This document shows positions 1-64,000 of a stretch of 64,000 bases of DNA, piece after piece. Under the pieces are notes generated by a model, which did not search any database, was not told the DNA's origin, and worked only from the letters and a program-made list of their open reading frames with translations. Source of the DNA: Phyllobacterium sp. 628 (lineage in GTDB: Bacteria > Pseudomonadota > Alphaproteobacteria > Rhizobiales > Rhizobiaceae); NCBI RefSeq assembly GCF_014189505.1, contig NZ_CP050301.1:3231501-3295500 (forward strand). Reading direction: 5' to 3'. A program made the position numbers and the translations under genes. Numbering within the stretch: position 1 is the stretch's first letter; each line of letters starts with the position of its first letter.

Positions 1-439
1 GCATATAGGTGCAGGTGATCGTCAAATTGCCGGGAAAGCCGCTTTCACCATCAGCGAGCAGAATATTCAACGTGACATAGTCCGGGCCGATAGCGACGAC
101 ATTCCAGTTGCGTTTGCCCGCGCCTTTGCTGCCGCCATGAATATTGTGGCGGTCATGGAAATTGCGCTCAAGCCCGAAGGTCTTGCCGTCAATTACCAAC
201 TCGCCATCACGGATACGATTGATCGAGCGGCCCACGGTCGCGCCCAGATAGGGCGAGTACGCGGGATAATCGGCAAAATCCTGATAGCCGAGAACCAGAG
301 GCGCTTCGTGTCCCCTAAGACGCAAATCCTGAATAACTGCACCCCAGGTGAGCACTTTGGCGGTCAATCCGCCGCCCGAAATGGTAATACGGTGAACTGC
401 CTCGCCATCGGCCGTATGGCCAAAAATTTCAGTGTTCAT
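1..439 (-). CDS. galM: Aldose 1-epimerase (mutarotase), N-terminal part, cut by window edge
   Basis: The minus strand reads open from an ATG at 439 to the window edge, giving about 146 residues that start MNTEIFGHTADGEA. The stretch LGATVGRSINRI, followed by NFHDRHNIHGG, is the typical N-terminal pattern of galactose mutarotase-like aldose 1-epimerases, which interconvert alpha and beta anomers of sugars in the cytoplasm. The C-terminal half with the catalytic glutamate lies outside the window. It starts just after the stop of the downstream-reading succinate-semialdehyde dehydrogenase gene on the same strand (5 nt), so the two are probably cotranscribed. The family call is fairly secure; the natural sugar substrate is unknown. 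Confidence 0.85.
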   Translation of the reverse strand, partial: MNTEIFGHTADGEAVHRITISGGGLTAKVLTWGAVIQDLRLRGHEAPLVLGYQDFADYPAYSPYLGATVGRSINRIRDGELVIDGKTFGLERNFHDRHNIHGGSKGAGKRNWNVVAIGPDYVTLNILLADGESGFPGNLTITCTYM

Positions 440-444
440 AAAAT

Positions 445-1905
445 TTAAAGCCCCAAGCCGCCAATGCAGACATATTTGGTGTCGAGATAATCTTCGATCC
501 CCTGATGGCCGCCTTCCTTGCCAAGACCGGATTCTTTCAAGCCGCCAAAAGGCGCTTCAACGGTGGTGATCATGCCCTCATTGACGCCGACCATGCCGTA
601 CTTCAGCCCTTCCGAGACCCGGAAAACCCGTCCGAGATCCTGCGTGTAGAAGTAAGAGGCAAGACCGAACTGCGTATTGTTGGCCAGATCAATTGCTTCC
701 TGCTCGGTTTCGAACTTGTAGATCGGCGCGACCGGTCCAAAAATCTCTTCCGTGGTGAACAGCATATCGGGTTTTGCATCACTAATGACAGTCGGTTCGA
801 AGAAGCTGCCGCCCAGCGCATGACGCTTACCGCCAGTGACGATCCTGCCGCCCTTCTGCTTGGCGTCGGCAATGAATTCCTCGACCTTCGCGACGGCCTT
901 TTCGTCAATCAGCGGGCCCTGCTGCGTCCCGGCCTCCAGGCCGTTGCCAACTTTCAATTTGTCAGTCGCTGCGGCAAACTTTTCAACGAAAGCATCGTAA
1001 ATGCCGGACTGAACCAGAAAACGATTGGTACAAACGCATGTCTGACCGGAATTGCGGAACTTTGCTGCAATCGCGCCATCGACAGCCCGGTCAAGGTCAG
1101 CGTCATCGAAGACGATGAACGGCGCGTTACCGCCCAGTTCCATCGATACTTTCTTCACCGTATCAGCGGCCTGCTTGATCAGGATTTTGCCTATTTCAGT
1201 TGAACCGGTGAAGGTAATCTTGCGGACCAGCGGATTGCTGGTGATCTCGCCACCAATTTCAGAAGCAGAACCGGTTAGAATGTTCACAACGCCCTTCGGA
1301 ATGCCAACCTCTTCACACAGCGCGCCCCAGACAAGACCGGAGTAAGGTGTCTGCGTTGCTGGCTTGACCACTGCTGTGCAGCCGGACGCCAGCGCCGGGC
1401 CGATCTTGCGGGCAAGCATGGAGGACGGGAAGTTCCATGGGGTGATCGCGCCGATAACACCCAGCGGCTCTTTCGTCACAAGAATGCGACGGTCTGCCCA
1501 TGGGGACGGTACAACGTCGCCATAGGTGCGGCGCGCTTCTTCCGCATACCAAAGGATATAGGCGGCAGACATACCGACTTCACCCTTGGCTTCCGCCAGG
1601 GACTTGCCCTGCTCCAGCGTCAGAAGTTCAGCCAGCGCATCCTGATTGTCGAGAATGGCGTCGTGCAGTTTGCGCATCAGCTTCGAACGCTCGAGCACAG
1701 ACGTCTTCCGCCATGTCTTGAAAGCTTCTGCAGCGGCGTTAATCGCACGCTCTGTCTCAGCTTTGCCCGAATTGGGTACGGTGCCAATTTTCAGGCCGGT
1801 CGCAGGGTTGATGACATCAATCGTCTTGCCGGAATCTGCGGCAACCCATTCGCCATTGATGAGATTAGCCTGTTTCATGAACTGGCTGGATTTCTGCAAC
1901 ATCAT
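445..1905 (-). CDS. gabD: NAD(P)-dependent succinate-semialdehyde dehydrogenase
   Basis: 486-residue aldehyde dehydrogenase. Visible hallmarks are the cofactor loop FTGSTEIG near 232-239, the general base Glu256 in MELGGN, and the catalytic Cys290 in NSGQTCVC; the Cys-x-Cys arrangement (290 and 292) is usual for GabD. It oxidises succinic semialdehyde to succinate, the last step of GABA and 4-hydroxybutyrate breakdown. Length matches GabD (about 480-490). Two ATGs are adjacent (1905 and 1902). The ribosome site AGGGAGA on the minus strand is spaced better for the second, so residue 1 may be absent. The partial aldose epimerase gene follows 5 nt downstream. Other ALDH substrates cannot be excluded. 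Confidence 0.88.
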   Translation of the reverse strand: MMLQKSSQFMKQANLINGEWVAADSGKTIDVINPATGLKIGTVPNSGKAETERAINAAAEAFKTWRKTSVLERSKLMRKLHDAILDNQDALAELLTLEQGKSLAEAKGEVGMSAAYILWYAEEARRTYGDVVPSPWADRRILVTKEPLGVIGAITPWNFPSSMLARKIGPALASGCTAVVKPATQTPYSGLVWGALCEEVGIPKGVVNILTGSASEIGGEITSNPLVRKITFTGSTEIGKILIKQAADTVKKVSMELGGNAPFIVFDDADLDRAVDGAIAAKFRNSGQTCVCTNRFLVQSGIYDAFVEKFAAATDKLKVGNGLEAGTQQGPLIDEKAVAKVEEFIADAKQKGGRIVTGGKRHALGGSFFEPTVISDAKPDMLFTTEEIFGPVAPIYKFETEQEAIDLANNTQFGLASYFYTQDLGRVFRVSEGLKYGMVGVNEGMITTVEAPFGGLKESGLGKEGGHQGIEDYLDTKYVCIGGLGL

Positions 1906-2036
1906 AATTCTCCCTGAAATGTAAGGCGGAGCATTTGGTCCACGAATTTTGTGAGTTTTGCGGGAAGACTGCCAACGATTGGCGTCCTAGTTGGCGCTAC
2001 CCTGCTCCTTTTTGGCAAAAGCTGCAACAGCCTGAC

Positions 2037-2993
2037 CTAACCGAAAACGTGTGTCGCAACCGTGACCCAGAATACCATCGACACGGCAGAAAGCGCCGTG
2101 GCGACGACCATGGAATTGGAAGCCAATGCCTGACCTGTCCCGAACTTGGTGGCAATAAGATAGGAATTGACCCCGGCGGGCAGCGCAGCCGAAATAACCG
2201 CGATCTTGGCCGTAAATGGTGTCAGATCAATCAGCAGCGCCATTGCCAAAACCACGGCAGGCATGATGAACAGTTTGATCATCGCAATGACCAGCGAAGC
2301 GGCCAGCTGTCCTGATATCCCGAATTTCTTCAGCCCCATTCCCATGGCAAACAATGCCACCGGTCCGGCGACACTACCCAACAGCTCAACCAATGAATCG
2401 ACCACGACCGGCAATTGCAGACCGCTCCAACGCCAGATCCACCCTCCAAGGATTCCAAGCACAAAAGGATTGCGCAAAAGGCTTCTGAAAAACGAGGTCA
2501 CGACCTTGTGAAGACTGCGTTCCCCGTCGAGCACGCCGTCGCGGCGCAGGGCGATCTCGTGCAAGGTAATCGAAGCCGCCATGACACTTGGCATATGAAT
2601 CGCCACGATCAGCGACAGGATGGCAAATCCGTCCTGACCATATACACCAAGCATCAGTGGCATGCCGAGGAACACCAGATTCGAGAAGGCGCCCGAAACC
2701 CCTGCGACCACACCGGCCCGATTGTCCCTGTGAAAAATGACCTTGATCGCCAGATCCGATAGCGCCCAGGCTACTGCAAGCCCAGTGAAGTAGGATGCCC
2801 ACAATCCCCACGGCGCCGAGCCGTGAAAGTCTGCCGTCACCATCGTTCTGAACAGCAACAGGGGTGCGGCGATCATAAAGACAAACTCGGAAAGCCCGTC
2901 GCCAACCCGCTCATCGAGCAGCTTGAAGTGTGCCGCAGCATAAGCGACGGCAATCCCCCCAAAAACCACAATGATTGTTTGAACGAGACCCAT
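2037..2993 (-). CDS. AEC-family (auxin efflux carrier-like) transporter
   Basis: 318-residue very hydrophobic protein with about ten predicted membrane segments, starting MGLVQTIIVVFGGIAV. The frame extends to 3041, but the extra 16 residues are not hydrophobic and a GGAAG ribosome site precedes the ATG at 2993, so that start is preferred. The pattern of two five-helix halves and the C-terminal stretch SAALPAGVNSYLIATKFGTG, ending in small hydrophobic helices, is typical of AEC permeases, many of which export organic acids such as malate or malonate. The substrate is unknown. It is divergent from the exported protein at 3097, with about 100 bp between them for promoters. Confidence 0.8.
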   Translation of the reverse strand: MGLVQTIIVVFGGIAVAYAAAHFKLLDERVGDGLSEFVFMIAAPLLLFRTMVTADFHGSAPWGLWASYFTGLAVAWALSDLAIKVIFHRDNRAGVVAGVSGAFSNLVFLGMPLMLGVYGQDGFAILSLIVAIHMPSVMAASITLHEIALRRDGVLDGERSLHKVVTSFFRSLLRNPFVLGILGGWIWRWSGLQLPVVVDSLVELLGSVAGPVALFAMGMGLKKFGISGQLAASLVIAMIKLFIMPAVVLAMALLIDLTPFTAKIAVISAALPAGVNSYLIATKFGTGQALASNSMVVATALSAVSMVFWVTVATHVFG

Positions 2994-3096
2994 TGTCTTC
3001 CGCAATAAGCCTGCGGCAACGACCGTGCAAGATACACACAAGCTTTCACTTTATTTTTCTTGGCCAAATCACCATCTCCACTGCTAAGGAGAATGA

Positions 3097-3684
3097 ATGT
3101 TGAAGCAATTGCGATTTTGGACTTTTTCGACACTGACGCTGATCCTGAGCGTGTTCATATCCATTCCAACGGCATTTGCGACCGACGCGGCCTGGGCGCG
3201 GCTGACGCGGGGCGGCTATACGGTTTTGCTGCAAGGCGGCGATTCCTCGGGCACGCTCAGCCCAACAACCGACACAACGGTTGATTGCACGCAGGTTCGG
3301 ACACTTTCAGACCGCGGTCATCAGCTTGCGCAGAAACTGGGTGCACGCTTTGCCGCCAAAGCCATACGAATCGACAAAGTTATGGCAAGCCCGGTCTGCA
3401 ATGCGCAGGAAACGGCACGGCTGGCTTTCAGCGGCGTATCTGTGGAAATTGTCAGCGCCCTTGGTCCTTTGGCCGATGACGAAGCGGCGAAACAATCGCA
3501 AATCGACCAGATTCGTGCAATGATTGCTGAATTCAAGAGTTCCGGCAATCTGGTAATGATGACGGATCGTGCCAATATAACCGCCTTGACCGGTATCATC
3601 CCGCGCCCGACGGAGGCGGTGGTGGTGTCGTCTCCCGAAGCAGGGGAAACGGTTCATATTGCAGGCAGGATCATTTTCGACTGA
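3097..3684 (+). CDS. Exported histidine-phosphatase-fold protein lacking the RHG motif
   Basis: 195 residues with a clear signal peptide: basic start MLKQLR, hydrophobic core, AFA at 26-28. The ribosome site AAGGAG ends 5 nt before the ATG. The mature part follows the histidine phosphatase (phosphoglycerate mutase-like) layout: a beta strand ending in VLLQGGDSSG (43-52), then LSDRGHQLAQKLG and VMASPVCNAQETARLAF. In active members the first motif is RHG with the phospho-accepting histidine; here the equivalent positions read QGG. The protein is therefore probably non-catalytic and may bind a ligand in the periplasm. It lies 129 bp upstream of acpXL on the same strand, but no functional link is evident. 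The family call rests on pattern recognition. Confidence 0.6.
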   Translation: MLKQLRFWTFSTLTLILSVFISIPTAFATDAAWARLTRGGYTVLLQGGDSSGTLSPTTDTTVDCTQVRTLSDRGHQLAQKLGARFAAKAIRIDKVMASPVCNAQETARLAFSGVSVEIVSALGPLADDEAAKQSQIDQIRAMIAEFKSSGNLVMMTDRANITALTGIIPRPTEAVVVSSPEAGETVHIAGRIIFD

Positions 3685-3813
3685 CGATGGAACTAGTAAA
3701 GTATCAATGCGCGGGGTAATTCGGTCTTTCCCTAAGCCATGAAAAACGCTAGATACCGCCTCATTAGACATCAGTGCTTTTTCTAAGGCACCGGAAGCAA
3801 AAGGAAACTTGAA

Positions 3814-4095
3814 TTGACCGCAACATTTGACAAGGTCGCCGATATCATTGCTGAAACCAGCGAAATCGACCGCGACTCCATCACTCCGGAAAGCCACACG
3901 ATTGACGATCTCGGTATCGATAGCCTTGATTTCCTCGACATCGTTTTTGCCATCGACAAGGCCTTCGGTATCAAGATCCCGCTCGAGCAGTGGACTCAGG
4001 AAGTCAATGACGGCAAGGTTCCGACCGAAGAATACTTCGTTCTGAAGAACCTCTGCGCCAAGATCGACGAACTCGTCGCTGCCAAAAAAGCCTGA
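3814..4095 (+). CDS. acpXL: Specialised acyl carrier protein AcpXL for very-long-chain fatty acids
   Basis: 93 residues from a TTG start preceded by AAGGAAA (3801-3807); no ATG fits the conserved N-terminus [16 protein letters not shown]. The phosphopantetheine attachment site is Ser37 in [10 protein letters not shown]. The overall sequence closely resembles AcpXL of Rhizobium and Brucella, which carries the 27-hydroxyoctacosanoyl chain made for lipid A. It is longer than the housekeeping ACP (about 78 residues) and acidic except for the Lys-rich end. It opens the locus acpXL-fabF-fabF-adh-lpxXL. In characterised rhizobial loci a dehydratase gene, fabZXL, lies between acpXL and fabF2XL; here only 71 nt separate them. 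Confidence 0.93.
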
Positions 4096-4166
4096 TTTCT
4101 GGACGCCGTTCCAGTCTGACCATATCCACCTAACCGGGTGCACCGTATGAACGGTGTTGCGAGACA

Positions 4167-5351
4167 ATGCAGAACAACACCGTCGTTATCACTGGCATCG
4201 GACTGATTTCATCTTTGGGTGAAGGTGCCGATGCCCATTGGCAGGCTTTTAACGATCACGCCGAACCGCGCATAGATAGCGAAACGTTCAAGCCCTATAC
4301 GGTTCATCCACTGGGTGAAGTCGACTGGAATCTGCAGATTCCAAAGCGCGGCGACCAGCGGCAGATGGAGACGTGGCAGCGCTTGGGGACCTATGCTGCC
4401 GGTCTTGCACTTCAAGATGCTGGCATCAAGGACGACGAAGCACTCTGCGCGACTATGGATATGGTGGTCGCTGCCGGCGGCGGCGAACGGGATGTGACTG
4501 TCGATACGCAGATTCTGGCTGAAGCCCGCGTCCGCAACGATCTCGGTACGATGCTCAATGAGAAGTTGACGACCGAGCTGCGTCCGACGCTCTTTCTCGC
4601 CCAGTTGTCTAATCTGCTGGCCGGCAATATTTCCATCGTCCACAAGGTCACCGGCTCCTCACGCACATTCATGGGCGAAGAGGGTGCAGGCATTTCCGCG
4701 CTTGATACAGCGGTCGCGCGTATCCGGTCGGGTCAAAGCACCCATGCGCTGGTCGGTGGCTCCTATAATTCGGAACATCCTGATATGCTGCTGGGCTACG
4801 AGCTCAATGGCATGTTGAAATCCGATGGCTGGGCGCCGCTCTGGCAGCGTGAAGGCACTACGGGCGGCGGCGTTGTCACCGGCTCCGGCGGTGCCTTCCT
4901 CGTTCTGGAAAGCGCCGATCATGCGGCCAAGCGGGGTGCCCGCGTCTATGCGGCCATTGAGGGCATCTACAGCGCACAAATCCGCCGCAAGCGTGAAGAC
5001 CTGAAGGAAACCATCGGCAAACTGGTTGGTGCCGCAAGTGCCGACAAGGCTGCGGGTCTCATTGTATCAGGCGCAACCGGCGCACACGGTGTTACCGCAA
5101 CGGAAAAGTCCGCGCTTGATGCTTTTGCCAGTGCCGCGATACGCGGTGTTGCCGGCAAAGTGGGCCATTTGCGCGAGGCACAGTTTCCGCTCGCCGTCGG
5201 GCTTGCTGCGCTCAGTCTGTTTCACGGCACAGTTTTTCCGCCCGTCGATGCAAAAAATGAAAAGGCTGCGACTGGCAGCCTCGATACGGCCCTTGCGACC
5301 TCGATTGGTGCGACCCGTGGCGAAGGCGTCGCTCGCCTCGTCAAAGTTTGA
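4167..5351 (+). CDS. fabF2XL: Beta-ketoacyl-ACP synthase-like protein without catalytic residues (FabF2XL, chain-length-factor-like)
   Basis: 394-residue thiolase-fold ketosynthase starting MQNNTVVITGIGLISS. Active FabF enzymes have a TACASG-type cysteine motif; the aligned segment here reads GSSRTFMGEEGAG (about 163-175), with no cysteine. The HGTST histidine motif is replaced by SGATGAHGVT, while GH of the second histidine motif survives in KVGHLREAQ. This is the pattern of a chain-length-factor partner, so it may pair with the downstream active FabF1 to elongate acyl chains on AcpXL toward C28 (inference from locus and residues). The next gene begins 12 nt after its stop. The position in the locus supports the fabF2XL name. 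Confidence 0.82.
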   Translation: MQNNTVVITGIGLISSLGEGADAHWQAFNDHAEPRIDSETFKPYTVHPLGEVDWNLQIPKRGDQRQMETWQRLGTYAAGLALQDAGIKDDEALCATMDMVVAAGGGERDVTVDTQILAEARVRNDLGTMLNEKLTTELRPTLFLAQLSNLLAGNISIVHKVTGSSRTFMGEEGAGISALDTAVARIRSGQSTHALVGGSYNSEHPDMLLGYELNGMLKSDGWAPLWQREGTTGGGVVTGSGGAFLVLESADHAAKRGARVYAAIEGIYSAQIRRKREDLKETIGKLVGAASADKAAGLIVSGATGAHGVTATEKSALDAFASAAIRGVAGKVGHLREAQFPLAVGLAALSLFHGTVFPPVDAKNEKAATGSLDTALATSIGATRGEGVARLVKV

Positions 5352-5362
5352 GAGATTGGCAT

Positions 5363-6641
5363 ATGTCAAAATACACTGACCATCTTGGCCGCCCCCTCGT
5401 TGCAGTAACCGGTCTCGGCGTTGTTTCCTCGCTCGGACAGGGCAAGCAGGATAATTGGGCTGCACTGACATCAGGCACATCCGGCATTCACACCATCACC
5501 CGCTTTGCGCTTGACAATCTGCGTACACAAATCGCAGGAACTGTCGATTTTCTTGAGGAAAGCAATCAGGGCGCGTCGGCATTGTCTGAAAAGCTTGCAT
5601 CGCTTGCAGCTGAAGAAGCGATTGCCCAAGCCGGTTTCGACACGGAAAACTTTGGTGGCCCGTTGTTCTTGGCTGCGCCACCCGTCGAACTTGAATGGCG
5701 CAATCGCTTTGCACTTGACGCTCTGGTCAAAAACGAAGGCGAACCCGGCTATGATCTTCTGCTGGCCGCCTGCCGCCGTGGGCCGCAAACGGCCATGTTC
5801 AACACGACAGAATTCGGCTTCATCGCCGAACGCCTTGCCGATACGTTCGGCACACGCGGTCTGCCAATCACACTTTCGACTGCCTGTGCATCCGGAGCGA
5901 CCGCCATTCAGTTGGGGGTTGAAGCAATCCGGCGCGGCGAAAGCGATCGTGTCCTGTCAATCGGCACCGATGGTTCTGTTTCCGCCGAAGCCTTGATCCG
6001 CTTCTCGTTGCTCTCTGCTCTTTCTACCCATAACGACCCCGCCCACAAGGCAGCCAAGCCGTTCTCCAAGGACCGTGATGGTTTTGTCATGGCCGAAGGA
6101 TCTGGCGCGCTTGTTATGGAATCATTGGAATCAGCCGTTGCACGCGGTGCCAAGATTCTCCGGAATCATGCGCGGATGCGGTGAGAAGGCCGACGATTTC
6201 CACCGCACCCGCTCGAAGCCCGACGGCTCGCCTGCTATTGGCGCGGTCCGCGCTGCGCTGGATGATGCCGGTATCAAGGAAGATGCGATAGATTATATCA
6301 ACGCGCACGGCACCTCGACACCCGAAAACGACAAGATGGAATATCTGGCGCTCTCGACCGTATTTGGCGAGCGCATTTCATCGCTTCCCGTATCTTCCAA
6401 CAAGTCGATGATCGGTCATACTTTGACCGCGGCTGGCGCCATTGAAGCCGTGTTCTCGATGCTCACCATCGAGACAGGAACGATCCCGCCGACCATCAAT
6501 TATGACAATCCCGACCCTGCAATCATTCTTGATGTGGTGCCTAATGTGAAGCGCGAAGCCAGCGTCTCTGCGGTACTTTCCAGCTCTTTCGGCTTTGGCG
6601 GACAAAATACGTGTCTTGTCATGACGGCAGAACCGAACTAA
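5363..6641 (+). pseudogene. fabF1XL: Beta-ketoacyl-ACP synthase II FabF1XL, frameshifted
   Basis: Starts MSKYTDHLGRPLVAVTGLG at the ATG of 5363. The first frame runs to a TGA at 6182-6184 and the rest of the protein continues in another frame to 6641. Reading across gives a normal 425-residue FabF with Cys in STACASGATA (residue 175), His in NAHGTSTPEND and His in SMIGHTLTAAG. The break is one extra base near 6159-6161: with a C removed, the reading becomes AKILGIMRGCGEKADDFHRT, as expected for the family. All catalytic residues are present once repaired, unlike the preceding paralogue. It would condense malonyl-ACP units during C28 acyl synthesis. It is either a true disruption or a sequence error. 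Confidence 0.88.
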
Positions 6642-6668
6642 TCCGTCACCTGAATTAGGAAAACGGAT

Positions 6669-7697
6669 ATGCGCGCATTACAGCTGATTGAAGACCGCAA
6701 GCTCGAGATTGTCGATATTGCTCCCCCGCCCCCGCCCGGTCCGGGTGAAGTAACGGTCAACATCAAAGCTGTTGCGCTCAACCACATTGACGTCTGGGGC
6801 TGGCGCGGCATGGCTTTTGCCAAGCGCAAGATGCCGCTGACAATCGGCGCGGAAGCCTCCGGCGTTGTCGATGCCATCGGCCCGGGCGTTGCCAATCTTT
6901 TGCCCGGCCAACTGGTTTCGATCTACGGTGCACAGACCTGTGGCCTTTGCCGCCCTTGCCGTGAAGGCCGCGACAATCTTTGCGAACACGTTTCCGGCGT
7001 GCATGGTTTCCATCTCGATGGCTTTGCGCAGGAAAAAGTGAACCTGAAAGCCCGCCTGCTCGTCCCGGCACCTCCCGGCGTTGACGAAATCGGAGCGGCT
7101 GTAGCGCCTGTCACCTTCGGAACGGTCGAACACATGCTGTTTGACAATGCCAAGCTCGAAGCGGGCGAGACTATCCTTGTCCATGCGGGTGGTTCGGGTA
7201 TCGGCTCAGCAGCTATTCAGCTTGCCAAGAAGATGGGCTGCACGGTCATCACCACCGTTGGTTCCGACGAGAAGATTGAAAAAGCCAAGGCGCTCGGCGC
7301 CGATCACGTCATCAATTATCGCGTCGACCGTTTCGAAGGCGTTGTGCGCAAGCTGACCAAGAAGAAGGGCGTCGATGTTGTCTTCGAGCATGTCGGCGCC
7401 GATACCTGGGCCGGTTCCATGCTGTCGCTGCGGCGCGGCGGGCGGCTTGTCACCTGTGGCTCGACCTCGGGCGTCTCGACCAATCTCAACCTGATGATGC
7501 TGTTCCAGCAGCAGTTGAAACTGCTCGGCTCCTTCGGCTGCCGTATGGAGAACATGGCCGACGCCATGCAGAAAATGGCGCGCGGACTCGTGCGTCCGGT
7601 TATCGATACGGAAGTGGGCTTTGACGACATCGATACTGCGTTGAAGCGCATGGAAGGCCGCGACGTCTTCGGCAAGATTATCCTGCGCGTCAATTAA
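6669..7697 (+). CDS. Zinc-type alcohol dehydrogenase / enoyl reductase-like MDR protein of the acpXL locus
   Basis: 342-residue medium-chain dehydrogenase/reductase. The structural zinc lobe cysteines are present in TCGLCRPCREGRDNLC (about residues 93-108), and the nucleotide site is HAGGSGIGSAAIQLAKK. It matches the adh2XL gene that always lies between fabF1XL and lpxXL in rhizobial lipid A loci. Its role there may be in reducing the enoyl intermediate or forming the 27-hydroxy group; this is not proven. The start at 6669 is the first ATG after the fabF1 stop, with AGGAAA just upstream. The next gene starts 3 nt after its stop, which indicates one operon. Confidence 0.85.
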   Translation: MRALQLIEDRKLEIVDIAPPPPPGPGEVTVNIKAVALNHIDVWGWRGMAFAKRKMPLTIGAEASGVVDAIGPGVANLLPGQLVSIYGAQTCGLCRPCREGRDNLCEHVSGVHGFHLDGFAQEKVNLKARLLVPAPPGVDEIGAAVAPVTFGTVEHMLFDNAKLEAGETILVHAGGSGIGSAAIQLAKKMGCTVITTVGSDEKIEKAKALGADHVINYRVDRFEGVVRKLTKKKGVDVVFEHVGADTWAGSMLSLRRGGRLVTCGSTSGVSTNLNLMMLFQQQLKLLGSFGCRMENMADAMQKMARGLVRPVIDTEVGFDDIDTALKRMEGRDVFGKIILRVN

Positions 7698-7700
7698 GGC

Positions 7701-8633
7701 ATGAACCTCAAATTCAAACTTGCTCTGTTCCGCTGGAGCCAGAAGTTGAAGGCATTCAACTACTGGCTGTCGGCGCACGTGATTTTTGGTATTCTTCGCG
7801 TGTTGCGGTTGTTGCCTGCGGAAGCGGCGACAAACTTCATTGATTGGTCCGCCCGCCGGATCGGACCTTTGATGGGCCGCCACCGCGTGGCCATGACCAA
7901 TCTGCGCAAGGCCTATCCTGAAAAGTCCGAAGAAGAATTGCAGCTCATCGCCCGCGATATGTGGGGCAGCATGGCGCGGCTTACTGCGGAATATGTGTTT
8001 CTCGACGCGATCTTCGACTATGACCCCAACAGCGATGTGCCGGGGCTGATTGAAGTTCAGGGGCGTGAAATCTTCGAGCGTATTCGCGAGGAGAAAGACC
8101 GGCCGCACATCTTTTTCACCGCCCATAGCGGCAATTTCGAGCTTTTGCCAATTTGCGCCGCCACGTTCGACCTGAATGTTACGGCGCTATTTCGCCCGCC
8201 GAACAATCCCTATGTTGCCAAGAAAATTCTGAGCGCCCGCCGCACCAATATGGGCCACCTTGTGCCTTCCAAGGCAGGAGCTGCTTGGTCGCTTGCCAGC
8301 GTTCTGAACACCAATGGTAATGTCGGCATGCTGGTGGACCAGAAGTTCCACCGCGGCATTGCCTCGACCTTCTTTGGCCGCCCCTGCAAAACCAATCCGC
8401 TTCTGGCAAAGCTCGCACGTCAATACGATTGCGATGTTTATCCGGCACGCTGTGTGCGTCTGCCCGGTGGCCGCTTCCGTCTCGAACTGGAAGACAAGAT
8501 GGAATTGCCACGCGACGAAGCAGGTGCGGTTGATATCGCCCAGACCGTGCAGCTGGTGAATGATAAGGTCGAAGCCTGGGTGCGGGAATATCCCGGCCAA
8601 TGGATGTGGTTCCACAAGCGCTGGAATGCCTGA
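7701..8633 (+). CDS. lpxXL: Lipid A C28 acyltransferase LpxXL (LpxL/HtrB family)
   Basis: 310 residues with one N-terminal hydrophobic anchor (about 23-45) and the lysophospholipid acyltransferase fold of HtrB/LpxL. The catalytic HX4E motif is His142-SGNF-Glu147. The downstream segment TALFRPPNNPYVAKKI and the C-terminal PGQWMWFHKRW are family signatures. It transfers the very-long-chain hydroxyacyl group from AcpXL to lipid A at the inner face of the cytoplasmic membrane. It is the last gene of the acpXL locus, nearly abutting the adh gene. The sulfite dehydrogenase subunit gene converges on it from the other strand, 26 nt away. Confidence 0.9.
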   Translation: MNLKFKLALFRWSQKLKAFNYWLSAHVIFGILRVLRLLPAEAATNFIDWSARRIGPLMGRHRVAMTNLRKAYPEKSEEELQLIARDMWGSMARLTAEYVFLDAIFDYDPNSDVPGLIEVQGREIFERIREEKDRPHIFFTAHSGNFELLPICAATFDLNVTALFRPPNNPYVAKKILSARRTNMGHLVPSKAGAAWSLASVLNTNGNVGMLVDQKFHRGIASTFFGRPCKTNPLLAKLARQYDCDVYPARCVRLPGGRFRLELEDKMELPRDEAGAVDIAQTVQLVNDKVEAWVREYPGQWMWFHKRWNA

Positions 8634-8659
8634 GTGAGCGGCTGATGCCGCTCATGAAA

Positions 8660-9574
8660 TCAGTAGTAATTCATCACCGCATGCTTTGCTTCAGCAAAGA
8701 ACAGCCAGCGTTCGACAAACACACCGAGCAGATGCAGTAATATGGCGATAGCCAGCAGAGCAATGCTCACCACGCTCTCGCCAATGCTCATGGCAATCAG
8801 CAACGCGATGATGGGTAAGATGGCACCGCTGACAAAAGCAATGAGCCAGAGCTTGCTTGCGTGCTTGCGGGCAACGCGAAAACCCATCTCACGGGTCAGA
8901 TAATTATCCAGCGCATGCGGCCGTTCCAGCAGTCTAACCTTGCCGATAGAGCCTAGCCCGGTTGCACTTTCAGGAGTGGATGTCGCAATCAGCGTTCTTG
9001 CGCGTTTGCGCCAGACCATCTTTGCGACAAGCGCGAAAAGCAAGAACAGCAAGGCCAGCAGCTGCAGCGGCAATCCCCTCTGCGCGTCAAAACTGGCGAA
9101 AAGTGAACCGAGCAACAGGCCACCTGCCAGCGAGAACAACAGGAAACACAGCGGTGTGAGGTGTGTGTGCCAGGAATCGACGGTTTTCAGCGAGGCATAG
9201 ATCATCGACGTACTATAAACGGTGACCAGTGCGCCCAGCACGCTGATCAAGCCAAGAACCGTGTCGTACCGGTCAGCAAAGAGGCATAGCGCAGCGCTAA
9301 GAACAAGGGGAACAAACGTTGCAATTGCCATCACGCCTTCACGCGAGAGCCAGCTCGAACGCCACTGACTCAAGGCCCGCCACGCCCGCTGTGGATTGCC
9401 CAGATGCAGGAGCGAAGACAAAAGACCCATGCCAATCAGCGCCAGCGCTGTGAGATAGGCAATTTTGGTCGGCAATGCGGATGGATCGAGAAATCCGAGC
9501 CCCAAAATGACAGCAAGGCCATAGCCGAGACCTGATAGCGTGGTGAAGATAATGATCGAATAGGCCGGATGCAT
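8660..9574 (-). CDS. soeC: DmsC-type membrane anchor subunit, probable SoeC
   Basis: 304 residues with about eight membrane helices, starting MHPAYSIIIFTTLSGLGYG, and a matching DmsC pattern including LLHLGNPQRAWRALSQWRSSWLSREG. DmsC-type subunits anchor cytoplasm-facing molybdoenzymes and exchange electrons with the quinone pool. It is the third gene of a soeA-soeB-soeC order on the minus strand. It is separated from soeB by 200 nt filled with a palindromic repeat (9601-9761), which may insulate or terminate transcription between the two. The choice of SoeC over a DMSO reductase anchor follows from the lack of a Tat signal on the catalytic subunit and from the overall pattern of SoeA. Confidence 0.72.
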   Translation of the reverse strand: MHPAYSIIIFTTLSGLGYGLAVILGLGFLDPSALPTKIAYLTALALIGMGLLSSLLHLGNPQRAWRALSQWRSSWLSREGVMAIATFVPLVLSAALCLFADRYDTVLGLISVLGALVTVYSTSMIYASLKTVDSWHTHLTPLCFLLFSLAGGLLLGSLFASFDAQRGLPLQLLALLFLLFALVAKMVWRKRARTLIATSTPESATGLGSIGKVRLLERPHALDNYLTREMGFRVARKHASKLWLIAFVSGAILPIIALLIAMSIGESVVSIALLAIAILLHLLGVFVERWLFFAEAKHAVMNYY

Positions 9575-9600
9575 TCAGGATACCAATGGGGATAAGCAAT

Positions 9601-9761
9601 CACCCCCCTCTGCCCTGTCGGGCATCTCCCCCGCAAGGGGGGAGATCAGCTTGCATGCCCGCCTTTGCCAAACCAGAAATGTCGCATGTTGTGCGAATAC
9701 GTCGATGACAATGTGATCTCCCCCCTTGCGGGGGAGATGTCCGACAGGACAGAGGGGGGTG
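9601..9761. repeat. Palindromic repeat, family P, copy 1
   Basis: An inverted repeat of 161 nt. The left arm begins CACCCCCCTCTGCCCTGTCG and ends GGGGGGAGATC; the right arm returns as GATCTCCCCCCTTGCGGGGG and ends AGAGGGGGGTG. A second copy of the same family lies at 16391-16584. Each arm also contains a small internal hairpin of C-run and G-run. It sits between the FeS and membrane subunit genes of an apparent operon. RNA from either strand would fold strongly. Confidence 0.9.
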
Positions 9762-9774
9762 AAAAACTGCATTC

Positions 9775-10551
9775 TCAAATCCGGTCCAGTGTTTTGTCGA
9801 GCCACGCAAAGAATCCTCTCGCACCCTCGGTGTTTTCGGCCAGCGGAATCATTGGCGCTGCACTCGCCAATGACGTACGCGGGCGCGGCGGCAGATATTT
9901 GTTTGTCGGCCTTGTCTCCTGTTCCGGCATCAGATCGAACCCGCCTCGCTCCGCAACCATCACCGACACATCAGATGCTGGATCGCCGAGATCGCCATAA
10001 TGGCGGGCATTGGCAGGACAAGTCCGCACGCAGGACGGTACGCGGTCTTCCTGCTGCAGTGTTTCGTTGTAGATTCGGTCCACGCACAATGTGCATTTCT
10101 TCATCACGCCCGCTGCCAGATCCATCTCACGGGCACCATAGGCACAGGACCATGCGCATAGGCCGCAGCCGATACACGTGTCCTCATCGACAAGCACAAT
10201 ACCGTCCTCAGCCCGTTTATACGACGCGCCGGTCGGGCAAACGGTAACGCAAGGCGCATCCTCGCAATGCAGACAGGATTTCGGAAAATGCACGACGCGC
10301 GCATCTCCCGCCTCGCCGATGACTTGTCCGCCCTCCGGCACCACTTCAAAACTGTGGACGCGATTGAGAAAGGTGCCGGAAACATCCTCGCCATAGGGAT
10401 GCTGATCCGATAGCGCATTGCCATAAGCGCCGGTGTTCCATTCCTTGCAGCTGATGACGCAGGCATGGCAGCCCACACAAACATCGAGATCGATGACAAG
10501 TCCAAGCTTTTTAGCTGTGCGATGTTGCGGCAAGCTGGTCATTTCGCCCAC
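9775..10551 (-). CDS. soeB: Iron-sulfur electron-transfer subunit, probable SoeB
   Basis: 258 residues with four ferredoxin-type cysteine groups in order: CVGCHACVISC, CLHCEDAPCVTVCP, CIGCGLCAWSC, and CTLCVDRI with a later CVRTCP. These could hold up to four [4Fe-4S] clusters, as in DmsB/PsrB-type subunits that pass electrons between the molybdenum subunit and the membrane anchor. There is no signal peptide, which places it on the cytoplasmic side. Its start overlaps the end of soeA by 13 nt, which shows translational coupling. The C-terminal tail is rich in Pro, Arg and Glu and poorly conserved. The gene was probably followed directly by soeC before the palindromic repeat was acquired. Confidence 0.8.
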   Translation of the reverse strand: MGEMTSLPQHRTAKKLGLVIDLDVCVGCHACVISCKEWNTGAYGNALSDQHPYGEDVSGTFLNRVHSFEVVPEGGQVIGEAGDARVVHFPKSCLHCEDAPCVTVCPTGASYKRAEDGIVLVDEDTCIGCGLCAWSCAYGAREMDLAAGVMKKCTLCVDRIYNETLQQEDRVPSCVRTCPANARHYGDLGDPASDVSVMVAERGGFDLMPEQETRPTNKYLPPRPRTSLASAAPMIPLAENTEGARGFFAWLDKTLDRI

Positions 10552-13391
10552 TCCTGTCCGTATCGCAACTGCTCGGCTGGCTCAGGCTGATTGCCCGGGC
10601 GGTGCAGCGTGCCAAAATGCGGCTCACTTATCGCCTCGCCCGCTTCCGCTTTCTCGATCCGCACCCGCAAATCGTACCATGCCGCCTGTCCGGTGACCGG
10701 ATCAGAATTCGACCAGCGCATGCCATCCGCTTTCGGCGGCAGGAGTTCATGGATCAGGTGGTTCAGAAGAAAACCTTTGGTTGCCTCAGGCGCATTCTTG
10801 TCGAGCGCCCATGCGCCGCTGCGTTTGCCGATGGCATTCCACGTCCACATGGTCTTCCCATTCACCGCATCGGTTCGCGCAATCTCGCACTTGATGCGGC
10901 CATGATGCGAAATCACCCAGGCCCAGTCGCCATCCTTCAGGCCAAGCTCATCACAGATACCACCCGGTACATAGAGAGGGTTCTTGGTGTGGATTTGGCG
11001 AAGCCACGCATTCTGCGACCCCCAGGAATGGTACATCGCCATCGGGCGTTGGGTAATCGCGTGATAGGGATATGTGGCCGTATCGACGCCCTGTTCCTCA
11101 AATGGCCGATACCAGTCGGGCAACGGGTCAAAGCATTCAAGCAGTCGCTTCCGGTATTGTTCCGGCGCAACGGGGTTCCGTGTCCCCAGTGCTGACAGTC
11201 GAAACTTTTGCAGCGTCTCGACATAGAGCTGAATGGTGACCGGCTGCGGCGTATCGAAAAAGCCTGTATCAATGGCGAACTGCTGGTAGGCGGCATTGTG
11301 ATGTTTGAAATAAAGCGCCTCTTCTGGAATGTGTTTCATCCAGAACGCACCATTGCCGATATAATTCTTCAACTGGTCCTGATTGGGTGTTCCACGCCCC
11401 TCGCCCAATCCATCCGCGTCCCGCCATCCTGACAGCGGGCCAATCCCCGGTTTGCGCTGATGGTTGACGATGTAGTCAGCGTAATCCTTATACAGCGCAT
11501 CGCCTTGCTCATTGACAAACCCCGGCAGTTTGAGCCGTGCACCAAGATCGATCAGCACGGATTGAAAGCCGCGCACGTTGCGATCCGGCTCCAGCACCGG
11601 CCAGCGAATGGCATCACAGGCGGCCTCTGGCTCCGAAATAGGCCGATCCAGCAGCGAGATGCAGTCATGCCGCTCGAGATAGGTCGTATCGGGCAACACG
11701 AGATCGGCATAGGCGACCATCTCCGAGGAATAGGCATCCGAATAGATGATTTTCGGTATTTTGTATTCGCCGGTTACCTCGTCACGCGCTTCCAGCATCT
11801 TGATCGTGCCGCGCGTGTTCATCGACGAGTTCCACGCCATGTTCGCCATGTAAAGGAACAGTACATCCACCGGATAAGGATCGCCCGCATGGGCATTGGC
11901 GATCACCATATGCATCATGCCATGGGCGGAGAGCGGGGCTTCCCAGGAGAATGCCTTGTCGATGCGCTGCGGCTTTCCTTCCGCATCAACAAGCAAATCC
12001 TCCGGACCAAGGGGATAGCCAAGATGCGGTCCCGCCAACGGTTTGCCGGGAGTGACATGCTCTGCCCTGCCATGCGGCCGTGGGTGGGCAGTGGCAGGCT
12101 TCGGATAAGGCGGCTTATAGCGATAGCCGCCGGGGCAATCTATCGACCCGATAATCGTCTGCAGAACATGGAGGGCCCGTGCCGATTGAAAGCCATTGGA
12201 ATGCGCAGAAATGCCGCGCATGGCGTGAAAGGTAACAGGGCGCCCGATCATGACGTCGTGCTGTTCGCCCTTCATATCGGTCCACGGCTGATTGAGGATA
12301 ATTTCCTCTTCGAAAGCCACCCGCGCGATTTCCGCAGCCAGCCCTTTGATGGTCGCTGCCGATATGCCGGTTTCCTTGGCAACGGCTTCTGGCGCGTATT
12401 GCGGATCGAGATATTTTTCCGCCATCAGCCGCAGGACGCTGCGAACCTTGCGGCCGTCATCGGTGATAAAATCTGCATTCAGATCAGCGATATGGCCGGG
12501 CTCATCAAAACGCACCAGTGCGCCCGTCTTGCGGTCCCGCACCAGTGCTTTGCCGAGATCGTCGCGCAGGAATAGGCCATGATCTTCCTTGTCCGCATCG
12601 TCAATCACCAGCCAAGGCGCATTGGTATAGCGCTGCAGGTAATCCAGATCGATCTGCCCGTTGCGAAACAACTCGTGGATGATAGCAAGGATCAGCAGGC
12701 CATCCGTTCCCGGCCGGATGCCGATCCAATTGTCGGCAACAGCGGAATAGCCTGTCCGCACCGGATTGACCGAAACAAACCGCGCGCCGTTTTTCTTCAG
12801 CTTGGAGATACCCATCTTGATGGGATTGGAATCGTGATCCTCGGCCACCCCGAACAGCACAAACAGCTTGGTCTTGTCCCAATCCGGCGCGCCAAATTCC
12901 CAGAAGGCACCCCCGATCGTATAGATTCCAGCCGCCGCCATATTGACCGAGCAGAAGCCGCCATGGGCCGCATAGTTGGGCGTGCCGAAATTCTGCGCCC
13001 AAAAGCTTGTCAGTGCCTGTGATTGATCACGTCCCGTGAAGAAAGCCAGCTTTTGCGGCGCTGTCTCGCGGATAGGCTTGAGCCAATCCACAGCCAGTGA
13101 CAAAGCTTCCTCCCAACTGATTTCCTTGAACTCACCCGACCCGCGCGGTCCTGTCCGCAACAAGGGCGCTTGCAACCGCGCCGGTGAATAATGCTGCATG
13201 ATGCCCGCAGAGCCCTTGGCACAGAGCACACCCTTGTTGATCGGGTGATCGCGGTTGCCTTCGATATAACGGACTTTGCCGTCTTTCAGATGCACATCGA
13301 TGCCGCAACGGCAGGCACACATGTAACAGGTGGTTTTGCGAATCTCATCACCAACCGGCTCCGACAGAGCGATGTACGGTTCGGTTTGCAT
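10539..13391 (-). CDS. soeA: Molybdopterin oxidoreductase, probable sulfite dehydrogenase SoeA
   Basis: 950-residue member of the DMSO reductase family. It starts with the 4Fe-4S motif CYMCACRCG (Cys22, 25, 29, and a fourth at 57 in VLCAKG), followed by molybdopterin domains with HGGFCSVNMAAAG and AEDHDSNPIKMGISKLKKNG, and a C-terminal MopB-binding barrel. There is no Tat signal, so the enzyme is cytoplasmic. Length, the DHDSNPIK segment and the A-B-C gene order with a DmsC-type anchor fit SoeABC, which oxidises sulfite to sulfate and feeds quinone. Thiosulfate or polysulfide reductase or another oxyanion enzyme is possible. It is divergent from the M20 peptidase at 13550. Confidence 0.72.
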   Translation of the reverse strand: MQTEPYIALSEPVGDEIRKTTCYMCACRCGIDVHLKDGKVRYIEGNRDHPINKGVLCAKGSAGIMQHYSPARLQAPLLRTGPRGSGEFKEISWEEALSLAVDWLKPIRETAPQKLAFFTGRDQSQALTSFWAQNFGTPNYAAHGGFCSVNMAAAGIYTIGGAFWEFGAPDWDKTKLFVLFGVAEDHDSNPIKMGISKLKKNGARFVSVNPVRTGYSAVADNWIGIRPGTDGLLILAIIHELFRNGQIDLDYLQRYTNAPWLVIDDADKEDHGLFLRDDLGKALVRDRKTGALVRFDEPGHIADLNADFITDDGRKVRSVLRLMAEKYLDPQYAPEAVAKETGISAATIKGLAAEIARVAFEEEIILNQPWTDMKGEQHDVMIGRPVTFHAMRGISAHSNGFQSARALHVLQTIIGSIDCPGGYRYKPPYPKPATAHPRPHGRAEHVTPGKPLAGPHLGYPLGPEDLLVDAEGKPQRIDKAFSWEAPLSAHGMMHMVIANAHAGDPYPVDVLFLYMANMAWNSSMNTRGTIKMLEARDEVTGEYKIPKIIYSDAYSSEMVAYADLVLPDTTYLERHDCISLLDRPISEPEAACDAIRWPVLEPDRNVRGFQSVLIDLGARLKLPGFVNEQGDALYKDYADYIVNHQRKPGIGPLSGWRDADGLGEGRGTPNQDQLKNYIGNGAFWMKHIPEEALYFKHHNAAYQQFAIDTGFFDTPQPVTIQLYVETLQKFRLSALGTRNPVAPEQYRKRLLECFDPLPDWYRPFEEQGVDTATYPYHAITQRPMAMYHSWGSQNAWLRQIHTKNPLYVPGGICDELGLKDGDWAWVISHHGRIKCEIARTDAVNGKTMWTWNAIGKRSGAWALDKNAPEATKGFLLNHLIHELLPPKADGMRWSNSDPVTGQAAWYDLRVRIEKAEAGEAISEPHFGTLHRPGNQPEPAEQLRYGQEWAK

Positions 13392-13549
13392 TTCTTGATT
13401 GCCTCGCTGGTGACGTCGCAGAATCCTGTTTTATAAGAACAATTCTAATCCGCCAAACACACAAGCGACATTGCACAAGGAAAACGCCCATCGCGATTGC
13501 AACAAGTTGCTACTTGCCAAATCGGGACCTTGCCTGATTTGATAGCTTA

Positions 13550-14821
13550 ATGGACGAAAAACTCTCCCGCGCTATTGAAAAACGACGTGATGACCTGATT
13601 GCACTGACACGCGATCTCATACGCTTTCCAACGGTTAATCCGCCCGGCGAGTCCTACACACCCTGCGCTGAATATCTCGCGGCAAGGTTGAAAAAGAGCG
13701 GTTTTGAAACGCAGTTGATTCGCGGCGAAGGCACACCCGGTGACACTGACCGCTATCCACGTACCAATATCGTCGCGCGCTTCGATGGCCGGACACATGG
13801 CCAAACTGTACATTTCAACTCGCACATCGATGTGGTCGATGCGGGCGAAGGCTGGACTGTTGATCCTTTCGAAGGCGTGGTGAAAGATGGCAAGGTCTAC
13901 GGACGCGGCGCTTGCGATATGAAAGGCGGCCTTGCCGCTTCAATTATTGCTGCCGAAGCATTTCTCGAAGTCTATCCTGATTTTGCCGGAGCCATCGAAA
14001 TCTCCGGCACCGTCGATGAGGAATCCGGTGGCTTTGGCGGTGTGGCCTATCTGGCCAGCAAAGGATTTTTCTCCAAACCGCGCGTTGACCACGTCATCAT
14101 CCCGGAGCCACTTAACAAGGACCGAATCTGTTTGGGCCATCGCGGCGTCTGGTGGGCTGAGATCGAAACCAAGGGTGAAATCGCCCACGGTTCAATGCCG
14201 TTTCTCGGCGATTGCGCTGTACGCCACATGGGCGCAGTACTCGATGCCTTCGAGAAAGAGCTATTTCCGGAACTCGACAAGAAACAGACGCGCATGCCCG
14301 TCGTGCCCGAAGGTGCCAAGCGTTCCACAATGAATATCAATTCAATCCATGGGGGCCAGACGGACGATTACTCTGGTCTGCCATCTCCCAATGTTCCAGA
14401 CTCCTGCCGCCTCACCATCGACCGGCGTTTCCTGCTTGAAGAGGACATCATGGAAGTCAAACGCGAGGTGACCTCGATCCTCGACCGGTTGCAGTGGGAA
14501 CGGCCGAAGTTCCACTACAACATCCGCGACATTATGGAAGTGCAGCCACTGATGACCGAGCGTGATGCGCCGGTGGTTACCGCCGTTGCGCAGGGCATTC
14601 GCGAAGTCTTTGGCAAGGAGCCGGATTATGTGATTTCACCCGGCACTTACGATCAAAAGCATATCGCCCGTATCGGCCTGTTGCATGATTGTATCGCTTA
14701 CGGGCCCGGCATTCTCGATCTTGCCCATCGCCCTGACGAATATGTGGGTATTGAAGACATGATCGAGTCGGCAAAGGTCATGGCGCTGGGACTGAAAGTT
14801 CTTCTGTCCGGTTCTATCTAG
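13550..14821 (+). CDS. M20-family deacylase (ArgE/DapE-like)
   Basis: 423-residue metallopeptidase. Metal and catalytic residues are visible: His92 and Asp94 in SHIDVV, Asp123 in GRGACDMKGG, Glu147-Glu148 in DEESGG, and a late His in LDLAHRPDE. The family removes acyl groups from amino acids (acetylornithine, succinyl-diaminopimelate, N-acyl amino acids). It immediately precedes a complete Dpp-type peptide ABC importer on the same strand, so it probably processes the imported compound rather than serving arginine or lysine synthesis (inference from context). The start is the first ATG after the intergenic region shared with soeA. Confidence 0.85.
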   Translation: MDEKLSRAIEKRRDDLIALTRDLIRFPTVNPPGESYTPCAEYLAARLKKSGFETQLIRGEGTPGDTDRYPRTNIVARFDGRTHGQTVHFNSHIDVVDAGEGWTVDPFEGVVKDGKVYGRGACDMKGGLAASIIAAEAFLEVYPDFAGAIEISGTVDEESGGFGGVAYLASKGFFSKPRVDHVIIPEPLNKDRICLGHRGVWWAEIETKGEIAHGSMPFLGDCAVRHMGAVLDAFEKELFPELDKKQTRMPVVPEGAKRSTMNINSIHGGQTDDYSGLPSPNVPDSCRLTIDRRFLLEEDIMEVKREVTSILDRLQWERPKFHYNIRDIMEVQPLMTERDAPVVTAVAQGIREVFGKEPDYVISPGTYDQKHIARIGLLHDCIAYGPGILDLAHRPDEYVGIEDMIESAKVMALGLKVLLSGSI

Positions 14822-14881
14822 GCCAACAAAAATATGCTGATCTGCATGGGGTTTTACGGCAAAGTCTTTGGGAGACGTGGA

Positions 14882-16366
14882 ATGAAACATTTCTGGAAAT
14901 CGGCCCTTGCGGCCAGCGCACTTGTCTTTCTGTCGGCTACCGTGTCCTTTGCTGCCAAAACAGATCTCGTGCTTGGTGTCGTACTGGAGCCGCCGCATCT
15001 CGATCCAACTGCGGGTGCCGCCACAGCAATCGGCGAAGTGGTCTACGCCAACGTTTTCGAAGGATTGACCCGCATTGATGCCAAGGGTCAGGTTCTACCC
15101 GCGCTCGCCGAGAGCTGGACCATTTCCGAGGATGGTAAGGTCTATACCTTCAAGCTGCACAAGGACGTCAAATTTCACGATGGCACGGCCTTCGATGCTG
15201 AGGATGTGAAATTCTCGCTCGACCGGGCGCGCGGCGAAAAATCCACCAATCCGCAGAAACCTCTGTTTGCATCCATCGACACCGTTGAGGTGGTTGATCC
15301 GCTGACCGTCAAAGTCACGCTCAAACAACCAAACGGTGATTTCCTCTATAATATGGGCTGGGCTGCTGCAGTCATCGTCGCGCCGGAAAGCGCCGACACC
15401 AATAAGGAAAAGCCTGTTGGTACCGGTCCCTTTAAATTCGACAATTGGGCCAAAGGCTCGCAAATTGTCATCACCAAAAACCCTGGCTATTGGGGCACCC
15501 CAGTTGCATTGACCAAGGCAACCTTCCGGATCATTCCTGATCCGGCAGCAGCAACGGCTGCTCTCCTCGCAGGCGACGTACAGGCATTTCCTGTCTTTCC
15601 GAGCTATGAAGCAGTCGCACAATTCCAGACCGATCCGCGTTTCAAGGTCGTTATCGGCACGACCGAAGGCGAGACCATCCTTGGAATGAACAACAAGAAG
15701 CCGCCATTTGATAATCTGAAGGTCAGGCAGGCGATTTCCCACGCCATCGACCGCAAGACGGTGATCGACGGGACGATGTTTGGGCTTGGAACGCCGATTG
15801 GCTCGTTCTTTCCGCCGCATCACCCGGCATATCTCGATCTGACCGGCGAGTCTGCCTATGATCCGGCATTGGCCAAGAAACTTCTGGCCGAAGCTGGTCA
15901 TGCTGATGGCTTCAAGACCACGCTTAAACTGCCGCCTCCGGTTTATGCCCGGCGTGGCGGCGAGATCATTGCCGCAGAGCTGCGCGAGATTGGTATTGAA
16001 GCCGAGATTATTCCGGTTGAATGGGCGCAGTGGCTGGAACAGGTGTTCAAGGGCAAGGATTATGACCTCACAATTGTGTCCCACACGGAGCCGAACGATC
16101 TGAATATCTTTGCCCGTGATGATTATTACTTCAACTATAACAATCCCGCCTTCCGGGATGTGATCAAGCAGATTGAAGCAACATCCGACACTGCCAAACG
16201 CACCGAGCTTTATCAGCAGGCACAGAAAATCCTCGCTGCCGACGCTCCGGTCGCCTTTCTGTTTCAGCTACCCAAAACCGGTATCTGGGATGCAAAGGTC
16301 GAGGGGCTGTGGGAAAACGGCCCCATCCCGGCCAATGACCTGACGGCGGTGAAATGGGCCGAGTGA
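14882..16366 (+). CDS. Peptide-type ABC transporter solute-binding protein (SBP family 5)
   Basis: 494 residues with a signal peptide, MKHFWKSALAASALVFLSAT, cut near SFA-AK. The frame extends to 14834, but GGGAGACG lies just before the ATG at 14882 and only that start exposes a signal peptide. Family 5 hallmarks include the N-terminal VVYANVFEGLTRID, WTISEDGKVYTFKLHKDVKFHDG and GTGPFKFDNW. These periplasmic proteins bind di- or oligopeptides, opines, nickel or glycosides. The gene opens the importer operon; dppB-like comes next but is separated by a palindromic repeat. The substrate is unknown; the neighbouring M20 deacylase suggests an acylated amino acid or small peptide. Confidence 0.88.
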   Translation: MKHFWKSALAASALVFLSATVSFAAKTDLVLGVVLEPPHLDPTAGAATAIGEVVYANVFEGLTRIDAKGQVLPALAESWTISEDGKVYTFKLHKDVKFHDGTAFDAEDVKFSLDRARGEKSTNPQKPLFASIDTVEVVDPLTVKVTLKQPNGDFLYNMGWAAAVIVAPESADTNKEKPVGTGPFKFDNWAKGSQIVITKNPGYWGTPVALTKATFRIIPDPAAATAALLAGDVQAFPVFPSYEAVAQFQTDPRFKVVIGTTEGETILGMNNKKPPFDNLKVRQAISHAIDRKTVIDGTMFGLGTPIGSFFPPHHPAYLDLTGESAYDPALAKKLLAEAGHADGFKTTLKLPPPVYARRGGEIIAAELREIGIEAEIIPVEWAQWLEQVFKGKDYDLTIVSHTEPNDLNIFARDDYYFNYNNPAFRDVIKQIEATSDTAKRTELYQQAQKILAADAPVAFLFQLPKTGIWDAKVEGLWENGPIPANDLTAVKWAE

Positions 16367-16390
16367 CGGGTTGATGGATTTGGGTTGCTT

Positions 16391-16584
16391 CACCCCCCTC
16401 TGCCCTGTCGGGCATCTCCCCCACAAGGGGGGAGATCAGCCTGCATTGCTGTCTCATCGAAATTTGAAATGTTTCCGATTGTGCAAAAGCGGTGATGTCG
16501 ATGTGATCTCCCCCCATGTGGGGGGTCCGAAGGACGGGCGAGACCCGTGGCTCGCCCCGGAAAGCGACAGGACAGAGGGGGGTG
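16391..16584. repeat. Palindromic repeat, family P, copy 2
   Basis: Left arm begins CACCCCCCTCTGCCCTGTCG as in copy 1 (9601-9761). The right arm ends GACAGAGGGGGGTG and contains an extra segment of about 40 nt (roughly 16530-16570) that is rich in GC and itself partly palindromic. It lies between the genes for the solute-binding protein and the first permease of one importer. It could act as a terminator or RNA-stabilising hairpin, raising the binding protein's expression over the membrane parts; this is inference. Confidence 0.88.
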
Positions 16585-16618
16585 GGTACTCTCGTCAACA
16601 ACTGGGCTTAGAGCACCT

Positions 16619-17566
16619 ATGCTGAACTACGTATCCAAGCGGGTGCTCATCGGCATACTCACGCTTTTGGCCGCTTCCATCGTCGTTTTCATCGTTCTTG
16701 AAATCGTTCCGGGTGATCCGGTGCGGCTGATGCTTGGCATCAATGCCACGGAAGATGCAGTTCAAGCCTTGCAACAGCAAATGGGATTGGATCAGCCATT
16801 GCTGACCCGCTATTTCAGCTGGATTGGTGGACTTTTAACCGGCGATTTTGGCAAATCCTACACTTACTCTGTTCCCGTCCTGAACCTCATCACCGAACGC
16901 ATCGCTGTGTCCCTGCCGCTGGCGCTGATCTCGCTCTTTCTGTCGACCATCATCGCCATTCCAGTTGGACTGTTTTCCGCATCGCGGCGCGGGACACTTG
17001 CCGATAGTGGCACGATGGGCATCGCCCAGATTGGCGTTGCCATCCCAAACTTCTGGTTCGCGCTGCTGCTGGTCTATGTCTTCGCCGTGTCGTTACGTCT
17101 TGTGCCCGCAGGCGGCTTTCCCGGCTGGAATGCGGGACTGTGGGCTGGTTTCAAATCGCTGATCCTGCCCTCCATTGCCCTCGGGCTACCGCAGGCAGCT
17201 ATTCTTGCCCGTGTGACACGCTCTGCCCTGCTTGATGTGCTGGGCGAAGATTATATCCGCACTGCCCGTGCCAAGGGTCTGACGCGCCGCAAAGTGCTGT
17301 ACCGGCATGCGCTGCGCAATGCGCTCATTCCGATATTGACAATTCTTGGACTGCAGTTCGCATTTCTGCTGGCTGGCACCATCATCATTGAAAACGTGTT
17401 TTACCTGCCCGGATTGGGCCGTCTGGTGTTTCAGGCCATCACCCAGCGCGATCTGATTGTGGTTGAGGGCGTCGTGATGCTGCTGGTGGCAACCGTCATT
17501 CTCGTCAACCTTCTGGTTGATCTTTCCTATGCGCTGGTTGATCCGCGTCTGCGGGGCCGTTCATGA
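16619..17566 (+). CDS. ABC transporter permease, DppB type
   Basis: 315 residues from the ATG at 16619 (MLNYVSKRVLIGILTLL). The frame is open farther upstream, but that part is encoded by the palindromic repeat and looks non-native. There are six membrane helices, and the inner-membrane permease EAA loop appears as EDYIRTARAKGLTRRKVLYRHALRNALIPILT. It forms the translocation pore with the DppC-like partner. Its stop overlaps the next start by 4 nt (ATGA). The native ribosome site is weak, since the repeat replaced the usual upstream sequence; translation may be poorer than that of the following coupled genes. Confidence 0.9.
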   Translation: MLNYVSKRVLIGILTLLAASIVVFIVLEIVPGDPVRLMLGINATEDAVQALQQQMGLDQPLLTRYFSWIGGLLTGDFGKSYTYSVPVLNLITERIAVSLPLALISLFLSTIIAIPVGLFSASRRGTLADSGTMGIAQIGVAIPNFWFALLLVYVFAVSLRLVPAGGFPGWNAGLWAGFKSLILPSIALGLPQAAILARVTRSALLDVLGEDYIRTARAKGLTRRKVLYRHALRNALIPILTILGLQFAFLLAGTIIIENVFYLPGLGRLVFQAITQRDLIVVEGVVMLLVATVILVNLLVDLSYALVDPRLRGRS

Positions 17567-18414
17567 GCCCGGAATGGCAGGGCAATATTTCCAAGGCGTT
17601 TTCCAACCGGTCGTTTGTCATTGGCTTGACGATTACAGTGCTGCTGGCCCTGATGGCGGCGCTTTCTCTTGTCTGGACACCCTATGCCGTTGGCTCGTTT
17701 GATATTCTGGGCAAACTCAAACCGCCATCGGCGGCCCACTGGCTAGGGACTGATCATTTTGGCCGCGATATCCTGTCGATGATCATGGTTGGCAGCCGCA
17801 ACTCCATCGCGGTTGCCTTTGTCTCGGTTGTTATTGGCGCTGGCGTCGGGGTGCCGCTCGGTCTTTGGGCAGCCGCACGTGGCGGGATGATCGACGAAGC
17901 ATTGATGCGCTTCAACGACCTGGTCTTTGCCTTTCCGGCACTTTTGTCGGCTGTGATGATCACCGCTGTGTTCGGTCCTGGCGCCATCAACGCCATCATT
18001 GCTATCGGCATCTTCAACATTCCCGTCTTTGCGCGGGTGGCACGCGGGGCGGCGCTCTCGCTCTGGCCGCGCGAATATGTTCTTGCCGCCCGGGCGTCGG
18101 GCAAAGGGTCGGCGCGTATTACAGTCGAGCACATCCTGCCCAACATGATGAACCTGCTCGTCGTACAGGGCACCATCCAGTTTTCCCTTGGCATTCTCGC
18201 TGAAGCGGGCCTGTCCTATGTAGGTCTTGGATCGCAGCCACCCATGCCCAGTTGGGGCCGGATGCTGTTCGAAGCACAAACCATGATCGGCATGGCACCG
18301 CATATGGCGCTTTATCCCGGCCTCGCCATCGTTATTACGGTTCTCGGGCTCAACCTGCTTGGCGATGGTCTCAGAGACATTCTCGATCCGAAAATGCGGC
18401 GGGAGCGTTCATGA
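17563..18414 (+). CDS. ABC transporter permease, DppC type
   Basis: 283 residues, six membrane helices, with the DppC N-terminal region around PPSAAHWLGTDHFGRDILSMIMVGSR and an EAA loop REYVLAARASGKGSARITVEHILPNMMNLL. It begins with a 4-nt overlap on the preceding permease and ends with a 4-nt overlap on the ATPase gene, so all three are translationally coupled. It partners with the DppB-type subunit in importing a small peptide-like solute. Nothing is unusual in length or motif. Confidence 0.9.
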   Translation: MSPEWQGNISKAFSNRSFVIGLTITVLLALMAALSLVWTPYAVGSFDILGKLKPPSAAHWLGTDHFGRDILSMIMVGSRNSIAVAFVSVVIGAGVGVPLGLWAAARGGMIDEALMRFNDLVFAFPALLSAVMITAVFGPGAINAIIAIGIFNIPVFARVARGAALSLWPREYVLAARASGKGSARITVEHILPNMMNLLVVQGTIQFSLGILAEAGLSYVGLGSQPPMPSWGRMLFEAQTMIGMAPHMALYPGLAIVITVLGLNLLGDGLRDILDPKMRRERS

Positions 18415-20039
18415 GCCTGCTCGAAATCAAAGGCCTGAAGCTGAGAATTGGCGCCTTCGAAGCACTGAAGGGCATCAATCTGTCGGTCAAGTCAGGAGAA
18501 ATCCGCGCGTTGGTTGGTGAATCCGGTTCCGGCAAATCCATGACGGCGCTCAGCATCATGCAACTCTTGCCGGGTGGTGCAAAAACCCAAGGTCAAATCC
18601 TGTTCGACGGCGTGGATCTGCTGACCACAAGTGAAGCTGACATGTGCCGCTCGCGCGGCAATGATATCGGCATGGTGTTTCAAGAACCCATGACGGCGCT
18701 CAACCCTGTCAAAACCATCGGCGAACAGGTTGCAGAAGGCATAAGGCTGCATACCGGAGCGAGCCGCGCCGCTGCCGAAGAACAAACCCGCGCCATTCTG
18801 GATCGCGTCGGTCTGCCTACGGCGCAATTTCCGCTCAGCCGCTATCCGCACGAACTGTCCGGCGGTCAGCGCCAGCGCGTGGTGATTGCCATTGCCTGCG
18901 CGCTCAAGCCCCGCCTGTTGATTGCCGACGAGCCGACCACTGCGCTGGACGTGGTGTTGCAGGCGCAGATACTCGACCTCCTGCAGAGCCTTGTGCATGA
19001 AGAAAGGATGGGCCTGCTGTTGATCAGCCATGATCTGGCAGTTGTCGCGGATGTGGCCCACTCCATCACCGTCCTGCGGCATGGCGAAGTCATGGACAAT
19101 GGCGAAACGACGCAAATCCTGACGGAACAGACACATCCCTATACGCGTCAATTGGCACAAGCATCAATGCATGTACCGGAACGCACATCGCATCATTCAG
19201 GCCAAGCCACGACGAACGGCCCCTTGCTGGCAATCCGCAGTCTGTCGCGAACCTATCCGGGCCGACGCAAAGGTTTTTTTGGCCGCGACGGGGATTTCAA
19301 GGCGGTGGACGATGTCTCGTTCGATATCAAGCCAGGACAGTCAACAGCGCTGGTCGGCCGGTCCGGTTGTGGCAAATCCACCCTCGCCCGCATGGTTCTC
19401 GCGCTTGAAAAGCCCACTGGCGGGCAAATCCATTTCGCTGGCCGGCGCATCGACAAACTTAGCCAAGAGGACCTGCGGCCTGTCCGGCGTAACATGCAGG
19501 TGGTCTTTCAGGACCCCTATGGTTCCTTCAATCCCCGTCACAAGGCAGACCGTCTGATATCTGAACCCTTGTTTTTGCTGGACAGGGACATCCCGGAAGC
19601 CGAAAGGCGCGACCGTGTGCATCGCGCGCTTGAACGGGTGGGCATTCCACGAACCGATAAGGATAAATATCCGCACGAATTCTCAGGCGGCCAGCGCCAG
19701 CGGCTTGCCATCGCCCGCGCCATCATCACCGAGCCAAAGCTGATCGTCGCCGACGAGCCAGTCTCCGCTCTTGATGTCTCGATACGCGCACAGATCCTTG
19801 ACCTGTTTGCCGATCTCAATGACCGGCTGGGCGTCGCCTATCTCTTTATCACGCATGATCTCGCCGTTGCCCGGGCCATTACTGACACCGTCATGGTCAT
19901 GTCAGATGGAAAGATCATGGAACGCGGGAAAACAGAGGAAATTCTGCGCCACCCGCAATCCGAGGCGGGACGTGCGCTGGTCAGTGCCTCGCCCGACCTG
20001 CACAAAGCTCTTGCCCGCCGCATTGGTGAACAGGGTTAG
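18411..20039 (+). CDS. Dual-domain ABC transporter ATPase (DppD-DppF fusion)
   Basis: 542 residues from the ATG at 18411, which overlaps the permease stop by 4 nt. The upstream in-frame extension is encoded inside the permease gene and is rejected. There are two complete nucleotide-binding domains: Walker A GESGSGKSM with signature LSGGQRQRVVIA, and Walker A GRSGCGKST with signature FSGGQRQRLAIA. Each ends with an oligopeptide-transporter-type tail. The fusion supplies both ATPases that separate DppD and DppF would give. Its 3' end overlaps the converging cobD gene by 4 nt, so the two transcripts meet tail to tail. Confidence 0.92.
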   Translation: MSLLEIKGLKLRIGAFEALKGINLSVKSGEIRALVGESGSGKSMTALSIMQLLPGGAKTQGQILFDGVDLLTTSEADMCRSRGNDIGMVFQEPMTALNPVKTIGEQVAEGIRLHTGASRAAAEEQTRAILDRVGLPTAQFPLSRYPHELSGGQRQRVVIAIACALKPRLLIADEPTTALDVVLQAQILDLLQSLVHEERMGLLLISHDLAVVADVAHSITVLRHGEVMDNGETTQILTEQTHPYTRQLAQASMHVPERTSHHSGQATTNGPLLAIRSLSRTYPGRRKGFFGRDGDFKAVDDVSFDIKPGQSTALVGRSGCGKSTLARMVLALEKPTGGQIHFAGRRIDKLSQEDLRPVRRNMQVVFQDPYGSFNPRHKADRLISEPLFLLDRDIPEAERRDRVHRALERVGIPRTDKDKYPHEFSGGQRQRLAIARAIITEPKLIVADEPVSALDVSIRAQILDLFADLNDRLGVAYLFITHDLAVARAITDTVMVMSDGKIMERGKTEEILRHPQSEAGRALVSASPDLHKALARRIGEQG

Positions 20040-21013
20040 AAAAGCCCAAGAAAAAACAAAACCAGCAGAACAGCCATAAACAGCGCGGTCGCCACGCTAT
20101 AAACGCGCAGCGCTGCATCGATATCGTCCGCACCGACATCGCGATGCCCCGCACCGTTGAGCATAGGCTCATTGGCAACCACACCGCCATAGACGCGCGG
20201 CCCGGCAAGAGCGACGTCTATCGCGCCAGCCATCGCGGCCTCAGGCCAACCGGCATTAGGCGAGCGATGCAAACGCGCATCGCGCATCATCACGTTAAAT
20301 GACCGGGCAGCAGCCTGACTGCCCCGTATAATCCAAGCGGCCACAGCAATCAGCAGACCAGTCAATCGCGCAGGAATCCAGTTGGCGGCATCATCAAGCT
20401 TGGCGGCAAACCGGCCAAAGTCGCGGTGGCGGTCATTGAGATGACCAATCATCGAGTCGGCCGTATTCAGCATCTTGTAGGCAAGTAATCCCGGCAGACC
20501 AAACAGGGCATACCAGAATGCTGGTGCGATGATCCCATCCGAGGTATTTTCGGCAAGGCTTTCGATGGCGGCGCGCGTAATGGCAGGCTCGTCCAATACT
20601 TGTGGATCGCGGCCAACAATCATCGAGACCGCCCGGCGGGCACCAACAAGCCCGTCATTGCGCAGCGCATCCGCCACCCGTGCAACATGCTCACCCAAGC
20701 TCTTCTGAGCCAGAAACACAGCAACGATCAAAGCTTCAATCAATCCGCCAAAGGGCGGGATCATTGTCAGCACCCAATGGATGAGACCACCAATCGCACC
20801 CGCCAGAACCAGCAGCGCCGACATGGTCAAAAAGCCATCGCGCCGCTTTTCCTGTTCCGTCTTACCAGCCTTGTTGAAACGTTTATCAACGAATGCGATG
20901 GCATTGCCGAACAGGACCACCGGATGCGGTACCCTATGCCAAAGCCAATCCGGATCGCCGACATACCGGTCCGCGAGTAAGGCAAGAAACAGAATCAAGA
21001 GATTGATTTCCAT
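20036..21013 (-). CDS. cobD: Adenosylcobinamide-phosphate synthase CobD/CbiB
   Basis: 325-residue membrane protein beginning MEINLLILFLALLADRYVGD. The CbiB pattern is clear: DPDWLWHRVPHPVVLFG, ESLAENTSDGIIAPAFWYALFGLPG and MIGHLNDRHRDFGRFAAKLDD. It attaches aminopropanol (phosphate) to adenosylcobyric acid. It lies last in the minus-strand run cobA-cobB-cobC-cobD, 29 nt after the cobC stop, with AGAGGAT as ribosome site. The product of CobC, aminopropanol phosphate, is its substrate, so the neighbourhood is consistent. Confidence 0.93.
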   Translation of the reverse strand: MEINLLILFLALLADRYVGDPDWLWHRVPHPVVLFGNAIAFVDKRFNKAGKTEQEKRRDGFLTMSALLVLAGAIGGLIHWVLTMIPPFGGLIEALIVAVFLAQKSLGEHVARVADALRNDGLVGARRAVSMIVGRDPQVLDEPAITRAAIESLAENTSDGIIAPAFWYALFGLPGLLAYKMLNTADSMIGHLNDRHRDFGRFAAKLDDAANWIPARLTGLLIAVAAWIIRGSQAAARSFNVMMRDARLHRSPNAGWPEAAMAGAIDVALAGPRVYGGVVANEPMLNGAGHRDVGADDIDAALRVYSVATALFMAVLLVLFFLGLF

Positions 21014-21042
21014 GAATGTTTCGATCCTCTTGAATCAAAATG

Positions 21043-22057
21043 TCAGCTACGGATTGCGCCTATTGCTATAGCGAGCCGCTGCCGCAATGTCTCTGCGTCA
21101 TTCTCATCCAGTGGCAGACCAAAGCGCAACCATTGTGGCGCATAGGCAAATTTTCGCACCAGTACCCGCTGCGTACAAAGCGCATCGTACAAAGCGTGCG
21201 CATCCCTGTGTTCAACCAGCGAGAACAGCATTGTCCCGCCAATTTCTTTGAGACCTGTCTTTGCAAAAACATCGCCTAGCAGAGTACGCCGCCGTTCGAG
21301 CCGATCCGTAAACGCAGCCCGTCCGGCGGCATCTGAAAATGCTTCCGCCGCGATGGCAAGTGCCGGACCGGAGACCGCCCAAGGCCCCAATCTTTGAACC
21401 AGCGCATTGGTAATCGAAGGCGTTGCCAAGGCAAATCCAAGCCGCAAGCCGGCCAGTCCAAAGAACTTGCCAAACGATTTGAGCACAATCAAACCGTCGC
21501 GCCCGCAATGGCCAGCAACGCTGGTTTCTGGATGTGGATCAGCAAAGGCTTCGTCGACAATGAGGAATCCTCCCCGCTCGCGCAGTCGGTCTGCGAGATT
21601 GAGCAACACATCCCTGCCAACAACACGGCCATCCGGATTGTTGGGATTGACGATCACGGCGACCTTCGCCGTCAGCGGAATCTGCTCGACGCTGTCGCAC
21701 AAGATGACGTTCCACCCTGTTCGACTGAAAGATGATTGATGTTCCTGATAGGTTGGCCCGACAATGGCAACGTCCCCCCAGAACAACCAGTTCAGGCAGG
21801 ATCTGGATCAGTGCCTGCGTGCCCGGTGCCGCAACCATTCCTGCGTCTGCGGATGCACCGTAGTAAGCCCGAGCCGCATCGAGCGCTGATTTCAGCAGAT
21901 TTTCATCCGGCAAGCGGTTCCACACATCGGTTTTGATCGGCGGCAACGGAAAAGCTTCGGGGTTGATGCCGGTGGAAAGATCGAGCCAATCTTCGCGCCG
22001 CCCGCCATAGCGGTGCATGGCGCGATCAAGCGCGCCGCCATGTTCAATCTGCATCAT
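21043..22057 (-). pseudogene. cobC: Threonine-phosphate decarboxylase CobC, frameshifted
   Basis: The N-terminal part (MMQIEHGGALDRAMHRYGGRREDWLDLSTGINPE) and the C-terminal part (VAIVGPTYQEHQSSF, the PLP lysine in LIVLKSFGKFFGLAGLRLGFA) lie in different frames. They join at a run of six identical bases (C6 on the plus strand at 21774-21779). Removing one base restores LVVLGDVAIVGPTY and a normal 337-residue fold-type-I PLP enzyme. It would make aminopropanol phosphate for the CobD step. The start overlaps the cobB stop by 4 nt. Given the homopolymer, sequence error is a strong alternative to true inactivation. Confidence 0.9.
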
Positions 22058-23352
22058 CCAGCTATATCAATCATGTGCATGTAAGAACCCGATACGGAGC
22101 CAACCCGCAAACCGGCTTCGCCAAGGTCTTCACCCAGCGCATCGCGCACGCGAAACAAGCGCGCGGCATCACCTTCCCGCACAATGCTGGCATAGTGAAA
22201 CTCGTGCGCCGTGAACGGAAACTGGAATGGAGAGGCTTGCAGCGGTTCAACCCGCCGATACCCCAGATGCATCTTTCGCTTGGCAAAACTGGTTTCCAGC
22301 GGCAACAGGCCAAGCATGGGATAAGTTTTCCCCGCGGCGTCCTCGATGCTTTCGCCCAGCGCCATATAGCCCCCGCATTCGCCGTAGACTGGAATGCCGC
22401 TTTCTGCCGCGCGGCGGATACCGCCAGCAAAATGTGCAGCTTTCGAAAGTTGCTCCGCATGCAATTCAGGATAACCGCCTGGCAGATAGATCGCATCGCA
22501 ATCCTCCGCAGGCGCTTCATCGTTGAGCGGTGAAAAGAAACTGATCGTGGCACCACGCCGCCGCCAGCCATCCAGCAAATGCACATAGGAAAATGCAAAT
22601 GCGTTGTCACGCGCCACGGCAATCCGCTGGCCCAAGGGCGGGACCCGGGCAATGTTCGCCATGGATTCTGCCGGACCAAAACGTCCTGCAATGTGCTGAA
22701 GCAAAGTCAGGTCAATCTTTTCGCCGATGACCCTTCCGGCATTGCCAATGAAAGCATCAAGATCAGCAAGTTCACCGGCCTGAATCAGCCCAAGATGCCG
22801 TTCCGGCAGATGCAATTTCGGATCGCGCGGGATCACGCCAAGAACGGGAATACCAACCGGCTGAAGCGCCGAACGCAGCATCGCGTCATGGCGTGCGCTG
22901 CCAACCCGATTAAGAACAAGTCCGGCGATCATCACATTACGGCGAAAATCCCGGAAGCCGCTGACCAGCGCTGCAATCGAGTGCGATTGCTTTGCGCAAT
23001 CGACCACGAGAATAACCGGCAGCGACAAATGGGTGGCAAGATCCGCAGCCGAACCTGTTCCATCAATTGCACCGTCAAACAGGCCCATCATACCCTCGAC
23101 AACCAGAAGCTTGCCGCCCTCCGTGTGGCGGGAAGCCAGCGCGCTGACAAGATCGCGGCGCATCGCCCAGGGATCGAGATTCACGCAGGGCACATCACTG
23201 GCAACGCTGTGGTAGGCGGGATCGATATAGTCAGGGCCTGCCTTGGCCGGTGCGATCTTCACACCAAGATCGCGCAAGGCGCGCAGCAGACCCAACGTTA
23301 CCGTCGTCTTGCCACTGCCCGACGAGGGCGCAGCGATGACAAAGCCTTTCAT
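22054..23352 (-). CDS. cobB: Hydrogenobyrinic (cobyrinic) acid a,c-diamide synthase
   Basis: 432 residues, with an N-terminal P-loop-like SSGSGKTTVTLGLLRAL and DethioB-synthase fold (EGMMGLFDGAIDG), then a class I glutamine amidotransferase domain whose nucleophile lies in VYGECGGYMALGESIED. The amidotransferase histidine is in FTAHEFHYAS. It amidates the a and c side chains using glutamine and ATP. It overlaps cobA upstream and cobC downstream by 4 nt each. Length is normal. Confidence 0.94.
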   Translation of the reverse strand: MKGFVIAAPSSGSGKTTVTLGLLRALRDLGVKIAPAKAGPDYIDPAYHSVASDVPCVNLDPWAMRRDLVSALASRHTEGGKLLVVEGMMGLFDGAIDGTGSAADLATHLSLPVILVVDCAKQSHSIAALVSGFRDFRRNVMIAGLVLNRVGSARHDAMLRSALQPVGIPVLGVIPRDPKLHLPERHLGLIQAGELADLDAFIGNAGRVIGEKIDLTLLQHIAGRFGPAESMANIARVPPLGQRIAVARDNAFAFSYVHLLDGWRRRGATISFFSPLNDEAPAEDCDAIYLPGGYPELHAEQLSKAAHFAGGIRRAAESGIPVYGECGGYMALGESIEDAAGKTYPMLGLLPLETSFAKRKMHLGYRRVEPLQASPFQFPFTAHEFHYASIVREGDAARLFRVRDALGEDLGEAGLRVGSVSGSYMHMIDIAG

Positions 23353-24187
23353 CCCGCATCCTTTTCGCGGCGCGTTCCCAGCGGATCGTTTTGCAGCACC
23401 CTGCCCTCCATCGCACCAAGCCAGTCAAGCGCCGCCCGCAGTCGCACCACCTCGCCAATAACCACGATGGCGGGCGGGCGCAGCCCTGCCTGTTCCACAT
23501 CGCGTTCAGCTTGCGCCAGCGTCGTTTCCAGCACCTTCTGCTCACCGGTCGTGGCATTGCACACGAAGGCCATGGGCTCGTCTTTCGCTCGTCCGGCGGC
23601 GATTAACTTTGCGGCGATCACGCCAATATGCTTCATCGCCATATACATGACGATGACCGATGACCCCTTGGCAATACTCGCCCAATCCATCGTATCCGGA
23701 ATCAGACCTGTCGCATCATGCCCGGTCAGGAAAGTGACGCTCTGGTTGGTTTCGCGGTGTGTGACAGGAATACCCGCATAGGCCAGACCACCAATCCCGG
23801 CAGTTATGCCCGGTACGATGCGGAAAGGAATACCGTGTTCCACCAGCGTCAAAGCCTCTTCACCGCCACGGCCGAAGACAAAGGGATCTCCCCCTTTAGC
23901 CGGAGAACGCGCTTGCCACCCTGAGCCAATTCAACCAGCCGCAGCGAAATATCCCGCTGCTGCGGCGACGGTTTCCCGCCGCGTTTGCCTGCATATTCCC
24001 GTTCAGAATCAGGGCGGGCAAATGACAGGCATTCCTCATTCACCAATGCATCATAAACAATGACATCGGCCTGTTCGAGCGCATTGACCGCGTGCAGCGT
24101 CAGGAGGCCCGGATCACCCGGTCCCGCTCCGACAAGCCAGACATGGCCCGGTTCAAACTTCGGCAGTTTTGATGTCACTGCGCTCAT
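23349..24187 (-). pseudogene. cobA: Uroporphyrinogen-III C-methyltransferase CobA, frameshifted
   Basis: The N-terminal half starts MSAVTSKLPKFEPGHVWLVGAGPGDPGLLT at 24187, preceded by GGGGAGCG. A longer start at 24217 is less likely. The frame is lost after RVLRLKG, and the rest, TLVEHGIPFRIVPGITAGIGG through VVIGEVVRL, continues in another frame. The break lies at a plus-strand C5 run (23890-23894). Adding one base gives LKGGDPFVFGRGGEEALTL, the expected SAM-binding loop, and a 279-residue SUMT. It doubly methylates uroporphyrinogen III to precorrin-2, the entry step of corrin synthesis. If the frameshift is real, the pathway would need another SUMT such as CysG. Confidence 0.9.
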
Positions 24188-24297
24188 CGCGCTCCCCATA
24201 TTTGCTCTTTTGCGCATAGCATAATTTTCCGCATCACAAGCATGAACTTATCGGAAAAATCATGCAACTCTATCCCTAGGTGGTCTATAAGACGCGC

Positions 24298-25413
24298 ATG
24301 AGCGACGAACCTGATGCCGGAATGCGTAAACCTGATGAACCGAACCACACCCCGCTGCGGCGGGGCTGGACGACGGGAGCCTGCGCGACAGCGGCCACCA
24401 AGGCGGCGCTGATTGCCCTGATTACCGGCGAATTCCCCGATCCTGTGGCGATTATCCTGCCGAAGGGCGAAGTTCCGCATTTTCCTCTCGCACTCGAATC
24501 GTTTGGCGATGGCTATGCAATCGCCGGTATCGTCAAAGATGCCGGCGATGATCCTGACGTCACGCATGGCGCCACCATCATCTCCACCGTTTTCCCGGCG
24601 CCGCCCGGAACCGGCATCCAATTTGTCGCTGGCGAAGGTGTGGGGACAGTGACGTTGCCGGGCCTGCCGATTCAGCCAGGCGAAGCCGCGATCAATCCGG
24701 TTCCCCGCGCCATGATGACTGCCATCTGCGAAGAGATTTGTGCGCAATACGATCTTCCTGCTGATCTTGTCATCACCATTTCCGTTCCGGAGGGTGAGGA
24801 ACTTGCCAAAAAAACCTGGAACCCACGGCTTGGAATCATCGGCGGCATTTCCATTCTCGGCACGACGGGCATCGTTCATCCCTTCTCCTGTGCAGCATGG
24901 ATTCACTCGATTCATCGCGGCATCGATGTTTCCCGCGCTGCAGGGCTCACGCACGTGCTGGCGGCCACCGGCTCCACCTCGGAAGACGCAGCTCAGGAGA
25001 TTTACGATCTCCCTGATATCGCATTGCTCGATATGGGCGATTTCGCCGGTGGCCTTTTGAAGTATCTGCGGGTTCACCCGATCGACAAGCTGACTATCGC
25101 CGGCGGTTTCGCTAAATTGACCAAGCTGGCGCAGGGCGCGCTTGATCTGCACTCCGCGCGCAGTCAGGTCAGCATGGCATTTCTCGCGGATGAAGCGGAA
25201 AAGCTCGGGTTTGACAAAAACATGAGGGAACGGATTCTCAACGCCAATACCGCGCAGGAAGTGCTTGAAATGACTCAAGCATCCGGCATTAATCTCGCAT
25301 CCGCTATTGCCGAAAAGGCAAAGGCGACAGCACTTGCCACACTCAAAGGCGCGCCCGTTGAAGTGGAATTGATCGTCACGGATCGCAAAGGTGGCATTCT
25401 TGCCCGTCTCTGA
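24298..25413 (+). CDS. cbiD: Cobalt-precorrin-5B C1-methyltransferase CbiD
   Basis: 371 residues from the ATG at 24298; a GTG at 24280 is in frame but unsupported. CbiD signatures are LRRGWTTGACATAATKAAL near the N-terminus, GGISILGTTGIVHPFSCAAWIHSIHRGIDV in the middle, and the pattern PIDKLTIAGGFAKLTKLAQG near residue 260. The enzyme performs the C1 methylation with ring contraction-linked deacylation. In the classical Pseudomonas denitrificans aerobic set this step is done by CobF, so CbiD here replaces CobF, as in several alphaproteobacteria. It is divergent from cobA and overlaps cobK by 23 nt. Confidence 0.92.
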   Translation: MSDEPDAGMRKPDEPNHTPLRRGWTTGACATAATKAALIALITGEFPDPVAIILPKGEVPHFPLALESFGDGYAIAGIVKDAGDDPDVTHGATIISTVFPAPPGTGIQFVAGEGVGTVTLPGLPIQPGEAAINPVPRAMMTAICEEICAQYDLPADLVITISVPEGEELAKKTWNPRLGIIGGISILGTTGIVHPFSCAAWIHSIHRGIDVSRAAGLTHVLAATGSTSEDAAQEIYDLPDIALLDMGDFAGGLLKYLRVHPIDKLTIAGGFAKLTKLAQGALDLHSARSQVSMAFLADEAEKLGFDKNMRERILNANTAQEVLEMTQASGINLASAIAEKAKATALATLKGAPVEVELIVTDRKGGILARL

Positions 25414-26146
25414 TCGCCGTGTTCTTATTCTGGGCGGAACGGCCGAAGCCACCAAGCTGGCAGCCTCTCTGGTTGCCCAAGGTTATTCTACTATTTCATC
25501 ATTGGCGGGCCGGACCCGTGATCCTGCGAAGATAGAAGGCGCGGTTCGTACAGGCGGTTTTGGTGGTGCCGAGGGATTGGCCCACTATCTCCTGCACGAG
25601 AATATTGCACTCCTCGTTGACGCCACACATCCGTTTGCCACTCAGATTTCCGACAATGCCCTTGCAGCAGTCCAATCAACGCATACTCCATTTGTGCGTC
25701 TTGAGCGGCCTGCCTGGCAGCGTAAACCCGGTGATATCTGGAACAGCGTCGCAACATTGGAAGAAGCAGTTTTGTCCATCCCCTCCAGAGCCCGCGTCTT
25801 GCTCGCACTTGGACGGCAGCATATTGGGCCATTCTCCAAACGGCGGGACGTTTACTTTGTCGTCCGCATGATCGATCCGCCGGAAACGCCACCGGATTTG
25901 GCCGATTTTGAGTTGGAACTATCCAAACCCGGCAAGAAAGATGAGGAGGCCGCGTTTCTGACACGCAAGCGCCTGACCCATATCGTGTGCCGCAACTCTG
26001 GCGGATCGGCATCCTATGCCAAGATCGCAGCCGCCCGGGAACTGGGTTTACCGGTCATCATGATTGAGCGGCCGCATCGCCCTGATACCAGCACCTTGCC
26101 TGATGTCGACAGCATTATATCGTTCGTACGGGAGAGGTTGGGATAG
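25391..26146 (+). CDS. cobK: Precorrin-6A reductase CobK
   Basis: About 250 residues with VLILGGTAEATKLAASLVAQGY at the N-terminus, the VDATHPFATQISDNA motif near 78-92, and a C-terminal VCRNSGGSASYAKIAAARELGLPVIMI typical of CobK/CbiJ. The start is uncertain: GTG at 25391 (listed) or TTG at 25400, which has AAAGGTGG at a good distance. Both lie inside the end of cbiD, so translation is coupled. It reduces precorrin-6A with NADPH. The gene is followed by a hairpin repeat and then by cobM on the opposite strand; cobL, cobJ, cobI, cobH and cobG are not seen nearby. Confidence 0.92.
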   Translation: MAFLPVSDRRVLILGGTAEATKLAASLVAQGYSTISSLAGRTRDPAKIEGAVRTGGFGGAEGLAHYLLHENIALLVDATHPFATQISDNALAAVQSTHTPFVRLERPAWQRKPGDIWNSVATLEEAVLSIPSRARVLLALGRQHIGPFSKRRDVYFVVRMIDPPETPPDLADFELELSKPGKKDEEAAFLTRKRLTHIVCRNSGGSASYAKIAAARELGLPVIMIERPHRPDTSTLPDVDSIISFVRERLG

Positions 26147-26160
26147 CATGCACATCCCTT

Positions 26161-26283
26161 GTGCGTGGTTCGACAAGCTCACCATGAGGGACAGTGAGGA
26201 TTGCAGGAAGTTAATTCTGCAACATTAGTGATTACTTTGCAGCCCATCCATTTCCCTCATGGTGAGCGTGTCGAACCACGCAC
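26161..26283. repeat. Hairpin repeat family R, copy A
   Basis: 123 nt. Left arm GTGCGTGGTTCGACAAGCTC, then ACCATGAGGGA. Right arm TCCCTCATGGTGAGCGTG, then TCGAACCACGCAC, the reverse complement with one change. The centre contains an internal TTGCAG/CTGCAA pair. The same element occurs at 28884, 35949, 44799, 49350 and 53390 (interrupted). Here it fills the space between converging cobK and cobM. Confidence 0.93.
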
Positions 26284-26296
26284 AATCGTTTTGCAG

Positions 26297-27058
26297 CTAC
26301 TCCGAGCGTGAACGCAGCGTGTGGCTGTGATCCTTGTGATAGAGCGCAGAATCACGAAACGCATCAGCCGACAAGCCTTTGCCGACGAAAATCATGGCAG
26401 AGCGGGTAAGGCCGGATTCCCGCACTTTCCCGGTAATATCAGCCAATGTACCATGGATAAACTGCTCATCCGGCCAACCGACACGATAGGCAACGATGAC
26501 TGGACAGTCAGCACCGTAGAGCGGCGCCAGTTCGCTTTCGATCCGTGTCAGATTGCGGATGGAAAGATGAATGACAAGCGTCGCGCCGGATTTGCCAAGT
26601 GTTGCCAGTTCTTCGCCTTCCGGCATGGCGGAAGATTTCATTGATGTGCGCGTCAGAATGATGGTTTGGCAAACCTCGGGAACTGTTAACTCCTTCTTCA
26701 GCGCCGCAGCGGCAGCGGCAAAAGCAGGAACGCCGGGGGTAACGTCATATTCAATGCCGAGCGCATCAAGGCGGCGCATCTGTTCGGCAACTGCGCCATA
26801 AATCGACGGATCGCCGGAATGAACCCGCGCCACATCCTTGCCTTCGGCCTGCGCGCGCTCGAATTCGGCGATAATCTCATCCAGCGTCAGCGATGATGTA
26901 TCAACAACGCGGGCGCCCTCCGGCACTTCCGCCACCATTTCCGGTGGCACAAGCGAACCGGCATAGAGACAGACCGGACAGGACTGAATGAGTTTCAGAC
27001 CACGCACCGTGATAAGATCAGGTGCGCCCGGACCGGCGCCAATGAAATGAACCTTCAT
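26297..27058 (-). CDS. cobM: Precorrin-4 C11-methyltransferase CobM
   Basis: 253 residues of the tetrapyrrole methylase family: GAGPGAPDLITVRG at the N-terminus, HSGDPSIYGAVAEQMRRLDA as SAM-loop, YDVTPGVPAFAAAAAALKKELTVPE, and LTRTSMKSSAMPEGEEL. The LTRT and YAGSLV segments separate CobM from other precorrin methylases. It methylates C11 of precorrin-4. It is the last gene of a minus-strand operon terB-like, cobE, cobM, starting 2 nt after cobE ends, with GGAAG as ribosome site. The hairpin repeat copy A follows its stop. Confidence 0.93.
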   Translation of the reverse strand: MKVHFIGAGPGAPDLITVRGLKLIQSCPVCLYAGSLVPPEMVAEVPEGARVVDTSSLTLDEIIAEFERAQAEGKDVARVHSGDPSIYGAVAEQMRRLDALGIEYDVTPGVPAFAAAAAALKKELTVPEVCQTIILTRTSMKSSAMPEGEELATLGKSGATLVIHLSIRNLTRIESELAPLYGADCPVIVAYRVGWPDEQFIHGTLADITGKVRESGLTRSAMIFVGKGLSADAFRDSALYHKDHSHTLRSRSE

Positions 27059-27060
27059 AT

Positions 27061-27468
27061 CTATTTCTTCCTTACCGCGAGTGCCGCGGTTGCATGGGCA
27101 GATTTTGTCTTGGCAATCACCAAAGCACCCTCAGGGCCGGCAGCGGCAAGTGCTGCCGCTTCAGCCACCCCGTGACTGCCTGTCAGTTCGAACACCCGCC
27201 TTGATGGGTTAGCCAGACGCGGTGTTTGTTCTTCAAGCGCTGCAGCCGTGAAGCAAATGAGCGGCAATCCCCATCGTTCTGCCAGCTGAACAATAGCTGG
27301 TTCGCTCTGCCGTGCATCGATCGAACAGATACCTGCCAAGTCATCCGGGCTTATATTTGCTTCCCGTAAAACGTTTTCAGCAAGCAAGAACAATTCTTCT
27401 GGATCACATCCGCGCTCACAACCCAGCCCCAACATATAGGCGGCAGCAATTTCGCCTGCAGAAACCAT
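27061..27468 (-). CDS. cobE: Cobalamin biosynthesis protein CobE (CbiG C-terminal-like)
   Basis: 135 residues starting MVSAGEIAAAYMLGLGCERGCDPEEL. CobE/CbiG-C hallmarks are the N-terminal GLGCERGC and IDARQSEPAIVQLAERWGLPLICFTAAAL, and the end SHGVAEAAALAAAG. Its biochemical role in the aerobic route is unsettled; it is required or helpful for precorrin processing and may bind an intermediate. The ATG at 27468 overlaps the stop of the terB-like gene (TGATG), which argues for coupled translation and against the upstream TTG in the same frame. Confidence 0.88.
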   Translation of the reverse strand: MVSAGEIAAAYMLGLGCERGCDPEELFLLAENVLREANISPDDLAGICSIDARQSEPAIVQLAERWGLPLICFTAAALEEQTPRLANPSRRVFELTGSHGVAEAAALAAAGPEGALVIAKTKSAHATAALAVRKK

Positions 27469-27896
27469 CAATGCGACTTGTGAAGCTCTTCCGGCGTCAC
27501 TCCAAGCAAATCGGCTGTCCTGCGGATCAGATTTGCCTCCTTGGGATCAAGATCATTGTCCGCATTGGCGATCGCAAGAAGATGGCGCAGAAGCATAACC
27601 TTGCGCTCGAACGGAACATCGGCAAAGGCCAGCGCAGCCTGCTCGCTGGATGTCTCATAGCCGAAGTCTTTGAGGTATGTGGCGACTTCGCCAAACTCAT
27701 CGGGAGAAATGCCAAAATCGGTCGAGGCAATGCGCAGGATCGCGGCATATTCCGATTTCTCGGTTTTGCCATCAGCCAGCGCCACATGCAGCAAAAGCAG
27801 CAGCTCAGCGGTCAAAACCGGATCGTCAGCAACCTTCTGCACGGCGCTCTTGGAACCGAGAAATGCGGTGATGCGATCAAAAATGCTCTCGCTCAT
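27468..27896 (-). CDS. TerB-like (tellurite resistance family) small acidic protein
   Basis: 142 residues from MSESIFDRITAFLGSKSAV at 27896; the longer frame to 27965 has no support. The helical pattern with repeated acidic positions (LHVALADGKTEKSEYAAILRIA and LAIANADNDLDPKEANLIRRTADLLG) fits the TerB/DjlA-N fold, whose members bind metal through acidic loops. The function is unknown. Its tight coupling to cobE and cobM is notable, but there is no direct evidence of a role in cobalamin synthesis; it may simply share a promoter. The ribosome site is a G-rich stretch (GGGGG) 4 nt from the ATG. Confidence 0.75.
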   Translation of the reverse strand: MSESIFDRITAFLGSKSAVQKVADDPVLTAELLLLLHVALADGKTEKSEYAAILRIASTDFGISPDEFGEVATYLKDFGYETSSEQAALAFADVPFERKVMLLRHLLAIANADNDLDPKEANLIRRTADLLGVTPEELHKSH

Positions 27897-28068
27897 TGTA
27901 CCCCCAACTGTCTGCACGCGATTGATCGCAGCAGAAACTTTCCAATTCAAGTGCGTAAACAACACACTAGCGCGTGATTCGCACAGTTGAATTGTGCAGG
28001 CGCCTAAATGTTCTCGCCAAAGACAAAAATCTCTCTATGTTCCGGCGCATTCTTAATGAGTTCCCGCC

Positions 28069-28860
28069 ATGTCTGCCTTCTTCGAAAATATTCCAGTACT
28101 TCTTATCCTTGCCGCCTTTGCTGCAGGTTTTATCGACTCTATCGCAGGTGGCGGCGGATTGATCACCGTTCCGGTGCTGCTTCTTTCAGGCATGTCGCCC
28201 GTCGAATCCCTTGGCACCAACAAGCTGCAATCGCTGTTTGGTTCTGCCTCGGCGACCATCGCCTATGCCCAGAAGGGTCATGTCGATCTGAAAAAGCAGT
28301 TGCCGTCAGCCCTCATGTCGGCACTTGGCGGCGTCGGCGGCGCATTGCTCGCAGGCTTTTTGCCCGGAGATTTGCTTCGTGCCTTTCTGCCGGTCCTGCT
28401 GATCGCAATTGCGCTTTACTTCGCGCTCAAGCCAAATATGGGCGATATCGACCGCACCCGGCGCATGACACCATTTCTCTTCGGCCTTACGATTGTCCCA
28501 CTCATTGGTTTTTATGACGGCCTGTTCGGTCCGGGAACCGGCTCGTTTTTTATGCTCAGCTTCGTGTCCCTGGCAGGCTATGGCCTGCTCAAGGCAACAG
28601 CGCACACAAAACTTCTCAATCTCGCTTCCAATGTCGGTGGCTTCGCTACTTTCGCATTTCTCGGGGTGATCAATTGGAAGATTGGCCTGTGTATGGGCGT
28701 CGCCCAATTTATTGGCGCGCGCGTCGGTGCCAGCATGGCCATGAAAAACGGCGCAAAGATCATCAAGCCATTGCTGATTGTCGTCTGTCTGGCCTTGGCG
28801 ACAAAATTGCTGCTTGATCCCAGCAACCCGATTCGCCTCTGGCTGGCAGCGCTCCTTTAG
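28069..28860 (+). CDS. TSUP-family (TauE/SafE) membrane permease
   Basis: 263 residues with about eight membrane helices. Two internal repeats are visible: GFIDSIAGGGGLITVPVLLLSG with LGTNKLQSLFGSASATIAYAQKG in the first half, and GFYDGLFGPGTGSFFMLSFV with TKLLNLASNVGGFATF in the second. TSUP proteins move sulfite, sulfonates or other organic anions across the inner membrane. A link to the probable sulfite dehydrogenase 15 kb away is possible but unproven. It is divergent from the terB-cobE-cobM operon and followed by hairpin repeat copy B. Confidence 0.85.
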   Translation: MSAFFENIPVLLILAAFAAGFIDSIAGGGGLITVPVLLLSGMSPVESLGTNKLQSLFGSASATIAYAQKGHVDLKKQLPSALMSALGGVGGALLAGFLPGDLLRAFLPVLLIAIALYFALKPNMGDIDRTRRMTPFLFGLTIVPLIGFYDGLFGPGTGSFFMLSFVSLAGYGLLKATAHTKLLNLASNVGGFATFAFLGVINWKIGLCMGVAQFIGARVGASMAMKNGAKIIKPLLIVVCLALATKLLLDPSNPIRLWLAALL

Positions 28861-28883
28861 CAGCAGTGCTGCACGAAGAATGC

Positions 28884-29004
28884 TGCGTGGTTCGACAAGC
28901 TCACCATGAGGGACAGTGAAGATTGCAGGGAGTTATATTCTGCAATGTTGACGATTGTTTTGCAGCCATCCATATCCCTCATGGTGAGATTGTCGAACCA
29001 CGCA
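28884..29004. repeat. Hairpin repeat family R, copy B
   Basis: 121 nt with arms TGCGTGGTTCGACAAGCTCA and ATGGTGAGATTGTCGAACCA; the inner half of each arm is ACCATGAGGGA or TCCCTCATGGT. The centre has GATTGCAGGGAGTTATATTC, shared in part with copies A, C and D. It separates the TSUP gene from the converging eamA-like gene and may serve as a bidirectional terminator. Confidence 0.92.
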
Positions 29005-29038
29005 TAAACTTCATTGTAACAGGCGTTATCCGTCGCCT

Positions 29039-29467
29039 TTAGAACCTGAAACTAAGTAGGATGACACCGCCGCCAATCAGCAGAACACCGAGCCAGTTCA
29101 GGCCTGATAGTTTCTCGCCGAGAAATGCCACGCCGAAAATTGCAACCATCACCACGGACAGTTTGTCGATGGGCGCAACCCGCGCCGCATCGCCGATTTT
29201 CAATGCACGAAAATAGGCGAGCCACGATGCACCCGTCGCCAGCCCGGACAGGATCAAAAATGTCCAGGTCTTGGCTGAAATGGTTGACGGGCTTTGCCAT
29301 TGCCCGCTGACGGTCAGAAACAGGCAGAGCGCGCCGATAATGACAAAGGTACGGATCAGCGTGGCAAAATCCGAATTGATATTCTCAATGCCGATCTTGG
29401 CAAAAATGGCGGTCAGAGCCGCGAAGATTGCGGAGAGAAAAGCCCAGAATTGCCAAGTTCCTGTCAT
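29039..29467 (-). CDS. Short EamA/DMT-family membrane protein
   Basis: 142 residues with about five membrane helices, half the size of a full EamA transporter, so it probably works as a dimer. Family features are LSAIFAALTAIFAKIGIENINSD at the start and GDAARVAPIDKLSVVMVAIFGVAFLGEKLSGLNWLGV near the end. Its ATG overlaps the cobO stop by 1 nt (TGATG), so it is the last gene of the riboswitch-controlled cobP-cobW-cobN-cobO unit. That placement invites the idea of a B12- or cobalt-related substrate, but nothing in the sequence proves it. Confidence 0.8.
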   Translation of the reverse strand: MTGTWQFWAFLSAIFAALTAIFAKIGIENINSDFATLIRTFVIIGALCLFLTVSGQWQSPSTISAKTWTFLILSGLATGASWLAYFRALKIGDAARVAPIDKLSVVMVAIFGVAFLGEKLSGLNWLGVLLIGGGVILLSFRF

Positions 29468-30105
29468 CAGAATTCAATGCCCTTCTGCGCCTTGATACCG
29501 GACCGGAACGGATGTTTGATCATTTCCATCTCGGTGACAAGGTCGGCGAACTCGATAAGTTCGTCCTTGGCGTTGCGGCCGGTGATGATCACATGTTTCA
29601 TGTGCGGCTTTTGTTTGAGAACCTCAATGATTTCTTCGACGGGGAGATAGTCGTAGCGCAGCGCGATGTTCAGCTCATCACAAAGTACAATGTCCGTTTC
29701 ATCGTCGAGGATCATTGTCTTTGCCTGTTCCCATGCGTCGCGAGCCATGGCGATGTCGCGCGCCCGATCTTGCGTCTCCCAGGTAAATCCCTCGCCCATG
29801 GCCGAGATTTTCACCTGTTCCGGAAATTTCTCCAATACCCAGCGCTCACCGGTGTCCCATGAGCCTTTGACGAACTGAATGACGCCAATCCTCATGCCGT
29901 GGCCGAGCGCCCGGAAAACCACCCCGAAACCGGCGGTAGACTTGCCCTTTCCCTTACCGGTATTGACGATCACCAATCCCTTTTCATCGGTCTTGGTGGC
30001 AAGAATTTTATCGCGCACGACCTTCTTCTTGCGCATCTTGTCCGCATGGCGCGCGTTCACTTCCTCTTCGGTCAGGTTCAACAGTTTCTCTGATTTTTCA
30101 GCCAT
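29467..30105 (-). CDS. cobO: Cob(I)yrinic acid a,c-diamide adenosyltransferase CobO
   Basis: 212 residues of the CobA/CobO/BtuR family. The P-loop is VIVNTGKGKGKSTAGFGVVFRALGHG (about 45-70), and FVKGSWDTGERW, DETDIVLCDELNIALRYDYL and VIITGRNAKDELIEFADLVTEM follow as expected. It transfers the adenosyl group of ATP to cob(I)yrinic acid diamide. The N-terminal 40 residues are charged and conserved in rhizobial CobO. It lies 26 nt downstream of cobN with AGGACAC as ribosome site, under the upstream B12 riboswitch. Confidence 0.94.
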   Translation of the reverse strand: MAEKSEKLLNLTEEEVNARHADKMRKKKVVRDKILATKTDEKGLVIVNTGKGKGKSTAGFGVVFRALGHGMRIGVIQFVKGSWDTGERWVLEKFPEQVKISAMGEGFTWETQDRARDIAMARDAWEQAKTMILDDETDIVLCDELNIALRYDYLPVEEIIEVLKQKPHMKHVIITGRNAKDELIEFADLVTEMEMIKHPFRSGIKAQKGIEF

Positions 30106-30131
30106 TTGGCGTGTCCTTCCGAATCATTGTC

Positions 30132-33100
30132 TCAGGCGGCAAGCTTGCCGAGTTCAAATCGTGCCGAGTTGGAGCGCGGTGTCCAGAAGCCACGTTCCAC
30201 GGCTTCCTCCAGCTTTTCAGCGATGTCACGCAGGGCATGCTGGTTCTTGTCTTTGAGAAACGCCCGCACCTCGTCATCCATCAAAAAGGCTTGATAAACG
30301 GCTTCAAAATGATGATTGCGTACGGCACCGGTCGTTGCTGCAAAGGCGAAGAGATAATCCACCGTGGCAGCCATCTCGAAGGCACCCTTATAGCCGTGGC
30401 GCATCACGCCCGCGATCCATTTGGGGTTTGTCACACGGCCGCGAACAGTTCGCCCGATTTCTTCCTCGAGCGTGCGAATGACCGGCTTTTCCGGGCGCGA
30501 GTGATCATTGTGGTAAATCGTCGGACGCTCGCCGGACAATTGTTCGACCGCCGCCGACATGCCGCCTTCAAACTGATAATAGTCATCGGAATCCAGCAGG
30601 TCGTGTTCGCGGTTATCCTGATTTTGCACGACGGCCTCGACAGTACGCAGCCGTTCTTCCAAGAGACCGCGTTCCGCTTTGCCCTCTTCACCGGCACCAT
30701 AGGCATAGCCACCCCAGACGAGCCAGGCTTCGGCCAGATCGTCACGCTTATCCCAGGCCTTTTCATCGATCAGTGTCTGCAGGCCCGCACCATAGGCACC
30801 GGGCTTTGAGCCGAAGACACGGAAGCCCGCACGCTGCCTTGCGGTTTTCTCATCTGCACCCTCGGCGATCAAACGCGCTTGTTCGCTGTGCATGCGCATG
30901 GCGATGGGATTGTCGTCCGCATCTTCCTGCAACGCCCCCACCGCACGCACGGCTTTGTCGAACAGTGCAATCTGATCCGGGAACGCATCACGAAAGAAAC
31001 CGGAAATGCGTAAAGTCACATCGACACGCGGACGCCCCAGCACAGCTGGCGGAATGATTTCATAGCCAGTCACGCGCCGGGAAGCCCTGTCCCACACAGG
31101 TTTGACGCCGATCAGGGCCAAGGCCTGAGCGATATCATCGCCGCCGGTCCGCATATTCGAGGTGCCCCACGCCGTCAGGCCCAGTGATGTCGGCCACTCG
31201 CCATGATCCTGCGTGTAACGGCGGATCAAGAGTTCCGCCGATTTCTGGCCAAGTTCCCATGCGGCCGGTGTTGGCACTGCGCGGCTATCAACGGAAAAGA
31301 AGTTGCGCCCTGTCGGCAGCACATCGGGACGGCCGCGTGTCGGCGCACCCGATGGCCCCGGCGCAACAAAACGTCCGTCCATAGCCGTCAAAAGTCCGGC
31401 CATTTCCGCATGGCCGCAAGCCATCACAGCCGGATGCAAATTGGTTCGGATGCCTTCGACAACCTCAAGCGTTGCATACCAGTCAACCGGACACACCGTT
31501 TCTCCGGCAACCAGCTTGGCTGCCAGCAACTCGACACGCTCCACCGTATCGCCAGCAATGCGCCATGGATCGCCACACACCTCAGCCAAAATATCCGGAC
31601 GCTCGCCATTCCATGGCGCTGCCATGTCGCAATCGAGTGGATCGAACCAGGTAAAACCCAGATCATTGGCTATGGCCCGCTGCAAGCTCTGGTCAGCGCC
31701 TTGACCAGAGCCCCTCGGCACGCGCGCAAGAGCAACGACAAGGTCCGTTAGCAGGCGTCCCTCGGGGGCCAAGCCAAAAATATGCAGGCCATCGCGGATC
31801 TGCATTTCCTTGAGGTCACAGAGATACGCATCGAGCTTCTGCAGAGCGAGATCATCTGTATCGTGATCGTGAATGCCCGCATCCGTATCGAGACCGATAT
31901 CGCGGACCAGATCCAGGATTTGCACCTTGAGCCGCACGAGACGACGCGGGTCTACACCCGATGCCTCATAATATTCATCCACCAGCGCTTCGAGGTCTTT
32001 CAGCGGACCATAGCTTTCGGCCCGCGTCAGCGGCGGCGTCAGATGATCGATAATGACCGCAGACGAGCGGCGTTTGGCTTGCGTGCCCTCACCCGGATCG
32101 TTGACGATAAACGGATAGATATGCGGAACGGGGCCAAGCACGGACTCGGGGAAACACGTTTCCGAGAGTGCGAGAGATTTGCCCGGCAACCATTCAAGAT
32201 TGCCGTGCTTGCCGACATGCACAATGGCATGGGCACCATAGACTGTTCGAAGATAAGCATAGAAGGCGAGATAGCCGTGCGGCGGCACAAGATCCGGCGA
32301 GTGGTAGCTTTCCTTCGGATCGATGTTGTAGCCGCGTGCGGGCTGAATGCCGACCAGCACCTCACCGAACCGGCTGAGCGGCAGGGCGAAGCCACGTGCT
32401 GCATCAAGGAAGAATGGATCATCCTTCGGCGTGCCCCAGCGCGCTGTCACTTTTTGCTGAATCACATCCGGAAGCGATGCAAAGAAACTATTGTATTGAT
32501 TCAGCGAAATCGTTTCGCGGATGTCGCGTCCATCGCTGGCTGCATTGGTTGGGCCCGCCATCAGATGGTTGATCAATGCCTCACCATCGGCAGGCAAATC
32601 GGCAATCGTGTAGCCGGCATTCCGCATGGATCTGAGCACCTGCCATGTACCGGCAGGCGTATCGAGCCCGACACCATTGCCGAGCCGTCCATCCCGGTTG
32701 GGATAGTTGGCCATGACAAGGGCAACGCGCCGCTCAGCCGGTTTGCTGGTACGCAGCCGTGCCCAGTTTGATGCGAGATCAGCCACGAATGCGACACGGT
32801 CCGCTTGCGGTTCGTGCATGACAATATTGGCTTGCACCGCCTCATCAAAATGCCTGGCCGACTTGAACGAAACAGCACGGGAAAGCACACGGCCGTCCAC
32901 CTCGGGCAAGGCGACATTCATCGCCAGATCACGCGCCGACAGACCTTGATCGGATGAACGCCATTGCTCGGCGCTGGAACCTGAGAAGATGACCTGCAAC
33001 ACCATCGCGCCGTCATGTTCCAGCACCGTCGGCTTGCGTGCGGCACCCGGCGCGGAAACAGCAAACCCGGTTGCGTTCAAAACGACAGCTGGCGGCGCTT

Positions 33101-33863
33101 CGGAAAAGATGCTTTCCGATGTAGCGATTGAAACCGGGTCTTTCAAACTGGAGACAAACACCGGCAAAGGATTGAGGCCCTTGGCGCGCAAAGCCTCCAA
33201 CAATGCCTCAACCGGCTGGGTCTGGCCGCTTTGCACCAATGCCCGGTAAAAGCAGATCGCTACAACCGGTGAGCCCTCATGCCACTCATGCCGCATTTCT
33301 TCCAGCGAAGGCGCGGCCTTGCCCGGCCACCACAGACCTGCTTTGAGCAATGGCGCTGCATCCTGCGGTTTTTCACCGGCACCAATCAATGCCGCGCAAT
33401 AATCGAGAAAACGCTGCGCATTCTGTGCCCCGCCCTCCAGCAGATAATGCCAAAGCGCATCCCGGTCATGCCGGACAATAGTCGAAAACCGGTCGAGTCC
33501 CGGATCAGGCTTTTCGTCACCGGGCAGAACAGCAAGTTGCACCCTGTGATTGACAGCGCAGGCATGCAGCGCTTCCAGACCATAGGGCCAGTAACTCTCA
33601 CCACCGATGACGCGCACGACAATGAGTTTCGCAAAACGCGCCGTTCGCTCGACATAGGCATCGACTGACATCGGATGCGACAAGCTCATCATATTGGCCA
33701 GGCGCAGGGAAACCGCACCATCGCCCTGCCGCCGGGCGGAGGCCAGACTGGCAAGTTCCGTATCGGCGGCGGACAGAAACAACACATCTCCCGGCGTCTG
33801 GCCAAGGTCAATCGCCTCGGTGCCTTCAGCAATCGTGCCTTTCTGGGCGAGCAGGAGATGCAT
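30132..33863 (-). CDS. cobN: Aerobic cobaltochelatase subunit CobN
   Basis: 1243 residues, the usual size of the large subunit that inserts cobalt into hydrogenobyrinic acid a,c-diamide with CobS and CobT. Clear landmarks are VALVMANYPNRDGRLGNGVGLDTPAG, HVGKHGNLEWLPGKSLALSE (metal and ring site), DVTLRISGFFRDAFPDQIALFD and FEGGMSAAVEQLSGERPTIYHND. No internal stop or frame break is seen. It lies between cobW and cobO with short gaps. CobS and CobT are not in this window, so they must be elsewhere. Confidence 0.95.
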   Translation of the reverse strand: MHLLLAQKGTIAEGTEAIDLGQTPGDVLFLSAADTELASLASARRQGDGAVSLRLANMMSLSHPMSVDAYVERTARFAKLIVVRVIGGESYWPYGLEALHACAVNHRVQLAVLPGDEKPDPGLDRFSTIVRHDRDALWHYLLEGGAQNAQRFLDYCAALIGAGEKPQDAAPLLKAGLWWPGKAAPSLEEMRHEWHEGSPVVAICFYRALVQSGQTQPVEALLEALRAKGLNPLPVFVSSLKDPVSIATSESIFSEAPPAVVLNATGFAVSAPGAARKPTVLEHDGAMVLQVIFSGSSAEQWRSSDQGLSARDLAMNVALPEVDGRVLSRAVSFKSARHFDEAVQANIVMHEPQADRVAFVADLASNWARLRTSKPAERRVALVMANYPNRDGRLGNGVGLDTPAGTWQVLRSMRNAGYTIADLPADGEALINHLMAGPTNAASDGRDIRETISLNQYNSFFASLPDVIQQKVTARWGTPKDDPFFLDAARGFALPLSRFGEVLVGIQPARGYNIDPKESYHSPDLVPPHGYLAFYAYLRTVYGAHAIVHVGKHGNLEWLPGKSLALSETCFPESVLGPVPHIYPFIVNDPGEGTQAKRRSSAVIIDHLTPPLTRAESYGPLKDLEALVDEYYEASGVDPRRLVRLKVQILDLVRDIGLDTDAGIHDHDTDDLALQKLDAYLCDLKEMQIRDGLHIFGLAPEGRLLTDLVVALARVPRGSGQGADQSLQRAIANDLGFTWFDPLDCDMAAPWNGERPDILAEVCGDPWRIAGDTVERVELLAAKLVAGETVCPVDWYATLEVVEGIRTNLHPAVMACGHAEMAGLLTAMDGRFVAPGPSGAPTRGRPDVLPTGRNFFSVDSRAVPTPAAWELGQKSAELLIRRYTQDHGEWPTSLGLTAWGTSNMRTGGDDIAQALALIGVKPVWDRASRRVTGYEIIPPAVLGRPRVDVTLRISGFFRDAFPDQIALFDKAVRAVGALQEDADDNPIAMRMHSEQARLIAEGADEKTARQRAGFRVFGSKPGAYGAGLQTLIDEKAWDKRDDLAEAWLVWGGYAYGAGEEGKAERGLLEERLRTVEAVVQNQDNREHDLLDSDDYYQFEGGMSAAVEQLSGERPTIYHNDHSRPEKPVIRTLEEEIGRTVRGRVTNPKWIAGVMRHGYKGAFEMAATVDYLFAFAATTGAVRNHHFEAVYQAFLMDDEVRAFLKDKNQHALRDIAEKLEEAVERGFWTPRSNSARFELGKLAA

Positions 33864-33877
33864 TCAGTTTCCTATCT

Positions 33878-34930
33878 TCAGACAGCGGCTGCGGTCACAG
33901 CCGATGTGATGGCATCATTATCAATGTCGTGCAGTCCGATGACAACGAAACGGGTCTGCCGCTCCTCGCCCGGATTCCACGCACGATCAAAGTAATGCTC
34001 GATGCGCGTGCCGACAGCCTGCACAACCAGACGCATAGGTTTTCCCGGAACGTCAGCAAAGCCCTTCAGTCGCAGAATGTCGTGATCGGCAATAACGGTC
34101 TTGAGCTTTTCGATGAACGACTTCGGCTCAGCAACTGGGCCAAGACCAACGACAAAGCTTTCGAACTCGTCATGGTCATGCTCTTCACCTGCCTCATGCT
34201 CCATCTCATGGTGTGACTTGCGATTGGCAATGTCTTCCTCGGTACCGACACCAAGACCAAGCAGCAATTCATTGCTGAGCTTGCCGAAGCTGGCCGACAC
34301 CATGTTGAGCGAGCGCGACGAACGGCTCTGCACGTCACCACGCACACCGTCGAGCTGCTTGTCATTGATCAGATCCGTCTTGTTCAGAACGATCAGATCA
34401 GCAGCACGAATCTGGTCCTCAAACAGCTCTTCGAGCGGGCTGTCGTGATCCAGCGAATCGTCTTGAATGCGCTGCGCATCAACCTTGTCATGATCATCAG
34501 CAAAGCGCCCTTCCGATACGGCTGAGGCGTCAATCACAGTGATAACACCATCAACGGTAACCTGCGTCTTGATCTCCGGCCAGTTGAACGCGGCAACCAG
34601 CGGCTGCGGCAAGGCAAGACCTGATGTCTCGATCACAATGTGATCCGGCCGGTCAGCCCGATCCAGCAGTTTGGTCATGGTCGGGATGAAATCATCGGCA
34701 ACGGTGCAGCAGATGCAGCCATTGTTCAGTTCGATCACGTCCTCGTCCCGGCATGCTTCGATACCGCAACCCTTGAGCAAGCCCCCGTCGACGCCGAGAT
34801 CACCAAACTCGTTGATGATCAGGGCAATGCGCTTGCCATTGGCGTTTTCGAGCAGATTGCGGATCATCGTCGTTTTGCCCGAACCGAGAAAACCAGTGAT
34901 CACTGTTGCGGGAATCTTTTGACCCTGCAT
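33878..34930 (-). CDS. cobW: COG0523-family GTPase CobW
   Basis: 350 residues. The Walker A is GFLGSGKTT near the N-terminus, the metal motif is GCICCTVADDF, and the nucleotide-specifying NKTD lies in DLIVLNKTDLI. A His- and Glu-rich stretch (HHEMEHEAGEEHDHDE, near 250) can bind metal. CobW is thought to deliver cobalt to the chelatase; its position directly before cobN supports that. The ribosome site AGGAAT lies just before the ATG, 4 nt after the cobP stop. Confidence 0.94.
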   Translation of the reverse strand: MQGQKIPATVITGFLGSGKTTMIRNLLENANGKRIALIINEFGDLGVDGGLLKGCGIEACRDEDVIELNNGCICCTVADDFIPTMTKLLDRADRPDHIVIETSGLALPQPLVAAFNWPEIKTQVTVDGVITVIDASAVSEGRFADDHDKVDAQRIQDDSLDHDSPLEELFEDQIRAADLIVLNKTDLINDKQLDGVRGDVQSRSSRSLNMVSASFGKLSNELLLGLGVGTEEDIANRKSHHEMEHEAGEEHDHDEFESFVVGLGPVAEPKSFIEKLKTVIADHDILRLKGFADVPGKPMRLVVQAVGTRIEHYFDRAWNPGEERQTRFVVIGLHDIDNDAITSAVTAAAV

Positions 34931-34934
34931 ATTC

Positions 34935-35459
34935 CTATCCCTTCATTGTGAGCGGCAGCCCGGCTGCCACGAAATAGACTGTTGCTGCGGCTTGTGCCAC
35001 AGCCTGATGGAGACGTCCGGCATGGTCGCGAAAATCGCGCGCCATGCGGTTCTCCGGTACAATGCCAAGACCCACCTCATTCGAAACCAGTATGATTGAT
35101 CCCTGCAGTTTCGGCAGCGCTTCAACGAGCTGCCGTGTCTCGGCGGTAATATCGCGCTCGGCCATCATGAGGTTCGTAAGCCAGAGCGTAAGACAATCAA
35201 CAAGAACGGCTTTTCCGGGTGCAGTTGCGCTTTGCAATGTATCCACCAGATCGAGCGGCTCCTCGATTGTACGCCATGCTGAACCGCGCTGCTGTTTGTG
35301 CAAATCGATCCGCTCGGACATTTCTTCATCCCAAGCCCTGCCCGTGGCGAGATAAACGCGATCCAGACCGGATGCGTTGATCAAACCCTCAGCAAAGCTG
35401 GATTTGCCGGAGCGGGCTCCGCCAAGAATGAAGGTCACACCGTGATTGAGCACAGACAT
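34935..35459 (-). CDS. cobP: Adenosylcobinamide kinase / guanylyltransferase CobP
   Basis: 174 residues from the ATG at 35459; a TTG four codons earlier is in frame but unsupported. P-loop [18 protein letters not shown], then [28 protein letters not shown], the phosphate-accepting region, and [24 protein letters not shown]. It phosphorylates adenosylcobinamide and adds GMP. It is the first gene after the B12 riboswitch, about 190 nt from the aptamer. The intervening leader contains two strong hairpins (35628-35647 and 35587-35604). Confidence 0.93.
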
Positions 35460-35649
35460 CGCCGCCGTCAATACGACCGCAATGGTCCATCAAACGGCAG
35501 CGGCGGCGCCGCACTATCAAGATGTGAGGGGGAAGAACAATAGAACGCGCGATGCGAGCAGCCATGACAACCTCCGTGCTGGGCCAGAAGGGATGCTACC
35601 CTTCGGTTCTTGGGCAGGATTACCCCAAGCGTTTCCTGGGAAACGCTCT

Positions 35650-35858
35650 ATGACTGGCAGGTCTCCTGGCTCGCGGGTCACGGGATCGATGCTGCCTTCC
35701 CGGTTTCCCAGTGACTGCCTTCTGCATATGCGTCAGGCTTTGCATTGATCCTCGCCGCTCTACAGTCGCGGGGTCGGCTGCGGTGGGATCGCCCATTCGG
35801 GTACGACCGTCGCATTCCCTTTTGATCCCTTGGCCTTTGGCCAATATGGGAACCAATC
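35650..35858 (-). promoter_or_regulatory. Cobalamin (B12) riboswitch
   Basis: Read on the minus strand, the conserved parts appear in order: GGTTCCC near 35848-35854, GGGATCAAAAGGGAATGCG near 35810-35828, CCGCAGCCGACCCCGCGACT near 35765-35785, CACTGGGAAACCGGGAAGG near 35695-35713, and the B12 box GCCAGGAGACCTGCC at 35657-35671. This is the standard adenosylcobalamin aptamer. Just beyond it lies a 9-bp hairpin (AGCGTTTCC/GGAAACGCT, 35628-35647), which may belong to the expression platform; no U-run follows, so control may be translational. It should repress cobP-cobW-cobN-cobO-eamA when B12 is abundant. Confidence 0.95.
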
Positions 35859-35948
35859 ATGCGGTGGACGTTATTCATCCCCCATGAGAAATGTCAATTG
35901 AATCTATGTGGTTTGCTTAGAGCGCGATGCATTGCTTGCATGTGTACA

Positions 35949-36095
35949 GTGCGTGGTTCGACAAGCTCACCATGAGGGAGATAGAGGATTGCAGGGGGCT
36001 ATATTCTGCAAGATTGTTCATGCCGCAATGTTTCATATTGGCTTTACAGCACCGCTCTCCCTCATGGTGAGCTTGTCGAACGACGAACCGCGCAC
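35949..36095. repeat. Hairpin repeat family R, copy C (overlaps the cobQ 3' end)
   Basis: 147 nt, longer than other copies because the centre has an extra stretch around GTTCATGCCGCAATG and the right arm is modified (CTTGTCGAACGACGAACCGC). The right arm lies inside the coding region of cobQ, where it encodes the C-terminal residues [11 protein letters not shown]. The left arm lies beyond the cobQ stop. Confidence 0.9.
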
Positions 36096-37547
36096 CCCGG
36101 CACATGCGAGGAGCGCATCCACATCGAGTACCGTTTCCAGCTGTCCGGCGATACTATCCAAGGCAGCGTCCACTCCCGCCCGGTAATCGAACTCATCAGC
36201 GGCAATGCCCATCGTGCCCAGAAGTGCGGCACGAAATTTGTCCGCAGCAAAGAGCCCGTGCAGATAGGTGCCGAAAACTTTGCCATCCCCAGAGATGGCC
36301 CCGTCATCCACCCCATTGATGCGTGCAACAGGATTGGCACAATCCGGACCGGTCGTCCTGCCCAGATGAATCTCGTAGCCATTGAGCGGCAGATCGAACT
36401 GCAATGAATGAGCCTCGACATTGCGAACCGTTTTCTCCGGCTCCATTACTGTATCGATATCGAGAAGCCCCAGCCCTTCGGTCTCGGTCAAACTGCCTTC
36501 AATCCCATCGGGGTCACGCACGATCCGTCCGAGCATCTGGAACCCGCCGCAGATGCCAATGATATGACCACCGCGCCGCCGGTGCAGATCCAAATCCTTG
36601 TCCCATCCGTTCTCGCGGAAACGCATGAGATCACTGATCGTGGATTTCGAACCGGGAATGATGACAAGCCCCGCATCGGCTGGCAGCCGCTCGCCGCTGC
36701 GGACCATCACCACCTCGACCTGCGGTTCCGCCATCAGCGGATCGAGATCATCAAAATTGGCGATGCGGTCGAGCACGGGAACGGCAATTTTCAGCGCCCG
36801 GCCCTCACCTTTCACCAGCCGCTCCAGCACAACCGAATCTTCGGCGGGCAGACGCGCCGCATCTTTCAGCCAAGGCACCACTCCGAACGAAGGCCAGCCG
36901 GTGAATTGGGTGATGGATTTCAGACCATCGTCAAACAGCGAAATATCGCCACGAAACTTGTTGATGAGATAGCCGGCAATCATGGCGCGGTCTTCCGGCT
37001 GCAGGATCGCATGGGTACCGACAATCGAGGCAATCACCCCGCCGCGATCGATGTCTCCCACCAGCACGACTGGCACATTGGTCCGCGTGGCAAAACCCAT
37101 ATTGGCAATATCGCCCGCCCGCAGATTGATTTCCGCCGGTGACCCCGCGCCTTCCACAATGACGAGATCAGCGCCTTCGCGGACGATGTCCCATGAAGCC
37201 ATGACGGCATCCAGCAATTGTGCCTTGAACTTCTGATAATCGCGGCCCTTCGCCTGCCCCCAGACCTTCCCCTGCACAATGATCTGGCTGCCAGTTTCCG
37301 ACTGTGGCTTCAACAGCACCGGGTTCATATGAACTGACGACGATACGCCGCAAGCCACTGCCTGCAACCATTGTGCCCGGCCGATCTCGCCGCCGTCGTC
37401 ACTGACAGCAGCATTGTTCGACATATTCTGCGGTTTAAACGGTCGAACCTTCAATCCGCGGTTGCGTGCGAGCCGGCAAAGTCCGGCCACGAGGACGGAT
37501 TTCCCAACATCAGAGCCTGTTCCTTGCAACATGATTGCGTGCGTCAT
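36033..37547 (-). CDS. cobQ: Cobyric acid synthase CobQ, with repeat-derived C-terminus
   Basis: 504 residues. The N-terminal ATP domain has [26 protein letters not shown] and [11 protein letters not shown]; the glutamine amidotransferase domain has [20 protein letters not shown] and the nucleophile in [23 protein letters not shown] and FGTYLHGLF complete it. It amidates the b, d, e and g side chains. The last 18 or so residues ([19 protein letters not shown]) are encoded by the right arm of hairpin repeat copy C, so the native terminus was probably replaced. The catalytic part is intact. It ends before the riboswitch of the cobP unit, transcribed in the same direction but a separate unit. 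Confidence 0.93.
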
Positions 37548-37666
37548 GGGCTTTGAGTAGCGGATATGTCTTTCTGTTCCAAGCCCCGGTCAAAACGCAT
37601 CTGAAGCGTTGCGCGGCCTTGCACATGCGATAGAGTGCAAAACAAGAGGAATTCAGGGAGGTTAAT

Positions 37667-38833
37667 ATGGATGCGGTCGTTGATACGGCGTCCAGCCAGT
37701 TCGAACTCAATGAGGATCAACTGGCGATTCAGGATATGGCGCGCGCCTTTGCGGCAGACCGCGTGGCGCCCAATGCCCTTGCCTGGGACCGTGATAAACA
37801 TTTTCCCGCCGATGTGATTCGTGAAACGGGCCCGCTCGGCATGGGCGGCATTTACACCAAAGAGGAATTCGGCGGATCCGGGCTCAAGCGGTTAGACGCT
37901 GTGCTCATTTTCGAAGCACTGTCTGCCGCCTGTCCGGCATTCTCCGCCTTCATCTCGATCCACAACATGGCAACATGGATGATCGACCTCTATGGCAATG
38001 ACGAACAACGCCAGCGATTTGTGCCGCAACTGACGTCGATGGAGTGGCTCGCCAGCTACTGCTTGACCGAGCCCAATTCAGGCTCTGACGCTGCAGCCCT
38101 TAAAACCCGCGCGGTGCGTGACGGTGATCATTATGTACTCAATGGCGCCAAGCAGTTCATATCAGGTGCAGGCGATACGGACCTTTATGTCACCATGGTT
38201 CGCACCGGCGAAGATGGCCCCAAAGGCATCTCGACACTGATCATCCCGAAGGATGCACCCGGTCTTTCTTTCGGCGCCAACGAATTCAAGATGGGCTGGA
38301 ATGCTCAATCCACACGGCAGGTTATCTTTGATAATTGCCGCGTTCCCGCGAACAATCTTCTCGGCGCTGAAGGGGATGGTTTCAAAATTGCCATGGGCGG
38401 GCTTGATGGCGGACGCCTGAATATTGCCGCTTGCTCGCTTGGCGGTGCCCAATCCGCACTCGACAAGGCTGTAACTTATGCGTCTGAACGCAAGGCTTTC
38501 GGCAAGGCGATCAATGAATTTCAGGCATTGCAGTTCAAACTTGCAGACATGGAAACGGAACTTTCCGCCGCCCGCATGCTGCTCTACACGGCAGCGTCAA
38601 AACTGGATCGCAAGGCGCATGACGCTTCGAAATGGTCAGCCATGGCCAAGCGATTCGTCACCGACACGGGATTCAATGTCGCCAATGACGCGCTGCAAAT
38701 ACATGGCGGCTATGGCTATCTGCATGATTACGGCGTGGAAAAGCTGGTGCGCGATTTGCGCGTTCACCAGATTCTCGAGGGCACCAACGAGATTATGCGG
38801 GTGATTATTTCCCGCTCCATGATGGGCCGTTGA
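37667..38833 (+). CDS. Acyl-CoA dehydrogenase, probably isobutyryl-CoA dehydrogenase
   Basis: 388-residue flavoprotein. Signature segments are YCLTEPNSGSDAAALKTRA (FAD and substrate loop), GWNAQSTRQVIFDNCRVPANNLLG and RKAFGKAINEFQALQFKLADMETEL. The C-terminal LQIHGGYGYLHDYGVEKLVRD and ILEGTNEIMRVIISR follow. It is immediately followed by mmsB for 3-hydroxyisobutyrate dehydrogenase, a step of valine degradation, so isobutyryl-CoA is the likely substrate (inference from context). AGGGAGG precedes the ATG at good distance. Confidence 0.87.
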   Translation: MDAVVDTASSQFELNEDQLAIQDMARAFAADRVAPNALAWDRDKHFPADVIRETGPLGMGGIYTKEEFGGSGLKRLDAVLIFEALSAACPAFSAFISIHNMATWMIDLYGNDEQRQRFVPQLTSMEWLASYCLTEPNSGSDAAALKTRAVRDGDHYVLNGAKQFISGAGDTDLYVTMVRTGEDGPKGISTLIIPKDAPGLSFGANEFKMGWNAQSTRQVIFDNCRVPANNLLGAEGDGFKIAMGGLDGGRLNIAACSLGGAQSALDKAVTYASERKAFGKAINEFQALQFKLADMETELSAARMLLYTAASKLDRKAHDASKWSAMAKRFVTDTGFNVANDALQIHGGYGYLHDYGVEKLVRDLRVHQILEGTNEIMRVIISRSMMGR

Positions 38834-38877
38834 ACCGCGCCATTTGAACAAGCACAATTATCAGGGAGAACTACGCG

Positions 38878-39768
38878 ATGACGACAGTCGCTTTTATTGG
38901 TCTTGGGCATATGGGCAATCCCATGGCAGCCAATCTGGTCAAATCAGGGCACACGGTGCTGGGTTTTGATCTTTTGCCGGACAATTTGGAAACGGCAAAG
39001 AGCAATGGAGTGACCATCGCGACAAGCGCTCTCGTAGCTGTCGCCGATGCCGATGTCGTCATCACGATGTTGCCGGCAGGGAAGCATGTTCTGTCCGTCT
39101 ATGAGGAAATCGCTGCAAAGGCGAAGGCTGGCGCCCTGCTCATCGACTCATCGACAATTGACGTTGATTCTGCCCGCAGGGCCCATGAGATTGCGAAGAA
39201 ATACGGCCTGTTGTCTGTTGATGCTCCGGTTTCAGGCGGCATCGGCGGCGCAGCGGCAGGCACGCTGACATTCATGGTGGGCGGCGCAAGCGACGCCTTT
39301 GCTGTTGCCGAACCCATTCTCAAACCGATGGCTGGCCGTATCGTTCATTGCGGCGAACCGGGAGCCGGTCAGGCGGCAAAAATTTGCAACAACATGATCC
39401 TCGGCATTTCGATGATCGGTGTCAGCGAAGCTTTCACCCTGGCAGAAAAACTCGGCCTGTCGCATCAGGCTCTGTTTGACGTTGCTTCGACCTCATCGGG
39501 CCAATGCTGGTCGCTGACGACCTATTGCCCCGTGCCTGGTCCTGTTCCGACCTCCCCGGCCAATAACAGCTATAAGCCCGGCTTTGCCGCTGCATTGATG
39601 CTCAAAGACCTGAAACTGTCACAGGAAGCCGCACGGAGCGTCGGTGCTGCGACACCGCTTGGTCAGCATGCGGAAGAAATTTATGCCCAATTTGGCGCCG
39701 CCGGAAATGAGGGTTCCGATTTTTCCGGCATCATCAACTACCTGCGCGATACAACCCGCGAAGATTAA
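38878..39768 (+). CDS. mmsB: 3-hydroxyisobutyrate dehydrogenase
   Basis: 296 residues. The dinucleotide site is FIGLGHMGNPMAANLVKSGH; the substrate motif is VDAPVSGGIGGAAAGTLTFMVGG; the catalytic lysine lies in GAGQAAKICNNMILGISMIGVSEAF. These define the beta-hydroxyacid dehydrogenase family and, with the neighbouring acyl-CoA dehydrogenase, the valine pathway. It oxidises 3-hydroxyisobutyrate to methylmalonate semialdehyde. The ribosome site CAGGGAGAA is 7 nt upstream. Confidence 0.92.
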   Translation: MTTVAFIGLGHMGNPMAANLVKSGHTVLGFDLLPDNLETAKSNGVTIATSALVAVADADVVITMLPAGKHVLSVYEEIAAKAKAGALLIDSSTIDVDSARRAHEIAKKYGLLSVDAPVSGGIGGAAAGTLTFMVGGASDAFAVAEPILKPMAGRIVHCGEPGAGQAAKICNNMILGISMIGVSEAFTLAEKLGLSHQALFDVASTSSGQCWSLTTYCPVPGPVPTSPANNSYKPGFAAALMLKDLKLSQEAARSVGAATPLGQHAEEIYAQFGAAGNEGSDFSGIINYLRDTTRED

Positions 39769-39856
39769 TTCCGCAACAAAAGCTTGGAAATTTCCAAAAT
39801 TTAGATTTGCTTAAGCTCTCGCTAACCTCGCGGTAACGATGTCTGGTTAAAACTTT

Positions 39857-40005
39857 GCAAGAAGCAGACAAGACCCTGCTTCTTGCTCCGGATCAGGTAC
39901 TGCGTACCGGAGCTGTAATTTCTGCCAGCGTATTGTACGGCAGAAGGCCATGCGTAATTTGGCAAAAAACCGCACTGTTCCCGTCGGACAGGGCGGTTTT
40001 TGATA
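39857..40005 (+). ncRNA. Candidate structured small RNA with intrinsic terminator
   Basis: Four hairpins follow each other in a 150-nt stretch without a convincing ORF. They are an 11-bp stem GCAAGAAGCAG/CTGCTTCTTGC (39857-39886), CTCCGG/CCGGAG (39886-39912, enclosing GGTAC/GTACC), a 7-bp stem TTCTGCC/GGCAGAA (39920-39945), and AAAAACCGC/GCGGTTTTT (39965-40001), which looks like an intrinsic terminator. A T-rich stretch upstream near 39785-39830 could hold a promoter. No known RNA family is recognised. An alternative is an elaborate read-through terminator of mmsB. Strand is chosen from the terminal U-run, though the last hairpin is nearly symmetric. Confidence 0.35.
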
Positions 40006-40040
40006 TGGTCAAAGCAAATTCCCATACAGGAACGCAAAGA

Positions 40041-40071
40041 AAAACCGCCACCTCGATGAGGCAGCGGTTTT
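40041..40071 (-). terminator. Intrinsic terminator of the 45-codon ORF
   Basis: Stem AAAACCGC/GCGGTTTT with an inner CCTC/GAGG. On the minus strand it is followed by a T-run (TTTTTCTTTG), 26 nt after the stop of the small ORF at 40097-40234. It also resembles the terminator hairpin at 39965-40001. Confidence 0.6.
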
Positions 40072-40096
40072 CAGAATAGTTCACTGCGATCGGTGA

Positions 40097-40234
40097 TTAG
40101 CCGGCCGAACGGGTCCAGATAAACGAAATCGCAGAAGCGATGCCGCTCTTTGCATTGCTGGATGGCGCACTGCGCTTTTCCGTAGCATTCCATGCAATGT
40201 GAACACGGTTATTGCGGTTGAATATGTAAAGCAT
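40097..40234 (-). CDS. Small hypothetical protein, 45 residues
   Basis: The ORF begins MLYIFNRNNRVHIAWNATEK and ends FIWTRSAG. It is preceded by GAGGTG at 5 nt and followed 26 nt later by an intrinsic terminator, so expression signals are good for such a short frame. The protein is basic with scattered aromatics and no membrane helix. No family is recognised. It may be a real small protein or an RNA with incidental coding potential. Confidence 0.45.
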   Translation of the reverse strand: MLYIFNRNNRVHIAWNATEKRSAPSSNAKSGIASAISFIWTRSAG

Positions 40235-40370
40235 TTGGGCACCTCAAGGGTAAAATCGTTGTTGCCGCTCAAATGCGCTTTCTGCCTAAAGTTTGATCAC
40301 GAATTTTCGCCATAGTGTGTCGCTTTTACAGCAATGAGGTTCACGATTACGCATGGCAGCCATGCAAAAA

Positions 40371-40799
40371 TCACATCCCTCGCCTTGCCCTTGCTACTGT
40401 TTCGCCGGAAAGTCTGTAAAACCGGCCATGGCGCTGACAGAAAAGTCCGTTCTCAGCTTCCCCCGTCAAACGTTTGTAATTGGCCCGCAGGGTTTTTCTG
40501 CCCGGCTGCAATGCGGCATTTGTCGCTTTATCAATGGTCGCCTGCGCAATAGCGGCCGGCGATTTACCGCTCCAGATATCGAACCAGAAGGTTGCCGCTG
40601 AATTCATGACCGATATCTGCGCCGCGACCGCGCCTTCGGTAACGGCCGCCATCTTTTCCGATACCGCACGTGTGGCCTCAGACTTCGAAGAGCTTTCCGT
40701 CAGCCCTTCCATCATCATCATCGGCAGGCGCATGGCGATCACTGTGGACGCCATTTGCAGATCATGAACGGGAGCGCGACGTTTTACGGGAGACTTCAT
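40371..40799 (-). CDS. Hypothetical protein, phasin-like helical region
   Basis: 142 residues. The N-terminal half is helical with many Met and Ala (MASTVIAMRLPMMMMEGLTE), and the middle VAAQISVMNSAATFWFDIWS recalls phasin or granule-associated proteins. The C-terminal 40 residues are basic (RKTLRANYKRLTG) and may bind nucleic acid or membrane. Its start overlaps by 4 nt the stop of the AhpD-like gene, so it is the second gene of a two-gene operon. Function is not established; the phasin resemblance is only suggestive. Confidence 0.6.
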   Translation of the reverse strand: MKSPVKRRAPVHDLQMASTVIAMRLPMMMMEGLTESSSKSEATRAVSEKMAAVTEGAVAAQISVMNSAATFWFDIWSGKSPAAIAQATIDKATNAALQPGRKTLRANYKRLTGEAENGLFCQRHGRFYRLSGETVARARRGM

Positions 40800-41215
40800 T
40801 GTTTGGGCCCTTTTGGTTTGAACGCGGCATCCACCGGTGGCTTTAAACCGTTGGCAAGCCGATTGGTTTCATTCGCCATGCCAACAACTGCAAGAAGTTC
40901 CATCAGTTGCGTATTGGTCATGCCCTTGGCCCGGGCCGAAGCCGTGTGCGACCAGCTGCAATAATCGCAATTGTTGGTCGCCGAAACGGCAATGTAAATC
41001 ATTTCCTTGATCAGAGGATCCAACGCACCCGGCGCCATGACTTCCTTGAGGCTTTCCCATGTCCGTTTCAGGAGTTTGGGATCGTTGGCCAGCACTTTCC
41101 AGAAATTGTTGATCCAGTCCGTACCCCGCGTTTTCATAATGTCATCGTAGACCGCGCGCACATCCGCATTGGCCTCGTCATATTCGATCATCGGAACAAT
41201 TGCTTCATCCGTCAT
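40796..41215 (-). CDS. Carboxymuconolactone decarboxylase-family (AhpD-like) protein
   Basis: 139 residues from the ATG at 41215; the upstream in-frame Met at 41269 is less likely since GAGAGCAG precedes 41215. The AhpD-type redox motif is present as NNCDYCSWSHTASARAKGM (Cys-x2-Cys with a following His), which supports a peroxidase or reductase-type role rather than a lactone decarboxylase. It is monocistronic with the following phasin-like gene. It could detoxify peroxides; the partner reductase is not in the window. Confidence 0.78.
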   Translation of the reverse strand: MTDEAIVPMIEYDEANADVRAVYDDIMKTRGTDWINNFWKVLANDPKLLKRTWESLKEVMAPGALDPLIKEMIYIAVSATNNCDYCSWSHTASARAKGMTNTQLMELLAVVGMANETNRLANGLKPPVDAAFKPKGPKQ

Positions 41216-41662
41216 TCTGCTCTCTCGCACTCCTGAACGTGGCAAACGCCAGTCCGACAGGTCGGACAATATGGCGTGGAAAACACAACTTGAGACCCGT
41301 CGGACGGGAAAGTCTATGGGAATTCTTGCACAAGAAAATTCCGCCTTTTAAGCCAGAAAAACGGGGGAAAACGACCCATTGCGAATGAATTAGTAAAGAA
41401 AAATTGCCTAAAGCATTGATCTTTCATCACCTGGCTTGTTACATTGCCTTCACGAACATTGTGACATTCGGCTTCACAATTGATTTTCCCGCGTCGCTAT
41501 ATCGACAGGTGCTGTCGCGATATACCTCATTAATTCAACCAAAGCGTTGCATTCTGACGGTATAAGGATGCCAAATGGCACATAAGCGAACGAACTGGGC
41601 AAGACAGACCAAGTTGAGATTCGTATCGGGTGAACTGTCAACACGAGTGGGAGACTACGCAT
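41216..41662. promoter_or_regulatory. Long intergenic region with two inverted repeats upstream of the quaternary-amine importer
   Basis: About 450 nt with no convincing gene. It holds ATTGTGA (41458-41464) and TCACAAT (41474-41480), an exact 7-bp inverted repeat with a 9-nt spacer. It also holds TATATCGACA (41498-41507) facing TGTCGCGATATA (41513-41524), a near-perfect stem. Either may be an operator for the proX operon. The ORF-like frames in it have no ribosome sites or coding character. Confidence 0.4.
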
Positions 41663-42664
41663 ATGAAGAAGCTGCTTGCTTCAACACTATTGGCCGCTGG
41701 GTTTTTCGGCTTTGCCGGAGCCGCATCGGCCGCAGAATGCGGTTCTGTTACAATCGCAAACATGAATTGGCAATCTGCCGAAGCGCTGGCCAATCTCGAC
41801 AAGATCATTCTCAGCCAAGGTTATGGCTGCGATGCGGAACTGGTTGCAGGTGATACTGTTCCAACGTTCACATCGATGATCGAAAAGGGACAGCCGGACA
41901 TAGCTCCGGAAGGCTGGCTCAATTCAGTGCGCGAGCCGCTTGAAAAAGCGGTCAAGGAAAACAAGCTGGTTTATGCCGCGCCTGCAATCACTGAAGGCGG
42001 CACAGAAAGCTGGTGGATCCCCAAATATTTCGCCGACGCGCATCCGGATATCAAGACAATCAACGATGCCATGAAGCATCCGGAATTGTTCCCTTCGCCG
42101 GAAGATCCGAAGAAGGGTGCCGTGTACAACTGCCCATCAGGCTGGGCTTGCCAGATCACGACAACCAATTTCTACAAGGCCTATGAAGGCGACAAGCACG
42201 GCTTCACGCTTGTTGATACGGGTTCCGCCGCTGGCCTCGATGGATCGATTGCCAAGGCCTATGAGCGCAAGGAACCTTGGCTGGGCTATTACTGGGGTCC
42301 AACTGCGGTCCTCGGCAAATATCCTATGGTCAAACTCGACAATGGTGTGCCATTTGACGAGAAGGAATGGAACCGTTGCACGACGATTGCCGATTGCCCG
42401 GATCCCAAGCCAAATGGCTGGGCCAAATCGGATATCTATACGATCGTCACCAAGAAATTCGTCGATAAGTCAGGGCCTGCTTTTGAATATCTGAAGAAGC
42501 GTCAGCTTTCGACGGAAGAGTTCAACAAGCTTCTCGCCTGGATGGTCGACAATCAGGCCACCGGCGAAGATGGTGCAAAATACTATCTGAAGAACAACGA
42601 AGCCACCTGGTCCAAGTGGGTTTCTGCAGAAGCGGCAACCAAGATCAAAGCTGCAGTCCAGTAA
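41663..42664 (+). CDS. Quaternary-amine ABC transporter binding protein (ProX/TmoX-like)
   Basis: 333 residues with signal peptide MKKLLASTLLAAGFFGFAG cut near ASA-AE. The frame extends to 41630, but GGGAGAC and the signal peptide support 41663. It is an OpuAC-type binding protein: ANMNWQSAEALANLDKIIL, GDTVPTFTSMIEKGQPDIAPEGWLNSVREPL, GTESWWIPKYFADAHPDIKT. Multiple Trp residues suit a cation-pi pocket for trimethylammonium groups, as in glycine betaine, choline or TMAO (TmoX) binders; which one is unclear. The mature protein has several Cys (ECGS, GYGC, YNCPSGWAC, NRCTTIADC) that may form disulfides. Confidence 0.87.
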   Translation: MKKLLASTLLAAGFFGFAGAASAAECGSVTIANMNWQSAEALANLDKIILSQGYGCDAELVAGDTVPTFTSMIEKGQPDIAPEGWLNSVREPLEKAVKENKLVYAAPAITEGGTESWWIPKYFADAHPDIKTINDAMKHPELFPSPEDPKKGAVYNCPSGWACQITTTNFYKAYEGDKHGFTLVDTGSAAGLDGSIAKAYERKEPWLGYYWGPTAVLGKYPMVKLDNGVPFDEKEWNRCTTIADCPDPKPNGWAKSDIYTIVTKKFVDKSGPAFEYLKKRQLSTEEFNKLLAWMVDNQATGEDGAKYYLKNNEATWSKWVSAEAATKIKAAVQ

Positions 42665-42793
42665 CCGGGGCGTTGGCCTTGACTGACGCGGCGAAGACCT
42701 TCTCCGCCGCGTCACACCATCCCGAATGGGCCGAGTGTCAACACGCTCGGTCGCGATGGTCATTTTTTGACCCACAAAGAAGGGGCGCAACAT

Positions 42794-43681
42794 ATGGATT
42801 GGTTCTATTCATTCCCGAAAATGAATGACGAGACACTCCGCAATTTAAAAAAATCTATGGATGAGGGCTTCAAGGCTTTCACCCGCAGCTATGGCGATGT
42901 GATCGAGTCGTTTTTCCAGCCGCTGCAATATTTCCTTATTCAGGCTGAGAAGTTCATGACGACAACGCCATGGCCTCTCATGGTCCTTCTGATCGCGGGC
43001 ATCGCCTGGATTGCCAGCCGGAATTGGAAGATCGTCGCAGGAACAATCCTTACCCTCCTCCTGATCGGTTATTTCGACATGTGGAGCGACGCGATGAAAA
43101 CCATCGCGATGATTTTTGTCGGCACGGTCGTGTCCATTGTCGTCGGCATTCCGATCGGGATTATCATGGCACGGTCAGATACAGTCCAGCGTGTCGTCAA
43201 TCCGATCCTAGACGTCATGCAGACCATGCCAAGCTTCGTCTATCTTATCCCCGTGGTGATGCTGCTCGGCATCGGCAAGGTACCCGGTCTGATCGCCGTC
43301 GTGATCTACGCCATTCCGCCGATGATCCGCCTGACCAATCTGGGCATAAGACTGGTCGACAAGGATGTGCTGGAAGCGGCTGATGCTTTTGGTTCGTCCA
43401 GCTGGCAGCGCCTGAAGAATGTGCAAATCCCACTCGCCCTGCCAACAATCATGGCTGGCATCAACCAGACAATCATGATGGCGCTTGCCATGGTGGTTAT
43501 CGCCTCGATGATCGGCGTTCAGGGTCTCGGTCAGCCGGTGCTGCGGTCGGTCAACGGCCAGTTCTTCTCACTCGGACTTTTTAACGGTCTTGCCATTGTC
43601 GGCATTGCCATCATCTTTGACCGCGTCAGCCAGGCTTACGGCATGCGCCTTCAAAAGCACCAGGAGGTGGTTCATGGCTGA
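42794..43681 (+). CDS. Quaternary-amine ABC transporter permease (ProW type)
   Basis: 295 residues from the ATG at 42794 with AAGGGG upstream; the frame extension from 42767 is not needed. Five or six membrane helices and the family EAA loop, DVLEAADAFGSSSWQRLKNVQIPLALPTIMAGINQ. It is a ProW/OpuAB-type permease subunit. It overlaps the ATPase gene by 8 nt. Together with the binding protein and ATPase it forms one importer for betaine-like compounds. Confidence 0.9.
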   Translation: MDWFYSFPKMNDETLRNLKKSMDEGFKAFTRSYGDVIESFFQPLQYFLIQAEKFMTTTPWPLMVLLIAGIAWIASRNWKIVAGTILTLLLIGYFDMWSDAMKTIAMIFVGTVVSIVVGIPIGIIMARSDTVQRVVNPILDVMQTMPSFVYLIPVVMLLGIGKVPGLIAVVIYAIPPMIRLTNLGIRLVDKDVLEAADAFGSSSWQRLKNVQIPLALPTIMAGINQTIMMALAMVVIASMIGVQGLGQPVLRSVNGQFFSLGLFNGLAIVGIAIIFDRVSQAYGMRLQKHQEVVHG

Positions 43682-44744
43682 TCGTTCTGTTCAAGGCGCC
43701 GGTATTCAGATTAAAAATCTCTATAAGATTTTCGGCCAGAAGCCGGGAACCTATGTCGATGCCGTCAAGAAAGGCATGACGAAGACCGAACTCAATGAAA
43801 AGTACAACCATGTGCTCGGCCTGCGCGACATCAATATCGACATGCCTGCGGGTTGCATTCAGGTGGTCATGGGTCTGTCGGGCTCCGGCAAATCAACCCT
43901 TATCCGCCACATCAACCGGTTGATCGACCCAACGGTCGGCGAAGTCATCATCGGCGACGCTGACGTTTGCAAGATGAACCAGAACGATCTGCGTGAGTTT
44001 CGCCGCCACAAGACGGCGATGGTCTTTCAAAAGTTTGCGCTGCTTCCCCACCGCACGGTTCTCGACAATACGGTCTATGGCCTTGAGATCCAGGGATTGA
44101 GCCGGGCAAAACAGGAAGAACAGGCGCGGCGCTGGATCGAACGCGTCGGCTTGAAAGGCTTTGAAGACAATTATCCGAACCAGCTTTCCGGCGGCATGCA
44201 GCAGCGCGTGGGCCTTGCACGCGCGCTGACCAATGATGCGCCCATTTTGCTGATGGATGAAGCTTTCTCGGCGCTCGATCCTCTCATCCGCATGGATATG
44301 CAGTCTGTCCTTCTTGATCTGCAGAAGGAAATCAAGAAGACGGTCGTCTTCATCACCCATGATCTTGATGAAGCACTGCGTCTTGGCGACCGCATTGCCA
44401 TCCTGCGTGACGGCGAAGTGGTTCAACAGGGCACCGGACAGGACATCGTGCTGAAACCGGCGGACGAGTATATTTCAAGCTTCGTCAAGGAAGTGAACCG
44501 CGGCCGGGTCATCATGGTCGATACAATTTCCACCAAAGGCGATGGTGCGGCAACAGCGGGCGGCGTCACGGTCAAAACCGGCACGATCCTTGAGGAAGCT
44601 GCCAAGACCATGACCGACGCCAACCAGCAACATGCAACGGTTGTGGATGAAAGTGGCAAGCCCATGGGCGTAATCAGCATGAACAGTCTGATCCAGGCGA
44701 TGGTCACCCCGATCAGCCATCTGACAGTACAGGCTGCGGAGTAA
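43674..44744 (+). CDS. Quaternary-amine ABC transporter ATPase (ProV type)
   Basis: 356 residues starting MADRSVQGAGIQIKNLYKIF at 43674, with AGGAGG upstream; the earlier frame lies within proW and is rejected. Walker A GLSGSGKST, signature LSGGMQQRVGLARAL, Walker B ILLMDEAFSALDPLIR. The C-terminal region after about residue 285 resembles a partial CBS pair (TMTDANQQHATVVDESGKPM), which in ProV homologues senses ionic strength. It completes the importer; an intrinsic terminator follows. Confidence 0.92.
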   Translation: MADRSVQGAGIQIKNLYKIFGQKPGTYVDAVKKGMTKTELNEKYNHVLGLRDINIDMPAGCIQVVMGLSGSGKSTLIRHINRLIDPTVGEVIIGDADVCKMNQNDLREFRRHKTAMVFQKFALLPHRTVLDNTVYGLEIQGLSRAKQEEQARRWIERVGLKGFEDNYPNQLSGGMQQRVGLARALTNDAPILLMDEAFSALDPLIRMDMQSVLLDLQKEIKKTVVFITHDLDEALRLGDRIAILRDGEVVQQGTGQDIVLKPADEYISSFVKEVNRGRVIMVDTISTKGDGAATAGGVTVKTGTILEEAAKTMTDANQQHATVVDESGKPMGVISMNSLIQAMVTPISHLTVQAAE

Positions 44745-44758
44745 GCCAGCAGGTAAAT

Positions 44759-44786
44759 AATTACCCCTTTCAAAAAAGGGGTAATT
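44759..44786 (+). terminator. Intrinsic terminator after the proXWV-type operon
   Basis: Perfect 12-bp stem AATTACCCCTTT/AAAGGGGTAATT with loop CAAA, followed by TT. It lies 15 nt after the ATPase stop. It separates the importer operon from the mttB-dmgdh genes. Confidence 0.85.
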
Positions 44787-44798
44787 TGCATGAATAAA

Positions 44799-44921
44799 GT
44801 GCGTGGTTCGACAAGCTCACCATGAGGGAGAGTGAGGATTGCAGGGAGCCATATTCTGCAATGCCTCAGATTGACTTTACAGCATCACTCTCCCTCATGG
44901 TGAGCTTGTCGAACCACGCAC
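44799..44921. repeat. Hairpin repeat family R, copy D
   Basis: 123 nt with exact arms: GTGCGTGGTTCGACAAGCTC at the left and GAGCTTGTCGAACCACGCAC at the right, so the outer 20 nt are perfect reverse complements. Centre includes GATTGCAGGGAGCCATATTC. It lies between the importer terminator and the first mttB-like gene. Confidence 0.94.
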
Positions 44922-45082
44922 TCTTTTGATGCAGCCCCACAAGAAACATCGCCCCTAATCAACCATTTTCCCTCTCACGCATCCATGTCGCTTCCCTTGC
45001 GCTCGGCGTCGCTCAAGCCGCGCACGATTGTCGTCGCTCTGGCGATAGTGGCACCATCGCAAGTGAAGGGCATGAGCAATGA

Positions 45083-46660
45083 GTGAACCGGCAACAGAAA
45101 TCGAAATCCCCGCAACGGCACGCGATCATGGCCGCCGTGGCGGACGGTCCCCGCCCCCGCAGTATTGAAAGCGGTGCATTTGACCAGCCGCCGTTCCGTC
45201 AGCTTAAAATTCCCTTCACGCCTACCAAGATCGTTTCGGACGATGAGCTGGAATCGATCCACGACGCCTCCCTCAAGGTCTTGCAGGAGATCGGTGTTGA
45301 TGTGCTGCATGACGGCGCACGCGACATCATGAAAAATGCCGGTGCCGACGTGCGCCTCGGCTCAGCGCGTGTTCATTTCGACAAGGACATGATTCTCGAA
45401 TATGTCGGCTATGCGCCGTCCGAATTCACGCTGCACGCGCGCAACCCCGCTCACAATGTGCGTTTTGGCGGCAACAACCTGATTTTCTCGCAGATGGGTT
45501 CAGCACCCAATTGTTCCGATGTGGACAATGGCAGGCGGTCCGGCAATCAGGCGGACTTCCGCAACTTCATTAAACTTGCGCAGATGCACAATATCATCAA
45601 CACAACGGGCGGTTATCCCGTAGAGCCGATTGATATCCATCCATCGGTGCGTCACCTCGAATGCATCCGCGACCTTGCTACCCTGACCGACAAGGCATTC
45701 CACATCTATTCGCTCGGCAAGGAGCGCAATCTGGACGGAATTGAAATCGCACGTATTGCCCGTGGCGTCAGTCAGGAACAGCTGCAAAATGAGGCGTCCT
45801 GCTACACCATCATCAATACAAACTCGCCGCTGAAACTGGATGTGCCGATGATGGAAGGTATCATCCATATGTCGGGCAATGGCCAGATCGTTATCGTCAC
45901 GCCGTTTACGCTTGCAGGCGCGATGGCGCCTGTAACCATCGCCGGTGCCTTGGTCCAGCAGAATGCCGAAGCCCTCGCTGGCATCTCCTTCACCCAGATG
46001 GTCAAGAAGGGTGCGCCAGTCGGTTATGGCGGCTTCACCTCCAACGTCGACATGAAGTCTGGAGCGCCCGCATTTGGTACGCCGGAATATATGAAGGCGC
46101 AGATGGTCGGCGGACAGCTCGCCCGCCGCTACAATATCCCTTACCGCACATCCAATGTCTGTGCAGCCAATACGGTCGATGCGCAGGCTGCCTACGAATC
46201 CGTTTTCTCCCTGTGGGGGGCAATACAGGGCGGCGGCAATTTCATGCTGCATTCGGCCGGTTGGCTGGAGGGCGGCTTGTGCTGCTCTTACGAAAAGATG
46301 ATCCTCGACTTTGACCTGCTGCAGATGGTGGCGGAATTCCTGACACCGCTCGATCTGTCAGAAGATGCACTGGGTCTGGATGCCATGCGTGATGTTGGTC
46401 CCGGTGGACATTTCTTTGGCACAGCCCACACGCAATCCCGGTACAAGACAGCGTTTTATGCGCCGATCATTTCCGACTGGCGCAATTATGAAACGTGGCA
46501 GGAAGCCGGATCGCCAACAGCAATCGACCGGGCTAATCGCGTCTGGAAAGAGCGTCTCGCCACCTACGTGAAGCCTGCCATCGATCCCGGTATCGAAGAA
46601 GAAATCGACGCCTTCGTTGCCAAACGCAAGGCAGAGGGCGGCGCCCCTACGGACTTCTAA
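45083..46660 (+). CDS. MttB-family (COG5598) methyltransferase without amber codon, copy 1
   Basis: 525 residues from a GTG at 45083. Family pattern: ESIHDASLKVLQEIGVDVL at the start of the barrel, TFGTPEY-type GTPEYMKAQMVGGQLARRYNIPYRTS, NFMLHSAGWLEGGLCCSYEK and VGPGGHFFGTAHTQSRYKTAFYAP. There is no in-frame TAG, so it does not use pyrrolysine; such MttB homologues (for example MtgB) demethylate quaternary amines onto a corrinoid protein. The N-terminus is doubtful. ATG 45079 has a ribosome site and encodes MSEPATEIEIPATARDHGRR, but hits a stop at 45166; one extra C near 45149-45152 would explain it. It is followed by the DMGDH-like gene. Confidence 0.85.
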   Translation: MNRQQKSKSPQRHAIMAAVADGPRPRSIESGAFDQPPFRQLKIPFTPTKIVSDDELESIHDASLKVLQEIGVDVLHDGARDIMKNAGADVRLGSARVHFDKDMILEYVGYAPSEFTLHARNPAHNVRFGGNNLIFSQMGSAPNCSDVDNGRRSGNQADFRNFIKLAQMHNIINTTGGYPVEPIDIHPSVRHLECIRDLATLTDKAFHIYSLGKERNLDGIEIARIARGVSQEQLQNEASCYTIINTNSPLKLDVPMMEGIIHMSGNGQIVIVTPFTLAGAMAPVTIAGALVQQNAEALAGISFTQMVKKGAPVGYGGFTSNVDMKSGAPAFGTPEYMKAQMVGGQLARRYNIPYRTSNVCAANTVDAQAAYESVFSLWGAIQGGGNFMLHSAGWLEGGLCCSYEKMILDFDLLQMVAEFLTPLDLSEDALGLDAMRDVGPGGHFFGTAHTQSRYKTAFYAPIISDWRNYETWQEAGSPTAIDRANRVWKERLATYVKPAIDPGIEEEIDAFVAKRKAEGGAPTDF

Positions 46661-46723
46661 TCACGCGTTTGAATCAAACTCTCAACGCATTGAATCATAT
46701 TTCTATCCAAGAGGCATAAGTGA

Positions 46724-49300
46724 ATGAAATCGCACGTTAAAGCAGTTGTCATTGGCGGTGGCGTTGTCGGATGTTCTGTCCTTTATCATCTCGCCCGCGC
46801 TGGCTGGACAGATGTTCTGCTGATCGAACGTTCGGAACTGACATCCGGATCATCGTGGCATGCTGCTGGCGGTTTCCACACTCTCAACGGCGATCCGAAC
46901 GTTGCCAAGCTTCAAGCCTATACGGTCAGTCTCTACAAGGAAATTGAAGAACTGTCCGGCCAGTCCTGCGGCCTGCATCTGACCGGCGGCGTGATGATGG
47001 CCGACAGTCCGGAACGCATGGACTTTCTACGGCTGGCCCACGCGCGCGGCCGCTATCTCGGCATGGATACGGAACTGATCACGCCTTCCGAAGCCAAGGC
47101 CATGTTTCCGCTGATGGACGAAACCAACTTCGTTGGCGCCATGTGGGATCCGGTTGAAGGCCATCTTGATCCATCGGGAACAACCCACGCCTATGCCAAA
47201 GCCGCCCGCAAACTGGGTGCAGAAATCTCCCTGCGCAACCGCGTTGTGGAACTGACGCAGGAAGTGGACGGCACCTGGAACGTTGTGACTGAACAGGGCA
47301 CGGTGAAAGCTGAGCACGTCGTCAACTGCGGCGGATTGTGGGCTCGCGAAGTCGGACGCATGGTCGGGCTGGAACTGCCGGTTCTTGCCATGGAGCATAT
47401 GTATCTTCTGACCGAAGATGTACCCGAAGTGATAGAATTCAACCAGTCTACTGGGCGCGAATTGATCGGCGTCATGGATTTCAAGGGTGAAATCTACACC
47501 CGTCAGGAGCGGAACGGCATCCTGCTCGGCACCTATGAAAAGGCCGCCAAGCCATGGTCTCCGGTCAACACCCCTTGGGACTTTGGCCACGAATTGCTGG
47601 CGCCGGACATCGACCGCATCGCTCCATCACTCGAGGTCGGCTTCAAACATTTCCCCGGCATCGAGAAGGCTGGTATCAAGCAGATCATCAACGGTCCCTT
47701 CACCTTTGCGCCTGATGGCAACCCGCTTGTCGGCCCCGTTCCCGGCTTGACCAATTACTGGACCGCCTGCGCCGTTATGGCCGGGTTCAGCCAAGGCGGC
47801 GGCGTTGGCCTCGCTCTCTCCAACTGGATGGTCCACGGCGAACCCGGATTTGACGTTTGGGGCATGGATGTAGCACGCTTCGGCGAATGGGCCACACTGC
47901 GCTATACCAATGCCAAAGTGCGTGAGAACTACTCGCGTCGCTTCTCTATCCGTTTTCCCAATGAGGAACTGTCCGCCGCACGCCCGCAGCAGACAACGCC
48001 GCTCTATGACACGATGGTCAACCAGAATGCTGTCATGGGCGATTCCTGGGGCCTTGAAACGCCACTCTGGTTTGCGCCCAAGGGTACGGAAGCCAAAGAC
48101 ATCGTCTCCTATCATCGCTCCAACGATTTCGAGCATATTGGCAATGAAGTGCGTGCGACTCGTGAAAGCGTTGGCGTCACCGAAATTGCCAACTTCGCCA
48201 AGTATGAAGTCACCGGTAGCGGTGCGGAAGCATTTCTGTCCTACCTCATGACCAACACCATGCCGAAAATCGGCCGGTTGGTTCTAACGCCCATGCTGAA
48301 TGAGACAGGCAAGCTGATCGGCGATTTCACCATCGCCAAAGCTGCCGAAGACCGTTTTCTCATCTGGGGCTCCTCCGCAGCGCAGCGCTATCACATGCGC
48401 TGGTTCCAGACACATCAGCCAAAGGACGGCTCGGTTCATATCCACCGCTTCGACCAAACCCTCGTTGGCCTGTCGATTGCCGGACCGAAGTCCCGCGATC
48501 TTCTGGCCAAGCTTGTCGATGAAGATGTGTCGAACGAAGCTTTCAAGTTCATGGATTTCCGCGAAATAGCCGTTGGCGGTGCGCCGTGCAAAGTCAACCG
48601 TATCTCCTATACCGGCGATTTGGGCTATGAAATCTGGATGGAGCCGGCCTACCAGCGACTTGTCTACAAGGCGATCAAGGATGCGGGCGAGGAATTCGAT
48701 ATTGTCGATTTCGGCATGCGGGCCCTGCTTTCCATGCGGCTTGAGAAGAACTTTCCGACGTGGTTCCGTGAGTTGCGTCCGATTTACGGACCCTATGAGG
48801 GCTCAATGGACCGGTTCGTCAAACTTTCCAAAAATGATTTCATCGGACGCGAGGCTGCCGCCAAGGAAAAGGCAGAGTTCGATGCGGGCACGAGCAAGAA
48901 ACTGCGCCGTGTCTCGCTGATTATTGACGTGCCAAATGGCGACGGGGCAGCGGATGTCATGGGCGACGAACCGATCTGGGCCAAAGTTACCAAAGATTAC
49001 GGCATGGTAGAAGCTGGACACGGCGTCGGTGCGCCCCGCTTCAACGGCGCCGGCGAGGTTGTCTCCTTTGCTGGCGACAAAGGTGCGGTGCAAGGCGAGT
49101 GGCGTGTTGTCGGCTGGGTCACATCAGGCGGCTATGGTCACTATGTCGGTCATTCCATGGCACAGGGCTATGTTCCGGCAGAGCTGGCGAACAATGAAAC
49201 CAGTGGTCTCTTTGAAGTCGAAATTCTCGGCCTTCGCCGCTCTGCCCGCATCAATCTGGAACCGCCATTCGATCCATCGGGAGCCAAGATGCGCGGGTGA
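46724..49300 (+). CDS. Dimethylglycine/sarcosine dehydrogenase-like flavoprotein (DAO-GcvT fusion)
   Basis: 858 residues. The N-terminal FAD domain has VIGGGVVGCSVLYHLARAGW and SGSSWHAAGGFHTL; His46 is the usual site of covalent FAD. After an FAO linker around 375-430, a GcvT-like folate domain follows (GLSIAGPKSRDLLAKLVDED, YTGDLGYEIWMEP, FGMRALLSMRLEKNFPTW) with a C-terminal GcvT barrel. Such enzymes oxidise dimethylglycine or sarcosine and hand the methyl carbon to tetrahydrofolate. Its place after an MttB-like gene suggests sequential removal of methyl groups from betaine (inference). Length equals mammalian DMGDH closely. Confidence 0.85.
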   Translation: MKSHVKAVVIGGGVVGCSVLYHLARAGWTDVLLIERSELTSGSSWHAAGGFHTLNGDPNVAKLQAYTVSLYKEIEELSGQSCGLHLTGGVMMADSPERMDFLRLAHARGRYLGMDTELITPSEAKAMFPLMDETNFVGAMWDPVEGHLDPSGTTHAYAKAARKLGAEISLRNRVVELTQEVDGTWNVVTEQGTVKAEHVVNCGGLWAREVGRMVGLELPVLAMEHMYLLTEDVPEVIEFNQSTGRELIGVMDFKGEIYTRQERNGILLGTYEKAAKPWSPVNTPWDFGHELLAPDIDRIAPSLEVGFKHFPGIEKAGIKQIINGPFTFAPDGNPLVGPVPGLTNYWTACAVMAGFSQGGGVGLALSNWMVHGEPGFDVWGMDVARFGEWATLRYTNAKVRENYSRRFSIRFPNEELSAARPQQTTPLYDTMVNQNAVMGDSWGLETPLWFAPKGTEAKDIVSYHRSNDFEHIGNEVRATRESVGVTEIANFAKYEVTGSGAEAFLSYLMTNTMPKIGRLVLTPMLNETGKLIGDFTIAKAAEDRFLIWGSSAAQRYHMRWFQTHQPKDGSVHIHRFDQTLVGLSIAGPKSRDLLAKLVDEDVSNEAFKFMDFREIAVGGAPCKVNRISYTGDLGYEIWMEPAYQRLVYKAIKDAGEEFDIVDFGMRALLSMRLEKNFPTWFRELRPIYGPYEGSMDRFVKLSKNDFIGREAAAKEKAEFDAGTSKKLRRVSLIIDVPNGDGAADVMGDEPIWAKVTKDYGMVEAGHGVGAPRFNGAGEVVSFAGDKGAVQGEWRVVGWVTSGGYGHYVGHSMAQGYVPAELANNETSGLFEVEILGLRRSARINLEPPFDPSGAKMRG

Positions 49301-49349
49301 TTAAACAGCTTCACCACGCTGGTGTGGTGAAGCCCTTTGCATGAATATA

Positions 49350-49488
49350 GTGCGTGGTTCGACAAGCTCACCATGAGGGAGAACGGTAGACTGCAAAACT
49401 AACGGCAACATTGCAGAATATAGTTCCCTGCAATCCTCCATCTCCCTCATGGTGAGCCTCCTGAGCTTGTCGAAGGGCGAACCACACA
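49350..49488. repeat. Hairpin repeat family R, copy E
   Basis: 139 nt. Left arm GTGCGTGGTTCGACAAGCTC; right arm contains CTCATGGTGAGCCTCCTGAG followed by CTTGTCGAAGGGCGAACCAC, so it carries an insertion of about 8 nt and later changes. The centre is inverted relative to the other copies (it reads ATTGCAGAATATAGTTCCCT), meaning the loop lies in the opposite orientation. Confidence 0.88.
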
Positions 49489-49506
49489 CATCGGCTCTGC
49501 AATGAT

Positions 49507-50265
49507 TCAGAGACTCACACCCTCAAAAGCGGAAATAAACGGCAGGCCTTTGCGCTTGCCGGTCCAGCCCACAACAATCAAGGCACTCGCCGCTTCGTCA
49601 TAGCGCTGGGCCAATGCCCATGATTTGCAGTCAATTGCGGCCACATCTGCACGGCCGGAGGCAACCGCTTCAACAGACATGCGATGGCCACCCGTCTCGA
49701 CAAGGCTGGCGAACAGCGACAGGCTCTCACCCTTGCTTTCAAGGTCCCGCTTGATACCCAGATAACCGGACATCGAGTCGTGGCTGTTAAATGCCAGCCG
49801 TTTCCTGCGCATGTGATCAATCGGCAGTACCGGATCACTGCTGCGAGGCGTCGGCATCGGCTGTCCCTCACCGCGTCGCATCACCAGCGCACTTGAATAG
49901 AGTTCACCGTCGCCGCCCTCAATTCCGGAATATTCGTCCTGACCCGCAAGCTTTACGTGTGGCGCAAGGCCCAATTCCATTGGACCCCAGCATGTCTGGG
50001 TGATCAGCAATGCGGGGTGGCGCCACAGCGTCGGCAGATCAAGCTCGTCGGGTGGAAGCGTTGCAGGATCCGGTGCAATCACGACACCCGCAGCGTCACG
50101 AATACCGCCGGGAACGGACGGAAGATCGCCATTGCGTCTCGTCAGCAAATCAGGCGCATCAAAACCCTTCGCCATCAGCCTGTCGCGCATGAACACCCAT
50201 TGGGCGTCCACATCGGCGCGGAGTTCCGGCCAGTCGTACATCGGCAACGCGGCTACAAGGGTCAT
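49507..50265 (-). CDS. PhnD-like (PF12974-type) solute-binding fold protein without signal peptide
   Basis: 252 residues starting MTLVAALPMYDWPELRADVD. The two-lobe periplasmic binding fold is suggested by GGIRDAAGVVIAPDP, LLITQTCWGPMEL, RLAFNSHDSMSGYLGIKRDL (the phosphonate-type NSHDSMSGY motif) and VASGRADVAAIDCKSWALA. There is no signal peptide or lipobox, so it probably acts in the cytoplasm or its start is misplaced; no transporter partner lies nearby. The gene ends after repeat copy E and starts 9 nt from the desaturase stop, so the two minus-strand genes may be cotranscribed. Ligand unknown. Confidence 0.75.
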   Translation of the reverse strand: MTLVAALPMYDWPELRADVDAQWVFMRDRLMAKGFDAPDLLTRRNGDLPSVPGGIRDAAGVVIAPDPATLPPDELDLPTLWRHPALLITQTCWGPMELGLAPHVKLAGQDEYSGIEGGDGELYSSALVMRRGEGQPMPTPRSSDPVLPIDHMRRKRLAFNSHDSMSGYLGIKRDLESKGESLSLFASLVETGGHRMSVEAVASGRADVAAIDCKSWALAQRYDEAASALIVVGWTGKRKGLPFISAFEGVSL

Positions 50266-50274
50266 GCCCGATAT

Positions 50275-51318
50275 TTACTCTTTTGGAGGCTCGGCGGGAA
50301 TAGGCAGGCTCGTCCCGCCCTGCAGGGAAATGCCATGACGGCGCGGCTGGAACGCACGGGCTGTAGGCGGGTCACGGCGCAGCACAGGATGGGCAACCTC
50401 TTCCTTTCTGTGAAACGCATAGGCGCGAAGAATTTCAAAGTAATTGCGGAAAACATACCCGCCATTCATTGTCTTCCATTCTTCACGCTGCTCCCGGTAA
50501 AGGCGAGGCAGATGATACCACGGAACGGTGGGACGCTTGTGGTGAACGAAATGCAGGTTGTTGTTGAGAAACAGCAGCGCCAGCGGCGATTTCTCGACGA
50601 TAATAGTACGGCCATCCGGGCGTTCGGACCACTGATGTTCGCAATAGGATCTGATCGCAATGATCGCCAATCCCCAATAAACCGCAGTGAGTGCGTAGAG
50701 CCAGAGCGGGATGCCGAAGCGCAAAAGCAAAGCGATCATGGGAACAAGCCCGGCGGCATGCAAAAGCCACGCCGTTTTGACTTTTCGGTCTCCGCCCGAA
50801 ATCAATTTCATGTCGGTCATCAGGAACCCGACGATCATGAGCGCTGGACCAATAATGATCCTCCCAAGCAATGTATTGTTCCAGTTCAGAAGTACCTTGA
50901 GAACAGCCGGCTGCTTCTCCCAATCGCCCAGCGCGCGATAGTAGCTTTCCGGATCGTCATAGGGATCGGTCAGCCGTTCATCCGCATGGTGCTTGAGATG
51001 CAGATGCTTGTAACGGCGGTACGGATAGAACAAGCCGATTGGCAATGAGACGAGAATTTCGTTCAGCACGCCGCTCCGGGTCGGGTGGCCGTGCAACGCT
51101 TCGTGCTGCAATGAAGAATGCAAGGCGACAGCGATCGCCATCAAAGCCAAAGCCACGATCGGCATGGTTGAATAGAGGTAAAATCCGGCGATAACCCAAA
51201 GTCCGTAACAGGCGATCATGAGGCCGACAGTCGGCCATTCGATGCCCGGATGCTTTCGCGTCTGGTTGGGCATGAGGGAAGTATTATCGGTATGTGCTTC
51301 TGATTCCATGACTTTCAT
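50275..51318 (-). CDS. Fatty acid desaturase-type di-iron membrane protein
   Basis: 347 residues from MKVMESEAHTD at 51318; ATG 51309 is an alternative, and the longer frame to 51432 would run into the divergent regulator gene. Three histidine boxes are visible: HEALHGH (first), HLKHH (second), HFVHH (third), with membrane helices between. It would introduce a double bond or hydroxyl in an acyl or related chain in the membrane. It is divergent from the XRE regulator with about 106 nt between starts, so the regulator may control it (inference). Confidence 0.85.
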   Translation of the reverse strand: MKVMESEAHTDNTSLMPNQTRKHPGIEWPTVGLMIACYGLWVIAGFYLYSTMPIVALALMAIAVALHSSLQHEALHGHPTRSGVLNEILVSLPIGLFYPYRRYKHLHLKHHADERLTDPYDDPESYYRALGDWEKQPAVLKVLLNWNNTLLGRIIIGPALMIVGFLMTDMKLISGGDRKVKTAWLLHAAGLVPMIALLLRFGIPLWLYALTAVYWGLAIIAIRSYCEHQWSERPDGRTIIVEKSPLALLFLNNNLHFVHHKRPTVPWYHLPRLYREQREEWKTMNGGYVFRNYFEILRAYAFHRKEEVAHPVLRRDPPTARAFQPRRHGISLQGGTSLPIPAEPPKE

Positions 51319-51424
51319 GGTCTCACTGTCAGGATTTGTCAGCAATGATATTTTAGTGCGAAAGCGTTGATTTTGCGCACCAAACAGTGCAATTGTTGTA
51401 TTTAGTAAACAACGAGGCGTCGAA

Positions 51425-52261
51425 ATGGACAAAAGAGACCTCTCCCGCCTGTTTCAGGAACGGATCAGGAGCCTGCTCAACCGAAGCGGCGACAACCAGT
51501 CATCCTTCGCCGCATCAGTAGGCATTGACCGTTCTGCACTTTCCCAGCTTCTGTCCGGGCAGTCCGCCCGTCTGCCCCGTGTCGAAACTCTGCTCAACAT
51601 TGCAGAACGTTATTCCGTCTCGCTCGACTGGCTGCTTGGCCTCAGCCAGGACGAAGGCATTATCGGTGAATTGCGTGCCAGCATGGAGATCGAGGAAGGC
51701 GTTGACGGCTTCGAGCGCACGCTTCTGGTACGTTGGCATGGTGAGGCATCCGGCAGCAAGATCAGATATGTACCTGCCCGCATTCCGGATCTCCTGCGCA
51801 CTCAAGCCGTCATTGCTTACGAGACATCGCTCGTCCATCGCGATCCGGCCACGCAGATTACCGAGACCGCGTTTCGGCTGGATTATAATCGCCAGCCGGG
51901 CACCGATATGGAAGTCTGCATGCCCTATCAGACCCTGCAGGATTTTGCAGCTGGCGGTGGCATTTGGGGCGACCTGCCACGCGAGGTTCGCATAGAACAA
52001 CTCGAGCATATGAGCGCGCTGCTCGATGAACTCTATCCATCGTTCCGGCTCTATCTTTTTGACGGACGTGAACGCTTCTCCGTTCCCTACACCGTGTTCG
52101 GTCCCTATCGCGCTGCTATTTTCGTTGGCGAGATGTATCTGGTGCTGAATACGACGGAGGCCGTCCTGACCATGCAGCGGCATTTCGACGGATTAATCCG
52201 CGTTGCACGCATCAATGCCCATGAGGCAGCATCCTATGCGTCATCCTTGAAAGTTGAATGA
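51425..52261 (+). CDS. XRE-family transcriptional regulator with ligand domain
   Basis: 278 residues. The N-terminal helix-turn-helix spans about 10-70: RSLLNRSGDNQSSFAASVGIDRSALSQLLSGQSARLP, then TLLNIAERYSVSLDWLLGLS. The C-terminal 200 residues have no clear family but look like a sensing domain (REVRIEQLEHMSALLDELYPSFRLYLFDGRERFSVPYTVFGPYRAAIFVG). It is divergent from the desaturase gene, which it may regulate. The target is not known. Confidence 0.85.
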   Translation: MDKRDLSRLFQERIRSLLNRSGDNQSSFAASVGIDRSALSQLLSGQSARLPRVETLLNIAERYSVSLDWLLGLSQDEGIIGELRASMEIEEGVDGFERTLLVRWHGEASGSKIRYVPARIPDLLRTQAVIAYETSLVHRDPATQITETAFRLDYNRQPGTDMEVCMPYQTLQDFAAGGGIWGDLPREVRIEQLEHMSALLDELYPSFRLYLFDGRERFSVPYTVFGPYRAAIFVGEMYLVLNTTEAVLTMQRHFDGLIRVARINAHEAASYASSLKVE

Positions 52262-52315
52262 TGCGGCAGGGCTTGTCGCAAATGATGATTGACCACATAT
52301 AAAGACTTCCTTATA

Positions 52316-52329
52316 TCGTTATCTAACGA
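52316..52329. promoter_or_regulatory. Possible operator upstream of the homocysteine methyltransferase
   Basis: Perfect 6-bp inverted repeat TCGTTA-TC-TAACGA, 20 nt before the start of the bmt gene. The symmetry and place suit a dimeric repressor, for example an ArsR-type regulator of the methionine/SAH cycle; the protein is not identified. Confidence 0.45.
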
Positions 52330-52349
52330 CTTCACAGGAATTGCCGACC

Positions 52350-53363
52350 ATGACCAGTGCCAATCCACTTGCCGATCTGATTGCCGAAAAGGGTGTGCTG
52401 TTGGCCGACGGCGCGACCGGCACCAACCTGTTTGCAGCAGGTTTGGAAGCGGGTGAAGCACCGGAACTATGGAATGAAGCCCAGCCGGAAAAGATCATTG
52501 CCCTGCATCAGGGCTTTGTCGATGCGGGCGCGGATATCATTCTGACCAACTCGTTTGGCGGTACACGCCACCGGCTGAAGCTGCATCACGCGCAAGATCG
52601 CGTGTTTGACCTGAACAAGAAGGCCGCTGAGCTGGCGCGCCATGTTGCCGACAAGGCAGACCGCAAGGTCATTGTTGCTGGCTCCGTTGGCCCAACCGGT
52701 GAATTGCTGGTGCCGCTTGGTGCACTGACCGAAGAAGATGCTGTTGCAGCCTTTACCGAACAACTCGAAGGCCTCAAGGCTGGCGGCGTCGATGTGGCAT
52801 GGATCGAAACCATGTCGGCTCCGGGCGAAATCCGCGCCGCTGCTGAAGCCGCTGTGAAGGTTGGGCTCCCCTATGTCTATACCGGATCGTTCGACACGGC
52901 GGGCAAGACCATGATGGGTCTGCCACCCAAGGAAATTCACGGCGTCGTTGATGGTTTGGCTGAGCGCCCAGTTGCCGTTGGCGCCAATTGCGGAGTGGGT
53001 GCGTCAGATATCCTGGCTTCATTGCTGGATATGTCGGAAGCTGATCCGTCGGCAACAATTGTCATCAAGGGCAATTGCGGCATACCGGAATTCCGCGGGT
53101 CAGAGATTTTCTATTCCGGCACGCCTGAACTCATGTCTGATTATGCGAAACTCGCCATTGATGGCGGCGCAAAAATAATCGGCGGCTGCTGCGGAACCTC
53201 TTTCCAGCATCTGGCTGCCATGCGTCATGCGCTTGATAGCCATATTCAGGGCACACGGCCGACAGTCGAGACTATTGTCGAAACCATTGGGCCGATGAGA
53301 AACAAGCTGGCTGCCCACGCAGATGCCATGCCCAAGCGCGAACGCCGCGGGCGGCGTGGGTGA
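52350..53363 (+). CDS. bmt: Homocysteine S-methyltransferase (betaine-homocysteine methyltransferase type)
   Basis: 337 residues from the ATG at 52350 with AGGAA upstream; a TTG at 52341 is in frame but lies too close to the ribosome site. Zinc ligands of the family are in VGANCGVGASD and in GGCCGTS; the N-terminal LADGATGTNLFAAGLEAG is typical. It transfers a methyl group to homocysteine to give methionine, the donor being glycine betaine or a methylthio compound. With two MttB paralogues and the DMGDH-like enzyme in this window, a role in betaine use is plausible. It ends before hairpin repeat copy F. Confidence 0.87.
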   Translation: MTSANPLADLIAEKGVLLADGATGTNLFAAGLEAGEAPELWNEAQPEKIIALHQGFVDAGADIILTNSFGGTRHRLKLHHAQDRVFDLNKKAAELARHVADKADRKVIVAGSVGPTGELLVPLGALTEEDAVAAFTEQLEGLKAGGVDVAWIETMSAPGEIRAAAEAAVKVGLPYVYTGSFDTAGKTMMGLPPKEIHGVVDGLAERPVAVGANCGVGASDILASLLDMSEADPSATIVIKGNCGIPEFRGSEIFYSGTPELMSDYAKLAIDGGAKIIGGCCGTSFQHLAAMRHALDSHIQGTRPTVETIVETIGPMRNKLAAHADAMPKRERRGRRG

Positions 53364-53389
53364 TACCCGTTTGTGATTGCACGATCATG

Positions 53390-53408
53390 GTGCGTGGTTC
53401 GACAAGCT
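53390..53408. repeat. Hairpin repeat family R, copy F, left fragment
   Basis: GTGCGTGGTTCGACAAGCT, identical to the left end of copies A, C, D and E, then interrupted by the IS110-family element directly after the CT dinucleotide. The remainder of the copy resumes at 54560. Confidence 0.92.
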
Positions 53409-53596
53409 TGTCTGTTTGAAGTGTGTATACTGGCTTGGTCCACGTGCCCATTGACGGCACGTGGACCGATGGACCTGAGGCCGTTTCGACAGCCGGACGT
53501 TTGCCAGTCCGATGGTGAGCAAGGCCCGGTCCTTCGATGACACCCGAACAGTTGCCAGGGGCATCGACCCCGCATGACAAGCCAGGGGTTTTCATC
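53409..53596 (+). ncRNA. Predicted bridge RNA of the IS110 element
   Basis: Non-coding leader between the left end and the transposase start. By eye it folds into three parts. (1) A 12-bp stem-loop at 53437-53467 (GGTCCACGTGCC/GGCACGTGGACC). (2) A loop closed by GGACC-GGCC (53471-53482) and GGCC-GGTCC (53523-53532), with an inner hairpin CGGAC/GTCCG (53494-53511). Its left side carries TTCGACA (53485-53491), equal to the left target; its right side carries ATGGTGAGC (53512-53520), complementary to the right target GCTCACCAT. (3) A second loop with hairpin GGGG/CCCC (53558-53571). It carries ACAGTTGC (53548-53555), equal to the left donor end, and GACAAGC (53576-53582), complementary to the right donor GCTTGTC. 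The stem GATGA/TCATC closes it. Confidence 0.8.
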
Positions 53597-54550
53597 ATGA
53601 CACAGTTTACGCGTTTTGTCGGCATCGATGTGAGCAAGGCTTACCTCGATCTGCATTGTTTGCCTGATGGGCTGGAACTGCGGGTGCCCAACAGCCGCGC
53701 AGGCGTTGGTCTTTTGCTGCAGCGCATCGGTGTGCTGGAAGGGGTTGCCTTTGGCTGTGAAGCCACAGGCGGTTATGAGGATTGCCTGCTGATTGTGCTG
53801 GGTGAAGCTGGCATGGCAGCCTATTGCCTGCATCCTTCCGATGTGCGCTCCCATAGCCGCCTGACGGGCCGGCGGGCCAAGACGGACCGGCTGGATGCGA
53901 TCGCCATTGCCCGGGCACTGCAGGTTGCCGTTGCCACCCGCAAACCGGCGATCCGGTCCACAACCATGAGCGCCATCAAAGAGTTGACGACATTGCGCCG
54001 CCGGTTGATTGCCGGACTGAGTGAGCTGAAAAGCCACGAGGCGCGCATGGGCGATGCGGATGCTGCCAGCATCATTGGCGTGTTGATGGACCAGCACATC
54101 AAAGCCATCAAGACACTGGAAGCACATATACGCAGCGCCATAGCCCGCAATCCCGCACAGGCACAAACGGCAAGGCGCATCGCCTCGATGCCGGGAGCCG
54201 GTCCCGTCCTGACCGCCGAACTCATCGGCTCCATGCCCGAGCTTGGCACGCTATCCAGCCGTCAGGCGGCCAGCCTGACCGGCGTTGCTCCGCATCCGCG
54301 CCAATCGGGAAACAGCAGCCGCAGCGGAAAGTGCCAGGGCGGACGGGCAGGCATCCGCCGCGTCCTCTATATGGCATCCTTAAGCGTCATACGTTGCGCA
54401 AAACACCCGCTCGCCGCCTTCTATCAAAGGCTCAGAGCCAACGGAAAGCCCTTCAAACTGGCCATTGTCGCACTCATGCGAAAGCTCATCGTCACCCTCA
54501 ACGCAATGATCAAAAACCAAACAGATTGGCAACCAAACATTCAAACATAA
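53597..54550 (+). CDS. IS110-family serine-RuvC transposase (bridge recombinase)
   Basis: 317 residues from MTQFTRFVGIDVSKAYLDLH. The frame is open to 53537, but that part codes within the leader RNA and would add 20 atypical residues. The RuvC-like DEDD residues are Asp11 (GIDVSK), Glu55 (CEATGG), Asp97 and Asp100 (KTDRLDAIAIARAL). The Tnp_20 domain holds the MPGAGPVLTAELI segment and the serine region around 237-241 (HPRQSGNSSRSGK). All are in the expected places compared with IS621-type recombinases. The protein appears complete. Confidence 0.94.
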   Translation: MTQFTRFVGIDVSKAYLDLHCLPDGLELRVPNSRAGVGLLLQRIGVLEGVAFGCEATGGYEDCLLIVLGEAGMAAYCLHPSDVRSHSRLTGRRAKTDRLDAIAIARALQVAVATRKPAIRSTTMSAIKELTTLRRRLIAGLSELKSHEARMGDADAASIIGVLMDQHIKAIKTLEAHIRSAIARNPAQAQTARRIASMPGAGPVLTAELIGSMPELGTLSSRQAASLTGVAPHPRQSGNSSRSGKCQGGRAGIRRVLYMASLSVIRCAKHPLAAFYQRLRANGKPFKLAIVALMRKLIVTLNAMIKNQTDWQPNIQT

Positions 54551-54559
54551 ACACAGTTG

Positions 54560-54665
54560 CTCACCATGAGGGAAAGTGAAGATTGCAAGGAGCCATATCC
54601 TGCAATCTTTCCGGTTAACCTTTCAGCCGCACTCTCCCTCATGGTGAGCTTGTCGAACCACGCAC
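54560..54665. repeat. Hairpin repeat family R, copy F, right fragment
   Basis: Continues the repeat from CTCACCATGAGGGAAAGTGA through TGGTGAGCTTGTCGAACCAC to GCAC. Together with 53390-53408 it makes a complete copy of about 123 nt, split by the IS110 element at the CT of the left arm. The right arm has an identical, still empty target-like site on the other strand. Confidence 0.93.
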
Positions 54666-54696
54666 AATAACTATGCAGCCTTGAATAATATGACAA

Positions 54697-54723
54697 AAAT
54701 GACCGGGATTTCCCCGGCCATTT
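54697..54723 (-). terminator. Intrinsic terminator of the VWA gene
   Basis: Stem AAATG-CCGGG / CCCGG-CATTT with one A:C mismatch. On the minus strand it ends with TTTTTG. It lies 22 nt after the stop of the VWA gene. Confidence 0.7.
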
Positions 54724-54745
54724 GCTTTTGGAAAATGCAGCAGTG

Positions 54746-56822
54746 CTATTTCTTGCTTTCCAAAGCATCGGCCAAACGCACCAGCGACAGGAACTCGCTG
54801 CGATAGCCGAATGTATCGTCACCCCGCGATCCGATGCCGAGCTTGCCTATGTCGGCGTAGCTGTAATTTGCCATAGCATCCGTCCCCCGCAGTTTCTGGC
54901 CAAAGGCCGCCACCGCCGTCGAGAAGCGCACATCACTTGAGGCAGACGCCGTATCCGATACTTCATTGGCTTTCGTCACGGGTGTCGTGATCAGCTTGCT
55001 GACATCTTCGTTCGGCAGCTTGTAGCGGATCTTGAAGAAGGCAAATTCGCCTGCATCCGATTTTGCATCAGAAACGGGAGCATTCGGCTTGCCGTAACGA
55101 AGATCGTCCGTCAGGACAGCCGGACTGTTCTTCGGGGTGATCTCATAAATGGCCGTCACCGTGTGGCCCGAACCAATTTCGCCAGCATCGATACGGTCAT
55201 TGTTGAAATCCTCCCGCTTCAAGGCGCGGGTTTCATAACCGATCAGCCGGTATTCCGCGACAGCAGCCGGATTGAATTCGACCTGAATTTTCACATCCTT
55301 GGCAATTGGAAATAGCGTGGATGTTGCTTCCTGCACCAGCGTCTTTTCGGCCTCGGCCAGCGTGTCGATATAGGCGGCGGTGCCATTGCCGTTCTGTGCC
55401 AGAATCTGCATCATCTGGTCATTGTAATTGCCCTCACCAAAACCGAAGACCGACAGGAATACACCGGACTTGCGCTCGTCTTCGATCAGCTTTTTCAGTT
55501 CGTCATCACTGGACTGGCCGACATTAAAGTCGCCGTCGGTTGCCAGCATTACGCGGTTAACACCATCCTTGACGAAGTTTGCCTTGGCCAGACGATAGGC
55601 TTCCTTGATACCCGCCTCGCCAGCCGTCGAGCCACCAGCTTCAAGGCGGCTCAACGCCTCGAAAATCTTGGCCTTGTCCTTTACCTGCGTCGGCTCCAGC
55701 ACCGTTCCCGCATTGCCCGCATAAGTAACGATGGACACTGTGTCTTTTGGATCCAGCTTACTCACCAGCATATGAAAGGCAGATTTCAGCAGAGGCAGTT
55801 TATCGGGTTCGTTCATGGACCCCGACACATCCAGCAGAAACACCAGATTAGCGCGCGGCTTCTCCGCCGGGATGACGTCATAACCCTTGATACCGATATG
55901 CATTAGCTTGGTGTTCTGGTTCCATGGCGTCGGCGTCACGGTAATCGTCGCATTAAACGGCGTTTCACGGCTATCCGGCCCCTTCCAGTCATAGGGGAAA
56001 TAATTGATCATCTCCTCGACCCGAACGCTCTCGGGATCGGGCAACGCACCGTCTTTCAAAGACCGGCGAACCATCGCATAGGACGCCGTATCCACATCAA
56101 TCGAGAACGTTGACACTGGATCATCGGCAACGCGCTTCACGGGGTTGGTTTCAAATTGAGCAACGCGGTCACGCGATGGTTGCGGCGGTGCCGATCCCTC
56201 TGCATCCATCCGGGCATAGCCCTGGTTTGAATTCAACGGCGGCGTTGCTGGTACTGCGGCACTGTCCTGTGCCAGATCAACCGTTGCACTCGATGGCTGG
56301 GAAACGACCGCCGTGGCACCACTTGGGGCCTGTTGTTCCTTCAACGCGAGGGGGCTTCCCTCTTCGCCATTTCCGTCACGCCAACGCGCGGCTCTGCGGG
56401 CGCGGGCTTTGCCAGCGGCTCCACAGGCTGCGGCAAAGACAAAGGTTGTGCCGGTTGCGGCTGTGCGGCAGCGAGCGGCGGTTGACTTATGGTGGTCTCA
56501 TCCTTTGGCTGATCCCCCGTCAGCATGCGCGGATCGTGCATCATGTTCCAGGTCATGTAGCCGGCGATCGGCAATATGAGCAGGCCGGCAAGAGCTGACG
56601 TCGAGAGCAAGAGTTTCTTTTCCATCGTTTCACTCCACAATTGGGTTGCGATGGAACTAAGACGGCGGATGAAACCGCTTCCTTGGGTCTGAACCGAAAC
56701 TTTTTTGCATCTGCTGCATCGAACGACTGCATAGCCGCCTGCAAAGCAGCACGCTTTGCCGTATTAGATGCCTGTGGTGGCGTCAGCTTGCTGAGTTCAC
56801 TCAGTTTTTGATCGTTGGTCAT
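54746..56822 (-). pseudogene. VWA-domain protein (YfbK type), broken by two frameshifts
   Basis: The full protein would start MTNDQKLSELSKLTPPQAS at 56822 and run about 692 residues. It has an N-terminal soluble part, one membrane helix (MEKKLLLSTSALAGLLILPIAG), a Pro-Gln-rich linker, then the YfbK N-domain (DDPVSTFSIDVDTASYAMVR), a von Willebrand A domain with MIDAS DVSGSMNEPDK, and a C-domain ending in SLVRLADALESKK. Two one-base deletions interrupt it: an A-run (plus-strand T6 at 56701-56706) and a C-run (plus-strand G5 at 56350-56354). Each repair restores family-like sequence (KKVSVQTQGSGFIRRL; REAPLALKEQQAP). The sigma factor gene ends 2 nt before its start, so they form an operon. Confidence 0.87.
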
Positions 56823-56824
56823 AT

Positions 56825-57415
56825 CTAAAAGCCCTCCGGCGTACGCAAGATGCGCTTCAGCCGTTTCTTGGCGTCGTGTATGTGCCACGAAATCGTGGCT
56901 TCGGCGCAATCCAGCACTTCGGCTGCCTGCGCATGGTTCAGTCCCTCTCCATAGACCAGCAGAACTGCATCGGCGGTCTTGTCAGGCAATGTCTTCACCC
57001 CAGCCCAAAGAGCGCTGATATCCGCATCGACATCGCTTGCGCTCGAAACGGGATCATCGTTGAGCAACTCGCGATGATAGGCCTCGGCCTTGCGTTTATC
57101 CCGGGCATGCTTGCGCAGATGATCGCGCGCTACATTCAAAGTCAGCTGGTAAAGCCATGTGCGAAGTGCGCCCTGTCCGCGCCAGTTCCAGATTGCGCTG
57201 CCGAGCTTGATACAAACGTCCTGCGCAATATCTTCAGCATCATTCCGATTGCCTGACCAGCGCCAGGCGATACGATGGATGAAATCATAATTCTGTTCGA
57301 TCAGGCTTCCAAACGCGGCGCGATCCCCTCCCTGCACTCGCGCAACAAGGGTCGAAACTGCCGCTGTTTCATCCATCGAACCGGAAGTATCCAAAATGCG
57401 CGTTACCATGTTCAT
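56825..57415 (-). CDS. ECF-type RNA polymerase sigma factor
   Basis: 196 residues. Region 2 reads FGSLIEQNYDFIHRIAWRWSGNRNDAEDIAQDVCIKLG; region 4 reads TLPDKTADAVLLVYGEGLNHAQAAEVLDCAEATISWHIHDAKKRLKRIL, with its helix-turn-helix near the end. It is an extracytoplasmic-function sigma factor that starts an operon with the VWA membrane protein, as is common for YfbK-type loci. There is no separate anti-sigma factor; the membrane protein's N-terminal part before the helix may serve (inference). Confidence 0.9.
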   Translation of the reverse strand: MNMVTRILDTSGSMDETAAVSTLVARVQGGDRAAFGSLIEQNYDFIHRIAWRWSGNRNDAEDIAQDVCIKLGSAIWNWRGQGALRTWLYQLTLNVARDHLRKHARDKRKAEAYHRELLNDDPVSSASDVDADISALWAGVKTLPDKTADAVLLVYGEGLNHAQAAEVLDCAEATISWHIHDAKKRLKRILRTPEGF

Positions 57416-57489
57416 CGCCCCTTTGACGATGCAACCACATCAATCCTTGGGTCAAAAAACGCAATCAATCAAAATATTTTTAAAAATTG

Positions 57490-58176
57490 TCAGGCGTGAG
57501 CGAATGCAGCCATATGGAAACGCTGCTGATCCTGGACATAGGCATGCTCGCGGCCTACTGGGCAGGCTAGACGGGCCAGGCATCCGTCATCAAGGCAGGG
57601 TTGCCCTTCCGGCGTCGCCAGATAGCTGCGGCAGCGATCAACTGCAAAGCTGTTTCCATCGAAAGCATCAACCGGACAGGCATGCAAACAAGGCTTTTCC
57701 ACACAGCTGTCGCACGGGTGATCAATAGAGGCGATTGAAGAGAAAACGATTGGGCGGCTGAACAGAATCGCACCGCGAAATGCCTGCCAGAGACCAAATT
57801 CAGGGTGAATCAACATTCCCAAAGGTGATGCCGATAATCCCTCCACACGTTTCGCCCATTGCTGGAAGGGCAAATATGGCCTGTCAGACGGAAAAACGGC
57901 TTGCCCGCCAACGTCTCCAGCAATGTGCGTTAAAACCTCTTTGGACCAAGCATCAAGCGGATCGGCACTATCAGGATGCTCACGGCGCCACGCAGCGAAA
58001 TGCGGCCAGATGGATGACCCGAAATGTCCGACCAGAACCACACTTTGCGCCGGAACACCGTGATTGAGGTCAGGCGCGCCATCACCGGCGGAGAAAACAA
58101 AGCCGCCGCGCGGAACAAGCCCATGAGGTTCCAGCGCGGCGGTAATTTGTTCAACAATTGGATCGGCAAAAGTCAT
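57490..58176 (-). CDS. Ferredoxin-type 4Fe-4S protein next to the mttB gene
   Basis: 228 residues. Two cluster motifs near the C-terminus: Cys155, 158, 163, 167 (CDSCVEKPCLHACP) and Cys182, 194, 199, 205 (CRSYL, CLDDGCLARLACP). The N-terminal 140 residues, with VVLVGHFGSSIWPHF and LPFQQWAKR, recall the epoxyqueuosine-reductase/reductive-dehalogenase-like C-terminal group, without a B12 domain. It lies directly downstream of mttB copy 2 on the same strand (86 nt). A role in reducing or reactivating an oxidised corrinoid is a testable idea, not a known function. No membrane helix. Confidence 0.75.
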   Translation of the reverse strand: MTFADPIVEQITAALEPHGLVPRGGFVFSAGDGAPDLNHGVPAQSVVLVGHFGSSIWPHFAAWRREHPDSADPLDAWSKEVLTHIAGDVGGQAVFPSDRPYLPFQQWAKRVEGLSASPLGMLIHPEFGLWQAFRGAILFSRPIVFSSIASIDHPCDSCVEKPCLHACPVDAFDGNSFAVDRCRSYLATPEGQPCLDDGCLARLACPVGREHAYVQDQQRFHMAAFAHA

Positions 58177-58262
58177 CCCGGGCCTGAACCTTTGACAGCA
58201 GAGGCCCAGACTTCCTTGTGGATCAGATTGGCCACTTTAGCCCGGCCGTCCTCGGGCTTCTT

Positions 58263-59849
58263 TCAGGTAAATGCGTCGGGCATCGACGCTTTTTTCTTCG
58301 CAATGAACTCTTTCAGTGATTCATCAATCGCCGGGTCGAGATACGGAGCCTCGTAGGTCTCGAGCCAGCGCCGTGCCAACTCGTTACCGCGCTGGTCTGC
58401 CCGCTTTTCGCCCTCGGCTAGCCATTGCTCGTAGGAATTGTTGTCGGCAATGTTCGACCGGTAGAACGCGGTCTGGAAATTTGCCTGCGTATGGTCGCAG
58501 CCAAGATAATGGCTACCCGGACCGACCTGACGGATGGCATCCATCGCCTGGCCGTTCTCAGAAAGATCGACACCCTCGGAAAACTTTTGCGTCATGCCGA
58601 GCTGGTCTATATCCATCATGAATTTTTCATAAGATGAAACCAGACCGCCTTCGAGCCAACCGGCCGAATGCAGCACGAAATTTGTACCCGCCAAAATTGT
58701 CGAGTTCAGTGTGTTCGCGCTTTCATAAGCTGCCTGCGCATCGGAGACTTTCGAGGCACAGAGCGATCCGCCTGTACGGAAAGGCAGTCCAAGACGCCGT
58801 GCCAGCTGCGCCGCGCCATACGACACAAGCGATGGTTCGGGCGTGCCAAATGTCGGCGCACCGGATTGCATCGAAATCGAAGAAGCAAATGTTCCGAAAA
58901 TAACCGGAGCTCCCGGCCGGATCAACTGGGTGAACGATGCGCCAGCAAGCACTTCCGCCAGAACCTGTGTCAGTGTACCGGCAACAGTTACCGGGCTCAT
59001 CGCACCAGCGAGAATGAACGGCGTGATGATACAGGCCTGATTGTTGCGGGCGTAAACCTTCAGGGCGCCCAGCATTGTCTCGTCGAACACCATTGGCGAA
59101 TTGGCATTGATGAGGCTGGTCAGCACCGTGTTCTGGTCGAGATAATCTTCGCCAAATACCAGCTTGCACATGGCAATCGTATCTTCTGCCCGTTCCGGCG
59201 CCGTAACAGAGCCCATGAATGGCTTGTCAGAATATTTGATATGTGCGTAGACCATATCGAGATGGCGCTTGTTGACGGGCACATCAACCGGCTCGCACAC
59301 AGTTCCGCCAGAATGGTGGATCGATGGCGCCATATAGGAGAGCTTTACGAAATTATTGAAGTCTTCGATTGTCGCGTAACGGCGAACGCCCTCAAGGTCG
59401 CGTACGAAGGGCGGGCCATAAACCGGTGCAAACACAGTAGCCTTGCCGCCGATCTGAACTGAGCGCTCAGGATTGCGGGCGTGCTGTGTATAAATGGACG
59501 GCGCAGTCTTCAGGAGTGAGCGGCATAGTCCCTTGGGGAAATGCACCCGCTCGCCTTTGACATCGGCGCCAGCCTCCCGCCACAGTTGCAGCGCTTCTGC
59601 ATCATCGCGAAATTCGATACCGATTTCTTCCAGCACCGTATCCGCATTGGCTTCGATGATCGCCAGACCTTCTTCATCAAGCACCTCATATTCGCGAATC
59701 TTGCGCGTTATGAAGGTGAGTGATTTACCCGGCCCACCGCCCGAACGGGCGGCGCGGCGTGCAGCAGCGCCCGCACCGGCACCGCGTCCACGGCGTCCGC
59801 CGCCTTCCGCAGTCTCCACGGGAGCATCGACTGGCGTTTCCTCATTCAT
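58263..59849 (-). CDS. MttB-family (COG5598) methyltransferase without amber codon, copy 2
   Basis: 528 residues from MNEETPVDAPVETAEGGGRR at 59849, which has GGAGA 7 nt upstream; the frame to 59909 is rejected. N-terminal Gly/Arg/Ala-rich tail (GRGAGAGAAARRAARSGG), then the barrel: GLAIIEANADTVLEEIGIEF, GAPTFGTPEPSLVSYGAAQLARRLGLPFRTG, NFVLHSAGWLEGGLVSSYEKFMMDID, VGPGSHYLGCDHTQANFQTAF. No in-frame TAG. It shares the fold with copy 1 at 45-46 kb but differs widely, so the two probably use different methyl donors. It is divergent from the corrinoid protein gene, with 250 nt between them. Confidence 0.88.
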   Translation of the reverse strand: MNEETPVDAPVETAEGGGRRGRGAGAGAAARRAARSGGGPGKSLTFITRKIREYEVLDEEGLAIIEANADTVLEEIGIEFRDDAEALQLWREAGADVKGERVHFPKGLCRSLLKTAPSIYTQHARNPERSVQIGGKATVFAPVYGPPFVRDLEGVRRYATIEDFNNFVKLSYMAPSIHHSGGTVCEPVDVPVNKRHLDMVYAHIKYSDKPFMGSVTAPERAEDTIAMCKLVFGEDYLDQNTVLTSLINANSPMVFDETMLGALKVYARNNQACIITPFILAGAMSPVTVAGTLTQVLAEVLAGASFTQLIRPGAPVIFGTFASSISMQSGAPTFGTPEPSLVSYGAAQLARRLGLPFRTGGSLCASKVSDAQAAYESANTLNSTILAGTNFVLHSAGWLEGGLVSSYEKFMMDIDQLGMTQKFSEGVDLSENGQAMDAIRQVGPGSHYLGCDHTQANFQTAFYRSNIADNNSYEQWLAEGEKRADQRGNELARRWLETYEAPYLDPAIDESLKEFIAKKKASMPDAFT

Positions 59850-60101
59850 TTTATTTCTCCAGGCGCTTGATGCGCGGATTGGTTCTTCGGTCATGACCTC
59901 AACAACCAAATCCTACCCGCGGCACATATAGGGGCGTTCCCGTGTGCGTCAAACAATGGCGCATGGAAGACAAACAGACAGTCGTTTTCGTCATTTACGA
60001 GGTCGCATTTAAGCAATGCGTTTTCGGCAACTTGCCCGATATGTTAAGGGAATGCCAGTACTGATAATGACCTGTGCATAACGCTTGAAGGGAAGAGACC
60101 C

Positions 60102-60800
60102 ATGGCCGACGACGAAATCATTCTTTCGGAGCTTTCTGACGACGAACTCGTCGAGCAAATGCACGATGACCTCTACGATGGATTGAAAGAAGAGATCGAG
60201 GAAGGCACGAATATCCTTCTGGCACGCGGCTGGATACCATACCGGGTTTTGACCGAAGCACTGGTTGAAGGCATGCGCATTGTCGGCGAGGATTTCCGCG
60301 ATGGCATCCTCTTCGTGCCGGAAGTTCTGCTGTCTGCCAATGCCATGAAGGCTGGTATGTTCATCCTGCGCCCTCTCCTTGCGGCAACGGGTGCACCAAA
60401 GCAGGGTAAGCTGGTCATCGGCACAGTCAAGGGCGACATTCACGATATCGGCAAGAACCTGGTGGGAATGATGATGGAAGGCGCTGGCTTTGACGTTATC
60501 GACCTCGGCATCAACAATCCGGTCGAAAACTATCTGGCCGCTATCGAAGAGCACAAGCCCGACATTCTCGGCATGTCCGCACTTCTCACGACCACCATGC
60601 CCTATATGAAAGTCGTTATCGATACGATGAAGGAAAAGGGCATTCGCGACGATTATGTCGTACTCGTCGGCGGCGCACCGCTGAATGAGGAATTCGGCAA
60701 GGCTGTAGGCGCTGATGCCTATTGCCGGGATGCCGCAGTGGCCGTTGAAACTGCCAAAGATTTCATGAAGCGCAAGCACAATCAGATGTCGGGCGCCTGA
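60102..60800 (+). CDS. Methyltransferase-cognate corrinoid protein
   Basis: 232 residues. A helical cap domain (about 1-100, ILLARGWIPYRVLTEALVEGMRIVG and FVPEVLLSANAMKAGMFILRP) precedes a Rossmann B12 domain. The base-off motif GDIHDIGKNL places the cobalt-ligand His at 114, followed by GMSALLTTTMPYMKVVIDTM and VLVGGAPLNEEF. It carries the methyl group from an MttB-type enzyme to tetrahydrofolate or homocysteine. Divergent from mttB copy 2, it is the likely partner. GGGAAGAG lies before the ATG; a strong terminator follows. Confidence 0.92.
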   Translation: MADDEIILSELSDDELVEQMHDDLYDGLKEEIEEGTNILLARGWIPYRVLTEALVEGMRIVGEDFRDGILFVPEVLLSANAMKAGMFILRPLLAATGAPKQGKLVIGTVKGDIHDIGKNLVGMMMEGAGFDVIDLGINNPVENYLAAIEEHKPDILGMSALLTTTMPYMKVVIDTMKEKGIRDDYVVLVGGAPLNEEFGKAVGADAYCRDAAVAVETAKDFMKRKHNQMSGA

Positions 60801-60808
60801 ACCAAATC

Positions 60809-60838
60809 AAAACGGCCGCATCAAAATGCGGCCGTTTT
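60809..60838. terminator. Bidirectional intrinsic terminator
   Basis: Perfect 13-bp stem AAAACGGCCGCAT/ATGCGGCCGTTTT with loop CAAA, followed by T and C. It lies 9 nt after the corrinoid protein stop on the plus strand and about 50 nt after the stop of the converging entericidin-like gene, so it can serve both. Confidence 0.9.
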
Positions 60839-60887
60839 TCATATATAGTATATGTGTGCTGAAATTGATCCGATGGGATCAAGGCAA

Positions 60888-61043
60888 TTAGTTGGCAGCT
60901 TTTGCTACCCGATGACCAGCCGACTGGGTCGCATTGACCGTATTGGCCGTGTCTGCGCCCATACCACGGATCGTGTTGGCGCAGCCTGCGAGGGCTACAA
61001 CAGCAAGGACAGCGGCGATAGGTACAACGCGTGATAGCTTCAT
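60888..61043 (-). CDS. Entericidin-family small lipoprotein
   Basis: 51 residues, MKLSRVVPIAAVLAVVALAG then CANTIRGMGADTANTVNATQ. The lipobox LAGC puts the lipid-bearing cysteine at 21. GMGADTANT and the final TQSAGHRVAKAAN are typical of entericidin A/B-like lipoproteins, whose role in alphaproteobacteria is poorly known. GGGAGAC lies 6-8 nt before the ATG. It is transcribed divergently from the DUF1638 gene and is probably unrelated to the methyltransferase genes around it. Confidence 0.88.
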   Translation of the reverse strand: MKLSRVVPIAAVLAVVALAGCANTIRGMGADTANTVNATQSAGHRVAKAAN

Positions 61044-61112
61044 GGACAGGGTCTCCCGTTCTGATAAATTAAATCTAACAACCGCATAACGCGATGGAGC
61101 GAAATCGGTTCC

Positions 61113-61745
61113 ATGAATGTTAGCCAGAATTCCAATAAATCACCAGAAACCGTTCGGGTCATCGCCTGTGGTATGATCGCCCGGGAAATACTGGCTATAC
61201 GCGAACAATTCGGGCTCGATCATATCGAGCTCAAATGCCTTCCTGCGGTTTATCACCATCACCCGGAAAAGATCGCTCCATCTGTGGACCGCGCCATTGT
61301 CAGAGCCAAGGCTCAAGGCATCAAGCGCATCTTCGTCGGCTATGCCGATTGCGGTACTGGTGGCCTGTTGGATCGCGTTTGTGAAAAACACGGCGTGGAA
61401 CGCATTGAGGGACCACATTGTTTTTCGTTCTATGTCGGCAACGACGCCTTTGCCTCGAAATGGGACGATGACATGACGTCATTCTTCATGACCGATTTCC
61501 TTGCTCGGCATTTCGAAGCATTCATGGTCAAACCACTCGGCCTCGACCGCCATCCGGAACTGCGCGACATGTATTTTGGCAATTACACCAAGATGATCTA
61601 TCTCGCACAGACCGACAATCCAAGACTGAGTGCCAATGCCGAGCGAGCCGCCGAGTTTCTTGGTCTCGCCTATGAACGGCGCTTTACTGCCTATGGGGAT
61701 CTCGTCCCTGCCCTGACACAGGCTGCGGCCGGTACCGCTTCCTGA
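61113..61745 (+). CDS. DUF1638 protein of the corrinoid methyltransferase cluster
   Basis: 210 residues. Family segments include VIACGMIAREILAIREQFGLDHIEL, AVYHHHPEKIAPSVDRAI, IFVGYADCGTGGLLDRVCEKHGVERIEGPHCFSFYVG and FLARHFEAFMVKPLGLDRHPELRDMYFGNYTKMIYLAQT. The conserved Cys, His and Asp suggest a metal or radical-type enzyme, but no function is established. DUF1638 genes recur with MttB and corrinoid proteins, so it likely belongs to the same pathway. Start at 61113 with GGAGCGA upstream. Confidence 0.87.
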   Translation: MNVSQNSNKSPETVRVIACGMIAREILAIREQFGLDHIELKCLPAVYHHHPEKIAPSVDRAIVRAKAQGIKRIFVGYADCGTGGLLDRVCEKHGVERIEGPHCFSFYVGNDAFASKWDDDMTSFFMTDFLARHFEAFMVKPLGLDRHPELRDMYFGNYTKMIYLAQTDNPRLSANAERAAEFLGLAYERRFTAYGDLVPALTQAAAGTAS

Positions 61746-61820
61746 GGCTTTTCTTTGCGCTTTCAAATGGGCATGCTTCTCCAGTTCCCTACGACAATAA
61801 TCATAAAAGGATTCGCCCCG

Positions 61821-62405
61821 ATGATGTTTCGAACCCTTCTCACTGCGGCTATCAGTTTGACAGTCCTGAATACCGCGTACGCGGACGGTGCCATAACCCG
61901 CCTCATCACAGCGTCCGACAAGACACGTCTGGAAAAATACCAACAGACAAGGACAAAGGCTGTTGATGAGGCCAAAAAGAGCGGAACCCCGGCCGATATT
62001 TCCACCCTGAACCAGATATTGACCAAGCCTAACCTCCCCTTCAGCCAGGATTTCGACATGACGGGAAACTGGCAATGCCGAACCATCAAACTTGGAGGCA
62101 TGGCCCCTGCACTCGTTATCTATGGCTGGTTCAAATGCAAGGTAACGGATGACGGATCAGGCTGGGCACTTGAGAAGGTAACGGGCTCACAGCGCACCAA
62201 AGGCCGGTTCTATACCGAGAGTGATACCCGCCTGACCTATCTTGGCACTGGCTATGTCTCCGGTAAAAAACCTGCCAAATACGGTGCAGGCCCGGAAACC
62301 GACGAGGCTGGCTATGCCTATCGCACCGGGAAAAATGCCTTTCGTGTTGAGTTTCCCGCACCGTATCGCGAATCCCTCATGGATATTATGGAATTGAAAC
62401 GCTGA
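61821..62405 (+). CDS. Exported DUF4893-family protein
   Basis: 194 residues from the paired ATGs at 61821/61824, with AAAGGA upstream; an in-frame start at 61755 would bury the signal peptide. Signal peptide MMFRTLLTAAISLTVLNTAY cut near AYA. The mature domain follows the DUF4893 layout: FDMTGNWQCRTIKLGG, YGWFKCKVTDDGSGWALEKVTGSQRTKG, LTYLGTGYV and a C-terminal FPAPYRESLMDIMELKR. Function unknown, probably periplasmic. It lies between DUF1638 and exoD-like genes without clear link to either. Confidence 0.82.
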   Translation: MMFRTLLTAAISLTVLNTAYADGAITRLITASDKTRLEKYQQTRTKAVDEAKKSGTPADISTLNQILTKPNLPFSQDFDMTGNWQCRTIKLGGMAPALVIYGWFKCKVTDDGSGWALEKVTGSQRTKGRFYTESDTRLTYLGTGYVSGKKPAKYGAGPETDEAGYAYRTGKNAFRVEFPAPYRESLMDIMELKR

Positions 62406-62473
62406 CGGCCGCTCGTCATTGCAATGTCACCTTTCGCCCTCCATATGGGCAAAGTTGAACAAAGACGAGATTC

Positions 62474-63145
62474 ATGGCTGCAATAGACGTAGAAGATCAG
62501 AAGAAATCGGATGAGGCGGCAGCGCATTCAAAAATGGAAAATGACTCGCGGCCATTGTCACAGGTTTTCGAAGATTTGGCGCGCACAACCACCGCGCCGG
62601 TATCTTTCAGCGAACTTGAAGATGCCTTCAACGACCGCAGCTTTGCAGCCCTTCTGACATTCTTCGCCATTCTCAATCTGCTGCCGCTTCCTCCGGGAAC
62701 CGGTATTGTAACAGGTATTCCACTCGTTCTCGTTTCCGTTCAAATGGTCATGGGGCGTGAGTCCGTCTGGCTCCCGGCATTTATGCGGACAAAATCCATT
62801 GCGCCAGAGCGCTTCCGTCAAGTTTCTAACAAGGTGGTGCCGTGGCTCCAGTGGTTGGAGCGATTTATTCGCCCGCGCAACTGGCCATTCTCGCAGCGTC
62901 AGGGCGACCGCTGGCTTGGCGCATTCACGACGGTTTTGGGCATGTCCGTCGTTATACCCATGCCGCTTTCCAATTGGCTTCCGGCGCTTGCCACCGCCAT
63001 CATCGGCATCGCCCTGTGCGAACGGGATGGCCGACTGATGCTGGGCGGTCTTATACTGGGCGTTGTCTCGATCAGCATTGTCTTCGGCTTTGCCTTCATT
63101 GCCGCCAATGTGTTTGCCTACCTCCTCACCTTCTGGCCGTTCTGA
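62474..63145 (+). CDS. exoD: ExoD-family membrane protein
   Basis: 223 residues. A short charged N-terminus (about 30) is followed by the ExoD pattern: FEDLARTTTAPVSFSELEDAFNDRSFAALLTFFAILNLLPLPPGTGIVTGIPLVLVSVQMVMGRE split over several helices, WPFSQRQGDRWLGAF, and a helical C-terminus AFIAANVFAYLLTFWPF. ExoD is needed for normal exopolysaccharide levels and alkali tolerance in rhizobia; its biochemical activity is unknown. Position between C1 genes is probably incidental. Confidence 0.87.
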   Translation: MAAIDVEDQKKSDEAAAHSKMENDSRPLSQVFEDLARTTTAPVSFSELEDAFNDRSFAALLTFFAILNLLPLPPGTGIVTGIPLVLVSVQMVMGRESVWLPAFMRTKSIAPERFRQVSNKVVPWLQWLERFIRPRNWPFSQRQGDRWLGAFTTVLGMSVVIPMPLSNWLPALATAIIGIALCERDGRLMLGGLILGVVSISIVFGFAFIAANVFAYLLTFWPF

Positions 63146-63268
63146 ACTAAAATTACTGTCGCAAAAGCAACAATGCCGGGCGTCGCATTTGAGTGGGCGC
63201 ACGTCGTGAGATAGCAAGCTTACCCCCTGATTTTCCGGCAAAACGGTCCTTGTTGGAGGATTAAGCGC

Positions 63269-63571
63269 ATGGCCGATCTTATTGTCGTTTATTGGCGGGA
63301 CATTCCTGCACAAGTGACCGTCAAAAAAGGCCGTCAAGCCGCCAAGCGCGAACTTCCTCTCCGATTTACTGAGGCCATCGACATGTGTGCGATGCGCATA
63401 GGCGCCCGGGATTCCGACGCCTATCTGGCAGAATGGCGCCGGGGAACTCCGGTGCCGGTGAGTGATGATCTGGACGCAGAGGCTGATGCAGCCCTCGCCC
63501 GTATTGACAGCGAATATCATCGGGAACGCCTCGTGGCGCTAGTAAAGGCAGGCGGACATGACAATCCATGA
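63269..63571 (+). CDS. Virulence-factor-domain (PF13769-type) small protein of the C1 cluster
   Basis: 100 residues beginning MADLIVVYWRDIPAQVTVKKGRQ. The segments VYWRDIPAQV, KRELPLRFTEAIDMCAMRIG and DAYLAEWRRG are typical of this small family, which repeatedly accompanies MttB, DUF1638 and MTHFR-like genes in alphaproteobacteria. Function unknown despite the family name. GGAGGA lies before the ATG. Its last 14 nt overlap the start of the MTHFR-like gene, which shows coupling. Confidence 0.85.
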   Translation: MADLIVVYWRDIPAQVTVKKGRQAAKRELPLRFTEAIDMCAMRIGARDSDAYLAEWRRGTPVPVSDDLDAEADAALARIDSEYHRERLVALVKAGGHDNP

Positions 63572-64000
63572 ACTGAAAGCAAAGCCAATGACAAAGATCG
63601 CAGCATCCATTGAAGTGGCGGCACGCCAGGCTATCGAATCGCAGGACTTGCCTGGTCTGTTCCCGGAAGGGACACGGGTCTACATCACGGATATGGGAAC
63701 CGATGGCGTCGATACATTGACCGCTGCTGCCAAGCGCATTCATGATCTCGGCTACAAGCCCGTCCCCCACATCGCATCCCGCCGCCTTGGAACACGGGCC
63801 GCTCTGGAAACCCGCATCCGCCGCGCCGCTGAAGAAGCAGGCGTGACCGACGTACTCGTCATCGGTGGCGGTCTCGAACGTCAGGCTGGAGATTTCTCCT
63901 CGACGATGGAAGTACTGGAAACAGGCTTCTTCGACAAATATGGCATCACCGAAATGGGCGTTGCCGGTCATCCTGAAGGCAGCCCTGAGTTTTCCGAAGC
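63558..64000 (+). CDS. Methylenetetrahydrofolate reductase-like protein, N-terminal part
   Basis: Reads open from the ATG at 63558 (AAGGCAGG upstream) to the window edge, 147 residues: MTIHELKAKPMTKIAASIEV, then LPEGTRVYITDMG-like VYITDMGTDGVDTLTAAAKR, KPVPHIASRRLGTRAALETRIRRAAEEAG and VLVIGGGLERQAGDFSSTMEVLETGFFD. The barrel pattern fits the MetF-like group found in corrinoid C1 clusters, which would oxidise methyl-THF to methylene-THF. The rest is outside the window. Confidence 0.88.
   Translation, partial: MTIHELKAKPMTKIAASIEVAARQAIESQDLPGLFPEGTRVYITDMGTDGVDTLTAAAKRIHDLGYKPVPHIASRRLGTRAALETRIRRAAEEAGVTDVLVIGGGLERQAGDFSSTMEVLETGFFDKYGITEMGVAGHPEGSPEFSE

Follow-up and report, generated by a model that had tools for sequence, protein, structure and literature searches.

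An IS110-group insertion sequence of Phyllobacterium with a left-end bridge RNA whose guides match an abundant inverted repeat

An IS110-group insertion sequence of 1153 bp occupies positions 53407-54559 of the window, the 64,000-nucleotide stretch of the Phyllobacterium sp. 628 genome analysed here. From left to right it consists of a CT core, a left end with a structured leader, the gene for a 317-aa recombinase and a short right end, and is followed by a second CT (Table 1). The genome holds four copies, identical across a 1176-base query. Their flanks diverge outside a shared repeat, so the element ends are fixed independently of any guide sequence. All four copies occupy the site TTCGACAAG-CT-CACCAT; joining their flanks restores the repeat, indicating clean insertion at the core dinucleotide without a longer target duplication. 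The rebuilt site and the joined ends, ACAGTTG-CT-TGTC, are thus those that an earlier, sequence-only reading of this DNA had proposed. Across the joined ends of a circular form, the promoter candidate TTGCTT-16-TATACT is weak (8/12), and the integrated form has another candidate that also scores 8/12; its TATACT, at 53426, would place a transcript start near 53433-53438 and predict a leader RNA of roughly 160 nt. One scan of viral contigs found no relative.

Table 1. Positions in the window of the element's features and of its insertion site
Feature	Position	Strand	Basis
Left target half TTCGACAAG, inside family-R repeat	53398..53406	+	Common to four copies; flanks diverge beyond repeat
Left CT core	53407..53408	+	Sequence reading, four-copy flank comparison, chance test
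5' stem-loop of bridge RNA, 12 bp (53437-53448 with 53456-53467)	53437..53467	+	Sequence reading, fold
Target- and donor-binding loops of bridge RNA	53468..53590	+	Relatives' covariance model, 58.1 bits, E 1.6e-11
Left target guide TTCGACA with GC next to it, offset by one base from target	53485..53491	+	Sequence reading, register comparisons
Right target guide ATGGTGAGC, complement of GCTCACCAT	53512..53520	+	Sequence reading, relatives' concordance
Left donor guide ACAGTTGC	53548..53555	+	Sequence reading, covariance model, chance test
Right donor guide GACAAGC, complement of GCTTGTC	53576..53582	+	Sequence reading, covariance model, chance test
IS110-group DEDD recombinase, 317 aa	53597..54550	+	Pfam PF01548 and PF02371; alignment to IS621 (8wt6)
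Right end, left-donor sequence ACAGTTG	54553..54559	+	Sequence reading, four-copy comparison
Right CT core and right target half (CT-CACCATGAGGG)	54560..54572	+	Sequence reading, four-copy comparison
Untouched inverted partner arm of occupied family-R repeat	54636..54657	-	Repeat scan of window

The recombinase carries the Pfam domains DEDD_Tnp_IS110 and Transposase_20 and aligns with the PDB transposases of ISCro4 (phmmer E 3.1e-21) and IS621 (E 1.2e-17). In the alignment, residues D11, E55, D97, D100 and S237 correspond to D11, E60, D102, D105 and S241 of IS621 (PMC11208158), so that all catalytic residues are kept. The protein therefore combines a DEDD RuvC-like domain with a Transposase_20 domain that bears the catalytic serine, as expected of the IS110 group. 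A structured RNA ahead of the gene, within the left end, is likewise shared with this group; the IS1111 arrangement, in which the RNA follows the gene in the right end, was not found, the RNA model matching upstream of the gene.

The repeat at the insertion site belongs to an inverted-repeat family that we call family R. A 21-mer of the family has 241 matches in the genome at three or fewer mismatches, compared with one for a reversed control pattern, and the 17-bp site itself is present in 181 exact, intact copies. Between positions 26169 and 54657 the window contains ten arms (at most three mismatches to a 22-mer); eight are paired in inverted orientation, at distances of 85 to 102 bp. Among the 80 matches listed, the repeat is found mostly in Phyllobacterium and Nitratireductor contigs. 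A single genome offers a large set of intact natural targets for one element.

The leader reads as a bridge RNA with four guides at the positions that had been claimed for it, both by inspection and by the covariance model described below. The guides of loop 1 match the target and those of loop 2 match the joined ends, core included, although for the left target guide this requires that one base be skipped or two mismatches be allowed. Pairing of the right target guide with the repeat is perfect over CT and CACCAT, and the last C of this guide would be the handshake base. When four IS621-style guide words (30 nt in total, ungapped) were required in order, the leader matched 27 of 30 positions. 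No dinucleotide shuffle among 3000 came as high (maximum 25), nor did any of 2958 random stretches of the window (maximum 24). The leader also folds better than its shuffles (z -2.82), 2 of 200 being equally good. One qualification applies: in the minimum-energy fold of the single sequence, the 5' hairpin and a good part of the target loop are present, whereas the donor loop is mispaired, and for this loop we rely on the covariance model. At gathering thresholds, the sole Rfam match in the window is a cobalamin riboswitch at 35639-35872 on the minus strand (90.6 bits).

To build that model, the leaders of 20 relatives, out of 38 elements, were aligned, with the window element and its close relative left out. 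A structure of 24 pairs was drawn by hand, tested for covariation and then used as the basis of the model; the structure produced by RNAalifold was dropped because the target loop lacked its outer stem there. In the relatives, 18 of the 24 pairs have changed on both sides, compared with 9.1 in shuffles, and the covariation score of 0.371 falls to 0.12 or less when partners are slid by one to three columns. The model matches the window leader strongly (Table 1) and assigns each pair of guides to opposite sides of one loop, the target pair to loop 1 and the donor pair to loop 2. A model built without the window element therefore places its guides in internal loops, as the sequence-only reading had it. 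Among 23 loci outside the model, 18 match at E ≤ 0.001 and 19 at E ≤ 0.1; at the latter threshold no match was obtained for L170, L173, L147 and L023, and the leaders of L170 and L173 are broken. In a search of the whole genome, in which 150 of 1207 first-look candidates were scored, only the four copies match at E ≤ 0.001. Weak matches in the window at 7167-7256 (minus strand, E 0.074) and 29429-29549 (plus strand, E 0.11) lie over long ORFs and, judged by eye, were set aside as chance.

If the leader is a bridge RNA, the guides of each relative should fit that relative's own target better than the targets of others. The element set came from 130 examined loci (one without ends). In 99 the two ends share a core, and 86 of these reach a score of 16.5 or more; loci were merged to 41 and then to 38 elements. 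The words defining element ends were entered manually from multi-copy elements, and the choice of ends leaned towards equal cores and towards CT or CC. Guides were set by the structure and targets by the element ends, with two left-guide registers open to own and swapped targets alike. From 39 model matches in 36 sources, removal of 3 second matches and of 2 loci with differing cores left 34 elements, 20 of which are members of the model. Matches to own targets total 400, whereas 20,000 permutations give a mean of 222 (sd 11) and a maximum of 269. The left guide scores 5.62 of 7 on its own target and 3.06 on those of others, the right guide 6.15 of 7 and 3.33, and in 27 of the 34 elements no other target does as well as the own one. 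With the window element and its close relative left out, 32 elements remain; their total is 382, and no permutation exceeds 258. One element, L012, fails, with 24 of 33 other targets equally good. A looser search that makes no use of the structure is weaker: own targets average 12.5 of 15 compared with 10.5, and in 14 of 38 elements the own target is the sole best. The guides thus covary with the integration sites, the outcome on which the earlier reading had staked itself, and from this own-target concordance we conclude that the published bridge-RNA rule holds across this IS110 branch.

Taken together, the locus very probably holds an IS110-group insertion sequence whose left-end bridge RNA guides insertion into the family-R repeat. 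The RNA would be expressed from the left end of the element and bound by the recombinase; its loop 1 would pair with a chromosomal repeat site, its loop 2 with the junction where the ends meet in an excised circle, and the enzyme would swap strands at the CT core. Because its bridge RNA is written for this abundant inverted repeat, the element would insert in repeat arms. The leader could instead be a structured 5' region or an sRNA that regulates the transposase, its guide matches being coincidental; the IS110-family element ISPpu9 does have regulatory sRNAs (PMC8450116), and the 3' stem of the donor loop lies directly before the ATG. Coincidence is opposed both by the chance test, in which shuffles stay below the leader's score, and by the covariation of guides and sites in relatives, and we regard this explanation as highly improbable.

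The order of the guides, their strand sense, the CT core and the loop placement agree with the scheme described for IS621 (PMC11208160, PMC11208158), as first proposed for this leader. That the target of the element can be read from its own RNA is supported; the novelty that this seemed to imply was set too high, since reading the target of an IS110 element in this way was published in 2024, with the IS621 bridge RNA (PMC11208160). The present element and IS621 (E. coli, PDB 8wt6) share a left-end bridge RNA with two internal loops, an 8-nt left donor guide between 2-nt linkers (our own sequence reading against PMC11208158), insertion in REP sequences, and the DEDD and serine residues. Unlike IS621, to which its protein is only distantly similar, the window element has a longer right target guide, a left target guide offset by one base, and a different repeat family and host. 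Elements of the IS1111 group that use seekRNAs (ISPa11, ISKpn4) have related enzymes and RNA-guided target choice, and ISPa11 targets REPs, but the seekRNA comes from downstream of the gene rather than upstream (PMC11187229). ISPpu9, ISPpu10 and ISRm19 likewise belong to the IS110 family and insert into REPs, as described in 2006 (PMC1525189), though in other hosts and other repeats; the likeness is one of description. A search of open-access papers, preprints excluded, found none that joins Phyllobacterium with IS110. The element is thus a further case of a published kind, and what remains of interest is its out-of-step base and its many intact targets: it offers a clean natural instance of the bridge-RNA code outside E. 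coli, with ends, guides and intact sites in one genome.

The left target guide reads TTCGACA and then GC, offset by one base from the site exactly as had been noticed. In the fixed registers it matches 2 of 7 positions; with one target A skipped it matches all 8 scored positions, and without a gap no placement exceeds 6 of 8, which is attained one step away from the register of its nearest relative. That relative comes from a different genome of the genus, G596. Its leader and that of the window element are 82% identical, and the guide of its copy L172, TTCGACGGGC, matches its own flank TTCGACAGG-CT ungapped with one mismatch. Since the left loop is 12 nt long between GGCC and GGAC in both elements, the window guide seems to have lost one base and gained one before it. 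Two other G596 flanks, at loci that both contain assembly gaps, read TTCGACGGGG-CT; on these the L172 guide matches 8 of 8 with a skipped base or 7 of 8 when displaced by one step. As the four copies are identical, guide included, the present form of the guide most likely preceded their spread, gene conversion being the alternative.

How common such offsets are was judged in two ways. Across 34 rows (31 relatives, the window element and the two G596 flanks), a skipped base gains at least two matches in two, the window element and L153. A census covered 67 copies of 31 elements, leaving out L172 and two C-homopolymer elements, with the register of the window element set by hand from L172; 49 copies are in register, 5 are offset at +1, 1 at -1 (L150) and 12 match poorly. 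The five at +1 are the four window copies and L229, whose leader is the same as those of three sibling copies of its element that were not flagged as offset. Swapped targets predict 0.03 offsets at +1 and 2.7 of all kinds, against 3 seen when the window copies are counted once. The +1 class, which was not named beforehand, stands out, and offsets of all kinds show no clear excess over chance.

The TTCGACA-GC guide, one base short of the site, would most likely be accommodated by skipping one target A or, alternatively, by a position one step further along the loop with two mismatches tolerated. A bolder reading, to which we give rather less than even odds, is that the right target guide sets the register of the crossover and the left heteroduplex tolerates one looped-out target base directly beside the core. 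Two unrelated natural cases fit this reading, the window element (four copies at one type of site) and L229. Discontinuous pairing has a precedent, on the RNA side, in the two bases flipped out of the right donor guide of IS621 (PMC11208158). A tolerated bulge, as suggested earlier, is possible, but we keep it tentative because a displaced, mismatched guide fits nearly as well and because offsets lack a clear excess. Such a displaced guide would pair through CGACA and the core C, leaving two mismatches beside the core; the same one-step displacement serves the window guide and the L172 guide at the TTCGACGGGG flanks, whereas skipping one base pairs every scored position and leaves the guide in the register that it has in the relative's loop. 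We think displacement somewhat unlikely.

A decaying left guide is, in our estimate, another unlikely though real contender. Targeting would then fall to the right guide, which is perfect in the window element, and the left half would match because the repeat family is uniform. Poor left guides do accompany perfect right guides in L150 (2 and 7 of 7) and in L006 and L161 (3 and 7), and the mismatches of copy L209 are 4 of 7 on the left and 0 of 5 on the right; yet the window guide keeps the letters of the site save one base, and 49 of 67 copies in register imply that the left guide is generally kept. The guide might also be exact for a variant repeat one A shorter, met in a former host, a version of the earlier suggestion that it is best matched to a variant site. 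The 16-mer TTCGACAGCTCACCAT has one exact and one single-mismatch occurrence among 19 genomes of the genus, its own included. Against this, a search of the element's own genome with the 20-mer of the shorter site, TTCGACAGCTCACCATGAGG, finds nothing at up to three mismatches, and all four copies occupy the longer site, which leaves the variant-site explanation disfavoured and, in our view, quite improbable. Mismatch tolerance of bridge recombinases has been measured (PMC11208160), and the word bulge is absent from the main text of PMC11208160 and PMC11187229. If the looped-out base is real, bridge RNAs can be active with an indel besides mismatches, which bears on the specificity rules of bridge recombinases for genome engineering.

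Two stretches of the G596 draft are fragmentary. L172 (contig C19, the same stretch as L175) is a bridge-RNA-only fragment without a gene, like a miniature element, flanked by copies of the left end and the repeat half-site in inverted orientation; it may be an artefact of assembly, since gaps occur in other copies of this draft. In L173 (contig C45, the same stretch as L176), which contains NN, the leader is cut at the right target guide ATGGTGAGC and a repeat arm follows directly, which gives the impression that the guide recombined with the repeat.

Cores other than CT occur among the relatives. Five have CC at both ends (L154, L167, L169, L201 and L014, from genomes G395, G580, G316, G428 and G129), and their right target guides end in GG rather than AG; the CC ends agree among multi-copy elements of G395, G428 and G316. 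Against this, L160 and L018 were also given CC cores and their guides finish in AG; the choice of ends, too, leaned towards CT and CC. The T at the second core position is described as almost invariant (PMC11208158). An AT core is seen in four relatives (L147, L152, L155 and L164), with L152 and L164 lying in GGG-AT-GAC sites. At L153, two different IS110 elements lie head to head (2432-2556 on the minus strand and 2796-2921 on the plus strand), each with its own bridge RNA and with different left target guides.
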